42,979 bases of DNA from a virus, in IMG/VR virus record IMGVR_UViG_3300046507_000409, positions 1-42,979 of that record, one strand, 5' to 3'. This document shows positions 1 through 42,979 of this stretch, piece after piece. A model generated the notes under the pieces. That model saw nothing but the letters and a program-made list of their open reading frames with translations. It was not told the origin of the DNA and searched no databases. A program made the translations under genes and the position numbers. Numbering within the stretch: the stretch's first letter is position 1; each line of letters starts with the position of its first letter.

Positions 1-303
1 GAATCCGCCGAACAGCCCGCTCAAAAGCCCAAGCAACCTGAAAAGCCGGTCGTCAACGAAGCGACCGAAAGCCTCTGGGCCGAGATCAACGCGATATCCT
101 CTAGTCGTGGCCTCGAACTATTCTGGAAGGACAATTCCAAGATCGTCGCCGGCATGGATGAGGGTAACCGTATTCGCTTCACCGACAAGAAGGACCAGTT
201 GAAGGCGAAGTTCACGGATACCGTCGATCGCATCAAGGACGAGTTTCCAGGCTCGCGCGTCGTCGACGAGTCGATCCTCCGCCACCCGATGGCTGGAGGT
301 TGA
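1..303 (+). CDS. C-terminal part of the candidate annealing protein (continues from 42515-42979)
   Basis: This frame is open from the first base and stops with TGA at 301-303. It has no start of its own. The frame running off the right edge from 42515 ends on a complete codon, and joining the ends gives one 255-residue protein. This part (100 residues) begins with a Pro/Gln/Lys-rich linker, followed by a charged helical tail rich in Asp, Lys and Arg. The N-terminal domain at 42515-42979 carries the family features. The next gene, NinB, starts 2 bases after the stop. The in-frame join is direct evidence that the sequence is circular. Confidence 0.8.
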   Translation, partial: ESAEQPAQKPKQPEKPVVNEATESLWAEINAISSSRGLELFWKDNSKIVAGMDEGNRIRFTDKKDQLKAKFTDTVDRIKDEFPGSRVVDESILRHPMAGG

Positions 304-305
304 TC

Positions 306-737
306 ATGGACAAGAAGCGCTTCATCCTCATCAACGACAGAGTTCGCCACAATGCCGTCAACGCCGTCATCAGCGCTCCGGCAGACTATACGGTCACGGT
401 AGCGCCAAAGACGCGCTCGACAAACCAGAACGATTTCTTCCATGCGATCTGCAGCGACCTAGCAAAGTCTAAGCTGCCGTTTTTCGGAAAGCCTCGCGAT
501 GCGGCCGCTTGGAAAATCCTGCTCGTCTCTGCTCATGCGAAAGCAACCGATGATGCAGGAGAGGTTCTCCCTGGCATCGAAGGCGAGATGGTAGCCATCC
601 GCGAAAGCACCGCGAGCATGAGCGTACGGCGCGCTGCGTCCCTTCTCGAATATTCCATAGCCTACTGCGCACAAAATGGCGTCGAGCTTATCGACACACG
701 GCGCGGCGGCTTCCTCGAAGATCGGAGCGCAGCATGA
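306..737 (+). CDS. ninB: NinB-like recombination mediator
   Basis: This 143-residue protein resembles the lambda NinB/Orf family, which binds single-stranded DNA and SSB and helps load recombinases in phage recombination. Recognisable features are the basic N-terminus (MDKKRFILINDRVRH) and a central segment with an SKLPFFGKP-like stretch and an AAWKILLVSAH helix. The start at 306 has a GGAGG at 295-299 with 6 bases of spacing. It lies between the candidate annealing protein and a nuclease-like gene, the usual order of a lambdoid recombination module, and overlaps the next gene by ATGA. Assignment is by sequence recall, not a search. Confidence 0.8.
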   Translation: MDKKRFILINDRVRHNAVNAVISAPADYTVTVAPKTRSTNQNDFFHAICSDLAKSKLPFFGKPRDAAAWKILLVSAHAKATDDAGEVLPGIEGEMVAIRESTASMSVRRAASLLEYSIAYCAQNGVELIDTRRGGFLEDRSAA

Positions 738-913
738 AAACCGCGATCGAACATCTTGCCCGCAAGCCGAACTGCCGGCCGTCAACCCTCCGTTTCATAG
801 AGCTTCGAAACGCCAAGCTTGAACAGCTGCGCCGTGAGCTGTCAGAGGCAGAACAGCGTGATCAGCTTTCCATGATCGGACGATTGATGCGCAAACTGGG
901 ATGGAAGAGCTGA
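734..913 (+). CDS. Small basic phage protein, function unknown
   Basis: This 59-residue open frame starts at an ATG overlapping the NinB stop (ATGA, 734-737) and stops at 911-913, where the next gene starts in a TGATG overlap. Both junctions suggest translational coupling. The product is basic with a predicted helical centre (ELRNAKLEQLRRELSEAEQR) and could be a short coiled coil. No family is recognised. Confidence 0.6.
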   Translation: MKTAIEHLARKPNCRPSTLRFIELRNAKLEQLRRELSEAEQRDQLSMIGRLMRKLGWKS

Positions 914-1329
914 TGGCCTACGAGATCCGCAAGGAAAACACCTTCTCGTTTCCAAAGGCCAAGGCTTCGAAGTCAAAGGGCTATCTGTCGTTCATTCATG
1001 AGCTTCCGTCCGTCTTGTCGGGCCGATCGCCGGTCGAGGCTGCACACCTGTCAACGGCGAATACCTTCTGGATGCACTACGGGCGTGGCAAGGGAACGAA
1101 GGCTGCAGACCGTTGGTGCCTTCCTCTTACACGTGAGGAGCATGCTTCGCAGCACAGCTTCCCAGGCGGGGAAATGGCCTTCTGGCACTACCACCAACTG
1201 AATCCACATGAGCTCGCAACAATTCTATGGGGCGCCTACTGCGAGCGCGGTGATGAAGCCGTTGAATGGTGCATCGCGAAAATCAACCAAGGCCTGTCCG
1301 ATACCGGCTCTACTACGAGGGAGAATTAA
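913..1329 (+). CDS. DUF968/Ref-like putative HNH nuclease
   Basis: This 138-residue protein has the layout of small phage nucleases of the DUF968 (Ref-like) group. An early His sits in AAHLST (about residue 47), followed by a W-C-L-P-L-T segment and an EEHASQHS His cluster (about residues 78-84). In this group, position next to NinB points to a role in processing recombination intermediates. An upstream in-frame ATG at 901 exists, but 913 is preferred because it overlaps the preceding stop as TGATG. Catalytic activity is inferred from the His pattern. Confidence 0.6.
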   Translation: MAYEIRKENTFSFPKAKASKSKGYLSFIHELPSVLSGRSPVEAAHLSTANTFWMHYGRGKGTKAADRWCLPLTREEHASQHSFPGGEMAFWHYHQLNPHELATILWGAYCERGDEAVEWCIAKINQGLSDTGSTTREN

Positions 1330-1330
1330 T

Positions 1331-1678
1331 ATGGCAGAGAACATATCAGAATTGTTCGGTTCAATCGTTTCATGGGCGTCCGAAGTCAAGGGCGCGGAAA
1401 ATGTCGGCAAAGACGGCACACTGTGGATTGAGGCTACAGAGCCGAGCGAGCACTTCCCTGTGCCGGTTAGAGTAACCATGAATGCCACGACCGAAGAATT
1501 GGACGATATTCCGCCGTTCACGGCGATGCTCACGAACGATGTCTACTTTCCCGGAATCATGGCTTTCGTCAACCCCTACGGAGGGACGATGATCGGCGCA
1601 GGCCCTGATGGCGAGGATACCCTCATCCGCCATTTCAATGCCCAGGCACGCCCTTCCTCCCCTCTAAAGGGAGAGTGA
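1331..1678 (+). CDS. Hypothetical phage protein
   Basis: A 115-residue acidic protein with no recognised domain. The start at 1331 was chosen because it begins just after the previous stop with GAGGGAG at 1317-1323. The centre (VPVRVTMNATTEELDDIPPFTAML) alternates in a beta-strand manner. It lies in the run of small genes after the recombination module; nothing in the sequence indicates its role. Confidence 0.6.
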   Translation: MAENISELFGSIVSWASEVKGAENVGKDGTLWIEATEPSEHFPVPVRVTMNATTEELDDIPPFTAMLTNDVYFPGIMAFVNPYGGTMIGAGPDGEDTLIRHFNAQARPSSPLKGE

Positions 1679-1679
1679 G

Positions 1680-2087
1680 ATGGTGGAGCACACACCGACA
1701 CCGTGGATATTTGATGAGGTCCGGACATCATGCGGGCGCGCGTTCCGGATTGGAAATGAGCAGCAAGTCAAATTGGCTCGCGATGAAAAGCCGCGTGGAC
1801 TTCCTTCATATGCCGTCTTGTACGACGACTATCCGGGCCACCCAGACAACGAAGCGAAAGCCAACGCCGCCTTCATCGTTGAATGCGTCAACTCCCACGC
1901 CTCCCTTGTCGAGGAAAACGAAAGGCTGCGGAAGGCGCTGGAGCCGTTCGGAAGCGGTGGAAACTGGGGTACCGTAAAAGCAATGATCGTCAACGGGGCT
2001 ACGGTTCCTCAGAATGGCGTCGATCTCGCCAAGTGGCTTAGCAGCATGAATGCGAAAGCAGATGCCGCCCTCGGGAGGGAACCATGA
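1680..2087 (+). CDS. Hypothetical phage protein with a C-terminal helical segment
   Basis: A 135-residue protein. Its centre, NAAFIVECVNSHASLVEENERLRKAL (about residues 60-86), matches a motif common in small phage proteins of unknown function (xxANAAFIVxxVNxHxxLVxxx). The start follows the previous stop by 1 base with GAGAG upstream, and the gene overlaps the next by ATGA. The motif is widespread in temperate phages of Gram-negative bacteria, but its function is not known to me. Confidence 0.65.
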   Translation: MVEHTPTPWIFDEVRTSCGRAFRIGNEQQVKLARDEKPRGLPSYAVLYDDYPGHPDNEAKANAAFIVECVNSHASLVEENERLRKALEPFGSGGNWGTVKAMIVNGATVPQNGVDLAKWLSSMNAKADAALGREP

Positions 2088-2344
2088 TCGAATCCCGTAC
2101 CCGTACCGTATATTTCTCTCCATCCGCTGGCAGGCACTTCATGACGCTGGCTGCCGCCGCGCACAAGGAAGCATCGGCACTGATGGTCTCGAAGTACCCA
2201 ACCGAAAGACAGGATCCAGAGGCCAGCTATTCCGGATGGCATTGGTCGAGCGAGGATAATCTGCGCGCGGTCCACGCTAGATTGAAACGCCGCATCATCA
2301 GCCGCTTCCGCCGCGCCGCCCTCAATGGGGAGGAGACGGTATGA
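2084..2344 (+). CDS. Hypothetical phage protein
   Basis: An 86-residue basic protein starting in an ATGA overlap at 2084-2087 and ending in another at 2341-2344. The first half contains a short ATKE-like helix (AGRHFMTLAAAAHKEA) and the C-terminal half is rich in Arg (LKRRIISRFRRAAL). No domain recognised. The tight overlaps on both sides support that it is translated. Confidence 0.6.
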   Translation: MIESRTRTVYFSPSAGRHFMTLAAAAHKEASALMVSKYPTERQDPEASYSGWHWSSEDNLRAVHARLKRRIISRFRRAALNGEETV

Positions 2345-2556
2345 ACCCGGACGATGACGATTTCGAAGACGAGTTCTACGACGATCGTGATGATGATCTC
2401 GACTGCTGGCACGAAGGCTACGACGCCGACATCCTGACCGGTGAAGCTTGGTGCTGGAGATGCCAGCACAAGTGGATCATGACAACCAAGGAGATCGCAG
2501 GCGAGATCGAGTTCCAGCGTGAATATTTGGAATGTGTCGAAGCGGAGGAGCGTTGA
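2341..2556 (+). CDS. Small acidic protein with one Cys-x-x-Cys pair
   Basis: A 71-residue protein whose first 20 residues are almost all Asp and Glu. A CWRC pair at about residues 38-41, with Cys22 and His24, could bind one metal ion, but a complete zinc ribbon is not evident. It directly precedes the transglycosylase gene with no spacing (TGA then ATG). Similar small acidic proteins are common in Rhizobiales phages; the role is unknown. Confidence 0.6.
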   Translation: MNPDDDDFEDEFYDDRDDDLDCWHEGYDADILTGEAWCWRCQHKWIMTTKEIAGEIEFQREYLECVEAEER

Positions 2557-3153
2557 ATGCTCGTCCTGCTCGACAACGGCCAGGATCTTGATGAGTGCGC
2601 CGAGGAGCTTGGCTGTGAAGTCGGCCAGTTGCTGACGCCTCTGACGCGTTACCGCCTTCGCACTGATGTCTTCGCGATCGACAACGGCAGTTTTGCGGGA
2701 TTTGAGATCCCTGCATTTCTGTCGCTTTTGGAGCGCGAGAAGCACAATCGCGATAAGTGCCTGTTCGTGGCCGCCCCTGACGTTGTCGCATCAGCTCGAC
2801 GCACGCTTGAGGTCTTCGAGCGCTGGAAACTGCGCCTAGCTGGCTGGCCGCTCGCTCTTGTCTGCCAAGACGGCCAAGAAGATTTGCCGCTACCGTGGGA
2901 CGATATCGCGGCGGTCTTTATCGGCGGCTCAACCAACTGGAAATGCTCACACCACGCCGAACATATCATCCGCGCCGCAAAGGCTCTTGAGAAGTGGGTT
3001 CACGTCGGGCGCATCAACGGTCCAGAGCGCTTCAAACATTTCGAAAATCTGGGAGCCGATTCCTGCGATGGGACTGGCCTCGCTCGATACACCCACATGC
3101 GCAAAAATATAGCAAGTCGCCACAATCAAGGAGACATATTCAATGCAGCATAG
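2557..3153 (+). CDS. dpdA: Short DpdA-like transglycosylase (TGT fold), putative 7-deazaguanine DNA modification enzyme
   Basis: This 198-residue protein resembles the short phage relatives of tRNA-guanine transglycosylase known as DpdA, which exchange guanine in DNA for a 7-deazaguanine such as preQ0. Family-like motifs appear in order: FAIDNGSF (residues 39-46, Asp42 a candidate catalytic acid), AAPDVV (72-77), LVCQDGQEDL (101-110), FIGGSTNWK (121-129), WVHVGRIN (147-154) and GADSCDGTG (166-174). GG-x-T and DGT are typical of the barrel's substrate pocket. The next gene, overlapping by 11 bases, encodes a queuosine-precursor transporter, which strongly supports the assignment. No precursor-synthesis genes (folE, queD, queE, queC) are seen. 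The exact base made, and whether DNA or tRNA is the target, cannot be told from sequence. Confidence 0.78.
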   Translation: MLVLLDNGQDLDECAEELGCEVGQLLTPLTRYRLRTDVFAIDNGSFAGFEIPAFLSLLEREKHNRDKCLFVAAPDVVASARRTLEVFERWKLRLAGWPLALVCQDGQEDLPLPWDDIAAVFIGGSTNWKCSHHAEHIIRAAKALEKWVHVGRINGPERFKHFENLGADSCDGTGLARYTHMRKNIASRHNQGDIFNAA

Positions 3154-3697
3154 GACCATTGGCCTGACAATCGCATTTGCCGCTACCATTCCCGCCGCTA
3201 ACTGGCTTATGACGCATGTCGGGACTGCGTGTCAGCCAGACGGCCCTTGCTTGCTGCCGGTAGGCTTTGGCCTCTACGCCCCAAGCGGCGTCCTGATGAT
3301 CGGCGCAGCCCTTGTCCTGCGAGATATGGTGCAGTTGACCGGCGGCATCCGTGCTGGGCTGCTGGCCATTGCGATCGGTGCGGCCATCTCGTGGTTCCTG
3401 TCGCCTCCTGCGCTCGTCATCGCTTCGGTCGCTGCTTTTCTGCTGTCGGAACTGGCTGACTTCGCGGTCTATACGCCGTTGCGGCGCAAGCAACTCGAAA
3501 TCGCCGTTCTGGCGAGTGGCGTCATCGGCTCGGTCATCGATAGCATCGTTTTCCTTTGGCTGGCTTTCGGCTCTCTAGCCTTCATAGAAGGGCAGATCAT
3601 CGGCAAAGTCTGGATGACGCTGTTGGCAATCCCGCTCATCCGCATCAGCCGCGCCGCCGCCCTCCGCGCCAAGCTTCAGGAGACCACCAATGACTGA
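3143..3697 (+). CDS. yhhQ: YhhQ/VUT-family queuosine precursor transporter
   Basis: A 184-residue inner-membrane protein with about six hydrophobic segments (around residues 5-25, 40-62, 68-88, 92-112, 118-140 and 150-168). The Leu-Arg-Asp after the second segment and the SELADFAVYTPLRR stretch resemble VUT/YhhQ proteins, which import 7-deazaguanine precursors such as preQ0 and preQ1. AAGGAG at 3128-3133 lies 9 bases before the ATG, inside the end of the dpdA-like gene. Overlap with that gene implies co-expression and a shared role: supplying precursor for base exchange. Family membership is judged from pattern; substrate is inferred from the neighbour. Confidence 0.75.
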   Translation: MQHRTIGLTIAFAATIPAANWLMTHVGTACQPDGPCLLPVGFGLYAPSGVLMIGAALVLRDMVQLTGGIRAGLLAIAIGAAISWFLSPPALVIASVAAFLLSELADFAVYTPLRRKQLEIAVLASGVIGSVIDSIVFLWLAFGSLAFIEGQIIGKVWMTLLAIPLIRISRAAALRAKLQETTND

Positions 3698-4286
3698 ACT
3701 GAATGAAAAGGCTTTGGAAGCCGCTGCTAAGGCGCACACCCCGCAATTTGAGCGCATGGACGCTGATATCCAGCGTTATGCCCTAGAGCAAATGCGCGCC
3801 GCCATCTCCGCTTATCTCAGCGCTCTACCAGAGCAGGAGCCGGTGGCTCGATACGATCTAATAAAGTTCGATAGCTGCGGGGCTATGGACGCACTCATGG
3901 AGCGGCATCCTGAGGGCGAATGGGTGAAATGGGAAGATGTCTCATTATTCGCCTCTCCCATCGCCCATCCCCTACGAGATGGATCAATCTACGCCGCAGT
4001 CAGCAAGCGTCAGTTCTCCGAAGAGGAAAACGCTGCGATTGATCAGGACATCGCGGGGAAGCTCTCAGCCGGATATGCAGAGCTTATCAGGGAACTGGTG
4101 GGTGCACTGAAGCGGATTGAACGCTGGCACGGCGAATTCCCAGAAACTGGCGAATATTGGGACAAAGAGAAAACCCAAATGATGTCTTACGCGGCCTGCT
4201 TCGGCTCTAACGGAGAACGAGACTTCATGCGGAATATTGCTCGTTCCTCCCTCGCCAGAGCTGAAGCCGAAGGATTTGCGCCATGA
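3690..4286 (+). CDS. Hypothetical phage protein
   Basis: A 198-residue protein overlapping the transporter gene by 8 bases. The first 40 residues form a helix (LNEKALEAAAKAHTPQFERM), a pattern seen at the N-termini of many phage proteins of unknown function. The centre has a WVKWEDV segment and the C-terminal half is helical. No catalytic motif is recognised, and whether it belongs with the modification cassette is unknown. Confidence 0.6.
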   Translation: MTELNEKALEAAAKAHTPQFERMDADIQRYALEQMRAAISAYLSALPEQEPVARYDLIKFDSCGAMDALMERHPEGEWVKWEDVSLFASPIAHPLRDGSIYAAVSKRQFSEEENAAIDQDIAGKLSAGYAELIRELVGALKRIERWHGEFPETGEYWDKEKTQMMSYAACFGSNGERDFMRNIARSSLARAEAEGFAP

Positions 4287-4345
4287 CCTTACCCGCCCTC
4301 ACCACGGACGCCGACCGTCCCGATACCGGGAAGGAGGGCGAGTAG
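4283..4345 (+). CDS. Possible 20-residue peptide
   Basis: A very short frame starts in an ATGA overlap with the preceding gene and stops directly before the ATG at 4346. It could be a genuine linking peptide or just a translational bridge between two genes. Only the perfect spacing supports it. Confidence 0.25.
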   Translation: MTLPALTTDADRPDTGKEGE

Positions 4346-5014
4346 ATGGCCTACGGTGATTATAACGGCCCGAACAAGCCAGACAAGGGCAAGGAAGGCG
4401 GAAGCTGCAACCGTACGCGCTGCCAGTGCTCGCCAGCGAACTGGTACAACCACGGCTCTTACGCGTGGTATTGCGATGATTGCCGCAACCAGATCCAGTT
4501 TGACGCCATGAACCTGAGGGATTGGCAGCTTCGGTACGAACCAAAGTGCGGCCACCCGATGTTTGAAACCCGCGAGCAGATGGATGCTCGCGCCACACCC
4601 GGCTTCCTCTACATCGAGATAATGGGTGATCTGGTTGAGCGCCTTCACAATATCAGCCGTGGCGATCACAAGCGAGGATGCACCGGCCGCCAATATGTGT
4701 GTTCATGCGGGTATGACGACGATTCGGAAAAGACCGTCGAGCAAGCCGCCGCCGAACTCCTCCGCCTCCAGGAAGAGAACGCGCGCCTATCGGAGCTGCT
4801 AACGGCAGCCGTTGATGATTACAACGGTGCTTTGGCGACAAGCGCGCGCATCCGAAGCGAGACGATCGAGGAATGTGCGAAGATTGCCGACGCGATGCGC
4901 GACAAACACAGCTCACCAACCGGTGATGCGTACACGTGCGGGGTATGGGACCAAGGTGTCCGGATCGCTGGCCGCATCCGCGCTCTTCCTATCGATAAGG
5001 GGGTGGAGGGATGA
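4346..5014 (+). CDS. Cys-rich putative zinc-binding phage protein
   Basis: A 222-residue protein with a Cys-rich N-terminal half: CNRTRCQC near residue 21, a CDDC pair near 43, a C-x-H near 68 and later CTGRQYVCSC. These could form zinc ribbons. The C-terminal half contains a coiled coil (EQAAAELLRLQEENARLSELL) and a hydrophilic helical end (RSETIEECAKIADAM). The overall design, metal-binding head plus coiled coil, is common among accessory proteins of Rhizobiales phages. Function unknown. It overlaps the next gene by ATGA. Confidence 0.6.
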   Translation: MAYGDYNGPNKPDKGKEGGSCNRTRCQCSPANWYNHGSYAWYCDDCRNQIQFDAMNLRDWQLRYEPKCGHPMFETREQMDARATPGFLYIEIMGDLVERLHNISRGDHKRGCTGRQYVCSCGYDDDSEKTVEQAAAELLRLQEENARLSELLTAAVDDYNGALATSARIRSETIEECAKIADAMRDKHSSPTGDAYTCGVWDQGVRIAGRIRALPIDKGVEG

Positions 5015-5235
5015 CGGACCTTGATCGCAAGATTCACGAATACGGCGAACTTGAGCGCGATGCGGCCCAGCTTGCAGACTATAGCGTCCACGGCGGCATT
5101 TTCTACCGATTCTGGAAATGGCTGGAACGAAAGATCCGAGACGAACGAGAACTGCTGATTGTTGATCGGGATATCCAGCGCAGGCTTTCCGCTCGTTACC
5201 GAGCTCTCAGGGATACAGAGGAGCGGAAGCCGTGA
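5011..5235 (+). CDS. Hypothetical small basic protein
   Basis: A 74-residue, highly charged, mostly helical protein that begins in an ATGA overlap and ends overlapping the GTG of the next gene. An aromatic patch (FYRFWKWLERK) sits in the middle. No recognised domain. Confidence 0.55.
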   Translation: MTDLDRKIHEYGELERDAAQLADYSVHGGIFYRFWKWLERKIRDERELLIVDRDIQRRLSARYRALRDTEERKP

Positions 5236-5447
5236 CCGATCGCACAGAATTCAAAAACGGCAAGCTTGATGAAATCGTGTCCACGGCCGGCGCTCACCTT
5301 GAACGCATGGGAGGGAATCGTTGGTTTCTATCCTTCCAGCACGCCGATGGAACGGAAACCGCTCTCTGGTTTATCTCTCGCGATTTAGTCAATCCGCAGA
5401 TGGAGATGCGCGCGCCTGTGGACGAGCAGCGGGGATATCGGAAATGA
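5232..5447 (+). CDS. Hypothetical small protein, GTG start
   Basis: A 71-residue protein starting with GTG at 5232, which overlaps the preceding TGA (GTGA). The product is likely a small mixed alpha/beta fold (NRWFLSFQHADGTETALWFI). No family recognised. No strong Shine-Dalgarno is needed if it is translationally coupled. Confidence 0.5.
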   Translation: MTDRTEFKNGKLDEIVSTAGAHLERMGGNRWFLSFQHADGTETALWFISRDLVNPQMEMRAPVDEQRGYRK

Positions 5448-5484
5448 CGACGCCAGCCTGTGGAAACAATGTGGATGGTTCCTC

Positions 5485-5691
5485 ATGAGCCGAGCCCGCA
5501 CTTACACCAAATCAGAAATTGCCGATGCTGCTGCTGCGGCAGCGACACACGGCGTTCGCGTCATAATGCACCCCTCGGGCGATATTGAATTTTCGCCCAG
5601 CACTGTCGCTGCAGACCGTGAAGAAGAGAGCAGCGGCTCTAAAGCGCTGAAGAGGTGGCTAGATGGAAGGGAATCTCGTCGGCGTGCATAA
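5485..5691 (+). CDS. Small protein preceding the integrase, possible excisionase/DNA-binding factor
   Basis: A 68-residue protein ending inside the integrase gene (29-base overlap). Short basic proteins with a helix such as TKSEIADAAAAAATHGVRV and a strand reading VIMHPSGDIEF occur directly upstream of many Rhizobiales integrases. Position suggests an excisionase or integration factor, but no helix-turn-helix is clear, so this is inference from context. Confidence 0.55.
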   Translation: MSRARTYTKSEIADAAAAAATHGVRVIMHPSGDIEFSPSTVAADREEESSGSKALKRWLDGRESRRRA

Positions 5692-6700
5692 GGTCAACGT
5701 CAAATTGGCGGACGGCACTACTGCGACATACTATTACGCTTGGCGCGGGAAAGGTGCGCCTCGCATCAAGGCAAAGCCGGGAACGAAGGCATTCACGCAG
5801 GAATTCATTCGTCTGACGCGTGACAGACCACAAGCCGTTTCAGAAAATACCATTGGGTCACTTATCGATGAGTTTCGGAAGACGGCTTCATATCTGAAGC
5901 TTTCCGCTTCGACCCGGCGGGACTACGAGCGCCAGTTTGGGGCGATACGCCTTGAATTCGGTGATTTCCCCGTCGAGGCTATTGAAGAGCGCGGCAGCCG
6001 GAAGATCTTCGTCACATGGCGAGACACGATGAAGGAATCGCCACGATCAGCAGATATGCATATTGCGCTGCTATCCAGACTTTTCGCGTGGGCCAAGGAC
6101 AATGAGGTTATCCTTCGCAACCCGTTGGAGCGCGTCCAACGCCTCCATGAGGGGACCAGACGCGATATCATCTGGTCGGATGAACAATTGTCGAAACTCC
6201 TAACCGAAGGCGTCCAGCACCTACGTGAGGTGGCGCTGATAGCGCTATGGACCATGCAGAGGCAAGCGGACGTGCTCACCATGTCGACACTTGCGTTCGA
6301 CGATGAGCGGGTCTCTATCAGGCAAGGGAAGACAGGAGCGCGGGTGCGTGTTGTAGCTGCTCCGGATATCCTGCCGGTTCTAAAAGCGGCCAAAGAGGAT
6401 AAGCGCCAGCGCGTGCTTGTGAACTCGTTCGGCCAAAACTGGACCTCTAGTGGGTTCAGGGCCTCTTGGCGCAAGGAAATGAAGCGGTTGGGGATAAAAG
6501 GCGTCACGTTCCACGATCTGCGCGGCACGGCCATCACCTACGCCTATTCCCAACTCGACCGATCGCATTCAGAAAAGATCAAGTTGATTGCCGAGATATC
6601 GGGGCATTCTGAGGAGGATGCCGAATCAATCATTCGGAAGCATTACCTCGCTGGACAGGAGGTAATTGACGCCATCGGGCGCGGAACGAACCGGGCATAA
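5663..6700 (+). CDS. int: Tyrosine-family phage integrase
   Basis: A 345-residue site-specific recombinase that integrates and excises the phage at attP. The catalytic set is complete: Arg200 (QRQADVL), Lys223 (QGKTG), His284 and Arg287 (HDLRGT), His315 (GHS) and the nucleophile Tyr328 (KHYLAG). An N-terminal arm-binding region (1-60) and a core-binding helical domain (about 62-160, starting ENTIGSLIDEF) precede the catalytic domain. The gene points towards the tRNA-derived core 63 bases downstream, and four identical repeats flank that core. The start at 5663 lies within the preceding small gene, so the two are probably coupled. Confidence 0.95.
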   Translation: MEGNLVGVHKVNVKLADGTTATYYYAWRGKGAPRIKAKPGTKAFTQEFIRLTRDRPQAVSENTIGSLIDEFRKTASYLKLSASTRRDYERQFGAIRLEFGDFPVEAIEERGSRKIFVTWRDTMKESPRSADMHIALLSRLFAWAKDNEVILRNPLERVQRLHEGTRRDIIWSDEQLSKLLTEGVQHLREVALIALWTMQRQADVLTMSTLAFDDERVSIRQGKTGARVRVVAAPDILPVLKAAKEDKRQRVLVNSFGQNWTSSGFRASWRKEMKRLGIKGVTFHDLRGTAITYAYSQLDRSHSEKIKLIAEISGHSEEDAESIIRKHYLAGQEVIDAIGRGTNRA

Positions 6701-6730
6701 ATTGTAAAATGCTGGGTTTGCTGTAAAATG

Positions 6731-6750
6731 AGCGGGCCAAATTACCCGCT
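6731..6750 (+). terminator. Weak hairpin after the integrase
   Basis: AGCGGG (6731-6736) and CCCGCT (6745-6750) form a 6-bp stem with an 8-base loop 30 bases after the integrase stop. There is no T-run, so it is a weak terminator candidate or an element of the attachment region. Confidence 0.3.
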
Positions 6751-6763
6751 AAGTAGTTGAAAA

Positions 6764-6810
<47 letters not shown>

Positions 6811-6953
6811 TCATCGCATCTATAGATTTTTCAATCCGATGCGGCGAGTGTCACTGTAAAATAAAGCCGCAAAAAGCCGAATGAATCCAGCGGCGTCAAG
6901 AGCAAAGTGTAAAATGAAATCCACACTTTTCGACACCTGTGGATAGTATCATG

Positions 6954-6976
6954 TTCCCTCCCAGCGAGGGAGGGAA
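6954..6976 (+). promoter_or_regulatory. Hairpin next to the ribosome binding site of 6989-7195
   Basis: TTCCCTCCC (6954-6962) and GGGAGGGAA (6968-6976) form a perfect 9-bp stem with a 5-base loop. The Shine-Dalgarno AGGAG at 6978-6982 begins 2 bases later. It could control translation of the cargo genes or mark their transcript end region. The role is inferred from position. Confidence 0.4.
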
Positions 6977-6988
6977 AAGGAGATGGGA

Positions 6989-7195
6989 ATGCCCGACGAA
7001 CCGCATATCACCATCAACGGGGTCGAGTTGACCGGAGGTCAAGCCATGACGGTTCGCGTTGCTATCTCGACCATGTTCGCGGAGATGAGTGAACCGGAAG
7101 CGCTTGGCAACGACGATATGGGAATTTCGATCGCGTCGGGCTATAAGGACCGGTGTGCGGAGATTTTGCGGATCATGGATCTGCGGAAAGGGTAA
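6989..7195 (+). CDS. Hypothetical cargo protein next to attP
   Basis: A 68-residue acidic protein, MPDEPHITINGVELTGGQAM onwards. An in-frame ATG lies at 6983, but AGGAG at 6978-6982 directly abuts it, while spacing to 6989 is 6 bases, so 6989 is preferred. It forms a pair with the following gene, on the strand opposite to the late genes. In the integrated prophage these two genes would lie at the very end next to the host, a frequent place for lysogenic cargo. No domain recognised, though the N-terminus resembles small phage proteins starting with ITINGVxLT. Confidence 0.6.
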   Translation: MPDEPHITINGVELTGGQAMTVRVAISTMFAEMSEPEALGNDDMGISIASGYKDRCAEILRIMDLRKG

Positions 7196-7201
7196 GGCAT
7201 A

Positions 7202-7774
7202 ATGGCTGGCGGAATTTCATCAGAGATCTTCGTGCAGAACATCGATGGCGCCCCTTCTCGATACGCACTTTTCGAAGGGTTGCCGGCCGACCTCATGACC
7301 TTCGAGCAGATCTTTGAGAAGGACGCGCGATGGCTCATGGGCCAGAGTTTGATCACTGACGTCGTCAGATTCATCAAAGACAAACCGCTTGCGGCCGATA
7401 TCGACCCCAACAATCCGACGGAGCTCTACGTTCACATGCCTCTCCCGACAGTTCGTGATGAAGTTTCAGGGGAAGAGGCGAGCATCCTCTGTATGGTGCC
7501 CGAAGAGCTTCGAGAGATATTCCTCGACCGGCTGAATGAAGCGGCGGTCACTTATTTGGGCGGGAGCGGCCGCCTGATGCTTTATGGCTACATGAATTCG
7601 GCAACGACCGATTTCACAGTTTCGCGCGTGCGGGCCGACCTGATGAGATTCGAGCAAGAACGCCAAGCGCGAGGAGAAGGCGAGCTTTGGGAGGTGGTTG
7701 CCAACTATCTCGGCATGCCTACCAAATTTGATCTGAAGGTCACGTACCCTACGGCCGGATCACGGGAGTTCTGA
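7202..7774 (+). CDS. Hypothetical cargo protein (possible lysogenic or anti-defence gene)
   Basis: A 190-residue soluble protein with no signal peptide or membrane segment. It starts 6 bases after the previous stop, with AAGG upstream. The sequence is mixed alpha/beta (YVHMPLPTVRDEV, LREIFLDRLNEAAVTYL, RLMLYGYMNSATT). It converges with the minus-strand gene at 7749-8234, overlapping it by 26 bases. Being at the future prophage edge and on the opposite strand from the late genes marks it as a likely accessory gene. No family recognised; no function is claimed. Confidence 0.65.
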   Translation: MAGGISSEIFVQNIDGAPSRYALFEGLPADLMTFEQIFEKDARWLMGQSLITDVVRFIKDKPLAADIDPNNPTELYVHMPLPTVRDEVSGEEASILCMVPEELREIFLDRLNEAAVTYLGGSGRLMLYGYMNSATTDFTVSRVRADLMRFEQERQARGEGELWEVVANYLGMPTKFDLKVTYPTAGSREF

Positions 7775-8234
7775 ACGCGGTCTTATCGCTCTTCCCCTGA
7801 ATGTCGTCGAGCTTCGAGCTCAACACCTGGACCTGCGTCGAAACCTTGTTGATGGTGTCGATCACATTGTCGAGTTTGCCGCCGAAGGATTCCACGACGC
7901 GGTCGATCCTGTCGTTGGCGGCATCGATCCCCTTCTTGTTTTCGGCTGTGGCTTCGATCGCCCGCGTGACCTGGAACGAGATAGGCGGGATTTGCGCGAC
8001 CTGCTGCTGTAGCCCGGTGATCGAGTCTTGGTAGTTCTTGAGCCGGTCCCTGCGCGCCTCAGCTTCCACGTCGAAACGAACTTGCAGGCTTTTGATATCG
8101 CGCTGCGTGTCGTTCCAGATGTATCCGGCCCATGCGGCGTTGACCGCTATCCCTCCTGCGATGATAGCGACGTTCCAAACGTTCACCCGCCATGTCTCGA
8201 ACTTCACTGGCATTTTAGAATCCTCGTCCGCCAC
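7749..8234 (-). CDS. Membrane-anchored coiled-coil protein
   Basis: A 161-residue protein starting with GTG at 8234. A hydrophobic segment (about residues 20-40, VAIIAGGIAVNAAWAGYIW) is followed by a long predicted coiled coil (about 45-150) with repeated Ile/Val/Leu spacing. It is the last gene of the late operon, after the lysis genes and appendage gene. Such single-span coiled-coil proteins are common beside phage lysis cassettes and could be a holin accessory or superinfection factor, but no specific family is recognised. Confidence 0.6.
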   Translation of the reverse strand: MADEDSKMPVKFETWRVNVWNVAIIAGGIAVNAAWAGYIWNDTQRDIKSLQVRFDVEAEARRDRLKNYQDSITGLQQQVAQIPPISFQVTRAIEATAENKKGIDAANDRIDRVVESFGGKLDNVIDTINKVSTQVQVLSSKLDDIQGKSDKTAFRTPVIRP

Positions 8235-8278
8235 CCGTTGCCCTTTTCAAATATGCGCATTTCAACATGCACTGCCGT

Positions 8279-8374
8279 TCATTGTGTCGGTGAAATAGAA
8301 GAGAGCTGATACGCTATGAATGCGAGCAGAGGCCCGGCCGTCAGGAAGAAGCCAGCCAGGGAGAGCTTGATCAT
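8279..8374 (-). CDS. 31-residue single-span membrane peptide
   Basis: A short frame on the minus strand, MIKLSLAGFFLTAGPLLAF onwards, consists mostly of one hydrophobic helix. It fills the gap between the SGNH gene and the 7749-8234 gene. No strong ribosome binding site is seen. Tiny membrane peptides are usual near lysis genes. Confidence 0.4.
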   Translation of the reverse strand: MIKLSLAGFFLTAGPLLAFIAYQLSSISPTQ

Positions 8375-8414
8375 AGGTGCCAGTCTTGGTTAGGGCGGGG
8401 GTGACCGCGAACGG

Positions 8415-9887
8415 CTAAAGCGCCGCCGCCATCGGCACGGCCATCACGATATTTCCGGCCGGTTCTGGGTGGATGTAGTCCTTGGTGTTGGTTGCCTTGA
8501 CCGCAACACCAGAAGCCTGCGCAACACCAAAGGCTGCCGTGAGGACAGTGCTGTAAGGCCCCGATCCCAATTTGCTGGAAACACGACTGAGACCTGTACT
8601 CTGGACGCCGGCACCGCCGCCAGGAGAGGCAACGAGGCTGTCGTTGACATTCGGGCTATCGGTGAGCGAGACGGTCGTATCGGTCGATAGGGCTACCGCT
8701 GCGAGGGTCGAAGAATAAGACGCCAGCGCCCACTTGGTGTTGTCCGAAGCATCCTGCATCAACGACCTAACATCAACAAAGGCTTCGATAAAGCCGCCAG
8801 AAACGAGGCCAGCCAAGGAAGCATTGAAGATGTCGGCCTGCCCTCCGGCTCCGAACCCGGTATCAGGCGTCTGGCCGGAAAGCGATGTGCCGAGATCGCT
8901 TGTTCCTACCGGCACGCAACGAGGGATCATGTTGCTGGTCACGACGCGCGTAACGCCCTTGGCCCTAGCAGCGCTCCAGATCGCCTTGAGATCAGTCGTA
9001 CCTTGCGCGGCAGTGCGTCCAGACTTGATGTCGTTGCAAAGCAGCTCGGTGACCAGCGTATTGTGGAAGGGTACGAGGAAATTGAAGAGCGGGCTTCCGG
9101 CTGCGATCGCTTGCGCAACGTAGGTTGCCGCATTGCCGGTGACCCCGAGCATGAAGCAGCCAACTTGCTTTGCATAAGCAGCGCGTCGGATATAACCGCC
9201 GCCGTTGAGACCATAGCCGATAAAGTCTTTGTCTCCGACGCCCTTGCTGTCCGATATGCCGATGACGGCTTCCACGCCTGGCGCCACCTCGCCTATCAGC
9301 AGCAAAGGCGCAACTCCGACCTGATCAACGCCGCCCGATGGCGTTGCTAGAGCCCCAGTACCATAGATCTGGTCGATTTCGTTGGCCGGCGCAAAGAATA
9401 CGCACTTTTCGCCGCCCGTGCCGCTATAGTAATCACCGCGTACATATGTCTGAGAGCCCGCCGTGACATCGATCTCACTGCGAATATAGAGGGTGCCCGG
9501 AACAACTGAGAAATTGGTCCAGTCTGATTGTACTATATCGCCACCGGCAAGCGTTACCCCGGCATTGCCACCGATGGCCCCGGCCGCAAATGCGCCAGCC
9601 TGCTCATAAGCGAATTTGTTGACGGTGTAAGGTTGAGGCCCGGCATTATCAAACGTCGGTGTCGCAGTGATGTAACGATTGGCCCAAGCGGTTCTGACAC
9701 GGGATGCCGCTTGCCATACCGTAAATATATGGCGCGCCTGCATCCGCTCTTTGCCAGAGGGAGGATTGCCGAGCGCATTGGATATTCGTCCACCGGCCGC
9801 GATGTTGCGGGAGACGACTGTCGGCCCACCCCCACCCTGTATTACGGTGCCAGTGAGAGAAAGGTCTAAGGAAAGGGTTAGGCCCAT
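8415..9887 (-). CDS. SGNH/GDSL-type hydrolase, probable tail or surface-glycan esterase
   Basis: A 490-residue protein with the blocks of SGNH hydrolases: block I GISDSKG (about residues 210-216, Ser as nucleophile), block III-like LLCND (near 284, Asn-Asp) and block V DYIHPEPAGN (near 472, Asp-x-x-His). The N-terminal 150 residues are Gly/Ala-rich and beta-prone, as in virion appendages. In phages such enzymes usually remove acetyl groups from capsule or LPS during attachment. AGGAG lies 6 bases upstream of the ATG. Its position after the spanins, rather than by the fibre gene, is unusual. Virion location is inferred. Confidence 0.7.
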   Translation of the reverse strand: MGLTLSLDLSLTGTVIQGGGGPTVVSRNIAAGGRISNALGNPPSGKERMQARHIFTVWQAASRVRTAWANRYITATPTFDNAGPQPYTVNKFAYEQAGAFAAGAIGGNAGVTLAGGDIVQSDWTNFSVVPGTLYIRSEIDVTAGSQTYVRGDYYSGTGGEKCVFFAPANEIDQIYGTGALATPSGGVDQVGVAPLLLIGEVAPGVEAVIGISDSKGVGDKDFIGYGLNGGGYIRRAAYAKQVGCFMLGVTGNAATYVAQAIAAGSPLFNFLVPFHNTLVTELLCNDIKSGRTAAQGTTDLKAIWSAARAKGVTRVVTSNMIPRCVPVGTSDLGTSLSGQTPDTGFGAGGQADIFNASLAGLVSGGFIEAFVDVRSLMQDASDNTKWALASYSSTLAAVALSTDTTVSLTDSPNVNDSLVASPGGGAGVQSTGLSRVSSKLGSGPYSTVLTAAFGVAQASGVAVKATNTKDYIHPEPAGNIVMAVPMAAAL

Positions 9888-9896
9888 GCTTTGCTC

Positions 9897-10169
9897 CTAA
9901 TTTGCCGCGTCTACGGCATCGACGCATGCTTTACGACGCGCCTCGCCTATGTTTCGGGCCGTCCGATCGGCAGACCAGTTGTTGAAGATCTCATCCTGCG
10001 TCATGTCGTGGTCTGGCTTTGGAGAGAGTGCCGGGGTCACCTTGCGGCATTCAGGCGGCAGGACAGGCTTGACGATCCGCGTAATGACGACCGGCGCCGG
10101 CTTAGTTTGGCAGGAGCTGCACGCGATCGCGAGACAGGCCGACAGTACCGCCATCAGGAAGGGCCGCAT
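9897..10169 (-). CDS. Outer-membrane lipoprotein spanin (Rz1-like)
   Basis: A 90-residue protein with a short signal sequence (MRPFLMAVLSACLAIACSSC) and two candidate lipobox cysteines in ACSSC. The mature part is proline-containing (KPAPVVITRIVKPVLPPEC), as in o-spanins. Its first 68 bases overlap the end of the Rz-like gene in another frame, the classical embedded/overlapping spanin arrangement. It would pair with the inner-membrane spanin to fuse the membranes in the last step of lysis. Confidence 0.8.
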   Translation of the reverse strand: MRPFLMAVLSACLAIACSSCQTKPAPVVITRIVKPVLPPECRKVTPALSPKPDHDMTQDEIFNNWSADRTARNIGEARRKACVDAVDAAN

Positions 10170-10461
10170 TTCGTTTCCTCAGTTCTTCGAGTTGCTGTGA
10201 GGCCGTGTTGACCGCATCCGCCGCATCCGCCTGGATTTTCAGGGTAGCGGTTGCTTGATCGGCAATCTTCTTGTTTGCCTCTGCGTTGGATTTCTCAATC
10301 TCTGCCGTCCATTTCGCATCGGCGGCTGCCGTGGCGTTGGTCGCGGCTTCGTTGATCATTGACCGGACCTCGTGGATACCGAGCCACACGGCGAACATCA
10401 GGAAGGCGAGCGCAAGGAGGATGGCGAGGCCGGTGATGATGGGCTTGGAGAGGCCGAGCAT
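10102..10461 (-). CDS. Inner-membrane spanin (Rz-like)
   Basis: A 119-residue type II membrane protein. One transmembrane helix at about residues 10-28 (GLAILLALAFLMFAVWLGI) is followed by a long Ala/Lys/Glu coiled coil in the periplasm (about 35-100). Together with the overlapping lipoprotein gene it forms a two-component spanin. The start overlaps the endolysin stop by one base. Confidence 0.8.
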   Translation of the reverse strand: MLGLSKPIITGLAILLALAFLMFAVWLGIHEVRSMINEAATNATAAADAKWTAEIEKSNAEANKKIADQATATLKIQADAADAVNTASQQLEELRKRNAALPDGGTVGLSRDRVQLLPN

Positions 10462-11048
10462 CAGAGGCCACTCACACAGATTTCGCCTTCGCCTATCCGG
10501 GTGGCGTCTCCCATTTCACGGCGTCGGACAATGCCAATGATGATCCGGCCGCCTGCTTTGTTGAATGCTGTCGCCGCATTACAGCTTGCCAGATATTGCC
10601 CTTGGTTTCCCAGCCGCGCGGCCGTAGAATTACAGGTGGCGCCCACACCGATGTTCCAGGCAAGCGAATCCATCATCGCCCGCCAGCCGATCGGTTTACT
10701 GTCGAAATTTGGAATGCATTGGGTCAGCGGCTTGCGATAATCACGTTCAAGTTTCGTCGCCAGCCGCTTGTTGCACCCTTCCGGCGTCTCCACCATTCCT
10801 GGCTTGACATTGTCCGTATCCCCTTCGCAAATCGTCCAGACGGACTTCTTTGGAAGTGTGTCGAGATAGGCGCGCAGCTTTGTGCCTTCCCATGGCGTCA
10901 CGAGTTGTTCAATCGCTAGTGTAACGTCATCGTGTACGGCTGGCTGTCCTGCCCAGATCGTGACAAACCCGCCAACGGACGCAGCGAGAACGGCGGCAAT
11001 GGCGCCCTTGGCACGAGGCGACGACTTGAGCTTAACTGTAGGTGTCAT
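10461..11048 (-). CDS. Endolysin: GH24-type lysozyme with N-terminal signal-anchor
   Basis: A 195-residue muramidase. The core TPWEGTKLRAYLDTLP carries Glu54 and Asp63, spaced as in lambdoid and T4-type lysozymes, followed by VWTICEGDT. Later, DSLAWNIG is typical of the family. The N-terminus has a weakly hydrophobic, Ala/Gly-rich helix (about residues 14-34) after basic residues, which suggests a signal-anchor-release endolysin that is secreted and later freed. It cleaves the glycan strands of peptidoglycan. It overlaps the holin gene by 17 bases. Confidence 0.85.
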   Translation of the reverse strand: MTPTVKLKSSPRAKGAIAAVLAASVGGFVTIWAGQPAVHDDVTLAIEQLVTPWEGTKLRAYLDTLPKKSVWTICEGDTDNVKPGMVETPEGCNKRLATKLERDYRKPLTQCIPNFDSKPIGWRAMMDSLAWNIGVGATCNSTAARLGNQGQYLASCNAATAFNKAGGRIIIGIVRRREMGDATRIGEGEICVSGL

Positions 11049-11328
11049 CGTAGCGCGCCCTTATCTGCCGACGAACCTTAGCGGTCGTGACTTTTTCCTG
11101 TAGTTTCTGCTGGAATATGCCGCGCGCAGCGATAGCGATGAGCCCCACTGCGGCTATGGCGACGTTTACGGCCTCGCGAAGCCACCACGAGTAGCCGACA
11201 AGATAGAATTGCAATCCATCCGTGAGCGGCTGTTCAAGCAGGATGAAAATCACGCAGATTGCCATTATCCTGACCGACCACGAGTGACGCAGCACGGTCC
11301 AGGCCTCTGGAACGAGTTTCGGCTTCAT
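11032..11328 (-). CDS. Holin-like small membrane protein
   Basis: A 98-residue protein with two to three hydrophobic segments (about residues 20-35, 37-50 and 52-72) and a basic C-terminus (KVTTAKVRRQIRARYDD). It lies directly before the endolysin and overlaps it, the standard holin position. The opening MKPKLVPEAWTVLRHSWSVR resembles holin-type proteins of Rhizobiales phages. AAGGA precedes the start. Confidence 0.75.
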   Translation of the reverse strand: MKPKLVPEAWTVLRHSWSVRIMAICVIFILLEQPLTDGLQFYLVGYSWWLREAVNVAIAAVGLIAIAARGIFQQKLQEKVTTAKVRRQIRARYDDTYS

Positions 11329-11365
11329 GGATTGTCCTTGGAAGGGGTAGTTTAGGCTCTAGAAC

Positions 11366-12256
11366 TCACTCTAAAACGAGTTGCTTCACGGCATCGGCGC
11401 CGTGGAACTCATGGCCCATCGGCCACTCGATGACCGAGACATCTGCGGTCGGGCATGCAGCGAGCATCGCGGCCTTGGCATCGTAGCCGTTGTGCTTCGG
11501 AACCTCGGTATCATTGGTTCCGACGTTGATTATCACCTTCGTTGCGGAGCCGTTGAAGTTCTGCAGGACGGAACGCGGCGAGCGGGCGAGATAGCGGGCA
11601 TCATCTGGACCAGTCGGGGCGCTGCCGAGAACCGTATTCATATCTGTCTTCAGGTCGTTGTTGCTCGTCTCGGTGTAGAGCTTGGCGAGATCATAGATCG
11701 GCACCCAGATAGAGGCGCGATAGACGAGGTTCGGATACCGACCGAGAAGCAGGAGCGCCGCCATACCGCCACCTGAGGGGCCGACGAGATAGACGCGCGT
11801 TAGGTTCGTCTTATAGCGGATCTCCTGAATGACCGTGTTGATGCGATCGGTGCTATCCTGGCTGCCGAGCGCACCCGCCGTATTGTTTGCTCCTCCGAAA
11901 TTCGGGGCAACGATGATCGCGTTCTGGATCGCCATCAAATCGGCGCCGACGCTCGGGATCTCGATCTGCGTATAATCTCCAGCCCACGAATGCAGGTAGA
12001 GAACGATCTTGTTTGGCTTGCCGTTCGTCATCCAGATATATGGCTCGCCGGCTGCATTGGCCGTTACCCATGTCGATGACAGCATTGAGAAAGGGTAGGA
12101 CGCAGCGGCGGCATTATCGCTCGCCTTCTGCGTGGCTGCGAGAATCTGATCCATTGGAGATCTTTCAATATGGGGATTTGTCGACTGGATTGGCTGCGCA
12201 AAAGCAGTGGAAACAAGTGCTGTTGCGGAAATGAATGCAAGAATAAGGGATTTCAT
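11366..12256 (-). CDS. Secreted alpha/beta-hydrolase (serine esterase type)
   Basis: A 296-residue protein with a clear signal peptide (MKSLILAFISATALVSTAFA, cut before Gln21). The alpha/beta-hydrolase triad is visible: nucleophile Ser in VGPSGGG (near residue 166), acid Asp in GTNDTEVP (near 251) and His in MGHEF (near 285). YLHSWAGD may form the oxyanion region. The ATG at 12256 is preferred because GGAG lies 8 bases upstream; an in-frame GTG at 12277 has none. Located between tail fibre and holin genes, it may act on the envelope during lysis or on lysogens. Substrate is unknown. Confidence 0.75.
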   Translation of the reverse strand: MKSLILAFISATALVSTAFAQPIQSTNPHIERSPMDQILAATQKASDNAAAASYPFSMLSSTWVTANAAGEPYIWMTNGKPNKIVLYLHSWAGDYTQIEIPSVGADLMAIQNAIIVAPNFGGANNTAGALGSQDSTDRINTVIQEIRYKTNLTRVYLVGPSGGGMAALLLLGRYPNLVYRASIWVPIYDLAKLYTETSNNDLKTDMNTVLGSAPTGPDDARYLARSPRSVLQNFNGSATKVIINVGTNDTEVPKHNGYDAKAAMLAACPTADVSVIEWPMGHEFHGADAVKQLVLE

Positions 12257-12313
12257 GTAACAATCTCCATGGACCACAGATTTGTATCTGCGATTGCGGA
12301 AATCGTCTATGCG

Positions 12314-13270
12314 TTACCCGCGAATTCCCTCAAGAGTTACCTGCCCGGATGCGAAATTCGCGGCACCGGGGAAAACCTGCAGCGCATTTCTGCCAGCGTA
12401 GGCGATGCCGTAACCGTGATTAAGCTCCCTGCGAAGAACTGAAGAGGAAAAGTATGTCGTATCTGCTTTGAAAAGCATCCTCAAATTCTTGTTGAAGTTT
12501 GTTATGTCCACGGTGATGTTGCACGTGTCCGTATCGGAATTTGCACTTTCGAATGACATTGCATTATCGAGAGAATTAGCGATCCCAGAAACTGTTGCCG
12601 CTGTCTGGATAAGCGTTCCATAGGCATAATCCGTACCGGCGCTCTTCCATGTAGATCCGTTGTCTACACTCACACGACCAAAGACACGCGCTGCAGACGA
12701 CGGCGTATATTCCAGTGTCAGGCGCAGATGACGGAAGGAACCGAGATCCGTCCAGGCTACTGACGATTGCCCTGAAAGGGTGATCGGACCGCCGATCGCC
12801 ACCCACGGGGACGGCCTGATGACGGTGAAGAAGTTCGAGCCGTCGCAGATGATTTCCGCCGAGGATCCATCGGGGATTACCAGGGTGGAAATTCCATTGA
12901 TAGTCTCTGATGCATTCGGGTCAACCGTCACAGATCCGCCGTCTGCCGCTATTAAAAGCGACCAATTCTGTCCTAGGGTGGCGGCGGCTGTAAGATTTAC
13001 CGTCATTGCGGCAGTGCAACGGTGAATAGCGCCTGCGTCCGCTAAAGCCGCTGTATAACCCGTCGTTTTGGTAGTGAATGTCGTCATGTTCTGCCTTGCG
13101 GCACCTACAGATTGCCCCCCTGTACCACCAGCCACAATAGGCCTGGCTGCGTTTGCATCCGCGACAAGATCATCAATCGTCTGGTTGTATTTGCTTGACT
13201 GGATTGTCGTATTCGGCGCAGCCGTCGTTCCTGCTGGCTTCGAATATATGCCTGAACCGTCCCTTGGCAT
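12314..13270 (-). CDS. Tail fibre or tailspike protein
   Basis: A 318-residue beta-rich protein. Its opening, MPRDGSGIYSKPAGTTA, matches the conserved N-terminal attachment segment of many phage tail fibres, and SSKYNQTIDDLVADAN continues that pattern. The remainder is Ser/Thr/Gly-rich with short strands. An in-frame start at 13303 exists, but GGAGA lies 7 bases before 13270. It follows the ejection-protein genes and should bind the host surface. Confidence 0.75.
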   Translation of the reverse strand: MPRDGSGIYSKPAGTTAAPNTTIQSSKYNQTIDDLVADANAARPIVAGGTGGQSVGAARQNMTTFTTKTTGYTAALADAGAIHRCTAAMTVNLTAAATLGQNWSLLIAADGGSVTVDPNASETINGISTLVIPDGSSAEIICDGSNFFTVIRPSPWVAIGGPITLSGQSSVAWTDLGSFRHLRLTLEYTPSSAARVFGRVSVDNGSTWKSAGTDYAYGTLIQTAATVSGIANSLDNAMSFESANSDTDTCNITVDITNFNKNLRMLFKADTTYFSSSVLRRELNHGYGIAYAGRNALQVFPGAANFASGQVTLEGIRG

Positions 13271-13346
13271 TGGCGTCTCCGCTTGTAAGAATGGGAGATT
13301 CAACCTATCTTTGCGCCACGGGCGGCACCGTTAGGATGAATTGTTG

Positions 13347-13517
13347 ATGAAGCAGATCGATCACGATCCGAAAGAATCAGAAGGCCTTCCCGGCAAAGGC
13401 GAACGGGAATGGGCAAGACAGAAATTTGGCAATGACGTCGGGCCAAAAGACCTGATTTATTACCTGCTGCCGTTTCTGGCTGTCGCTGTCGCCATGTTCT
13501 TGTGGCGCGGTTACTGA
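13347..13517 (+). CDS. Small plus-strand membrane protein within the late operon
   Basis: A 56-residue protein with a charged N-terminal half (KESEGLPGKGEREWARQKFG) and a C-terminal hydrophobic helix (DLIYYLLPFLAVAVAMFLW). AGGA lies about 10 bases upstream of the ATG. It is on the strand opposite to both neighbours and overlaps the end of the ejection-protein gene by 7 bases. This is the arrangement of a moron gene expressed from its own promoter in the lysogen. Function unknown; superinfection exclusion is one possibility. Confidence 0.5.
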   Translation: MKQIDHDPKESEGLPGKGEREWARQKFGNDVGPKDLIYYLLPFLAVAVAMFLWRGY

Positions 13518-15412
13518 AATCTCGGGTAGGCTGTAGACGCCCCGCCGATCAAAGCCCTGACAATCATGTTATTGAGCTGGTTTGACCGCTGCGTGCCCTG
13601 TATGGCGCCGTTTAGCGTGGTTCTCGCGATGTTCGGGTCACCTTGCAGAAGCGCACGGGCGATCGCGTCACGGGTTGCCTGGTTTCTGCCCTGGACGGCG
13701 TTGATACCCTTCGTCAGCCCATGGAGAGCCGCACCCTTGAGGCCTCCTGTCGCAAAGGCTGATATCATGCTCGGGTCAAAACCCTGGACGTCGGCCATAT
13801 CGGCTGCATTGTCGGCTGTGCGTGATCCGCCGAGCGCTGCCTGCATGGTCTCGTGCATCCGCTGCTCACGAGCAATCCTGTCCATGAGCTGCTGCCCCTC
13901 ACCCGGAGCCGCGAAAGCCGGAAACTCTGCCGCTGTCGCATCGCTGATGAGCGGACGCGCCTTATTGGTCATGGGACCGGCAGCTTTCTGGATATCGGCA
14001 ATATAGGGGTCGACATACCCAGCCCGATAAGATGCTTGCTGGTCAGGTCTCATTGCCTGGAAGGCTGGGATCGTATCTTCGGTGCGGCCACGCATGGCAG
14101 CATTTCTGCCTACATCAGCCGCCTCGATTGCTTGGCTTTGCTGCCTGAAGGTATCGCGAGCTGTCGCATAGGGGGCCGACGTTGCTGCGAGGGAATTGTC
14201 AAGAGCATCCCGTATCGGGATCAACTGGCGCTGGACCGCTGGCTTTGCACCCTCGATCATTGCGTCCATTTCCTGCTTTGCCCGAAGAGCTGCATTGAAG
14301 TCGGTCAGCACGGAATTGCCATCCGTCAAATAGCCACGAGCACGCCGGACTGCGGCCTCGATACTATCGTCTGAAATATTATTCCCAGGATTCATCACTC
14401 CTGATGCGCCAGGCTGCAGGAAATTGTCTGCGTTCTGGATCGCAGCACTCGGGTCAACTGTCCCGGCAGCTTGTCGGGCTGCGTCGTAATTAGCGTTGGC
14501 CTGTGTGTTTCGGAGCGCCGTCAATGCATCCTGCGTCTGCGTGGCAGTCTGCGGAGTGCCAAAACCTTCGACCAAAGCATTCTGAAGGCGGCGACCTTGC
14601 CCTGCCTGGCGCTGCTGCAGCGTTTCAGCGATCGTCTGGCGCATATCGCCGGGAGAGCGAGCGATGCCTGTCAGCATTCGTTGACCGGAATTGCCCATGG
14701 CATCCGCGACCGTGTATGGCTGGCCGGCGGCTGCCGCATCCGCGAGAGCGTTGGCAACGTCATCGCCGGACATATCCGCCCGCGTAAGCGCCTGCGTGAT
14801 TGCTGAATTCGCTCTTGACTGATTGCCGACACCGACAAGACCGCCAAGGGAGCCGAGAACGGAACTTCCTGCGTCGATGACCGGACGAGATAGACCGCCG
14901 GCAACCCCGCCAATGATGGAGCCAAGGCCGACGTTCTGGTCATGACCATAGGCCGACAAGCCTCCCTGAACGGCGCCTGATGCAGCATCTGCAGCCATTC
15001 TTCCGCCATAGCTAGCCTGAATGGCTTGGGAGAGTGCAGGAGCTACCCTCCCGATGACATTACCGGCCGCACCGCCGGTTACCGCGCCGCCATAGAGAGA
15101 GCCACCGATAGAGGCTGCCGTATTTGCAACCGGGTGGTCGGATGCGTATTGCTGGCGCGCATTCTGGTACTGATCCCGAAGCGTGTTGTACTCCTCGGAA
15201 AAAGATTTGTCGGTGAAGGGGGCACGCACGGCAGCGTTGAGAGCCGCCGACGCCTTACCAGGCAGACCAAAGAGCATTTCGTCGGTGAATACCGTCGACG
15301 CGTCGACATGCTGATTGCCGGTATCGGGCTTGTGCTTGCCCATGATCAGATCAGCAAATGAAAGACCGCCGCCGTTCTGCGATGGGATGAGATCGTCAAA
15401 AAGTCCAGCCAT
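13511..15412 (-). CDS. Internal virion/DNA ejection protein
   Basis: A 633-residue protein rich in Ala, Gly and Gln with long predicted helices. A Gly/Ala-rich hydrophobic zone at about residues 95-200 (GGSLYGGAVTGGAAGNVIG) could insert in membranes. The composition and position, after the virion lysozyme gene and before the fibre gene, match the ejected proteins of P22-like phages. No catalytic motif. It starts 1 base after the stop of the preceding gene. Confidence 0.65.
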   Translation of the reverse strand: MAGLFDDLIPSQNGGGLSFADLIMGKHKPDTGNQHVDASTVFTDEMLFGLPGKASAALNAAVRAPFTDKSFSEEYNTLRDQYQNARQQYASDHPVANTAASIGGSLYGGAVTGGAAGNVIGRVAPALSQAIQASYGGRMAADAASGAVQGGLSAYGHDQNVGLGSIIGGVAGGLSRPVIDAGSSVLGSLGGLVGVGNQSRANSAITQALTRADMSGDDVANALADAAAAGQPYTVADAMGNSGQRMLTGIARSPGDMRQTIAETLQQRQAGQGRRLQNALVEGFGTPQTATQTQDALTALRNTQANANYDAARQAAGTVDPSAAIQNADNFLQPGASGVMNPGNNISDDSIEAAVRRARGYLTDGNSVLTDFNAALRAKQEMDAMIEGAKPAVQRQLIPIRDALDNSLAATSAPYATARDTFRQQSQAIEAADVGRNAAMRGRTEDTIPAFQAMRPDQQASYRAGYVDPYIADIQKAAGPMTNKARPLISDATAAEFPAFAAPGEGQQLMDRIAREQRMHETMQAALGGSRTADNAADMADVQGFDPSMISAFATGGLKGAALHGLTKGINAVQGRNQATRDAIARALLQGDPNIARTTLNGAIQGTQRSNQLNNMIVRALIGGASTAYPRFQ

Positions 15413-15413
15413 T

Positions 15414-17702
15414 TCAGAGCCCCGTTGGATCTATGCCGTTCTCGCGAAGGCGCTGGATAACCGCATCCCGAGATGCCCCCTTGGAGATCGCATCGCGGGC
15501 TTGGGAAAGAGCATCTGTTTTTGCAGCCTGCGGAATTTTGTAAGTCGGTCCGGCGGATCGGCTCATTGCCTTGATAGCAGCGGCACGGTTTGCCCGTTTC
15601 TGGGCAATGACCTCTGGTTGGTCTCCAGGAACCGGGAAATACTGCTTATTGGCATTTTGCTCTTCTTCCGGGCTGATAACCGCTCCAGATTCGCGGCGAA
15701 GCTGGGCATTTGTGAAATTGCGGCGGGCCTGATCAAAAAGCTGAAAATCAGGATTGGTTTTGCCGATGATGCCATTCCCGATAAAGCCCGGAACCCAACG
15801 GCCAGCAAGATACTGATCAATCGTATTGAGGCCTTGGTTTTCATTGTTATCGATGATCCCTCCCGATTCATTCAGGCGGTCGGCAAACCCGGCGGCATCC
15901 AACTCATCCTTGCTTGGTGCCTTTGGAGCCGTGAGGGGGATAGGGGCGTTCTGCTGATCTTGGGCTGGCGCCGACTGCTGTACGGATTGAGGTGCCGTCT
16001 GAGGATCTGCTTGCTGCGCCTGCGGCGGCTGACCGGCGAATATGTCGATCCCCTGCTGTTGCTGGGGTGCCTGTGGCGCCTGAGGCTGTCCCTGCCCGAA
16101 GATGCTCTGAGGAGTGAGGAACAGCATTTCGCCGTTCGGGCCAGTGATTGTCTTGCCGGCGCCCATTTGCTGTGCCTGCTCTTCCGTGAGCTTTCCGGCG
16201 TCGATCAAGCCGTTGAGCGCTTGACCTTCAACTGAAGAGCCATCGAACCGGAATTTGCCTCCAGTCGAGCCAGATGGCGTAACATCGATCGGGGGGCTTC
16301 CGTCGTCAGGGAATAGGACAGCCTTGCTGCCGACAACCTTGATCTGCCCCGGCGTCTTCTTCGCCCGCTCAAGATCAAGCTGACTCTTCTGAAGCTCAAC
16401 CTGATAGGCAGGATCCGCCTGCTTCGCCTTTGTCTCCGCATCTTGGCGCTGCTGCCAAATCTGCTGCTGAGCTGCTAGCTCCTGCTCAGGCGTGCGTACA
16501 TTTGCAAGATCAGTTTGCGCCTTTTTCAGGTTCAACTGATAAGCAGGATCTGCCTGTTTCTGCTGCTCTTCATATGCCTGCCGTGCCATCCATGTCTGCT
16601 GATCCTGGGCGGCGCGCTGCTGCTCAAGCTGCTGGTTAACGAGAACCTGCAACGCGGCCTTCTGTCCCTCGTTGAGGAACGGGTTCGAAAGCGCGCGTAG
16701 AAGGCGAGGATCGATACCGGCAGGACCAGATGATTGAGGGAAACCATCGCCTCCGGCCATTTGCACCGGGGCAGGAGATGGTTGGGAAATTGGTGCCGCT
16801 ACCTGATCAGGCCGAGCGGTAGGAACTGGGATATTTGCCGGCTGCGGCGCTGGGCTTGTGGCCTGCATCTGCTGGGCAGCGCCAGGCTGCGGCATGCCGG
16901 CTGATGGATCGAGGCTGGCAACCTGATTAGGAGCCTGCGCCCCAGAATTCGCGCTCTGGAACTGCGGCAGGAAGCCATTCGCCAAAGCGAGACGGTGCGC
17001 CGCATTGGGGTTCCCTGGCTGGTTATAGCCCTTGAATGCCCACGCATTATTCATGATCTGCTGGGCTTCACCGACGCTCTTTGCGTTGTTCAGGGCGGTG
17101 ATAAGCTGCGGGTTCTCCTGAAGGAAGAACTGGCCCTGTTGCTGAGGAGTGCCGTTCGACCCGCCGGCGAATTTCTGCAGATTGGCAAGCCGAGGGCCAT
17201 TCCATGACATGATGCCGCCGGCATTGTTGGCGCCATCGTTCCATGTTCTTCCGGCGTTCTGTGGCGAAAACCCGCTTTCCGCCTGGCCAGTAGCAGCAAC
17301 AGCGGCAAGGCCGTAAGGATTTGAGAGACCACCAGATTTCACAGTATCCAGGAAAGATGTCTGGATATCATTTGGAGTCCCCGGAGTAATGGAGGAAGGA
17401 GCACTCAACGGCGACGGGGATGGTGAGCCAAGCGCTGAATTGTCGCCGGTCTTAAGATAGCCGGTAATGGCGTCGTTGAACGCGCTGTTGGCCGATGTTT
17501 CGCCGGATGTCTGCGCTGCATTGACGCGGCTATTAAGAATGCCGGCAACAAGGCCATCGCCAAGCGAATTCAGGCCCTCGCCAACATTCCGGGGGGCGTT
17601 GGATGCACCCATGAGCGCACGGATGTAATCACGCTTCTGCTTGAGGCTGTCTGGGGTTTCGCCCGTGTTGCCACCGAAGAGAAAGGAAAAGCCTGTCGCC
17701 AT
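15414..17702 (-). CDS. Virion-associated lysozyme/ejection protein
   Basis: A 762-residue protein. Residues about 118-245 (NPYGLAAVAATGQAESGF through NAWAFKGYNQPG) resemble the tail-tip lysozyme domain (Phage_lysozyme2 type), with a candidate catalytic Glu in GQAESGF. The rest is Gln/Pro-rich and helical. A segment with QADPAYQ occurs twice about 50 residues apart (near 380 and 430), a local tandem duplication. It probably opens the peptidoglycan during DNA entry. The neighbours upstream and downstream also look like ejected proteins. Confidence 0.7.
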   Translation of the reverse strand: MATGFSFLFGGNTGETPDSLKQKRDYIRALMGASNAPRNVGEGLNSLGDGLVAGILNSRVNAAQTSGETSANSAFNDAITGYLKTGDNSALGSPSPSPLSAPSSITPGTPNDIQTSFLDTVKSGGLSNPYGLAAVAATGQAESGFSPQNAGRTWNDGANNAGGIMSWNGPRLANLQKFAGGSNGTPQQQGQFFLQENPQLITALNNAKSVGEAQQIMNNAWAFKGYNQPGNPNAAHRLALANGFLPQFQSANSGAQAPNQVASLDPSAGMPQPGAAQQMQATSPAPQPANIPVPTARPDQVAAPISQPSPAPVQMAGGDGFPQSSGPAGIDPRLLRALSNPFLNEGQKAALQVLVNQQLEQQRAAQDQQTWMARQAYEEQQKQADPAYQLNLKKAQTDLANVRTPEQELAAQQQIWQQRQDAETKAKQADPAYQVELQKSQLDLERAKKTPGQIKVVGSKAVLFPDDGSPPIDVTPSGSTGGKFRFDGSSVEGQALNGLIDAGKLTEEQAQQMGAGKTITGPNGEMLFLTPQSIFGQGQPQAPQAPQQQQGIDIFAGQPPQAQQADPQTAPQSVQQSAPAQDQQNAPIPLTAPKAPSKDELDAAGFADRLNESGGIIDNNENQGLNTIDQYLAGRWVPGFIGNGIIGKTNPDFQLFDQARRNFTNAQLRRESGAVISPEEEQNANKQYFPVPGDQPEVIAQKRANRAAAIKAMSRSAGPTYKIPQAAKTDALSQARDAISKGASRDAVIQRLRENGIDPTGL

Positions 17703-18722
17703 TTATTTGCCCCCTGCTGCGAACAGCTTGCCGTAATCGACGCGCTTCAGGCCATCGGAACCGGTGACGACCGCATCGGGGCGCTTCTTTTCCGCCTGCT
17801 GCGCCATGACGCCGACGCTCTTTGGTGTTCCTGGCTTCTCGCCCTTGTAGTTGTACTCGTAGAGCTTATGGCCCTTGAGGGAGCCAACCTGCTTGATGTT
17901 CTTCTTCGCTCGCTCGTCCGACAGGCTGAGGATCTTGCCGCCGAAGCCGAGCAGGCCACCAAGAAGACCCTGAGACTGCTGTTGCTGCTGCTGGTAGGCC
18001 GCAAGCTGGTTCTGGTAGTTCTGGTTCACGAGGCCGGCATAGTCGACGGTCGGAAGGCTTGGCTGGTTCGTGCCGGCGCCGAATGTCGGGGTCTGGACCT
18101 GCGCGCCGCCGAGCAACGCCGAAATCTCGTTCAGCGGCTGATTGCGCTGCGCCAGGATCTGCGAGACAGCGTTGTTGTACTGGTCACCATAGAGATTGTC
18201 ATAGGCGCTCGCCCGCTGGCTCTGGAAATTGTCAAGCGCCTTGGTGTAGGCCGACGAACCCATGGATATGCCCTGGTTGGCAAGCTGGTTCTGCAACGAA
18301 GCAAGTTGTGTGTCCTGCTGCTTGTTGAAGTCGTCGGTATAGTGGTCGTTGATATAGTTCTGGACATTGTTCGACGACAGGTCGACTGGCTTGCCGAGGT
18401 AGTTCTGCAGAAACGCAGACTGTTGGTTTGCAGTCTTCCCAAGGTTAAGGCTGGCGGCATCGGTCTGGGCCTTAATCGCCTGCTGCTGAGGCGAAAGAGA
18501 TGTCGTCTGGGTATATTGCGGGATCTGGTAGGTTGCTTTCGACGTTGGGTCTGTGATCGTCGTATAGCCATTGGTGGAATAGGTCACCGAACCGTCAGGC
18601 CCGTACTGGTTGACGTTCCCGAGCTGCGCATTTGCAAGCGCCGTGGCGACGTTCGTCCCGGTCTGGGCAGCGGCAGTCTTTTGGGGATCTGGCGCCTTTG
18701 GTGCCGAACCTTTACTACCCAT
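17703..18722 (-). CDS. Virion protein with C-terminal S74 intramolecular chaperone/peptidase domain
   Basis: A 339-residue protein. The first 260 residues are Gln/Asn/Ala-rich and helical, as in ejection or needle-like proteins. The last 75 match the S74 peptidase (tail-fibre chaperone) family: SLSDERAKKNI (Ser268-Asp269 with Lys273/274), LKGHKLYEYNY, SVGVMAQQAEKKRPDAVV and a VDYGKLF end. In known cases this domain trimerises, helps folding and cuts itself off at the conserved Ser. Its presence on a protein without an obvious beta-helix is unusual. Confidence 0.7.
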   Translation of the reverse strand: MGSKGSAPKAPDPQKTAAAQTGTNVATALANAQLGNVNQYGPDGSVTYSTNGYTTITDPTSKATYQIPQYTQTTSLSPQQQAIKAQTDAASLNLGKTANQQSAFLQNYLGKPVDLSSNNVQNYINDHYTDDFNKQQDTQLASLQNQLANQGISMGSSAYTKALDNFQSQRASAYDNLYGDQYNNAVSQILAQRNQPLNEISALLGGAQVQTPTFGAGTNQPSLPTVDYAGLVNQNYQNQLAAYQQQQQQSQGLLGGLLGFGGKILSLSDERAKKNIKQVGSLKGHKLYEYNYKGEKPGTPKSVGVMAQQAEKKRPDAVVTGSDGLKRVDYGKLFAAGGK

Positions 18723-18725
18723 TTT

Positions 18726-19169
18726 TCACCTCGAAAACTTGTTGGAAGCCCACGTCTCGCGGGTCGTGACGAAGATATTCTCTGCCTGCCCGTAGCCGCG
18801 AAGGCGCGGAATGCGGTATCGCTCGGCGCCGAAGGATGTCAGCATCCGATGTTGTGCCTTGTCGTCGTCGGAAACGCGCTGAATGACCGCCTGGCAGCCG
18901 CAATCGATAAAGGGATAGCCGTACATCGCCTTCAGGACCGACCGAGTCAGCCATCCCTTGATCCAAGATGCTCCGGATATCTCGATGACGTCGGCGTCCG
19001 GGTCGTAATTGTGGTAGATCAGACCGGCCGCCAATCGATCACCGCTCATGACGGCGATCGCGGTGCACTTCCCGAAGTCCCTTCCCTTTGTCGGCCAGAT
19101 GCGATCCGCAACAAGCCTCGATAGGGCTTCTGTCTCGTCACCGGGCTTCGTAAATGCCCACGTGAACAT
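18726..19169 (-). CDS. GNAT-like protein in the virion gene cluster
   Basis: A 147-residue protein with the layout of GNAT acyltransferases: strands around AIAVMSGDRLAAGLIYHNY and a helical section ending in AQHRMLTSFGAERYRIPRL. The acetyl-CoA loop (Q/R-x-x-G-x-G/A) is not obvious, so activity is uncertain. Similar proteins occur between the tail hub and ejection genes in P22-like phages of this group. Start 19169 overlaps the previous stop (TGATG); an in-frame TTG sits one codon upstream. Confidence 0.5.
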   Translation of the reverse strand: MFTWAFTKPGDETEALSRLVADRIWPTKGRDFGKCTAIAVMSGDRLAAGLIYHNYDPDADVIEISGASWIKGWLTRSVLKAMYGYPFIDCGCQAVIQRVSDDDKAQHRMLTSFGAERYRIPRLRGYGQAENIFVTTRETWASNKFSR

Positions 19170-21487
19170 CAAACGAATACCCCGCCGGCCTCATAGATCA
19201 CGTCATAGGCAATCAGTTCCGTCCTCGGGTAAGGAGTGACGCCGCATGTGACCTGGATCTGTGGGGCGACCGAGAAGCCGGTCTTGCCGATAGATACCCA
19301 TTTTGTGGTGGTCGTTGGCGTCGAGCCGGAATCCCACTTGCCCACATCCCAGAGCGCTGAGTCCCATTCGTCCGTGGTGAAGTTGGTCACCGAAGGCGGC
19401 GCGGATGGCAGGGAAATCGTGTAATCGGTGGATGCCGAGACCTTGGCTATGAACGGGACCGCAGACCGAAAGACGGATCTGGCATTGTGAACCGTCTTTG
19501 TTACGCCAGGCAATTGCAGGTGTTCCGGCATGCCGACATAGGTGCAGACATAGGGAGAGCCGTTGTCATTGCCCCCGACTTCCATCTGCATGATCTTGCC
19601 ATCTGTCGTGCCGAAATATCCGTACCCAGCGTAGTGACCGATGCAGCGAGTATCCCAATTGGTGTACTTCGCCCATGCTCCTGTCTGGAGATTGGCAACG
19701 AAACAATAGGGCTGGATCACATTGTCAGGAACCGGGAGAGAAACGACCATCATGTTGAATTCCGGCCACTTCATGATTTCCCATGGCAGCGAGCGCCGGG
19801 CGATGACTTCCGTCTTCCATTCCGGTTCTATCTTCACCGTCACGGCGGCGAGCGAGAGCGCGGCGGCGTCCTTGTTGACGGCCTGGGATATCGGAACAAT
19901 TCCGTCTTCCGTGGCAATCAGAAGGTCTCCACCCGCAGACATTGTTGCATTGGCACCCATCGGTGGTGTGATCTGGTAAACGCCAACCTTCTGCCAGTTC
20001 GTCGCGTCTGACGGGTCCGTGCCCTGGTAGATGGCAACTTCGCCTGTCGTCGTGACAAACACGCACTTGTCATCGAGACCATTGCCGGCATCCAGCGACC
20101 ATTTTCCGCCGAACAGCAAAGAGCCGCCATTCTGGAAAATACCGGCAAGGTTGATTTCCTGGGCTGCCCCGCCAATGCTGTTTACCGGGAGATACCAGGC
20201 GCTCAGTGTATTCTTCTGCACGAAGAAAAGCTTGCTGGCATAGGTCCAGACGAATGATAGTGTCGATGTTGTGACGCCTGTTATGGCTGGCGTGGATGCC
20301 CCATCGATCGCGGTCCAGGTTGAGCCGTTGTAGAGCTGCGCCTTATCGGTCCCGTTGACTGCATAGAGGTAGTAATTGCCGGCGGCATTCGAGATCTGCG
20401 CCGTGGAATAGTAGCCTGATGTCTGCCCGGTCACGTCTGGGGTCGGTATGATATCCGCATCTGCAACGGAGCTAATATTGTAGATACCGGTTGCGGTAGA
20501 GGCGAAGAGCTTCTCCACGAGGCCGCTTTTGTAATTCCACATGCGGAGCGCGGGCGTCGTCGCGGTCGGGTCGTAAACGTCGGCCGCGCGGGTAACCGTT
20601 GCCGAGGTTGTCGGGATATAGGACGACGGGGCCGTTCCTACCTCAACCTGCGCGCCCCAAACATAAATGCCTGATACGCCATCACCCGAATATGTAGCGC
20701 CAGACGAAAATGCGGTCGTAGAAATGGAAATGGTCGGGCTGATGCCGCCTCCATTCAAAGACGTTACTGTCGTTGAAACGCGAAACCAGCCATTGCCTAT
20801 GTTTGTGATGGATGAACGAGACAGATCGGTTGCGTTGATAGTGCCGGCGGTCAAATCAGCTACCACGACATTAGATGCGACCTGATTGGCGAAGTTACCA
20901 AACTGGATTGCGGCGAACGTCCGTTCCTTTTTCTTCAGGTAGACCGAGAAGGTGTAGGTAACGCCGGTCGTAGGCGTGATGCCCATGGATGTTTGATGCG
21001 TGCTTGTCGCCGTCGCATCTTCTACAAGGGTGTCTGCTGTCGAGGTATTGTCAGGCGCAGTGGTCGAATTGGCCGTGACCGACGATCTTGTCTTGGTCCA
21101 GGCAGCGTTATCAAATTCCTGGGAACGTATCGCGAGGTTGGTGGCGGCGGCCTCTATCAGGAAGGAGCCGTCCTGCTTTCGAATCTCGTTAATCTGGGCC
21201 GTAGTAATAATGCCGGAAGCATTGCGATAGGTTGCTGTGCTCGCCCTGCTGAAGGTATAGGCGCCGACTGTCGCGTATTTTGACGAGCCGCCACGAACGC
21301 GAATGTTCGTCTCTGTCGGAAACCAGTTTTCCAGCACCTGGGCGCCGGCAGGCTGGGCAAGCGCTAGGTTTTCGTTGGCTATCCAGCCTCGTGTCGGCGC
21401 CGGCAACGTCGCGTGCTGCTGCTTCTGCGCCTGAGGGTCGACCTTCGACGTCTGGCGTGGTGTCACGCGTCCAGGGCGGATATTCAA
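19169..21487 (-). CDS. P22 gp10-like tail hub protein with inserted beta-domain
   Basis: A 772-residue protein. The N-terminus (LPAPTRGWIANENLALAQ, WFPTETNIRVRGGSSKYATV) and the region from about residue 310 (LRMWNYKSGLVEKLFA) to the end look like the packaged-DNA stabilisation/tail-hub proteins of P22-like phages. Between them, about residues 76-305 form a Ser/Thr-rich beta-domain (YTFSRASTATYRN, GWFRVSTTVTS, VWGAQVEVGTAPSSYIPTT) typical of phage surface-binding or carbohydrate-binding modules. This insertion roughly covers 20573-21262. The protein should close the portal channel and join the neck to the tail. Confidence 0.7.
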   Translation of the reverse strand: MNIRPGRVTPRQTSKVDPQAQKQQHATLPAPTRGWIANENLALAQPAGAQVLENWFPTETNIRVRGGSSKYATVGAYTFSRASTATYRNASGIITTAQINEIRKQDGSFLIEAAATNLAIRSQEFDNAAWTKTRSSVTANSTTAPDNTSTADTLVEDATATSTHQTSMGITPTTGVTYTFSVYLKKKERTFAAIQFGNFANQVASNVVVADLTAGTINATDLSRSSITNIGNGWFRVSTTVTSLNGGGISPTISISTTAFSSGATYSGDGVSGIYVWGAQVEVGTAPSSYIPTTSATVTRAADVYDPTATTPALRMWNYKSGLVEKLFASTATGIYNISSVADADIIPTPDVTGQTSGYYSTAQISNAAGNYYLYAVNGTDKAQLYNGSTWTAIDGASTPAITGVTTSTLSFVWTYASKLFFVQKNTLSAWYLPVNSIGGAAQEINLAGIFQNGGSLLFGGKWSLDAGNGLDDKCVFVTTTGEVAIYQGTDPSDATNWQKVGVYQITPPMGANATMSAGGDLLIATEDGIVPISQAVNKDAAALSLAAVTVKIEPEWKTEVIARRSLPWEIMKWPEFNMMVVSLPVPDNVIQPYCFVANLQTGAWAKYTNWDTRCIGHYAGYGYFGTTDGKIMQMEVGGNDNGSPYVCTYVGMPEHLQLPGVTKTVHNARSVFRSAVPFIAKVSASTDYTISLPSAPPSVTNFTTDEWDSALWDVGKWDSGSTPTTTTKWVSIGKTGFSVAPQIQVTCGVTPYPRTELIAYDVIYEAGGVFV

Positions 21488-22092
21488 GGCGTGCGGTCCC
21501 TGCTGTCGAAATTGGACAGATCGGCAAAGGCAGCCTCGAATTCAGCCAGATAATCGCTGAAATCCTGGCCGATCTTCCGCTTCCAGCGCCACAAGGTTCC
21601 CTTCATGACGAGATCGGACGGCACGAGAGGCATATCGCTGTCGCTGGACCAGTCTGCTGACCCGTTCGATGCCCATGCGCTGGACTGGTAGGAAACGGTG
21701 ATGGCAGCGGCATTCGCAGGGTATGGATAGAAGGAAATCGATGCTCCGTTTGACCGGAAATAGCGCGGGACACCCTGAATAGGCGTGAGGGAGAACCATT
21801 CATCCTGACTGATGCCGCCTCGGACATTTCCCGTCGATGACTTGACCGCGTTCCCTGATGTCAGACGCCCAAAGTCTGCCGGAAGGGCGAAATTGTCATT
21901 CGAACCAGTTCCGGTGATCGTCGCGGTCTTGCGCAGTGCGCCCCAATCGGCCCGACGTCCGATCTCGTCTGCTGCCTCGCGGGTGAACTGCAGCAGTTCG
22001 ACATATTCGCGATCTGTGTTCGAGACAGCCGTATCCGGCACATCAAGCCCTACATTCTTGCAAACCGCCTGTACGATCGTCAGAATGCTCAT
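21484..22092 (-). CDS. Head-tail adaptor/neck protein
   Basis: A 202-residue protein, opening MSILTIVQAVCKNVGLDVPD with a following helix REAADEIGRRADWGALR. This resembles SU10-type adaptor proteins that sit below the portal. The centre is beta-rich (ISFYPYPANAAAITVSYQS). Start 22092 overlaps the previous stop by ATGA; a longer frame to 22131 exists but would overlap more. The gene lies between a second adaptor gene and the tail hub. Confidence 0.65.
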   Translation of the reverse strand: MSILTIVQAVCKNVGLDVPDTAVSNTDREYVELLQFTREAADEIGRRADWGALRKTATITGTGSNDNFALPADFGRLTSGNAVKSSTGNVRGGISQDEWFSLTPIQGVPRYFRSNGASISFYPYPANAAAITVSYQSSAWASNGSADWSSDSDMPLVPSDLVMKGTLWRWKRKIGQDFSDYLAEFEAAFADLSNFDSRDRTP

Positions 22093-22679
22093 GGCGTGCA
22101 CATCCCCAATCGTACCGTTGCATTGCCCCAAAGAGCGCGATCGTCATCAATCTTCATGTCAGACATGGACTGGGCAAGAAGAGCGGCCATGGCCTGCGTC
22201 TGGTCGGCATCACGGATGAACTTCGCCGCTTCCAGCGAGACGGCATAGAGATAGACGTCGGGATAGGCCGCAAGCAGCCAATTGCTGGTAGAGACGCCTG
22301 CTGTGAGCGTCGGCAGCTTGGCGTAATATTCGATGTTCCTGGTGTCGCTGACGCCGTAGATGTAGATGTTGGATGAATCCACGGCATACCGGCTGTATTG
22401 TGATCCGGTGCGCTTGATATTGGCTAGGGATGTCTGCTCCATCGGCCTCGACTGCGAGGTGTAGAGCGCCGACATTTCGAGATATCCGGCCGGCAGCGGC
22501 GCAACGCCATTGGTGAATGTGACAGTCGTTGCCGTGATCTGCTGCCTCATCCTGAGCTTCTGGTTGAGCCAGGACTCGGCTTGCTGCGTCAGGCGATCGA
22601 GAACATCCGTGATGTTGCGGTTGTTGACCGTCTCGGCAACAGCAACCCTGAGATCGAGATAGTCGGCAAATGTCGCCAT
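22089..22679 (-). CDS. Head-tail adaptor protein (SU10-adaptor-like)
   Basis: A 196-residue protein. N-terminal helices (MATFADYLDLRVAVAETVNN, LDRLTQQAESWLNQKLRMRQQ) are followed by a beta-rich centre (GVAPLPAGYLEMSALY) and a helical end. This matches phage adaptor proteins that bind the portal ring. It shares no overlap with the upstream gene and couples to the next by ATGA. Confidence 0.65.
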   Translation of the reverse strand: MATFADYLDLRVAVAETVNNRNITDVLDRLTQQAESWLNQKLRMRQQITATTVTFTNGVAPLPAGYLEMSALYTSQSRPMEQTSLANIKRTGSQYSRYAVDSSNIYIYGVSDTRNIEYYAKLPTLTAGVSTSNWLLAAYPDVYLYAVSLEAAKFIRDADQTQAMAALLAQSMSDMKIDDDRALWGNATVRLGMCTP

Positions 22680-23003
22680 TTACAGCACCCCGTCCTTTGT
22701 CCGCCACGCGCGGTTGTCGCCGTCATTGAGGTATCGGTCCACGAATGCATGATCGCCCTGCTTGTGGGCTTCCATCAGCCCGTGGTCATGGGCGATATTC
22801 AGTGGTATGGAGGCGACCCGGTGCCAGTCGCCTGTCCATGTCTTGGAAGCGATATTGCGGACGGACTCGTTCTCGCTGACCAGTGACGTCACGTTCTGGT
22901 CGACGCGAAAAACGTCCTTTTGACCGTCGAACATGTGCCAGATCGTCCGGCCCATGGCGAAATCATGATCGAACAGGGTCCAATCGCCGTCCTTGATGAT
23001 CAT
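22680..23003 (-). CDS. Hypothetical virion-cluster protein
   Basis: A 107-residue protein opening MIIKDGDWTLFDHDFAMGRT. It has several Asp and Trp residues and no clear domain. It is fixed between the LEM-like and adaptor genes, with a 4-base overlap upstream and adjacency downstream, so a structural or assembly role is likely. Proteins with a similar opening occur at this place in related phages, by my recollection. Confidence 0.6.
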   Translation of the reverse strand: MIIKDGDWTLFDHDFAMGRTIWHMFDGQKDVFRVDQNVTSLVSENESVRNIASKTWTGDWHRVASIPLNIAHDHGLMEAHKQGDHAFVDRYLNDGDNRAWRTKDGVL

Positions 23004-23275
23004 GCGTCGCCCGGAAGAGGATCGGCGCGGGCAACCTTGCCGCCCTTGATGAGCTTCTTGGCCATCGACAGGGGCATGTCGACAACCTGTCCGGCCGGCG
23101 TGCGGACGTCTTCCTCAAGCCAGGTATCGTTGAGGAGCAGGACGGGCATCGTCTCTTCCTGCGGTGTGCCACCGAGCTTGGCGTCGATTTCCTGTTGAAG
23201 GCGTGCATCGTTCCAGCGGCCATCGACCTTGATGCCGAGTTCGGACGCCTGCTTTTCGAGTTCTTCGCGGTCCAT
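23000..23275 (-). CDS. Small protein with N-terminal HeH/LEM-like helix pair
   Basis: A 91-residue protein. Residues 1-33 (MDREELEKQASELGIKVDGRWNDARLQQEI) form the two helices with a central GRWNDARL turn typical of HeH/LEM or SAP-like motifs, which in phages are often found near head genes. The C-terminal half is hydrophilic with a short LLLNDTWLEEDVRTPAG strand region. Role in head completion is inferred from position. Confidence 0.6.
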   Translation of the reverse strand: MDREELEKQASELGIKVDGRWNDARLQQEIDAKLGGTPQEETMPVLLLNDTWLEEDVRTPAGQVVDMPLSMAKKLIKGGKVARADPLPGDA

Positions 23276-23289
23276 GGTTCAATCCTTCT

Positions 23290-23319
23290 GAAAGAGGAAG
23301 GGCGCCCCGAAGAGCGCCC
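23290..23319 (-). terminator. Intrinsic terminator between capsid and neck genes
   Basis: GGGCGC (23300-23305) and GCGCCC (23314-23319) form a 6-bp GC stem. On the minus strand the stem is followed by a pyrimidine tract TTCCTCTTTC (23290-23299). It lies between the decoration gene and the LEM-like gene, and may reduce transcription after the abundantly needed capsid genes. Confidence 0.55.
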
Positions 23320-23326
23320 AGTTTGG

Positions 23327-23758
23327 TTAGACGGCAGCCGAGAAAGGCGTGACTTCCGTACCTGTGGCAGAGCCGACGACCGAGACGGCCCAGACGTTGA
23401 GGGAAACGTCACGAAGACGGATGCGGTCACCCTTGACGCCGCCCTTGGTGGTGCCGTTCAGGGTGATGGTGTCGTCACTGGCGCCGGTTTCGAAGCCGAT
23501 GACGGTATCGCCCGCGTCCTGCATGTTGATCGCCGTGCCGGACATGATGTCGGACGAGTTGGCGACCTGGACGATGAGGTTGTTCGAGGTGATCGTGGTG
23601 CCCACGAAAAGCTCGAATTCAACGCCGCCGCCCGTGGAAGCAGGCAGCGTAATCGTGCTGCCGGCTGCGCGGTTGACGGTAACGACGGTGCCGCCATGCG
23701 TCTTCGGATCGAGCGTGAGCGTTGCTGCCGTGAGGTTGATTGGCATATAGGATGGCAT
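23327..23758 (-). CDS. Probable capsid decoration protein
   Basis: A 143-residue, beta-rich, Thr/Gly/Val-rich protein with few charged residues and no enzyme motif. It sits immediately after the major capsid gene in transcription order. Small beta-proteins in this place usually coat or stabilise the capsid. The assignment rests on position and composition only. Confidence 0.55.
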   Translation of the reverse strand: MPSYMPINLTAATLTLDPKTHGGTVVTVNRAAGSTITLPASTGGGVEFELFVGTTITSNNLIVQVANSSDIMSGTAINMQDAGDTVIGFETGASDDTITLNGTTKGGVKGDRIRLRDVSLNVWAVSVVGSATGTEVTPFSAAV

Positions 23759-23770
23759 GGTCGTTGCTCC

Positions 23771-24766
23771 TTAGCTCGATGCCGTGAGGCCGAAGATGTC
23801 TGCGGCAACGCCGAGACCTGCTTCGTTCTTCACCTTGAGGGTGCCTTCACCGATGATCACGCCCTTGTTCGCATCGCCGGTCTTGGCAACGTCCGGATCG
23901 TTCTGGATCTTGCGAAGCCAGTCGAATTCAGCGAAGTCAGGATCGATGAAGTGAACATTGCGGGCGAGCGTGGCGGACCCGGCCTGAACACGGTTGGGAA
24001 CAACCATGATCTTGCCGAACGGGCCTTCGTAGTAGTCGGCAGTCGCCACGATGGTGTTGCGCTGCCCGCCGGACGAGACCGCATAGCGGAATGATGCGAC
24101 GTTCGTATCCGACATGAAGGTCACGAAGACGGACTTCACGTAGGGCGACATGACGGCAAAGCCGAAGTTCGCACCGTTGGTGTAGCCCTGCTGCATGACG
24201 TTATCCAGGATCGCCTTGGTGAAGGCGCGCTGGGTGCCGTTGCCGGGGGCGACGGTCAGGCCCGTACCGCTGCTGAAGCCGCCGTTGGTGCCGCCAGAGC
24301 CGCGAGAGACGTTGCTGACGTACCAGGTCGGGAGACCGCCGAGGTTACGAATTGCGCCGGCGACCGATGCCTGCGGGTTGACGAGAGCGAATTCGGTATC
24401 CTTGCGGATCTCGACGCCCTTCTTGAGCTTCTGGTACTTGGTCTTCTGGACGTTGCCGGCTTCGTCAACGACGTCCTGCGTTCCGGAGATAATCCAGTCC
24501 TTGCGCAGGATCTGGGTATAGTTTCCGAGGCGTGCCGGCGGCGTGATCGCATCGAAGGTGTAATCTTCACCTTCTTCACGGGCATTCGATCCGGGAGCTG
24601 CGAGTGTGTCCGTTTCCCATTCCGGGTGGACAGTCTTGCAGGAACCCTTTTCGATGAGGGAGTAGATCGGGGTGTCTTCCGGCGTGATACGGGATACCAC
24701 GTCGGACAGCTCTTCGCGATTGCCTACCGCATTCGTCGTGCGGAAGGTGTTGGTAATGACTGACAT
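23771..24766 (-). CDS. Major capsid protein
   Basis: A 331-residue protein resembling the SU10/DUF5309 group of HK97-fold capsid proteins. The opening with DVVSRITPEDTPIYSLI, the WETDTLAAPGSNAREEGEDY segment and the later RAFTKAILDNVMQQGYTNG helix fit that family. It follows the scaffold gene and precedes the decoration gene. Length fits a capsid without an N-terminal scaffold domain. Confidence 0.85.
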   Translation of the reverse strand: MSVITNTFRTTNAVGNREELSDVVSRITPEDTPIYSLIEKGSCKTVHPEWETDTLAAPGSNAREEGEDYTFDAITPPARLGNYTQILRKDWIISGTQDVVDEAGNVQKTKYQKLKKGVEIRKDTEFALVNPQASVAGAIRNLGGLPTWYVSNVSRGSGGTNGGFSSGTGLTVAPGNGTQRAFTKAILDNVMQQGYTNGANFGFAVMSPYVKSVFVTFMSDTNVASFRYAVSSGGQRNTIVATADYYEGPFGKIMVVPNRVQAGSATLARNVHFIDPDFAEFDWLRKIQNDPDVAKTGDANKGVIIGEGTLKVKNEAGLGVAADIFGLTASS

Positions 24767-24790
24767 TTTCGAGATCCTTCGAAGATTCGG

Positions 24791-25777
24791 TTAATCGAAG
24801 TCGATCGCCATTGCGTCCTTGATCGACCCGGTTTTTGCCAACTTCTTCATTGCATCCTGGTTTGCCCTGGCCTTCTGCGAGGCCACGCCCTTCGACTTGC
24901 CATTGGCAACGGCCGGAGGAGCGTTGTTGACCTTCGATAGGGCTTTGGTGCGTGCCGTCTCAGCCTGCATGCCCAGACGGGCATAGTGCGCAAGCTTGAA
25001 CATCCGGTGATCCGTGATGTCCCGCATTTCCTCGTCGGAGAACCCGAAATCACGAGCCGTCTGGAAAGCATCGTTGAAAAACCGCTTGCGGCCTTCCTCC
25101 TTTGCCGTCTGTGGGAATGCTTCGATCAGCTTGGCATTTTCGGCCGCAAGGGCTTCTCTCTGCTGCTGCTCGCTAAGCGTGTTCTTCACAGTCTTTGGCT
25201 CGTTCGCCAGGCTGATGATCTTGTTGACCTGCGCCAGGGCAGAGTCATAGATCGCCTTTTGACGGGTGTATTCCTGCGGGTTCTGGATCGCCAGCGTGTG
25301 CGACGGTTCATCTGGCAACATGCTCGCCAGATGGGATGCAAAGGCGTCGACTGTCGAGGTGACGCGGTTGGCCATTTCATCAAGAGACTTGCTTTTGTTC
25401 GCAACCTCCTGCGTCTTGCGGCGATAATCGCGATCGCGCATGTACCCGGACTTCAGCTCCTCGAGAGGAACCTGTTCGCCACCTTTCAGGGTAACAACGA
25501 CGTCCTTGGATTTCTCGGCTACAGCAGGCTCTTCGCCTTCCTGTTCGTCCGGATCTTCCTCGGTATCGTCTGTCGCGGTCTCGTCGGCCTCTTGCCCATC
25601 TTCGGAGGGCTCATCCGTCTCACCTTCAATCCCTTGGTCGCTGACTTCCTGGTTGTTCTGTTCGTCTTCGTCAGAATCCACGAAATTCAGGTTGCTCGGG
25701 TCGTTGAGGTCGGTTGAGGGCGCTGCACTATCACTTCCGGAAGGCGTGCCGCCCGGATTGGTGGTTGCAAATGTCAT
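24791..25777 (-). CDS. Scaffolding protein
   Basis: A 328-residue protein. The first 90 residues are extremely acidic and disordered, followed by a helical coiled-coil region (about 110-290) and a basic C-terminus (KSKGVASQKARANQDAMKK), which in scaffolds contacts the capsid protein. It lies between the portal-side small gene and the capsid gene, the usual order. Confidence 0.75.
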   Translation of the reverse strand: MTFATTNPGGTPSGSDSAAPSTDLNDPSNLNFVDSDEDEQNNQEVSDQGIEGETDEPSEDGQEADETATDDTEEDPDEQEGEEPAVAEKSKDVVVTLKGGEQVPLEELKSGYMRDRDYRRKTQEVANKSKSLDEMANRVTSTVDAFASHLASMLPDEPSHTLAIQNPQEYTRQKAIYDSALAQVNKIISLANEPKTVKNTLSEQQQREALAAENAKLIEAFPQTAKEEGRKRFFNDAFQTARDFGFSDEEMRDITDHRMFKLAHYARLGMQAETARTKALSKVNNAPPAVANGKSKGVASQKARANQDAMKKLAKTGSIKDAMAIDFD

Positions 25778-25807
25778 GCTTTTTCCTATTCGCTAGGGTT
25801 TAACGCC

Positions 25808-26047
25808 TCAGGCTGGGGCGCTTTTCCGCTTCGCATTGGCTTCGTCTATGATGACGTTGAGCTTGGAGCGGAAATTCCGGATGGCGCGGGCTTCTGCTGC
25901 GAAGGCGGCGCGCTTATCGTGGTCTGTCGGGTCGGCATAGACACAGGCGTCGATCGCCTGGTTCTCCATCTCGGCCCAGAATTCCTGAAACAGCGGGTTG
26001 TCGACAAGGCTGCGGGCCTGAGCAATCTTTTCCTTTTCGCTCATCAT
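25808..26047 (-). CDS. Small helical protein between portal and scaffold genes
   Basis: A 79-residue helical protein. Two Met codons open it (26047 and 26044); 26047 overlaps the portal stop as ATGA. It has an aromatic/acidic patch (LFQEFWAEMENQAIDACVY) and a basic C-terminus. No family is recognised; assembly or packaging factor is possible by position. Confidence 0.6.
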   Translation of the reverse strand: MMSEKEKIAQARSLVDNPLFQEFWAEMENQAIDACVYADPTDHDKRAAFAAEARAIRNFRSKLNVIIDEANAKRKSAPA

Positions 26048-28200
26048 CCCGGTTGCCCCCCAACCTCAACTGGAGAACTGGTCGGCGGCGATACCTGCTG
26101 CCTCAACTCGATCTCGGCGGCATTCTGCTGGCGCTTCAGTTCCAGTTCGGCTATGAGCTGATTGCGCTTCAATTCCAGCTCCCGGTTCAATTGCTCCTGC
26201 TTCAGGGCAAATTCGCGGTTCATGCGCTCCATTTCCAGCGAATAATCCTGCTGCTGCTGCTGGCTCTGGATCTGGAGATCGAATTGCGCCTTCTGTTGCT
26301 GGTTCTGAGCGTCGAGCTGTGCCTTTTGAGCGCTAGCCTGCGCATCTGCCTGGACCTTGAGCGCCGCAGGATCTGGCTTGTTTGCCGCCGCCTGCATCTT
26401 CTGCGCGATCTCTTGCGGGTCAGGCTTCGTGAAATACTGATCTGTCGCCTTGGCGCCGGCCGATTCAGCGAATTTCGTCACGGCGTTGTAGAGATTGTCG
26501 GGCTTTACGAACGGATTGTCTGGGCCGAGATTGAGCAGCAAGTCCTTCTGCAGGCCGATGATCTGCGTCATCATCATCATGTCGCGCTCTCGCGTACCAG
26601 CACCAAGGCCGGTGTTTACCGTCGCGTTCATGCCTGCATTCCACTGGCGCGGGTCGAAGGTCACCCATTGGCCACGCAGATACACAGTTCGAGGCACGTC
26701 CTGGTGCTTGATGATCGTCTTCAGCAGGCCTTCGAAGACGCGCTTCAGACCGCGTGCGATCGTCTTGACCATCAATTCCGTCTGGCCGATGCCGCCCTGC
26801 TCGATCAGAGCCGTGGCCTTGGCCGTCATGTTCTGCAGCGCATCCGGCGCCATGCCGCTCGATGCATCGGAAATGCCGGTCCTGTCCGTCGACTCCTTGT
26901 CGAGATATTCAAGCATGCCGAAGGACTGCTCGGCAACGAACGGGATCGGATTATATGCGACAGCAGCGCGGGCATCAGTCCCCTGCTTGACGCGGATCGG
27001 TTTGCCGAATGACGGGTTCAGGACCGCATCAGGGTTGACAATGACGCCTTCCTGCACGGTCGGCTGCGGCATGTTCTGCCAATAGAGGTTGTCGAGCGTC
27101 TGGCGAAGCAGAACCGTCTTGATCTTCTGTATTTCCATTTCATCGTCGGAAATGGAGTCGCCCTCGCGCTGATGCGGCCGGCGGGCGCAGATGATATCCG
27201 CGAACGGAACTTCGTCGCACTCTTCGTTCTCAAGCAGGTTCTGGACACCAAGGCCGCCGGCGAAGACCAGGCGGCGCAACTCGGCAATTCCATCGTCATC
27301 GGCGTCGACGCGAACGTAAAGCTCGTAATACTCGACTTCCTGAAGCTGGCGCTGCACCATGTCGTCATGGCGGTAGACTTCGCGGCGCCTCGTGTCTTCC
27401 TCGCTGTCCTGTTCGATGTCACCGGCAGCCATAGACAGGGTTTCGATCTTATCGCGATCGTAGCCCATGGCGACCAGCTCTGAACGACGCAGGCGCTTGT
27501 TGATGCCTGTGATTGGGCTTTCCGCGATGTCGAGAGCATCAGGGTGGACAAGCAGCTCTTCAGGCGGGACGGCGGCAAGGAGCGTCTTGCCCTGCACCTT
27601 CTTGCGCCGGATCTTCACGTTGTAGGTCGTGATCTCCTGCGCGCCCTGCTCGGTGACAATTTGCTCCTGCTGGGTGCTCTGCTCTATGACTTCGACATCG
27701 TCATCGGCCACGAGCTGGACAAGCTCTTCTTCCGGCAATCCGGTATGGCTGGAGACGCTGGTCGTGATGCGCTTGTCAAACCACCAGCGTATAATGCCGT
27801 TGCGCAGCTTCAATGCGTCATCAATCGCGTCTTCCACCGCTTCCGGGCCATTGCTTTCCGGGAAGACGATGGAATTGACGTAATCGGTTGCCTGCGCCGC
27901 TTGTTCGACGCGAAGATTGTCCTGTTCGTCGCTGCCGTCGCTCACCGGGCAATACTCGACAACCTTGTCATTGCCAAGAATGATGCGCATGACCGAAGGC
28001 TTGACCTTCTTGATGATGGCCTTGACATCACGGGAGACGACCTGAGACCGGCCCTGCTCCGCCACGACGTCTTTCATTTCGCCGTCGTAATATTCCATCA
28101 TCTTGTCGCGATCCTGCGACAGCTCATTACGATAGCTCTGGCAGTCCTTGACGAGCAGGCTTACGATGTTGGCAAGTTCGGCGTCTTTCATAGCTACCAT
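26044..28200 (-). CDS. Portal protein
   Basis: A 718-residue protein, close in length to the P22 portal (725). The N-terminal half contains conserved-looking portal segments (MMEYYDGEMKDVVAEQGRSQ, VSRDVKAIIKKVKPSVMRIIL). The C-terminal 120 residues are a Gln-rich helical barrel (QAKFDLQIQSQQQQQDYSLE), a feature of P22-like portals. It forms the dodecameric entry ring and follows directly after the large terminase gene. Confidence 0.85.
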   Translation of the reverse strand: MVAMKDAELANIVSLLVKDCQSYRNELSQDRDKMMEYYDGEMKDVVAEQGRSQVVSRDVKAIIKKVKPSVMRIILGNDKVVEYCPVSDGSDEQDNLRVEQAAQATDYVNSIVFPESNGPEAVEDAIDDALKLRNGIIRWWFDKRITTSVSSHTGLPEEELVQLVADDDVEVIEQSTQQEQIVTEQGAQEITTYNVKIRRKKVQGKTLLAAVPPEELLVHPDALDIAESPITGINKRLRRSELVAMGYDRDKIETLSMAAGDIEQDSEEDTRRREVYRHDDMVQRQLQEVEYYELYVRVDADDDGIAELRRLVFAGGLGVQNLLENEECDEVPFADIICARRPHQREGDSISDDEMEIQKIKTVLLRQTLDNLYWQNMPQPTVQEGVIVNPDAVLNPSFGKPIRVKQGTDARAAVAYNPIPFVAEQSFGMLEYLDKESTDRTGISDASSGMAPDALQNMTAKATALIEQGGIGQTELMVKTIARGLKRVFEGLLKTIIKHQDVPRTVYLRGQWVTFDPRQWNAGMNATVNTGLGAGTRERDMMMMTQIIGLQKDLLLNLGPDNPFVKPDNLYNAVTKFAESAGAKATDQYFTKPDPQEIAQKMQAAANKPDPAALKVQADAQASAQKAQLDAQNQQQKAQFDLQIQSQQQQQDYSLEMERMNREFALKQEQLNRELELKRNQLIAELELKRQQNAAEIELRQQVSPPTSSPVEVGGQPG

Positions 28201-29637
28201 TCAGACGACTTTCTTGCTTTTGAAGTTCCAGTTCGCATCACCAAGATTGGCAGCAGCAAACCGCTTCATCATCAACGCGTATCGAGATGCGGAAATCACG
28301 TCGTCGCGCTCCTTGACGACTTTGCCGTCCTTGCGATGGTAGAGACGGAATTCCTCAAACCATTCCGTGCAGGTGCTGAACACCTTCCAGCGGCCGCTAA
28401 CCATGCGATCGAGCATGTCCATGAGGCCAGCCTCAACGCTGTTGCTGCCATCCTCGAATGTCGCCCGTTCTGAAAGAAATGGCAGCCCCTGCGCCTTGTA
28501 CTGCGATGCCAGGTTCTCGCCGGCTGCCGTGTCGTTGTTGCCATCATGAGGCCATGCCCATGGCAACCATGTCCCCCATGGCTTCAGAGCTGCAGCATGC
28601 AGGATGACAGGCGCCTCGCGTCTGCGATAAACCTTCGTCACGTAAATGATATCGCTGTCCCTGTCCCATGCGAGACCGGCGGCGGCTGTCGGGTGGTCCC
28701 ATCCGAAGTCGATACCAGCGATCTGGACCCAATGCTTCGGAATGGTGAACGGGATGACCGTTATGTCTTCCTCTGGAACTGGGAAGATCCGTCCAGAACC
28801 TAGAGAAGGGATGCCCTTTGTTCTCGCTTCACGCTCATGCGCCGGATAGCTGTCGATGATCTTCTTGCGCTGCTCTGCGGTATAATGCTCGGCGTCATCG
28901 ATCGTCATGGTTATGACGTCTCTGTCCGGTGATTTCTCCAGCAGATACCGCGCGACGACCGTCGACATGCCCTTGAGTGGCGTAAACGTGACCGAAATTA
29001 ACCCGCCCGTCGCGTTCGTTCTGGTTATGCCTTCGAAATAGACGTCTTCCGGCGGCTCTTCGTCAAACCAGACGTAATCGACCGTGTTCGCCTGCCATTT
29101 GCCACGACCCTGCTCATAGGCTTTGAACAGGAGTGTCGAAGACCCACCAGACACGTGCCTAACTGTGATCGAGTCCAGGGCGCCAGAGACACCGGACCGG
29201 CGCGTCGTGGCGATGAAGTCGGCCTTGGGGATGTAACCGGTTCCCCATTCCTCCTCGTTCATTGGAGGGCCAATCAACAGGCGCTGAACACCATCCCTGG
29301 TCAGTTCGTACGATTCAGAGCCGGCCAGCATAACGACTGGCTTGTCAAAGCGCTTGCCTTGCCACCAATCAGGATAGCGGCCCGTGAGATGCATCGCGGC
29401 TTCGGCAGCACCCGCCAAAGTCTTGCCGAGCTGGTTGCCTGCCATGAATAGGCGCTCACGAAAGAGCAGCCCAGAGGCGTGAAATTCCTTCTGCTTCGAA
29501 TAAGGCTTGTAATTCGAAAGGACGTTAGTGCGTCTGCGTCTGTCGAGTTCCGCCATCAACTGCGCCTGCTCCTTGAGCATCAAGGAAAGGTCGGATTGCG
29601 GAGTCGAGAGAGCGGATGCGCTGGATAAGCTGGTCAT
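28201..29637 (-). CDS. terL: Large terminase subunit
   Basis: A 478-residue packaging motor. The ATPase has Walker A AGNQLGKT (residues 66-73) and Walker B VDYVWFDEE (186-194). The RNase H-like nuclease begins with GIDFGWDHPTA (Asp310, Asp314). The annotated start at 29637 makes a 113-base overlap with the small terminase gene. Internal starts at 29580 and 29556 would shorten this; AAGGAG 12 bases before 29556 makes that one possible. The host-independent order small subunit, large subunit, portal is complete. Confidence 0.9.
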   Translation of the reverse strand: MTSLSSASALSTPQSDLSLMLKEQAQLMAELDRRRRTNVLSNYKPYSKQKEFHASGLLFRERLFMAGNQLGKTLAGAAEAAMHLTGRYPDWWQGKRFDKPVVMLAGSESYELTRDGVQRLLIGPPMNEEEWGTGYIPKADFIATTRRSGVSGALDSITVRHVSGGSSTLLFKAYEQGRGKWQANTVDYVWFDEEPPEDVYFEGITRTNATGGLISVTFTPLKGMSTVVARYLLEKSPDRDVITMTIDDAEHYTAEQRKKIIDSYPAHEREARTKGIPSLGSGRIFPVPEEDITVIPFTIPKHWVQIAGIDFGWDHPTAAAGLAWDRDSDIIYVTKVYRRREAPVILHAAALKPWGTWLPWAWPHDGNNDTAAGENLASQYKAQGLPFLSERATFEDGSNSVEAGLMDMLDRMVSGRWKVFSTCTEWFEEFRLYHRKDGKVVKERDDVISASRYALMMKRFAAANLGDANWNFKSKKVV

Positions 29638-29914
29638 CCGTCAAATCGTCCATCTGGTTGATGTTGACGTTGAGATCCTTCGGAAGGATCGATGCAACGA
29701 CCTTGAGGTATTGATCAGGCTTTTCGGAGCGAACCTTGGCGAGTGTCTCGACGCCGTGTTCTTGCCAATCTGCATACAAATCTGAGATGAATTGCTCACC
29801 GAGTTTGTTGCGGGCACCCTTCGGACGGCCACCGCCGATATTGCCCGATTTGAATCGGCCCTTCTCGTCCTTCTCAAATCCAGCCACATCAAGCGGATTG
29901 AATTCGTCTGCCAT
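29525..29914 (-). CDS. Small terminase subunit-like (DUF5681-type)
   Basis: A 129-residue protein. Its N-terminus carries FKSGNIGGGRPKGARNKLGE (about residues 21-40), close to the DUF5681 signature (GN-x-x-GRPKGSRNKL) frequent in genes next to large terminases. The rest is helical. Position directly before terL supports a role in pac recognition. Gene 29917-30171 ends 2 bases upstream. Confidence 0.7.
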   Translation of the reverse strand: MADEFNPLDVAGFEKDEKGRFKSGNIGGGRPKGARNKLGEQFISDLYADWQEHGVETLAKVRSEKPDQYLKVVASILPKDLNVNINQMDDLTDDQLIQRIRSLDSAIRPFLDAQGAGAVDGGTRQTQTH

Positions 29915-29916
29915 TG

Positions 29917-30171
29917 CTACCGCACTCCAACAAGCCCGGTCGCTGTCGTACCAGTCGACCAGATGCGTTGTGCACGAATTGGAATAACGCCTGCCGGCAG
30001 AGCGAACGTGTCCGTGTTGCCATCAGGATCTGTCAGTTTGACGTTGCCTGCCACGCCAACGACGAGAGCGCGGGTGTTGAACGGAAGATCGGCGCTGTCA
30101 CTGGCTGTGAAGTTGAACAGGAAGCCGGAGTCTGCTGGCCCATACTTACCTGCAAGACGATCTGCTGGCAT
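29917..30171 (-). CDS. Head-spike base protein (RCAP_rcc01079/GhsA-like)
   Basis: An 84-residue beta-protein matching the small spike-base family known from gene transfer agents of Rhodobacter and from Rhizobiales phages: DLPFNTRALVVGVAGNVKLT, then ALPAGVIPIRAQRIWSTGTTA. The ATG at 30171 overlaps the preceding tiny gene's TAA; an upstream in-frame TTG at 30177 is less likely. In gene transfer agents this protein anchors head spikes for capsule binding. Family judged by recall. Confidence 0.7.
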   Translation of the reverse strand: MPADRLAGKYGPADSGFLFNFTASDSADLPFNTRALVVGVAGNVKLTDPDGNTDTFALPAGVIPIRAQRIWSTGTTATGLVGVR

Positions 30172-30251
30172 TAGCAAGCTCCCTTCTTGCCACCCTTGGG
30201 CATTGGCTTTGGAGTAGGCTTGGACGGCTTTGCTGCTGGTTTCTTTGCCAT
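30171..30251 (-). CDS. Tiny Lys/Pro-rich peptide (26 residues)
   Basis: The frame encodes 26 residues, almost all Lys, Pro, Ala and Gly, ending KGGKKGAC. AAAGGA lies 10 bases upstream of the ATG, and the stop overlaps the next ATG. Such basic tails can bind nucleic acid. It is too short for standard gene calling, but start signal and coupling are good. Confidence 0.5.
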   Translation of the reverse strand: MAKKPAAKPSKPTPKPMPKGGKKGAC

Positions 30252-30253
30252 TG

Positions 30254-30346
30254 TCAGTGTCCTTTCATGGCTATGAACCACCATGGAAATGAAATGAGGA
30301 ATGCTGCCAGGATGATGGAAGCGGTTATGATGGCTCTACGGAGCAT
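30254..30346 (-). CDS. 30-residue single-span membrane peptide
   Basis: MLRRAIITASIILAAFLISF followed by PWWFIAM encodes one hydrophobic helix with aromatic ends. It starts inside the end of the gene at 30336-30638 (11-base overlap) and stops 2 bases before the tiny Lys/Pro gene. Function unknown; could be a small late membrane factor. Confidence 0.5.
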   Translation of the reverse strand: MLRRAIITASIILAAFLISFPWWFIAMKGH

Positions 30347-30638
30347 CGAACTTTATGAGTTGCATGACTTGCCCATTGACCATAAGGCAGGCCATATTTG
30401 CGGGCAGGAGATCACTATGGCGGATTGGCACGCCGCAGATCGACGCGGCGCCGTCTGCAGGCTCGCGCCTGTTGAAGCCGATCTGGCGATCTATAGCCGC
30501 AGCAAAACGCTCAACATCGCCGGCGGCTATATCCACATCCATCGGATAAGGGACAGCCTTGATCTTGGCTATCTCCCTTTCCCAATCCCTATACTTCATC
30601 TCTTTCGAGACCACCCGGCTATAGCCTGTGACGTTCAT
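30336..30638 (-). CDS. Hypothetical protein
   Basis: A 100-residue protein, MNVTGYSRVVSKEMKYRDWE onwards. GGAG lies 6 bases upstream of the ATG at 30638; the 12-base start region is repeated before the next two genes upstream. No domain recognised. A Pro-x-Met-Asp-Val-Asp strand and a helix at about residues 38-52 are visible. Confidence 0.6.
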   Translation of the reverse strand: MNVTGYSRVVSKEMKYRDWEREIAKIKAVPYPMDVDIAAGDVERFAAAIDRQIGFNRREPADGAASICGVPIRHSDLLPANMACLMVNGQVMQLIKFDAP

Positions 30639-30651
30639 CACTCTCTCCGTT

Positions 30652-30942
30652 CTAGCAGGTCGCGATTAGAGCATATGGGCAAGCAGCGTTGCCACAGGCC
30701 TGACCGAGCTTGCAGGAGCATTTGCGCGGGCTCATGCCGTAAAGCTGAGGATTTTCCCAAGGCTGCGGCACAACGGGGAGCGGGGAGAATATCTCTTTGT
30801 ACGAAATCGGCCCAATAGGCTGTGCAACCAGCTTTTTCTTCGAAGACACCTTACCGATCCGGCAATGGCGCACGACGGCGTTCAGCCTGTTCTCAAGCTG
30901 GCGAGAGCGGTAATCCTCGTCAACGACGACTGTCTGGTCCAT
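30652..30942 (-). CDS. Hypothetical protein with Cys-rich C-terminus
   Basis: A 96-residue protein starting MDQTVVVDEDYRSRQLENRL at 30942, where the repeated start motif lies. The last 25 residues contain six Cys (CSCKLGQACGNAACPY) and may bind metal. A longer upstream frame reaches 31011 but overlaps the next gene. No family recognised. Confidence 0.6.
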   Translation of the reverse strand: MDQTVVVDEDYRSRQLENRLNAVVRHCRIGKVSSKKKLVAQPIGPISYKEIFSPLPVVPQPWENPQLYGMSPRKCSCKLGQACGNAACPYALIATC

Positions 30943-31108
30943 CACTCTCTCTCGAATTTGGTTCGAAGAACTTAATCCATTGCTCCGGCGTGAGATGGTC
31001 AACGACCACACATATGATGATCTCGCCGTCTACCATCTTTTCAATGGTAGGGAGATTATTGGGCGATTGAGGCTTGCGTCGGAACGGGATTACGTCGCAG
31101 ACCATCAT
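30920..31108 (-). CDS. Hypothetical small protein, first gene of the late cluster
   Basis: A 62-residue protein, MMVCDVIPFRRKPQSPNN onwards, with the segment EIIICVVVDHLTPEQWIKFF. GGAG lies 6 bases before 31108. It is the first frame after the ~490-base gap and hairpin at 31127-31161, so a late promoter may lie just upstream. It overlaps the next gene by 23 bases. Confidence 0.55.
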   Translation of the reverse strand: MMVCDVIPFRRKPQSPNNLPTIEKMVDGEIIICVVVDHLTPEQWIKFFEPNSRESDGPDSRR

Positions 31109-31126
31109 CACTCTCTCCTGAATCAG

Positions 31127-31161
31127 AAAGCCCGACCACCGAGTTACCGTGGCTGGGCTTT
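31127..31161 (-). terminator. Symmetrical hairpin with T-ends, likely bidirectional terminator
   Basis: AAAGCCC (31127-31133) pairs with GGGCTTT (31155-31161), and CCAC (31136-31139) with GTGG (31149-31152), leaving a small internal loop. Each end gives TTT. It lies between the early minus-strand genes and the late cluster, where lambda-type phages have a terminator subject to late antitermination. Confidence 0.55.
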
Positions 31162-31600
31162 GGAATGAACTGGACGGGCTTCAGTTATGGCTTATCCGGC
31201 AATTGGAAGCTCCGGCACCGCATTCCCTTTGTGGCGGGCGGAATGTCTTGCCCCGGCTTTCGCCGCCGTCCTATCCTCTTGCGAGGAATGGGTATCGAGA
31301 GAGCTTATCGGACACCGCCGCGTTGCCGAGTTGAACGGCGACGCCACCACTAAACCCGTGAACGGCTTGCGCTCCGCTGCGCTAACCCTCTCGATCTCGT
31401 ATGCCTTTCGGCAATTGTCATTCCCTTGTTCGGGCCTCAGTATCCGAACCTTTAATGCGCCGCCGTAGCAGAAGGGAAACTCTGATTGAACTCCCTACCG
31501 ATCGGCTCCATCCCCGTGAGTGCTTGCATGGGCAGGTATGCTAGCTGGGAATCCCGTCCCTTCGGTAGGGAACGATAAGCAAATCATCATGAGGGAATGA
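31162..31600. other. Gap without a confident gene; holds an inverted repeat and a start-less open frame
   Basis: No credible gene with a start signal is seen. A 10-base inverted repeat, TCCCTACCGA (31492-31501) and TCGGTAGGGA (31562-31571), frames 60 bases. On the minus strand one frame is open without ATG from 31494 to the TAA at 31192 (100 codons), which may be a gene remnant. Several plus-strand frames of 60-90 codons overlap it, but none has a ribosome binding site. The place corresponds to the late-promoter region of lambdoid phages. Confidence 0.4.
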
Positions 31601-32230
31601 CTAAGCCGGGACGAACTCCGAGCTTGTAATATCCCAACTCTTAACTGATTTGCCTTCTGTTCGCAATATCTTGTCGGCATGAAGGGCATTCAAGCCACGC
31701 TTTAGCCACAACAATTGCTGCGCCGGCATCTCCCTGAGGTGTTCGTAATCCATAACGCAGAGGTTATAGATCGTGCGCTTGACCTGTGGCCCGTCTTCCA
31801 AGCGCAGCAACAGACCTTCCGCTTCCATCATGCGATTGCTGGCTGTCCTGGCACGCGTGGCTATGCTTTCGCTGATATCGCCCTCATGTCCCTTTACCGA
31901 GAACAAGGATTGCGCCCTCGCGCTCGGGAATGGAACGCCGACTGCTCGATAATAGCGGCACATGATCTCGGCGTATTCATTCCCGGCCTCAAGCTGGTGC
32001 TTTGCAATCTTGCCGTCTAGGAACATCCGGCCGATCGTGGACCCTGCCAGAGGGTCGCTGCTTTCGATGCCGTGAACGCGCTTACGAGCTTCTATTGCCA
32101 CGCTCATGACTTCCTTCTGTGTTTCAGATCGCTTGATGTCGCCGCTCGGATACCGTTCAACATTTTCCTTGCGAGGACGGCCAGCCCTGGCTGAACGCTT
32201 GAGCTTGAGTTTTGCCGCCTTCGAAACCAT
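31601..32230 (-). CDS. Conserved Rhizobiales phage protein, candidate late regulator
   Basis: A 209-residue basic protein. The N-terminus (SKAAKLKLKRSARAGRPRKE) is strongly basic with an AT-hook-like GRPRK core, followed by VERYPSGDIKR. The centre (STIGRMFLDGKIAKHQLEAG, RYYRAVGVPFPSARAQ) recurs in uncharacterised Rhizobiales phage proteins. It is the last early gene before the non-coding gap and hairpin, the place held by Q-type late antiterminators. That role is inference from position and charge; no known domain is seen. Confidence 0.6.
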   Translation of the reverse strand: MVSKAAKLKLKRSARAGRPRKENVERYPSGDIKRSETQKEVMSVAIEARKRVHGIESSDPLAGSTIGRMFLDGKIAKHQLEAGNEYAEIMCRYYRAVGVPFPSARAQSLFSVKGHEGDISESIATRARTASNRMMEAEGLLLRLEDGPQVKRTIYNLCVMDYEHLREMPAQQLLWLKRGLNALHADKILRTEGKSVKSWDITSSEFVPA

Positions 32231-32980
32231 TTATTTCCCCTCTCGCTCTGCCCTGATTTTTTTAACCGCATGCAGGACGCTCGTATGGTCTCGGCCGCCG
32301 AAAATCCTTCCAATCAAAGGAAAGCTAAGATCGTTTCGCTCCCGATACAGTGCGTACATGCACTCATGCCGCGCCTTCACGACGTACCGGTTTCTGTGGA
32401 TGCCGGTTATATCGGACCATGTGACGCCAGGATAATTCTTCAGCGTCTCGAAAACGATTTCGCGGACAGGTCTCTTGACTTCTGAGATCGATTCAATCTC
32501 TGCCTCTGCTTCCATTACCTTATTGGCCGCTACAGATCCGATAGCCTTTACCTTTTCCCAGGCCTTCACGTGGCTATCGAAATAGGTACTCACCCACATC
32601 CACATAGGCTGCTCAGCTGTCCAAGCCTTCTTTGCCGGCTTTTCAGCTGGAGGCGGCACGACAATTTCCACTTCTTCCTTCACCTGACGCTTAGGAGAAA
32701 AAAGCCTCTGGCGCCGCAACAGGTGCGTGATATGTATCTGCCGTTCCAACTCCGATACGCGTACAATCTCGTTCATTATTCCGCTGCGCTCCTCTGTTCT
32801 TGTTGTTGTGGTGCCCATACCTGTCCTCCTGAACCAAAGCCAGATTGATCCAGTCGGGTATTCCTTCCGGCGAGATTTAAGGATCATCTCGTCTATGGAG
32901 ATGCCTTTGGCTATGAGCCGGAAGCCCTTGGCATGAAGCTTGTCGCCTTCTATCTCGTGGGTGGTGTGCCAGTTTTTCAT
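32231..32980 (-). CDS. Replication-associated protein with DnaA domain IV
   Basis: A 249-residue protein. The last 80 residues have the DnaA C-terminal DNA-binding domain: REIVFETLKNYPGVTWSDI, KARHECMYALYRERNDLS and the signature GGRDHTSVLHAVKKI. No AAA+ region is present, so it may bind DnaA boxes to recruit or compete with host DnaA. The ATG at 32980 overlaps the methyltransferase stop (ATGA), but a very good AGGAGG 7 bases before the internal ATG at 32818 suggests a second or the only start there. Confidence 0.7.
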   Translation of the reverse strand: MKNWHTTHEIEGDKLHAKGFRLIAKGISIDEMILKSRRKEYPTGSIWLWFRRTGMGTTTTRTEERSGIMNEIVRVSELERQIHITHLLRRQRLFSPKRQVKEEVEIVVPPPAEKPAKKAWTAEQPMWMWVSTYFDSHVKAWEKVKAIGSVAANKVMEAEAEIESISEVKRPVREIVFETLKNYPGVTWSDITGIHRNRYVVKARHECMYALYRERNDLSFPLIGRIFGGRDHTSVLHAVKKIRAEREGK

Positions 32981-33756
32981 GGAGAAAATTCCATGAATGC
33001 GGCAATCACTTCCGCCGCGACTTGCGGGACGATGGCATTTCCGTAGGCGCGCAACTTTCCCACTCTGGCGGGAACCCCATGAGCCAGCAGACGAATGCCG
33101 GGTTCAACGCGCCGGGCTTTTCCATCGGCTCCAACTGCGAAGACGGCACCAGCCCAAGCGGCTCTGCGTCCGACAGGTTCGACATTCCGTGGCCATTCGC
33201 TTTGTGCTTCGCGATGTATTCTGGAGAATGGGCAGGGAAGTGATCCCGGGCATTCGGTGTTGGCCACAAACCAGAGTCGATCTCTTCGGTGGGGCGCATC
33301 GACGGCACAAGCCGGGACAACGGCCGCCCCGCAGGCGTAACCGATGCCTTCCAGGTCAATATGCACTCCGTCGAGCCAATCCTTTCCAACCGCTGCCGCA
33401 ACCTGTTCTCCCATGATGACATTGGGCCTTGAGGCACCGATGAGATCGAAGAAGACGGGCCAGAGATGGCGGACGTCCGCTTGGCCTGCGCCCTTGCCGG
33501 CAACACTGAATGGCTGGCAGGGGCAAGAGCCGGTCCAAAGCTCTCGATCGTCAGGCCAGCCAGCAAGTCTAGCTGCATAGGACCATCCACCGATACCGGC
33601 GAAGAAATGGCATTGGGTATAGCCCTTGAGGTCATCGGCTTTCACATCCTCGATTGAGCGTTCGTCCACGTCGCCGGGAGCAATGTGGCCGGCCTCGATC
33701 AGGTTGCGCAGCCATTGCGCGGCGTATGGGTCGATCTCGTTATAGTAGGCCGTCAC
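32977..33756 (-). CDS. C5-cytosine DNA methyltransferase
   Basis: A 259-residue enzyme transferring a methyl group to cytosine C5. Motif I FAGIGG (52-57), motif IV PCQ with nucleophile Cys80, motif VI as EQV (117-119; usually ENV), motif VIII HRRDR (156-160) and motif X near AYGNAIVPQVAAEVI are present. The target-recognition region is short. No restriction enzyme lies nearby, so it is probably an orphan that protects phage DNA. It overlaps genes at both ends by ATGA. A second long open frame lies inside it in the +1 frame. Confidence 0.85.
   Translation of the reverse strand: MTAYYNEIDPYAAQWLRNLIEAGHIAPGDVDERSIEDVKADDLKGYTQCHFFAGIGGWSYAARLAGWPDDRELWTGSCPCQPFSVAGKGAGQADVRHLWPVFFDLIGASRPNVIMGEQVAAAVGKDWLDGVHIDLEGIGYACGAAVVPACAVDAPHRRDRLWFVANTECPGSLPCPFSRIHREAQSEWPRNVEPVGRRAAWAGAVFAVGADGKARRVEPGIRLLAHGVPARVGKLRAYGNAIVPQVAAEVIAAFMEFSP
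33006..33635 (-). CDS. Overlapping frame within the methyltransferase gene, possibly a genuine second gene
   Basis: A 209-residue open frame lies wholly inside the C5-methyltransferase gene, shifted by +1. Its product contains segments I recall from many annotated proteins found with this type of phage methyltransferase: STECILTWKASVTPAGRP, GLWPTPNARDH and a C-terminal LNPAFVCWLMGFPPEWE followed by SSRKSRRK. The WLMGxPxEW stretch resembles the C-terminus of other phage methyltransferases. Either both frames are translated, or the frame is an inherited by-product. Expression is unproven. Confidence 0.45.
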   Translation of the reverse strand: MTSRAIPNAISSPVSVDGPMQLDLLAGLTIESFGPALAPASHSVLPARAQAKRTSAISGPSSSISSVPQGPMSSWENRLRQRLERIGSTECILTWKASVTPAGRPLSRLVPSMRPTEEIDSGLWPTPNARDHFPAHSPEYIAKHKANGHGMSNLSDAEPLGLVPSSQLEPMEKPGALNPAFVCWLMGFPPEWESCAPTEMPSSRKSRRK

Positions 33757-34130
33757 GCCTTCACCGCCTGGCTAAGCAGTGCCTTGACCTGCTCCATACG
33801 GCGGGTGTCACCTTCGTTTCTGGCCCAGCTGTATTCGTTCTGGAGCTGTAGACGGCGGTTGCGGTCTTCTGCTGTTTCCGATGGCATGGGGTTGTGAGGA
33901 TCGGTGAAGTTCTTGCCCTTCATGATCCATTCGGCCTTGAAGCCCTGCCAACCTCGGTTAAGATGCTCCTCAGCCGCGTTGACAGCGTTGCCGGTGGCTT
34001 CGTACTCCCGAAGGAGAGCTTTCGCGCCACGGGCGGTTAGTGGGCATTTCTTGCCCCGTCGATGGGCTACGATGTCCTTGGCAAGCTCTTCTCCCAGTGC
34101 TGGAGAAAGAATTTCAATGATTTCTTTCAT
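33753..34130 (-). CDS. Hypothetical early protein
   Basis: A 125-residue, mostly helical and charged protein (LGEELAKDIVAHRRGKKCPL, then HLNRGWQGFKAEWIMKG). The RGWQGFKAEW segment resembles C-terminal parts of phage replication proteins, but this is weak. It is coupled to the methyltransferase gene by ATGA. Function unknown. Confidence 0.55.
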   Translation of the reverse strand: MKEIIEILSPALGEELAKDIVAHRRGKKCPLTARGAKALLREYEATGNAVNAAEEHLNRGWQGFKAEWIMKGKNFTDPHNPMPSETAEDRNRRLQLQNEYSWARNEGDTRRMEQVKALLSQAVKA

Positions 34131-34798
34131 CAGAACATTTCCCCTTGTCTTGCATCGTTGCGATCGAGCATACGAAGGACAGTTTCGCCAACATGGCGCT
34201 TATCCCAGACGAACCACCCGTTCAGCATCGGCGGGGCTCCCTGCCCCGTGAAATCGATCTTCCAGCGCATGAGGTATACGCGGGCTGGCGGGTGCTTCGC
34301 CCAGAATGGACCAAGGCCACCGGCGCCCGGGAATCCCCAATTCATGAGGAGAGCCATGTACTCGATGCCAAGGGTGTCAAGCGCATGGTAAAGCCAGCGA
34401 GCTTTGCCGTTGCCCCAACCACATTCGGCGAATGGAGGATTCTCAACGATGGCATTGGCTGGAGCCGCCTGGAAATCGTAGAAGTTCTTGATCTCAGCCC
34501 CGCAGCCCCGGTCGATCAAATCGCTGTCGACGGTTTCGAAGCCATGGACTCGAAGCTCTCGACCGATCACGCCGGTTCCGCAGGCTGGCCCCCAGATGGT
34601 CGGGAAGGCTCGCAGCGCTTCCATCTCGGCACGGACAAACGATCGGATCGGGTCTATCGGCGTCGGATAGAATTCGTTCGGCTCGCGCTCAAGTGCGTCT
34701 GCCTTGACGAGATTGCCTACGAGGTCACGGATGACGACAGGCTTTGATTTCTTGCCGGTGGCGCGGAATAGGCCACGTGCTGATACAGGAGCGTTCAT
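34130..34798 (-). CDS. Putative adenine-N6-type DNA methyltransferase
   Basis: A 222-residue class I SAM-dependent methyltransferase. IWGPACGTGVIG carries the SAM-binding motif I (PACGTG), ETVDSDL is the acidic strand-2 end, and IVENPPFAE is the NPPF catalytic motif IV of amino-methyltransferases. The start 34798 overlaps the RusA-like stop by ATGA; 34807 would be inside that gene. It is the second DNA methyltransferase of the phage and may guard against restriction. Confidence 0.75.
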   Translation of the reverse strand: MNAPVSARGLFRATGKKSKPVVIRDLVGNLVKADALEREPNEFYPTPIDPIRSFVRAEMEALRAFPTIWGPACGTGVIGRELRVHGFETVDSDLIDRGCGAEIKNFYDFQAAPANAIVENPPFAECGWGNGKARWLYHALDTLGIEYMALLMNWGFPGAGGLGPFWAKHPPARVYLMRWKIDFTGQGAPPMLNGWFVWDKRHVGETVLRMLDRNDARQGEMF

Positions 34799-35151
34799 GC
34801 AGCCCACTCCAGTTCAATTTTTACCATTCCGGATTTCTCGATCGGACCACGAGGCGCGATCGATATTTCCCAATTCGCATCATCAACGCCGATGGCCGAG
34901 GCAATGCCGTCGAAGGCCGCTTTGCAGGACGCAAACGCGTTATCGATGTCACGCGGCCGGCGGTCGGGAGGGAAGAACGAGACGCGCACGTTAAGGCGCT
35001 GTGTGTCGATACGGCCTATGCCAGATTCGAGCGTGGTATAGTAGGCATCACGCTTGGCCTGTTTCTTCGCACGAGCGAGAGATGACCAATGCACCCTGGC
35101 ATTCGGGCTTAGGCGACGATCGGGCCATGGAAGGAAGATTGTCGCGTTCAT
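34795..35151 (-). CDS. rusA: RusA-like Holliday junction resolvase
   Basis: A 118-residue protein with the RusA layout: an opening LPWPDRRLSPNARVHW with basic helix (SLARAKKQAKRDAYY) and the acidic centre RPRDIDNAFASCKAAFDGI with the aspartates that bind metal, ending VDDANWEI. It cuts four-way junctions during recombination or packaging. Start 35151 overlaps the previous stop by ATGA; an upstream in-frame start at 35184 is less likely. Confidence 0.8.
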   Translation of the reverse strand: MNATIFLPWPDRRLSPNARVHWSSLARAKKQAKRDAYYTTLESGIGRIDTQRLNVRVSFFPPDRRPRDIDNAFASCKAAFDGIASAIGVDDANWEISIAPRGPIEKSGMVKIELEWAA

Positions 35152-35396
35152 GCCTTGGCCCTCGCGCGCATCTCCCTCTGCCATTCCAGCTGGTACGCTC
35201 TATGCTTGTCACGGGCGCGTCGATCGCTAGCCTCTTTCATCCGGCAATAGTCATCATGCGCCGTATCTCCTTTTTCATCAGACCGAAGACGATGTATTTG
35301 CCGTTCAACCTCGGCCTCTGATGTACCGAGGGCTTTCGCTACTTGTTGATAGGTTTTCCCGCCGTCAGATCTGAAAAGCTCTAATGCGTTTTTCAT
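35148..35396 (-). CDS. Small HTH protein
   Basis: An 82-residue basic protein. Residues 13-38 (GKTYQQVAKALGTSEAEVERQIHRLR) form a helix-turn-helix of the sigma/GerE-like type. The C-terminal part is a charged helix. A regulatory role in early-to-late control is possible, but no target is visible. Confidence 0.6.
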   Translation of the reverse strand: MKNALELFRSDGGKTYQQVAKALGTSEAEVERQIHRLRSDEKGDTAHDDYCRMKEASDRRARDKHRAYQLEWQREMRARAKA

Positions 35397-35417
35397 CGCC
35401 GCCCTCGTGAAAGATAT

Positions 35418-35442
35418 CCCCGGCCCTGTGGGTGGACCGGGG
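35418..35442 (-). other. GC hairpin upstream of the small HTH gene
   Basis: CCCCGG (35418-35423) and CCGGGG (35437-35442) form a 6-bp stem with a 13-base loop between the small membrane gene and the HTH gene. No T-run follows on the minus strand, so it is more likely a translational or mRNA-stability element than a terminator. Confidence 0.35.
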
Positions 35443-35450
35443 GTGTGTCA

Positions 35451-35549
35451 TCAATAATCCCGCCTCGATGCTATCCAAACGCACATGACGACTGCGATAG
35501 ATATGCTCGAAACACATGCAACGATCGCCTCAGGCCATCCCATCATCAT
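35451..35549 (-). CDS. 32-residue single-span membrane peptide
   Basis: The frame MMMGWPEAIVACVSSISIAV onwards is one hydrophobic helix ending in ASRRDY. Three ATGs open it. The first overlaps the preceding stop (ATGA), and GGGAG lies 5 bases before the second. It fits the gap between two early genes. Function unknown. Confidence 0.45.
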   Translation of the reverse strand: MMMGWPEAIVACVSSISIAVVMCVWIASRRDY

Positions 35550-35902
35550 TCTCCCGTAGCTCCGGAGCGATAAAAAATGCCAGCGAACGCGCGTAGCGCA
35601 GTAACGAACGCGCTATCGAAATCCGGATCCTGGCCGTGAAGGAGAGCCTCGGCCCTCGCGATGAGTTCGTCATTGGTCCGCACCTCCCGGCGTGCATATT
35701 CGAGCCCAGACAGAGCCTCGATCTGGATGAGCTGTTCTGCGTTGATTGAAATCCGGGGGTCGGCGTACCAGACGTCCTTGACCCGCGAATAAGTCCACCC
35801 TGTCTTGCGGGTGGCATGCTGGATGCGCGCCTTGACGCTGCCTAATGACGGCGGCGCGATCCTTTCTCGTAACGCTGATTGGCAAAACTCTACACTCGAC
35901 AT
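35546..35902 (-). CDS. Hypothetical early regulatory-type protein
   Basis: A 118-residue protein. Residues about 20-60 (GSVKARIQHATRKTGWTYSRVKDVWYADPRISI) look like a DNA-binding helix pair, followed by AEQLIQIEAL. GGAG lies 10 bases before the ATG at 35902. The longer in-frame starts at 35932 and 36034 run back towards the hairpin cluster and lack a better signal. Proteins with this core are common in Rhizobiales phages; function unknown to me. Confidence 0.6.
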   Translation of the reverse strand: MSSVEFCQSALRERIAPPSLGSVKARIQHATRKTGWTYSRVKDVWYADPRISINAEQLIQIEALSGLEYARREVRTNDELIARAEALLHGQDPDFDSAFVTALRAFAGIFYRSGATGE

Positions 35903-35981
35903 TTCGGATTTCTCCACATGGGTTTTCCGCATTATTCCGACATCCTTCGTGCGATTAGTCTTCCTGCCAAGGAGACTGCAC

Positions 35982-36233
35982 ATGCACACGAAGTTGAACT
36001 TGATTGAGGGTGACGACCGGACGGCCAGGTCCACTGCGCCGTCACCCTCTGCCGCATCCCCTTGGGGATTTGAATTCCAATTCAGAGGCGATCCGCCGCC
36101 CTTTGCCTCTGAGTGCGACGGTTCCGAGGATGGGTTTGTTTCCCTCGGAACCGTCGCTGTTCTTGTCGTCGCGGGTATCGCGCCAGACGTTTTGAAAAGG
36201 GCCTCGATCAGACTGGGGAGGAGGACAGGCTGA
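35982..36233 (+). CDS. Doubtful plus-strand frame overlapping a hairpin cluster
   Basis: An 83-residue frame with a good start signal (AAGGAG at 35969-35974, 7 bases before ATG). The product is rich in Pro, Ser and Gly and shows no family. The DNA beneath it contains several perfect inverted repeats, which is unusual for coding sequence, so this may be a structured RNA or DNA element that happens to be open. It opposes both flanking genes. Confidence 0.35.
   Translation: MHTKLNLIEGDDRTARSTAPSPSAASPWGFEFQFRGDPPPFASECDGSEDGFVSLGTVAVLVVAGIAPDVLKRASIRLGRRTG
36006..36157. repeat. Cluster of perfect inverted repeats
   Basis: Within 152 bases there are: GAGGGTGACG (36006-36015) with CGTCACCCTC (36040-36049), enclosing GGAC/GTCC; ATCCCC (36056-36061) with GGGGAT (36064-36069); TGAATT (36071-36076) with AATTCA (36079-36084); TCAGAGGC (36082-36089) with GCCTCTGA (36105-36112); and a 15-bp pair at 36115-36129 and 36143-36157. 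The last is followed on the plus strand by TGTTCTTGT, like a terminator. Function is unknown: structured RNA, replication origin or antitermination element are candidates. Confidence 0.75.
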
Positions 36234-36249
36234 CCGAGGCACCGAAGGG

Positions 36250-36567
36250 TCAGGGGGAGGATGACACTTCGGGTTCAGGTGATTGGCTTAGCTCATCAGA
36301 TGGATTTGAGAGCATAAACTTCGCCTCGGAATAAGCGGGCTCGAAAGGCCCTATTTCCGTGTCGAGTTTTTTGTTCAGAAGCTCTTCAAAGCGTAGAAAT
36401 GCGCCTCCGCTCATGTAGACTTCTTCGCGAACAGTATAGGTTCTGCCAGCGACCGGCTTATTCTCGTCTCCGAACATCTGCGGGCCGGAAAAGCTATCGT
36501 CTATGCATATAGCCTTCTGGCCTATGCGAGATGATTTGAATTTCATGCTGAACTGCGGGTAGCTCAT
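36250..36567 (-). CDS. Hypothetical early protein
   Basis: A 105-residue protein, MSYPQFSMKFKSSRIGQKAI onwards. The segment KPVAGRTYTVREEVYMSGGAFLRFEEL resembles small phage proteins with a single beta-barrel-like fold (GxxYTVxxVxxxxGxxxLxxxE). The start 36567 overlaps the previous stop (TGATG). Function unknown. Confidence 0.6.
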   Translation of the reverse strand: MSYPQFSMKFKSSRIGQKAICIDDSFSGPQMFGDENKPVAGRTYTVREEVYMSGGAFLRFEELLNKKLDTEIGPFEPAYSEAKFMLSNPSDELSQSPEPEVSSSP

Positions 36568-36719
36568 CACGCGGCCTTCCTGTTCTTTGCCTTGGCTGTG
36601 AAAGGAATGACGTTGTCCCGCTTCGTTTCCAGGAACTGGATTATGACCGAGGTGAAGCCCAAGGCTACGAAGAGGAAATAAACGAGGTAGAGGAGTGACG
36701 ATGCCAAGATCCCTGTCAT
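36567..36719 (-). CDS. Small single-span membrane protein
   Basis: A 50-residue protein with one membrane helix (MTGILASSLLYLVYFLFVAL) and a basic, hydrophilic C-terminus (KRDNVIPFTAKAKNRKAA). The start 36719 overlaps the previous stop by ATGA. Early membrane proteins of this size can serve in exclusion, but the role is unknown. Confidence 0.6.
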   Translation of the reverse strand: MTGILASSLLYLVYFLFVALGFTSVIIQFLETKRDNVIPFTAKAKNRKAA

Positions 36720-36985
36720 GACAAAACCTCTTCGATTATCTCTTTGTCCCATCCCTCGATTGAGGTTTCGATGCCCATGTCCTTCGGAGGGCCGTAACCC
36801 TCGATAAAATCGTCTCGAAGAAGCCCGCGTGCTTCAAGCTGAGCAAGGTGCTCGACATGAGCATCAAGATCGTGGAAGTTGTAAAACCCGTCACGAAACT
36901 CTTGCATGAACGCATCGTCAAATTTCGCTTCGTCGACCGTGACTTTCACGTCGATCGTCACAGCAACAATGAATGTTCTGCTCAT
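36716..36985 (-). CDS. Hypothetical early protein
   Basis: An 89-residue acidic protein, MSRTFIVAVTIDVKVTVDEA onwards, with an N-terminal strand pair and a helical centre (VEHLAQLEARGLL). Start 36985 overlaps the previous stop by ATGA; the frame extends upstream to 37054 but would overlap the neighbour. No family recognised. Confidence 0.6.
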   Translation of the reverse strand: MSRTFIVAVTIDVKVTVDEAKFDDAFMQEFRDGFYNFHDLDAHVEHLAQLEARGLLRDDFIEGYGPPKDMGIETSIEGWDKEIIEEVLS

Positions 36986-37191
36986 GACTGCCTCACTGGA
37001 CGTTGAACCTGGGTTCTCTCGGATATGCCTTCTACTGCCCTTTGTGCTGGGCAATCTGAGGCTGGGAAGACCTCTTCGAACTGGCTTAGGAAAGCATCCA
37101 TCCAGTGGATTTCCTGCATATCGGCTTGGACCCGCCGGCGAAGCGCTTCTATTTCGGTATGGGTGTTGAGGGAGGTGCGGGTGGTGATCAT
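36982..37191 (-). CDS. Hypothetical small early protein
   Basis: A 69-residue helical protein (MITTRTSLNTHTEIEALRRRVQADM) coupled by ATGA at both ends. No domain recognised. Confidence 0.55.
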   Translation of the reverse strand: MITTRTSLNTHTEIEALRRRVQADMQEIHWMDAFLSQFEEVFPASDCPAQRAVEGISERTQVQRPVRQS

Positions 37192-38147
37192 GCCAGTATC
37201 GCCTTCCCGCCCTCAGTCTGTTTGACGGAGGATGTCATGCGTCGACGTACGAGGACCATTTCGTGATCAGGATGCCCGAGACGATACGGATTGTTCGGCT
37301 GCACAGTGATATTGTGCGTTACTGTCGCTATGTAGACGTTGCCTATTTCGTAGGCGCCGGCATCACCAATGCGACACATAACGTAGGAATCTTTCGTCCT
37401 GCCACGGCTGTCCCACTTTCCAGAGGAAAGCCAAATATTCCACCAGTCCCAAAGGGAGAGATTCCAATCGATCCCACGCCTGATAGCGTTTCTACGCTGC
37501 GAATGCCAAGCTCTCGTCGGAGTCGTATATTTAGATGCGCCCTCGGCCTTCATCACTTTACCGAGATCAACTATTTCCCGGTATTGGCTATAGTTACAGC
37601 CGTATTTGGCGATAGATTTTTCGTCTTTTGTGCGGCGTTTTGCTTTTTGGCTGTATTCAGCCCTTATACGCTGTCCGCCGTCTTCCGACCTGAGGCCATG
37701 ATATTTGCTTATTACCTGACGAACACGCTCGCGAGATATGGAATAAATCTCGCCTATTTCCTTCAGCGTCTTACCGGTCTTGTACAGAGACGCCATCACT
37801 TCGGCACGGTCGAAATCGACGCCCTGACCCTCCAGGCCATGCCTGAAGTTAATTTTGTGCTTTTTGGCATGTGCGTAAGCGCCAGTATAGGAAAGGCCAA
37901 TCGATTTAGCCGCTTCCTTAAGCGTCATGCCGTCCTCATGGCATTTCAAAAGCTGCTCTTTGCGCTTCTGCGTAAGGTTTTTTTTGTTCTTTTCGATACG
38001 CGCTATATTGATTTCGAACTTGTCTACGTACTTGCGTACTGTCTGTTTCGTCATCCCGCTTCTATCGGCTATCTGGCTTACCGTCAGACCTGCAGCCGCG
38101 AGCTCGGAAATCTTGATGCCGCGCTCGATCCAAAAATCCTGTCTCAT
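37188..38147 (-). CDS. Multi-HTH protein with HNH-like C-terminus
   Basis: A 319-residue protein. Three helix-turn-helix segments are visible: ISELAAAGLTVSQIADRSGM (about 13-32), MTLKEAAKSIGLSYTGAYAH (about 74-93) and KTLKEIGEIYSISRERVRQV (about 125-144, sigma-region-4-like). The C-terminal part (DSYVMCRIGDAGAYEIGNVY, with NI following) resembles the N-V-x-I end of HNH-type phage endonucleases. It may be a homing endonuclease with DNA-targeting repeats, placed between cro and the small early genes. Confidence 0.6.
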   Translation of the reverse strand: MRQDFWIERGIKISELAAAGLTVSQIADRSGMTKQTVRKYVDKFEINIARIEKNKKNLTQKRKEQLLKCHEDGMTLKEAAKSIGLSYTGAYAHAKKHKINFRHGLEGQGVDFDRAEVMASLYKTGKTLKEIGEIYSISRERVRQVISKYHGLRSEDGGQRIRAEYSQKAKRRTKDEKSIAKYGCNYSQYREIVDLGKVMKAEGASKYTTPTRAWHSQRRNAIRRGIDWNLSLWDWWNIWLSSGKWDSRGRTKDSYVMCRIGDAGAYEIGNVYIATVTHNITVQPNNPYRLGHPDHEMVLVRRRMTSSVKQTEGGKAILA

Positions 38148-38401
38148 ATGGCGCTCTCCCTAGCCATGCGCTTTTCAAGCGCTGCTTCCGCGCTGACGAT
38201 CGCCATACGCTCAAGGGTGAGATCCTGCCGCCCTGCCGACTTTGCGGCGTCGACCAACACCGGCCAGTATTCGACTGGTATGCTGCCGCGTCGCTTCATC
38301 TCTGAGACCGTCGAAGGGCCAACACCGAGAGCGTCAGCCATCCGTACATTAGTGGGGAAGATGTTGAAGACATCGGAGATGTTGGAGATCGTGTTGTTCA
38401 T
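38144..38401 (-). CDS. cro: Cro-like repressor
   Basis: An 85-residue HTH protein. FPTNVRMADALGVGPSTVSEMKRRGSIP (about residues 15-42) is a Cro/CI-type helix-turn-helix. It is divergent from the CI gene across the paired operators, and its promoter on the minus strand (TTGACA at 38438-38433, CATAGT at 38414-38409) places the transcript start at or next to the ATG. It should repress cI and early promoters during lytic growth. Confidence 0.8.
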   Translation of the reverse strand: MNNTISNISDVFNIFPTNVRMADALGVGPSTVSEMKRRGSIPVEYWPVLVDAAKSAGRQDLTLERMAIVSAEAALEKRMARESAI

Positions 38402-38408
38402 GCCAGAG

Positions 38409-38438
38409 ACTATGGCACGACAACACGCTGCGTGTCAA
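38409..38438 (-). promoter_or_regulatory. PR-like promoter of cro
   Basis: On the minus strand, a perfect TTGACA (38438-38433) is followed after 18 bases by CATAGT (38414-38409). Expected start of transcription is about 38402, one base from the cro ATG, so the cro message would be essentially leaderless. The operator 38421-38437 covers the -35 box and spacer. Confidence 0.7.
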
Positions 38439-38452
38439 CATGATGCATGTTG
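38421..38452. promoter_or_regulatory. Right operators of the immunity region (two 17-bp palindromes)
   Basis: Two 17-base palindromes of form 7-3-7 overlap by 2 bases: CAACACG-CTG-CGTGTCA (38421-38437) and CAACATG-ATG-CATGTTG (38436-38452, perfect). Centres are 15 bases apart. The first covers the cro -35 box and the second lies just upstream of the cI -10 box, as expected for CI and Cro binding sites. Confidence 0.75.
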
Positions 38453-38462
38453 GAAAATTGTA

Positions 38463-38468
38463 TATGAT
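38463..38468 (+). promoter_or_regulatory. -10 box of the cI promoter (leaderless start)
   Basis: TATGAT at 38463-38468 lies 7 bases before the ATG at 38476, so the expected first transcribed base is the start codon itself. No good -35 is seen, as in activator-dependent PRM promoters. The perfect operator at 38436-38452 ends 10 bases upstream, a suitable place for CI to activate. Confidence 0.5.
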
Positions 38469-38475
38469 TGAATTC

Positions 38476-39177
38476 ATGAGCGAAAAACACGAACGCCTTC
38501 GACAGGCGCGCATTGACGCGGGCTATGGAAGCGCACAATCGGCTGCAGATGCCCTTGGCATTACGGCCTCGACCTACCGTGCGCACGAAAATGGTCAAAA
38601 TGATTTTGGGCTAGAAGAAGCTCAGATATACGGTCGGAAATTCTCGGTCGACCCGATTTGGATAATGACCAACGCTGTTAGCCAGTCAAAAGCTACAGTT
38701 GCGGAAGGTTCAATTCCGTCTAATATAGTCTCCTTGCGGGAAGTCCCAAATGCTGAAATCGGGGAAAAAGTTAAGGCCGCAGGGCCGAAAATCCCGGTTT
38801 TTGGACAAGCCGTAGGCGGGGTTGACGGGGAATTCATAATGAACGGGAGTATTTTGTACGAGGTCATGGCGCCTCCGACCATATCGGACATTAGCGGCGC
38901 ATACGCAGTAAGCATTGCCGGCGATTCTATGACGCCTCGATATGACGACGGAGAAATCGCCTTTATTGATCCGAGCCGGCGAGTGAGAAAGGGTGACTAT
39001 GTCGTTGCCCAGATTCGCTACGAGGAAGAAGGCCCGATCCTGGCTTTCGTCAAGAAGTTCGTCCGCCACAACGCCGACGAACTCGTTCTCGAACAGTTCA
39101 ACCCGCCGAAACAGCTCACGTTTCCACATCACAACGTTGTATCAGTCCATTATATCGCTATGGCTGGTAATGCTTGA
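38476..39177 (+). CDS. cI: CI-like repressor with S24/LexA peptidase domain
   Basis: A 233-residue lysogeny repressor. An XRE-type HTH (about residues 6-45, RLRQARIDAGYGSAQSAADA) is followed by a linker and an S24 peptidase fold: Ser151 in GDSMTPRYDDGE and Lys193 in AFVKKF. The AVGG at 112-115 is a candidate self-cleavage site, implying RecA-dependent induction. In-frame ATGs occur at 38440 and 38464, but the -10 box at 38463-38468 favours a leaderless start at 38476. It should bind the operators at 38.4 and 39.6 kb. Confidence 0.85.
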   Translation: MSEKHERLRQARIDAGYGSAQSAADALGITASTYRAHENGQNDFGLEEAQIYGRKFSVDPIWIMTNAVSQSKATVAEGSIPSNIVSLREVPNAEIGEKVKAAGPKIPVFGQAVGGVDGEFIMNGSILYEVMAPPTISDISGAYAVSIAGDSMTPRYDDGEIAFIDPSRRVRKGDYVVAQIRYEEEGPILAFVKKFVRHNADELVLEQFNPPKQLTFPHHNVVSVHYIAMAGNA

Positions 39178-39469
39178 GGTGTTTTGCTCTTTGGTGAGAC
39201 TGTGGAGTGAGCAGCAACCAAGAACCCAGTGGGCAATTGGCTGCGAGGGGTAGCTTGCTCTTCGGAGCCGACTGCCTCGTATCGCAGAACCTGGCAGACA
39301 TGAGCGCCTCCAGATATTGACGACTTTTTCGGATCCTCATCCGACGATCGGGGCACGTCACCGGCTTTCGCCGCCAATAACCCCTGGGCCTGATCGCATC
39401 CCGTTCCTTGCCCAAACATCAACCAACGACCGAACCGGTTCGCGTCATTCCGTTGGCTCTGATGGTATC
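39178..39469. other. Stretch without a credible gene between cI and the small RNA
   Basis: About 290 bases with no gene that has a start signal. Minus-strand frames of 85-108 codons cross it (39150-39476), but they run antisense into the cI end and lack ribosome binding sites. The composition is less codon-like than the neighbours. It might hold an antisense RNA to cI or the long cI 3' untranslated region. Confidence 0.3.
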
Positions 39470-39498
39470 TTGGCAAACCGTTTCGGATGCGGTATAAA
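39470..39498 (+). promoter_or_regulatory. Promoter of the candidate small RNA
   Basis: TTGGCA (39470-39475), a 17-base spacer and TATAAA (39493-39498) make one of the best sigma-70-type promoters in the window. Expected start is about 39505. No gene with a ribosome binding site follows; the next element is the terminator at 39542. Confidence 0.7.
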
Positions 39499-39504
39499 CT
39501 GCAT

Positions 39505-39583
39505 CACTGGTTTGTCGGCCAAGACATCTGCACCAGTCATAGCCCCGGCTCTCGCAAAAGAGCGCGGGGCATTTCTTTTTCTT
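39505..39583 (+). ncRNA. Candidate phage small RNA (about 80 nt)
   Basis: The transcript from the promoter above would be about 80 bases. It would contain an outer pair ACTGGT (39506-39511) with ACCAGT (39532-39537) and then a strong terminator hairpin with a U-rich end, a typical bacterial sRNA design. It lies between cI and the left operators, on the plus strand, with no overlapping gene. A regulatory role in the lysis-lysogeny choice or on host messages is possible; the target is unknown. Confidence 0.6.
39542..39583 (+). terminator. Strong intrinsic terminator
   Basis: GCCCCG-GCTCT (39542-39552) pairs with AGAGC-G-CGGGGC (39559-39570), apart from a bulged base, around a CGCAAA-like loop, followed by ATTTCTTTTTCTT. 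It ends the small RNA and any read-through from cI. Confidence 0.75.
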
Positions 39584-39604
39584 ACATCTCGATTCGACAT
39601 TTAG

Positions 39605-39676
39605 CAACACGCAACAACGCTAATCGTGTTGGCATGTCTGTTTTCAACATTTTATGTGTTGACATGGTTCGTGTTG
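39605..39676. promoter_or_regulatory. Left operators of the immunity region
   Basis: Three 17-base sites of the same 7-3-7 type as the right operators: CAACGCT-AAT-CGTGTTG (39615-39631), CAACATT-TTA-TGTGTTG (39645-39661) and TGACATG-GTT-CGTGTTG (39660-39676). Centres lie at 39623, 39653 and 39668, all multiples of 15 bases apart. An extra half-site CAACACG is at 39605-39611. The last pair overlaps by 2 bases, exactly as the right pair does. Confidence 0.7.
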
Positions 39677-39686
39677 CTGCTATTCT
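39659..39686 (+). promoter_or_regulatory. PL-like early promoter
   Basis: TTGACA (39659-39664), a 16-base spacer and TATTCT (39681-39686) form a promoter on the plus strand, with an expected start near 39693. The operator 39660-39676 begins one base after the T of TTGACA, the same offset as at the cro promoter. It should drive the operon through the recombination, modification and integrase genes. Confidence 0.7.
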
Positions 39687-39692
39687 CTTCCT

Positions 39693-39989
39693 CACAAGCA
39701 GCGGAAACGAAGACGGTTCGCCTGATCTTTCCAAAGCTTGTTGTGAAGCAAGTTGCTCAAGCAGTCGAAGCCCAATCGGGAGAACGGCCATGTGAACCGC
39801 AGCTGAGTGCCAGCAGGACGATAAGGGCTTCGGGAACTGCCCTACCGAAGCATCAGGTTCAAGGGCTCAAAAACAGACTTTTTGAAAACTCTGAGACTGC
39901 CTTCCTGAGCAAGAAGTCAAAAGGCTCACACCACCGGGAACGAAGCATCCAAGGATGATCTTCCCGAACAACTGAAGGGGATGAAGAAA
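39693..39989 (+). promoter_or_regulatory. Untranslated leader of the PL-like operon
   Basis: About 300 bases before the first confident gene. GCTTCGG (39827-39833) pairs with CCGAAGC (39845-39851), and CAAAAA (39871-39876) with TTTTTG (39882-39887 region). No gene with a ribosome binding site is seen; a frame from 39626 begins within the operators. Such leaders in lambdoid phages hold antitermination (nut/put-like) sites; this is inferred from position. Confidence 0.4.
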
Positions 39990-40319
39990 ATGAACGTTTT
40001 TAAGGAAAACATGGTTGATCAGGCAAAGGCTGAAACCAGCTGCGGCAATCCGTTGCGTGATCCGAGCGCCATTGAGCGTCGTCTGACGCATTTCGCTCAG
40101 ATGACCGGAGGGAACGGCTTCCGCATCCCAGCCAAATCCAGCAACGGAAAGCGCGCTGAAAAGCAGGCAAAGGCTCATGAGCGCGCGATGAGGCAGTTCC
40201 GCAAGGAGCGCGAGATTGGCACGAACCCCCGCTTCCACCATGGCAGCTATGTCAACCCGACAGCCGTTTATGAGCGCTGGGACAAGGCATCAAAAGCTTG
40301 GGACGCGGCAAACGCCTAA
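39990..40319 (+). CDS. First gene of the PL-like operon, basic protein (possible antiterminator)
   Basis: A 109-residue basic protein. GAAGGGG at 39974-39980 touches the in-frame ATG at 39981 but lies 9 bases from the ATG at 39990, so 39990 is favoured. The centre KSSNGKRAEKQAKAHERAMR with following QFRKEREIG is rich in Lys and Arg, like an RNA-binding helix. It occupies the place of lambda N. No sequence family is recognised, so an antiterminator role is only a positional suggestion. Confidence 0.6.
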   Translation: MNVFKENMVDQAKAETSCGNPLRDPSAIERRLTHFAQMTGGNGFRIPAKSSNGKRAEKQAKAHERAMRQFRKEREIGTNPRFHHGSYVNPTAVYERWDKASKAWDAANA

Positions 40320-40355
40320 CCCCTTCCCGAACAACGCAAACCGAGGATGAGGGAA

Positions 40356-40745
40356 ATGCCACGCAATCTTGTCATCGACAGCAACCACACCCTGATAGCC
40401 CGCGACAACCTCAGGGGAAAAGAATACCTGCGAGATAGCACGTTCTTCGGACGCGAACTCACCATGGAGGACGTTATCGATGAGGTTGGTGATGACGCTT
40501 CTGTCATTTATCGCCTCGACGTCTCAAGCATGTCTGCCGAAGACATCACTGAACAGGTAGCGCTTGCCTGGATTCAGGAGAAGGACGATCAGGAATTCGG
40601 CCTTGACGATGAGCGCACATTCCCTCTTTACGTTCGCGATAGTGACGCATGGAAGCGCTGGAACAACCTTCCCGTCACTCGCCCTCATATCCCCCACAAT
40701 TCAAAGGCTCGCCTTGAGTACAGAGATCTTGGAGAGCGGGCATGA
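40356..40745 (+). CDS. Hypothetical early protein
   Basis: A 129-residue acidic protein, MPRNLVIDSNHTLIARDNLR onwards, with a central EDVIDEVGDDASVIYRLDVS segment. GAGGG lies 4 bases upstream of 40356, while the in-frame ATG at 40347 has poor spacing. It couples by ATGA to the next gene. No domain recognised. Confidence 0.6.
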   Translation: MPRNLVIDSNHTLIARDNLRGKEYLRDSTFFGRELTMEDVIDEVGDDASVIYRLDVSSMSAEDITEQVALAWIQEKDDQEFGLDDERTFPLYVRDSDAWKRWNNLPVTRPHIPHNSKARLEYRDLGERA

Positions 40746-40951
40746 AAACGAGCGTGACCTTCGAAGTCGACCAGAACGAACTGTTCGACATGCTCAAGAC
40801 GATGAAGGGCGACTTTTCGTTGCTCGGCGTCCGACTGGTCGAGCAACTCCTTCAAAACGAAACGAGCTTCTTCGATGCACTCGGCATGGCCGTTTATGGC
40901 GTGACCGTTGCGTCCAGACAAGCTGTCGAGCCTGAAGGCGGTGACGCATGA
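40742..40951 (+). CDS. Hypothetical small early protein
   Basis: A 69-residue acidic protein, MKTSVTFEVDQNELFDMLKT onwards, with helices around ELFDMLKTMKGDFSLLGVRLVEQLL. It overlaps both neighbours by ATGA. No family recognised. Confidence 0.6.
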   Translation: MKTSVTFEVDQNELFDMLKTMKGDFSLLGVRLVEQLLQNETSFFDALGMAVYGVTVASRQAVEPEGGDA

Positions 40952-41172
40952 TCCCCTGCTCCATGCGCGGCGTCGAATGTGACTGCCCTCCATCCCTTTG
41001 CAAGGCGGCTCCGGCCTCTGCCCCTGTCTTCCTTCCGAAGCTTCGGGATTTCATAGCGCTCTTCGCCTTCGCAACCTTCATGTCCCTCATAGCCTTTGCA
41101 TCGCTCTGGACTGAAAACCAGAGGCTCATGGCTCAGGACCAGATTGACCAGGAGATCTCATGGCAACGCTGA
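40948..41172 (+). CDS. Small membrane protein with Cys-rich N-terminus
   Basis: A 74-residue protein with four Cys in its first 18 residues (MIPCSMRGVECDCPPSLC) and one membrane helix (about 32-52, DFIALFAFATFMSLIAFASLW). It overlaps the next gene by 13 bases. Role unknown. Confidence 0.55.
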   Translation: MIPCSMRGVECDCPPSLCKAAPASAPVFLPKLRDFIALFAFATFMSLIAFASLWTENQRLMAQDQIDQEISWQR

Positions 41173-41384
41173 GCAAACTTAAATATATCGTGATTGGAGA
41201 TGAGGTTCAAGTCTTTGGTGATTGGTATCCTGTCATTGGATACTCTCTGCTGATAGAGAGAGGGAATACAACCGGATCAGTATTCTCAAGTAAAAAATAC
41301 GGCAACTGCGAGCCGTGCTTGGGATATCGTATTAATTACTCTGACATAACTGCAGTTCGTCCCTCAAACCAGGGGGAAGAGTGA
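41160..41384 (+). CDS. Hypothetical small early protein
   Basis: A 74-residue protein, probably a small beta-fold (YIVIGDEVQVFGDWYPVIGY). GGAG at 41151-41154 is 5 bases before the ATG. Base composition is more AT-rich than the neighbours (around 41160-41340), which may mean recent acquisition. Confidence 0.6.
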   Translation: MATLSKLKYIVIGDEVQVFGDWYPVIGYSLLIERGNTTGSVFSSKKYGNCEPCLGYRINYSDITAVRPSNQGEE

Positions 41385-41551
41385 TGGTTATTTCAGATCG
41401 CCTTTCCTTCCAAAGCCATCTGGATACCGCCGCCTCGAAGCGCAGGAACGCAAACATGTTCCTCCGCATGGGAGATCGATGGTCCCACCGCCAGTACATG
41501 CATCAAGCCTTGTTCTACCTGAAACTCGCACGCCAGTGGAGGCGGAAATGA
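41384..41551 (+). CDS. Hypothetical small basic protein
   Basis: A 55-residue Arg-rich protein starting in a TGATG overlap at 41382-41386 and ending in ATGA with the Gp157-like gene. The end (YMHQALFYLKLARQWRRK) is a basic helix. No family recognised. Confidence 0.5.
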   Translation: MVISDRLSFQSHLDTAASKRRNANMFLRMGDRWSHRQYMHQALFYLKLARQWRRK

Positions 41552-42051
41552 GCTATAATTTCCAGAGCGCTGCAGTCGTTCGCTCTCAGATCCTCTCGCT
41601 GATCGCCGTCTATCCTGAGATTGAGGAAGACGCAACATTGCTGGCCGATATGGTCGAAGGCGAGACCGATCTTCACTTAGTCCTCGGCAAGCTTGTCTCA
41701 GAGCGTCGGGAAGCCGAAACGTTGGCTTCGGCAATCAAGGACCGTGAGAACGATCTTTCGGAACGTCGGAAGCGCTTTGAGCGCAAGGCCGATGGCGTCA
41801 AGAAGATCATGCTGCAGCTCATGGAAGTAGCGCACCAGGACAAGGTGACACTGCCGGAAGCTACACTGTCAATCACCAAGGCGCGCTCGTCAGTCGAGAT
41901 CGTTAACGTTGACGATTTGCCTCAGGGGTATTTTCGTACAGAGCGGAAAGCTCTTTCCTCAGAAATTAAAACGGCTCTTGAAGCCGGTGAGAAAGTTCCT
42001 GGCGCCGAACTGAAACTTGGCGTTGCTGGCCTGACCGTGAGGACGAAGTGA
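41548..42051 (+). CDS. Siphovirus Gp157-like protein
   Basis: A 167-residue protein with the layout of the Gp157 family of phage recombination/replication modules: an N-terminal helix, a long coiled coil (about 60-105, SAIKDRENDLSERRKRFERK) and a conserved C-terminal section with LPEATLSITKARSSVEIVN and LPQGYFRTER. It lies just before the annealing-protein region, usual for this family. Start 41548 overlaps the previous stop by ATGA. Biochemical function is not established. Confidence 0.7.
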   Translation: MSYNFQSAAVVRSQILSLIAVYPEIEEDATLLADMVEGETDLHLVLGKLVSERREAETLASAIKDRENDLSERRKRFERKADGVKKIMLQLMEVAHQDKVTLPEATLSITKARSSVEIVNVDDLPQGYFRTERKALSSEIKTALEAGEKVPGAELKLGVAGLTVRTK

Positions 42052-42518
42052 TGGATAACATTTCAGACTTCTGCCGCTTCATGCTGCTTACCGAAATTGG
42101 GAAAGAAAAGGGAGCGTGCTGGGAATGGAAGGGGAGCCGTCCAGGTGGGAAATACGGCCATTTCAGCTTTGAATATAAAGCGGTCAAGGCACATCGCTGG
42201 ATATACGAGAAAATCGTCGGCGAAATACCATCAGGTCTGCTGGTGAGACACAAATGCGATAACCCAGGTTGCGTCAATCCTGATCATCTCGAAGTTGGTA
42301 CGCAGGCCGAAAACGTCTCTGACATGTACGAGCGCTGCAGAGCGCATGATCGCAAAGGCCAAAATCATCCTATGAGCCGCCTCACTGCCGAGGACGTGGT
42401 TGAGATCAGACGGCTTCGCGATTGCGGCGCTACTGAAGCATCAGTAGCTGCAAAGTTTGGCATTGGGCGCGGACAGGTAGGGAAAATTCACCGTAGAGAG
42501 AATTGGGGCCACGTATGA
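42051..42518 (+). CDS. HNH homing-type endonuclease
   Basis: A 155-residue protein. The HNH core reads AHRWIYEKIVGEIPSGLLVR, then HKCDNPGCVNPDHLEVGT with NVSDM following, typical of free-standing phage HNH endonucleases. A C-terminal HTH (about residues 110-150, AEDVVEIRRLRDCGATEASV) fits target recognition. It sits between the Gp157-like and annealing genes with TGATG and ATGA overlaps. GTG at 42048 is an alternative start. Confidence 0.8.
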   Translation: MDNISDFCRFMLLTEIGKEKGACWEWKGSRPGGKYGHFSFEYKAVKAHRWIYEKIVGEIPSGLLVRHKCDNPGCVNPDHLEVGTQAENVSDMYERCRAHDRKGQNHPMSRLTAEDVVEIRRLRDCGATEASVAAKFGIGRGQVGKIHRRENWGHV

Positions 42519-42979
42519 CAGATAATCTTGCGCTTTGGCGTCAAGTCGAAAAGACGCCGACCGAGCACACAAAAAAGATAACCGGAAAGTCGTATCAGGG
42601 CACCTCCCCCAAGCCTCATTACCTTATCCAGAAGGCAACAGAGACATTCGGGCCTTGCGGTATTGGCTGGGGGTTCACGGTTGAGGAGCGCATTGAAGGT
42701 GGCGCTCTGATCGCTGACGGCTTCTTTGAAAAGATGCACATCGCCAAAGTCAAGGTTTGGTACAAATGGAACGGCGAGCGCGGCGAAGTCGAACACATCG
42801 GCGGAACGGTCTTCAGCGGAAAATACTCCAGCGGGAAGACCTTCACCGACGAAGACGCCCCGAAGAAGTCCGTTACGGACGCCTTGGTAAAGGCCCTGTC
42901 TATGATCGGCTTTGCCGGCGATATCTTCATGGGAAGGTATGATGACAGCAAGTACATAAGCGACTTGAAGCGCGAGGAA
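42515..42979 (+). CDS. Candidate single-strand annealing/recombination protein, N-terminal part (continues at 1-303)
   Basis: 155 codons up to the window end without a stop; the frame continues at base 1 for 100 codons, giving 255 residues. The opening NLALWRQVEKTPTEHTKKIT, then FGPCGIGWGFTVEE and the segment DEDAPKKSVTDALVKALSMI with GFAGDIFMG following resemble phage proteins of the ERF/Sak/Rad52-like type, in which the xTDALxKALxxxGF helix is typical. It should pair complementary strands in phage recombination, working with NinB. Family assignment is by recall of pattern. Confidence 0.65.
   Translation, partial: MTDNLALWRQVEKTPTEHTKKITGKSYQGTSPKPHYLIQKATETFGPCGIGWGFTVEERIEGGALIADGFFEKMHIAKVKVWYKWNGERGEVEHIGGTVFSGKYSSGKTFTDEDAPKKSVTDALVKALSMIGFAGDIFMGRYDDSKYISDLKREE

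Follow-up and report, generated by a model that had tools for sequence, protein, structure and literature searches.

The sequence analysed here, referred to as the window, is the whole virus record IMGVR_UViG_3300046507_000409 (42,979 bases). Near its left end, two genes with ATG starts lie on the plus strand. The first (2557..3153) encodes a DpdA-like protein of 198 aa that belongs to phrog_15826. The second (3143..3697) is an open reading frame with a PF02592 match, and encodes a predicted YhhQ/QPTR-like (COG1738, Vut_1/DUF165) membrane importer of 184 aa. An earlier note, made from the sequence alone, had described a dpdA-like gene overlapping a YhhQ/VUT-type gene by 11 bases. This arrangement was borne out, with bases 3143-3153 shared by the two plus-strand genes. 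Both starts are preceded by good Shine-Dalgarno sequences, GGAGGAG at 2544..2550 for the DpdA-like gene and AAGGAG at 3128..3133 for the transporter gene, the latter lying inside the first gene at its 3' end. The 11-base overlap fits co-translation of both genes from one message.

The gene pair sits in an early-type region that also encodes a NinB recombination protein, a DUF968/HNH protein, and a phage integrase. The remaining genome is that of an SU10-like phage and encodes a portal protein, major capsid protein, large terminase, lysozyme, CI-like repressor, and two DNA methyltransferases. The record lacks terminal repeats, its left end cuts through a gene, and thus it may be incomplete; related Rhizobium phages are likewise 43.0 kb long. 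By DNA, the record matches Rhizobium and Sinorhizobium phages of 41.8-64.2 kb most closely; its host is therefore likely to be rhizobial, and its genome temperate and nearly complete. SU10-type portal and capsid genes (26047-28200 and 23774-24766) occur alongside integrase and CI-like repressor genes (5663-6697 and 38440-39174), and the virus is likely to be a temperate podovirus-type phage related to the 43-kb Rhizobium phages. The two methyltransferase genes (32980-33756 and 34133-34807 (-)), one of which is of the C5-cytosine type, suggest that the phage uses conventional DNA modification as well. Neither an Rfam element (such as a preQ1 riboswitch) nor a tRNA was found in the 42,979 bases. 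When genome contigs were searched for prophages, for host assignment, a single Novosphingobium locus was recovered. The enzyme gene was present in just one of 289 alphaproteobacterial genomes, the one on which the sample was centred, and therefore the compact DpdA-like gene is mainly a phage gene.

None of the Pfam and NCBIfam models, including PF23859, was matched by the first gene product, and its only PHROG, phrog_15826 (E 1.9e-34), has an unknown function. We call the gene DpdA-like because of profile comparison, conserved residues, and gene neighbourhood. In an hhalign profile comparison, the 9g/CAjan DpdA family matched the enzyme with an E value of 8e-7 and a probability of 92%. As a control, the enzyme profile was compared with 32 families built from the collected loci. 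Apart from the enzyme family itself, the 9g-type DpdA cluster ranked top (E 3e-7), followed by a mixed cluster that includes the PF23859 DpdAs (E 0.01), while the other 29 families scored 0.026 or worse. Moreover, an intermediate family (about 227 aa) gives E 5e-37 against phrog_887, the PHROG of the DpdAs from 9g and CAjan, and 0.003 against phrog_15826. Members of the enzyme family have already been annotated as "DpdA-like tRNA-guanine transglycosylase" in several actinobacteriophages. As regards the search against DpdA and TGT profiles proposed in the earlier note, 9g-type DpdA was reached in profile comparison, and no TGT or DpdA model of Pfam or NCBIfam was matched directly.

In an alignment of 25 members, D42, P74-D75, Q104, G106, G123-G124, H149, G151-R152, N154, S169, and D171 are invariant or nearly so. 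The eight strands of the enzyme's AlphaFold model (pLDDT 88.7, pTM 0.85) follow the order of a TIM barrel, and these residues fall at the ends of predicted strands 3 to 8. D89, D143, Q187, a GG pair, the glycines of the MGVG motif, and D264 are the established catalytic positions of E. coli TGT. D42, D75, Q104, G123/G124, G151, and D171 occur in the same order. By this order, the nearly invariant D42 (codon 2680..2682, plus strand as for the following codons), in a DNG motif at the end of strand 3 (residues 39-41), would correspond to D89; the invariant D75 (2779..2781), in a PDV motif at the end of strand 4, to D143; and the invariant Q104 (2866..2868), in a QDG motif at the end of strand 5, to Q187. 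The invariant D171 (3067..3069), in a GxDSxDG motif at the end of strand 8, would correspond to D264 and is the proposed nucleophile. The 9g and CAjan DpdAs are likewise predicted base-exchange barrels of the TGT superfamily, with DSG/DNG, GG, and terminal DS motifs in the same order and a profile similarity to the enzyme of E about 1e-6. They differ from it in length (306-317 aa; the 198-aa enzyme is about two thirds of the 317-aa 9g DpdA), in PHROG, and in their location in operons with FolE, QueD, QueE, and QueC.

It could be argued that the link to DpdA is spurious and that the first gene encodes an unrelated TIM-barrel enzyme, one resembling thiazole synthase or a phosphodiesterase, for instance. 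Direct searches of Pfam, NCBIfam, and PDB sequences gave no TGT or DpdA match, and those of PDB sequences with either protein of the pair or its profile returned nothing credible. Foldseek of the enzyme model against PDB returned generic TIM barrels with ThiG first and no TGT, so that the PDB fold search by itself would not identify the enzyme. Against this, the profile match to 9g-type DpdA stands far apart from those to the 29 other families, fold matches in BFVD include phage "queuine tRNA-ribosyltransferase" entries (E 4e-5), and the neighbour genes of the family are queC, queD, queE, or yhhQ. We therefore regard a spurious link as highly improbable. The first gene, as the earlier note had proposed, is supported as DpdA-like by these data, with the limit that its product would be a remote, though statistically supported, relative of the experimentally proven DpdAs and not a close one.

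The transporter scores 42.7 bits against Pfam PF02592 Vut_1 (cut-off 27.2, E 1e-10) and falls in phrog_4899. Against NCBIfam TIGR00697 "queuosine precursor transporter" it scores 38.2 bits (E 1e-9), under the equivalog cut-off of 50.95, and against PRK11212 24.6 bits, under the equivalog score of 252. Its model is mostly helical (pLDDT 94.9), and the best fold matches in PDB, although weak, are ECF S-components, with the biotin ECF S-component first (E 0.04). E. coli YhhQ (QPTR, COG1738) shares the Vut_1/DUF165 domain and a helical, S-component-like fold; unlike it, the transporter here is short (184 aa versus 221 model positions) and stays below both equivalog scores. By its domain match, the second gene product is thus a member of the Vut_1 superfamily that is not scored as a curated queuosine-precursor equivalog. 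The YhhQ/VUT-type assignment of the earlier note holds at the level of PF02592 but not at that of the curated TIGR00697 family. YhhQ of E. coli is a Vut_1/DUF165 relative required for preQ0 uptake, and in bacteria COG1738 proteins serve tRNA-queuosine salvage as transporters (PMC5372724). Substrates differ between COG1738 subfamilies (PMC11130926).

Scans of the 42,979-base record, which may be incomplete, gave no QueC, PTPS/QueD, FolE, or TGT, and its 54 other predicted proteins showed no radical SAM/QueE or QueF domain. These scans agree with the earlier claim that 7-deazaguanine synthesis genes are absent. Whole-record scans of this record and 19 other carriers of the pair likewise gave no QueC, PTPS, or FolE, while the control phage phiG7 gave all three. 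The phage therefore differs from the preQ0-synthesising DpdA phages (groups 1 and 2 of Hutinet 2019), which encode FolE, QueD, QueE, and QueC. It resembles the DpdA-only phages (group 3), in which DpdA occurs without preQ0 synthesis genes and for which host preQ0 or uptake of exogenous precursor has been proposed (PMC6884629). Unlike those phages, it has a dedicated importer gene overlapping the enzyme gene.

Among relatives of the enzyme without the transporter, 46 of 77 have queC, queD, or queE within 5 kb, versus none of the 29 with the transporter (Fisher p 1e-9, only indicative because shared descent is ignored). The partner also varies among the closest enzyme relatives: it is the transporter in loci L001, L079, L080, and L088, queD in L085, and an 80-aa gene (T80, described below) in L003 and L082. 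Because the partner changes among such close relatives, the data support exchange of precursor sources.

To see how often the two genes occur together, we assembled loci from three scans of viral contigs with the query's own proteins and then searched their ORFs with profiles; since they were collected in this way, the loci describe this transporter clade and not all of COG1738. A DpdA-type gene is present in the same locus in 73 of the 75 viral contigs with the transporter clade (this record included), nearly always adjoining the transporter gene. These partners belong to phrog_15826 (29 contigs), phrog_887 (37), or the PF23859 "DpdA" family (7). The partner is co-stranded with the transporter in 71 contigs, and both gene orders are seen; therefore the pairing is not one inherited arrangement. 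When transporters were clustered at 80% identity, the partner was kept in 37 of 38 clusters and lay within 150 bp in 32. In the one cluster without a partner (L076), the transporter gene lies on a fragmentary contig, at the edge of which is a QueC-like ORF.

Several isolated phages carry the pair, including Majeke (53/54) and its relatives from M. smegmatis, ReqiPine5 (gp04/gp03) from Rhodococcus, Aoka (38/40) from Arthrobacter, RHph_N3_2 (054/055) from Rhizobium, and phiLM21 (p025/p026) from Sinorhizobium. Outside phages, a transporter gene adjoins a PF23859 gene on a Streptomyces plasmid. On a Methylobacterium plasmid, a member of the transporter clade (61% identical) lies directly after dpdB-queE-queD-queC, a bacterial DNA-deazaguanine locus. 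The YhhQ of CAjan and of other Seuratvirus phages, which is more distant, sits inside a preQ0 synthesis operon. Bacterial dpd islands (DpdA-K), about 9% of which contain a YhhQ gene (PMC11888242), likewise serve 7-deazaguanine DNA modification, which is only predicted here; unlike them, this phage has no DpdB, DpdC, or restriction genes. In Streptococcus phage Dp-1, as here, a DpdA gene and a gene for a queuosine-precursor transporter share 11 bases, and Dp-1 DNA carries dPreQ1 (PMC6884629). Unlike the transporter here, that of Dp-1 is annotated as QueT (ECF type); the Dp-1 genome also has genes for preQ0 synthesis.

DpdA, YhhQ, and the presence of YhhQ in some phages were already known, and Dp-1 has its own overlapping QueT-DpdA pair. 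The main survey of phage 7-deazaguanine genes found YhhQ uncorrelated with any gene-content group of phages and did not account for the DpdA-only phages (PMC6884629). The pairing described here involves partners from three DpdA families and occurs in phages of both Proteobacteria and Actinobacteria, which suggests that precursor import is part of the DpdA-only puzzle.

We consider that the two genes are probably a salvage-only module for 7-deazaguanine DNA modification, in line with the salvage-only pair put forward in the earlier note. This reading is supported by the DpdA-type gene of three families beside the transporter, by the alternation of the transporter with preQ0 synthesis genes, and by the transporter clade in a bacterial dpd locus. 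The importer would bring a precursor base of queuosine (preQ0 or preQ1 being the most likely) across the inner membrane, and the DpdA-like enzyme would exchange guanine in phage DNA for the imported base after replication, by double displacement with D171 as the nucleophile. The modified guanines in the virion DNA would then block host restriction enzymes. The phage itself would make no precursor, and the sources could be the medium, lysed neighbours, or the host queuosine pathway. A role in DNA is proposed because the DpdAs of 9g and CAjan have been proven to act there; they insert 7-deazaguanines and protect the DNA (PMC6884629).

The same transglycosylase superfamily contains the tRNA enzymes, and the pair might instead act on tRNA. 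In that case, the enzyme would be a TGT paralogue of the phage; together with the importer, it would increase queuosine-type modification in the host tRNA, to the benefit of phage translation. The conserved order of catalytic residues and the part played by COG1738 in tRNA-queuosine salvage fit this idea. However, bacterial TGT (375 aa) has a C-terminal region with the C-x-C-x2-C zinc site, and the 198-aa enzyme lacks this region. In addition, its nearest characterised relatives are the DpdAs that act on DNA, and the transporter clade is found in a dpd locus, which is a DNA locus. A tRNA enzyme is thus ranked below a DNA enzyme, and we judge it quite improbable.

Modification might also take place only where the host already makes preQ0, with a transporter that is auxiliary or takes up another purine, so that the module would be largely host-fed rather than based on salvage. 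Salmonella phage 7-11, which has DpdA alone, is modified (PMC6884629), and the differences in substrate between COG1738 subfamilies would allow another purine. A strong full-length QueC was found in about a third of 96 sampled Alphaproteobacteria, a sample that includes small and incomplete genomes. This count speaks for a host-fed module, yet with only about a third, preQ0 production by the host is not assured. A merely auxiliary transporter does not agree well with the retention of the transporter beside a DpdA-type gene in nearly all clusters. Moreover, mycobacteriophages carry the pair and their host genus has no preQ0 pathway (PMC6884629); therefore import is the sole plausible precursor source there. 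We consider a largely host-fed module unlikely. Phage Orion has DpdA without synthesis genes and shows no modification in M. smegmatis (PMC6884629), and thus a DpdA gene alone is no guarantee of modification.

If DNA modification by salvage occurs as proposed, some phages may scavenge an ingredient that they cannot make and use it to protect their DNA. It is conceivable, though somewhat doubtful, that such phages form a widespread class with nutrient-dependent DNA modification, in which a minimal transglycosylase and an importer mark the DNA only where the precursor can be scavenged, even in hosts without 7-deazaguanine metabolism such as mycobacteria. In that case, the same phage would be resistant or sensitive to restriction depending on its surroundings. 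The mycobacteriophages with the pair offer a direct test of import in a host without the pathway. The much smaller DpdA (about 200 aa) may also be useful for inserting 7-deazaguanines into DNA in vitro.

Other genes were seen at these loci. The 80-aa gene T80 (phrog_37496-like) is found between the DpdA gene and the transporter gene or next to them at L005:5551-5832, L081:5543-5836, L017:4720-4977, and L021:1900-2157. It is next to DpdA and queD in L006-L010, it recurs across L006-L011, and it is absent from the record studied here. A comparison of T80 with the QueF profile was not significant (E 0.065). In its conserved CP...D...YE...QE pattern, the Cys, Asp, and Glu align with C190, D197, and E230 of E. 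coli QueF, and T80 may represent a minimal single-domain QueF-like enzyme. Phage phiG7 (L157:7932-8524) and Vibrio phage R29Z (L159:4767-5351) have a second, compact DpdA-like gene adjoining DNA polymerase genes, besides a canonical 9g-type DpdA and genes for preQ0 synthesis; in phiG7 the compact gene is split over two overlapping ORFs. In Arthrobacter phage Aoka, an unknown gene of 110-aa size (gp39, L176:2992-3321) lies between the importer gene (gp38) and the DpdA-like gene (gp40). Rhodococcus phage ReqiPine5 and Erythrobacter phage R6L have PAPS-reductase-type genes near their compact DpdA-like gene (L160:3601-4518, L161:5343-6386).
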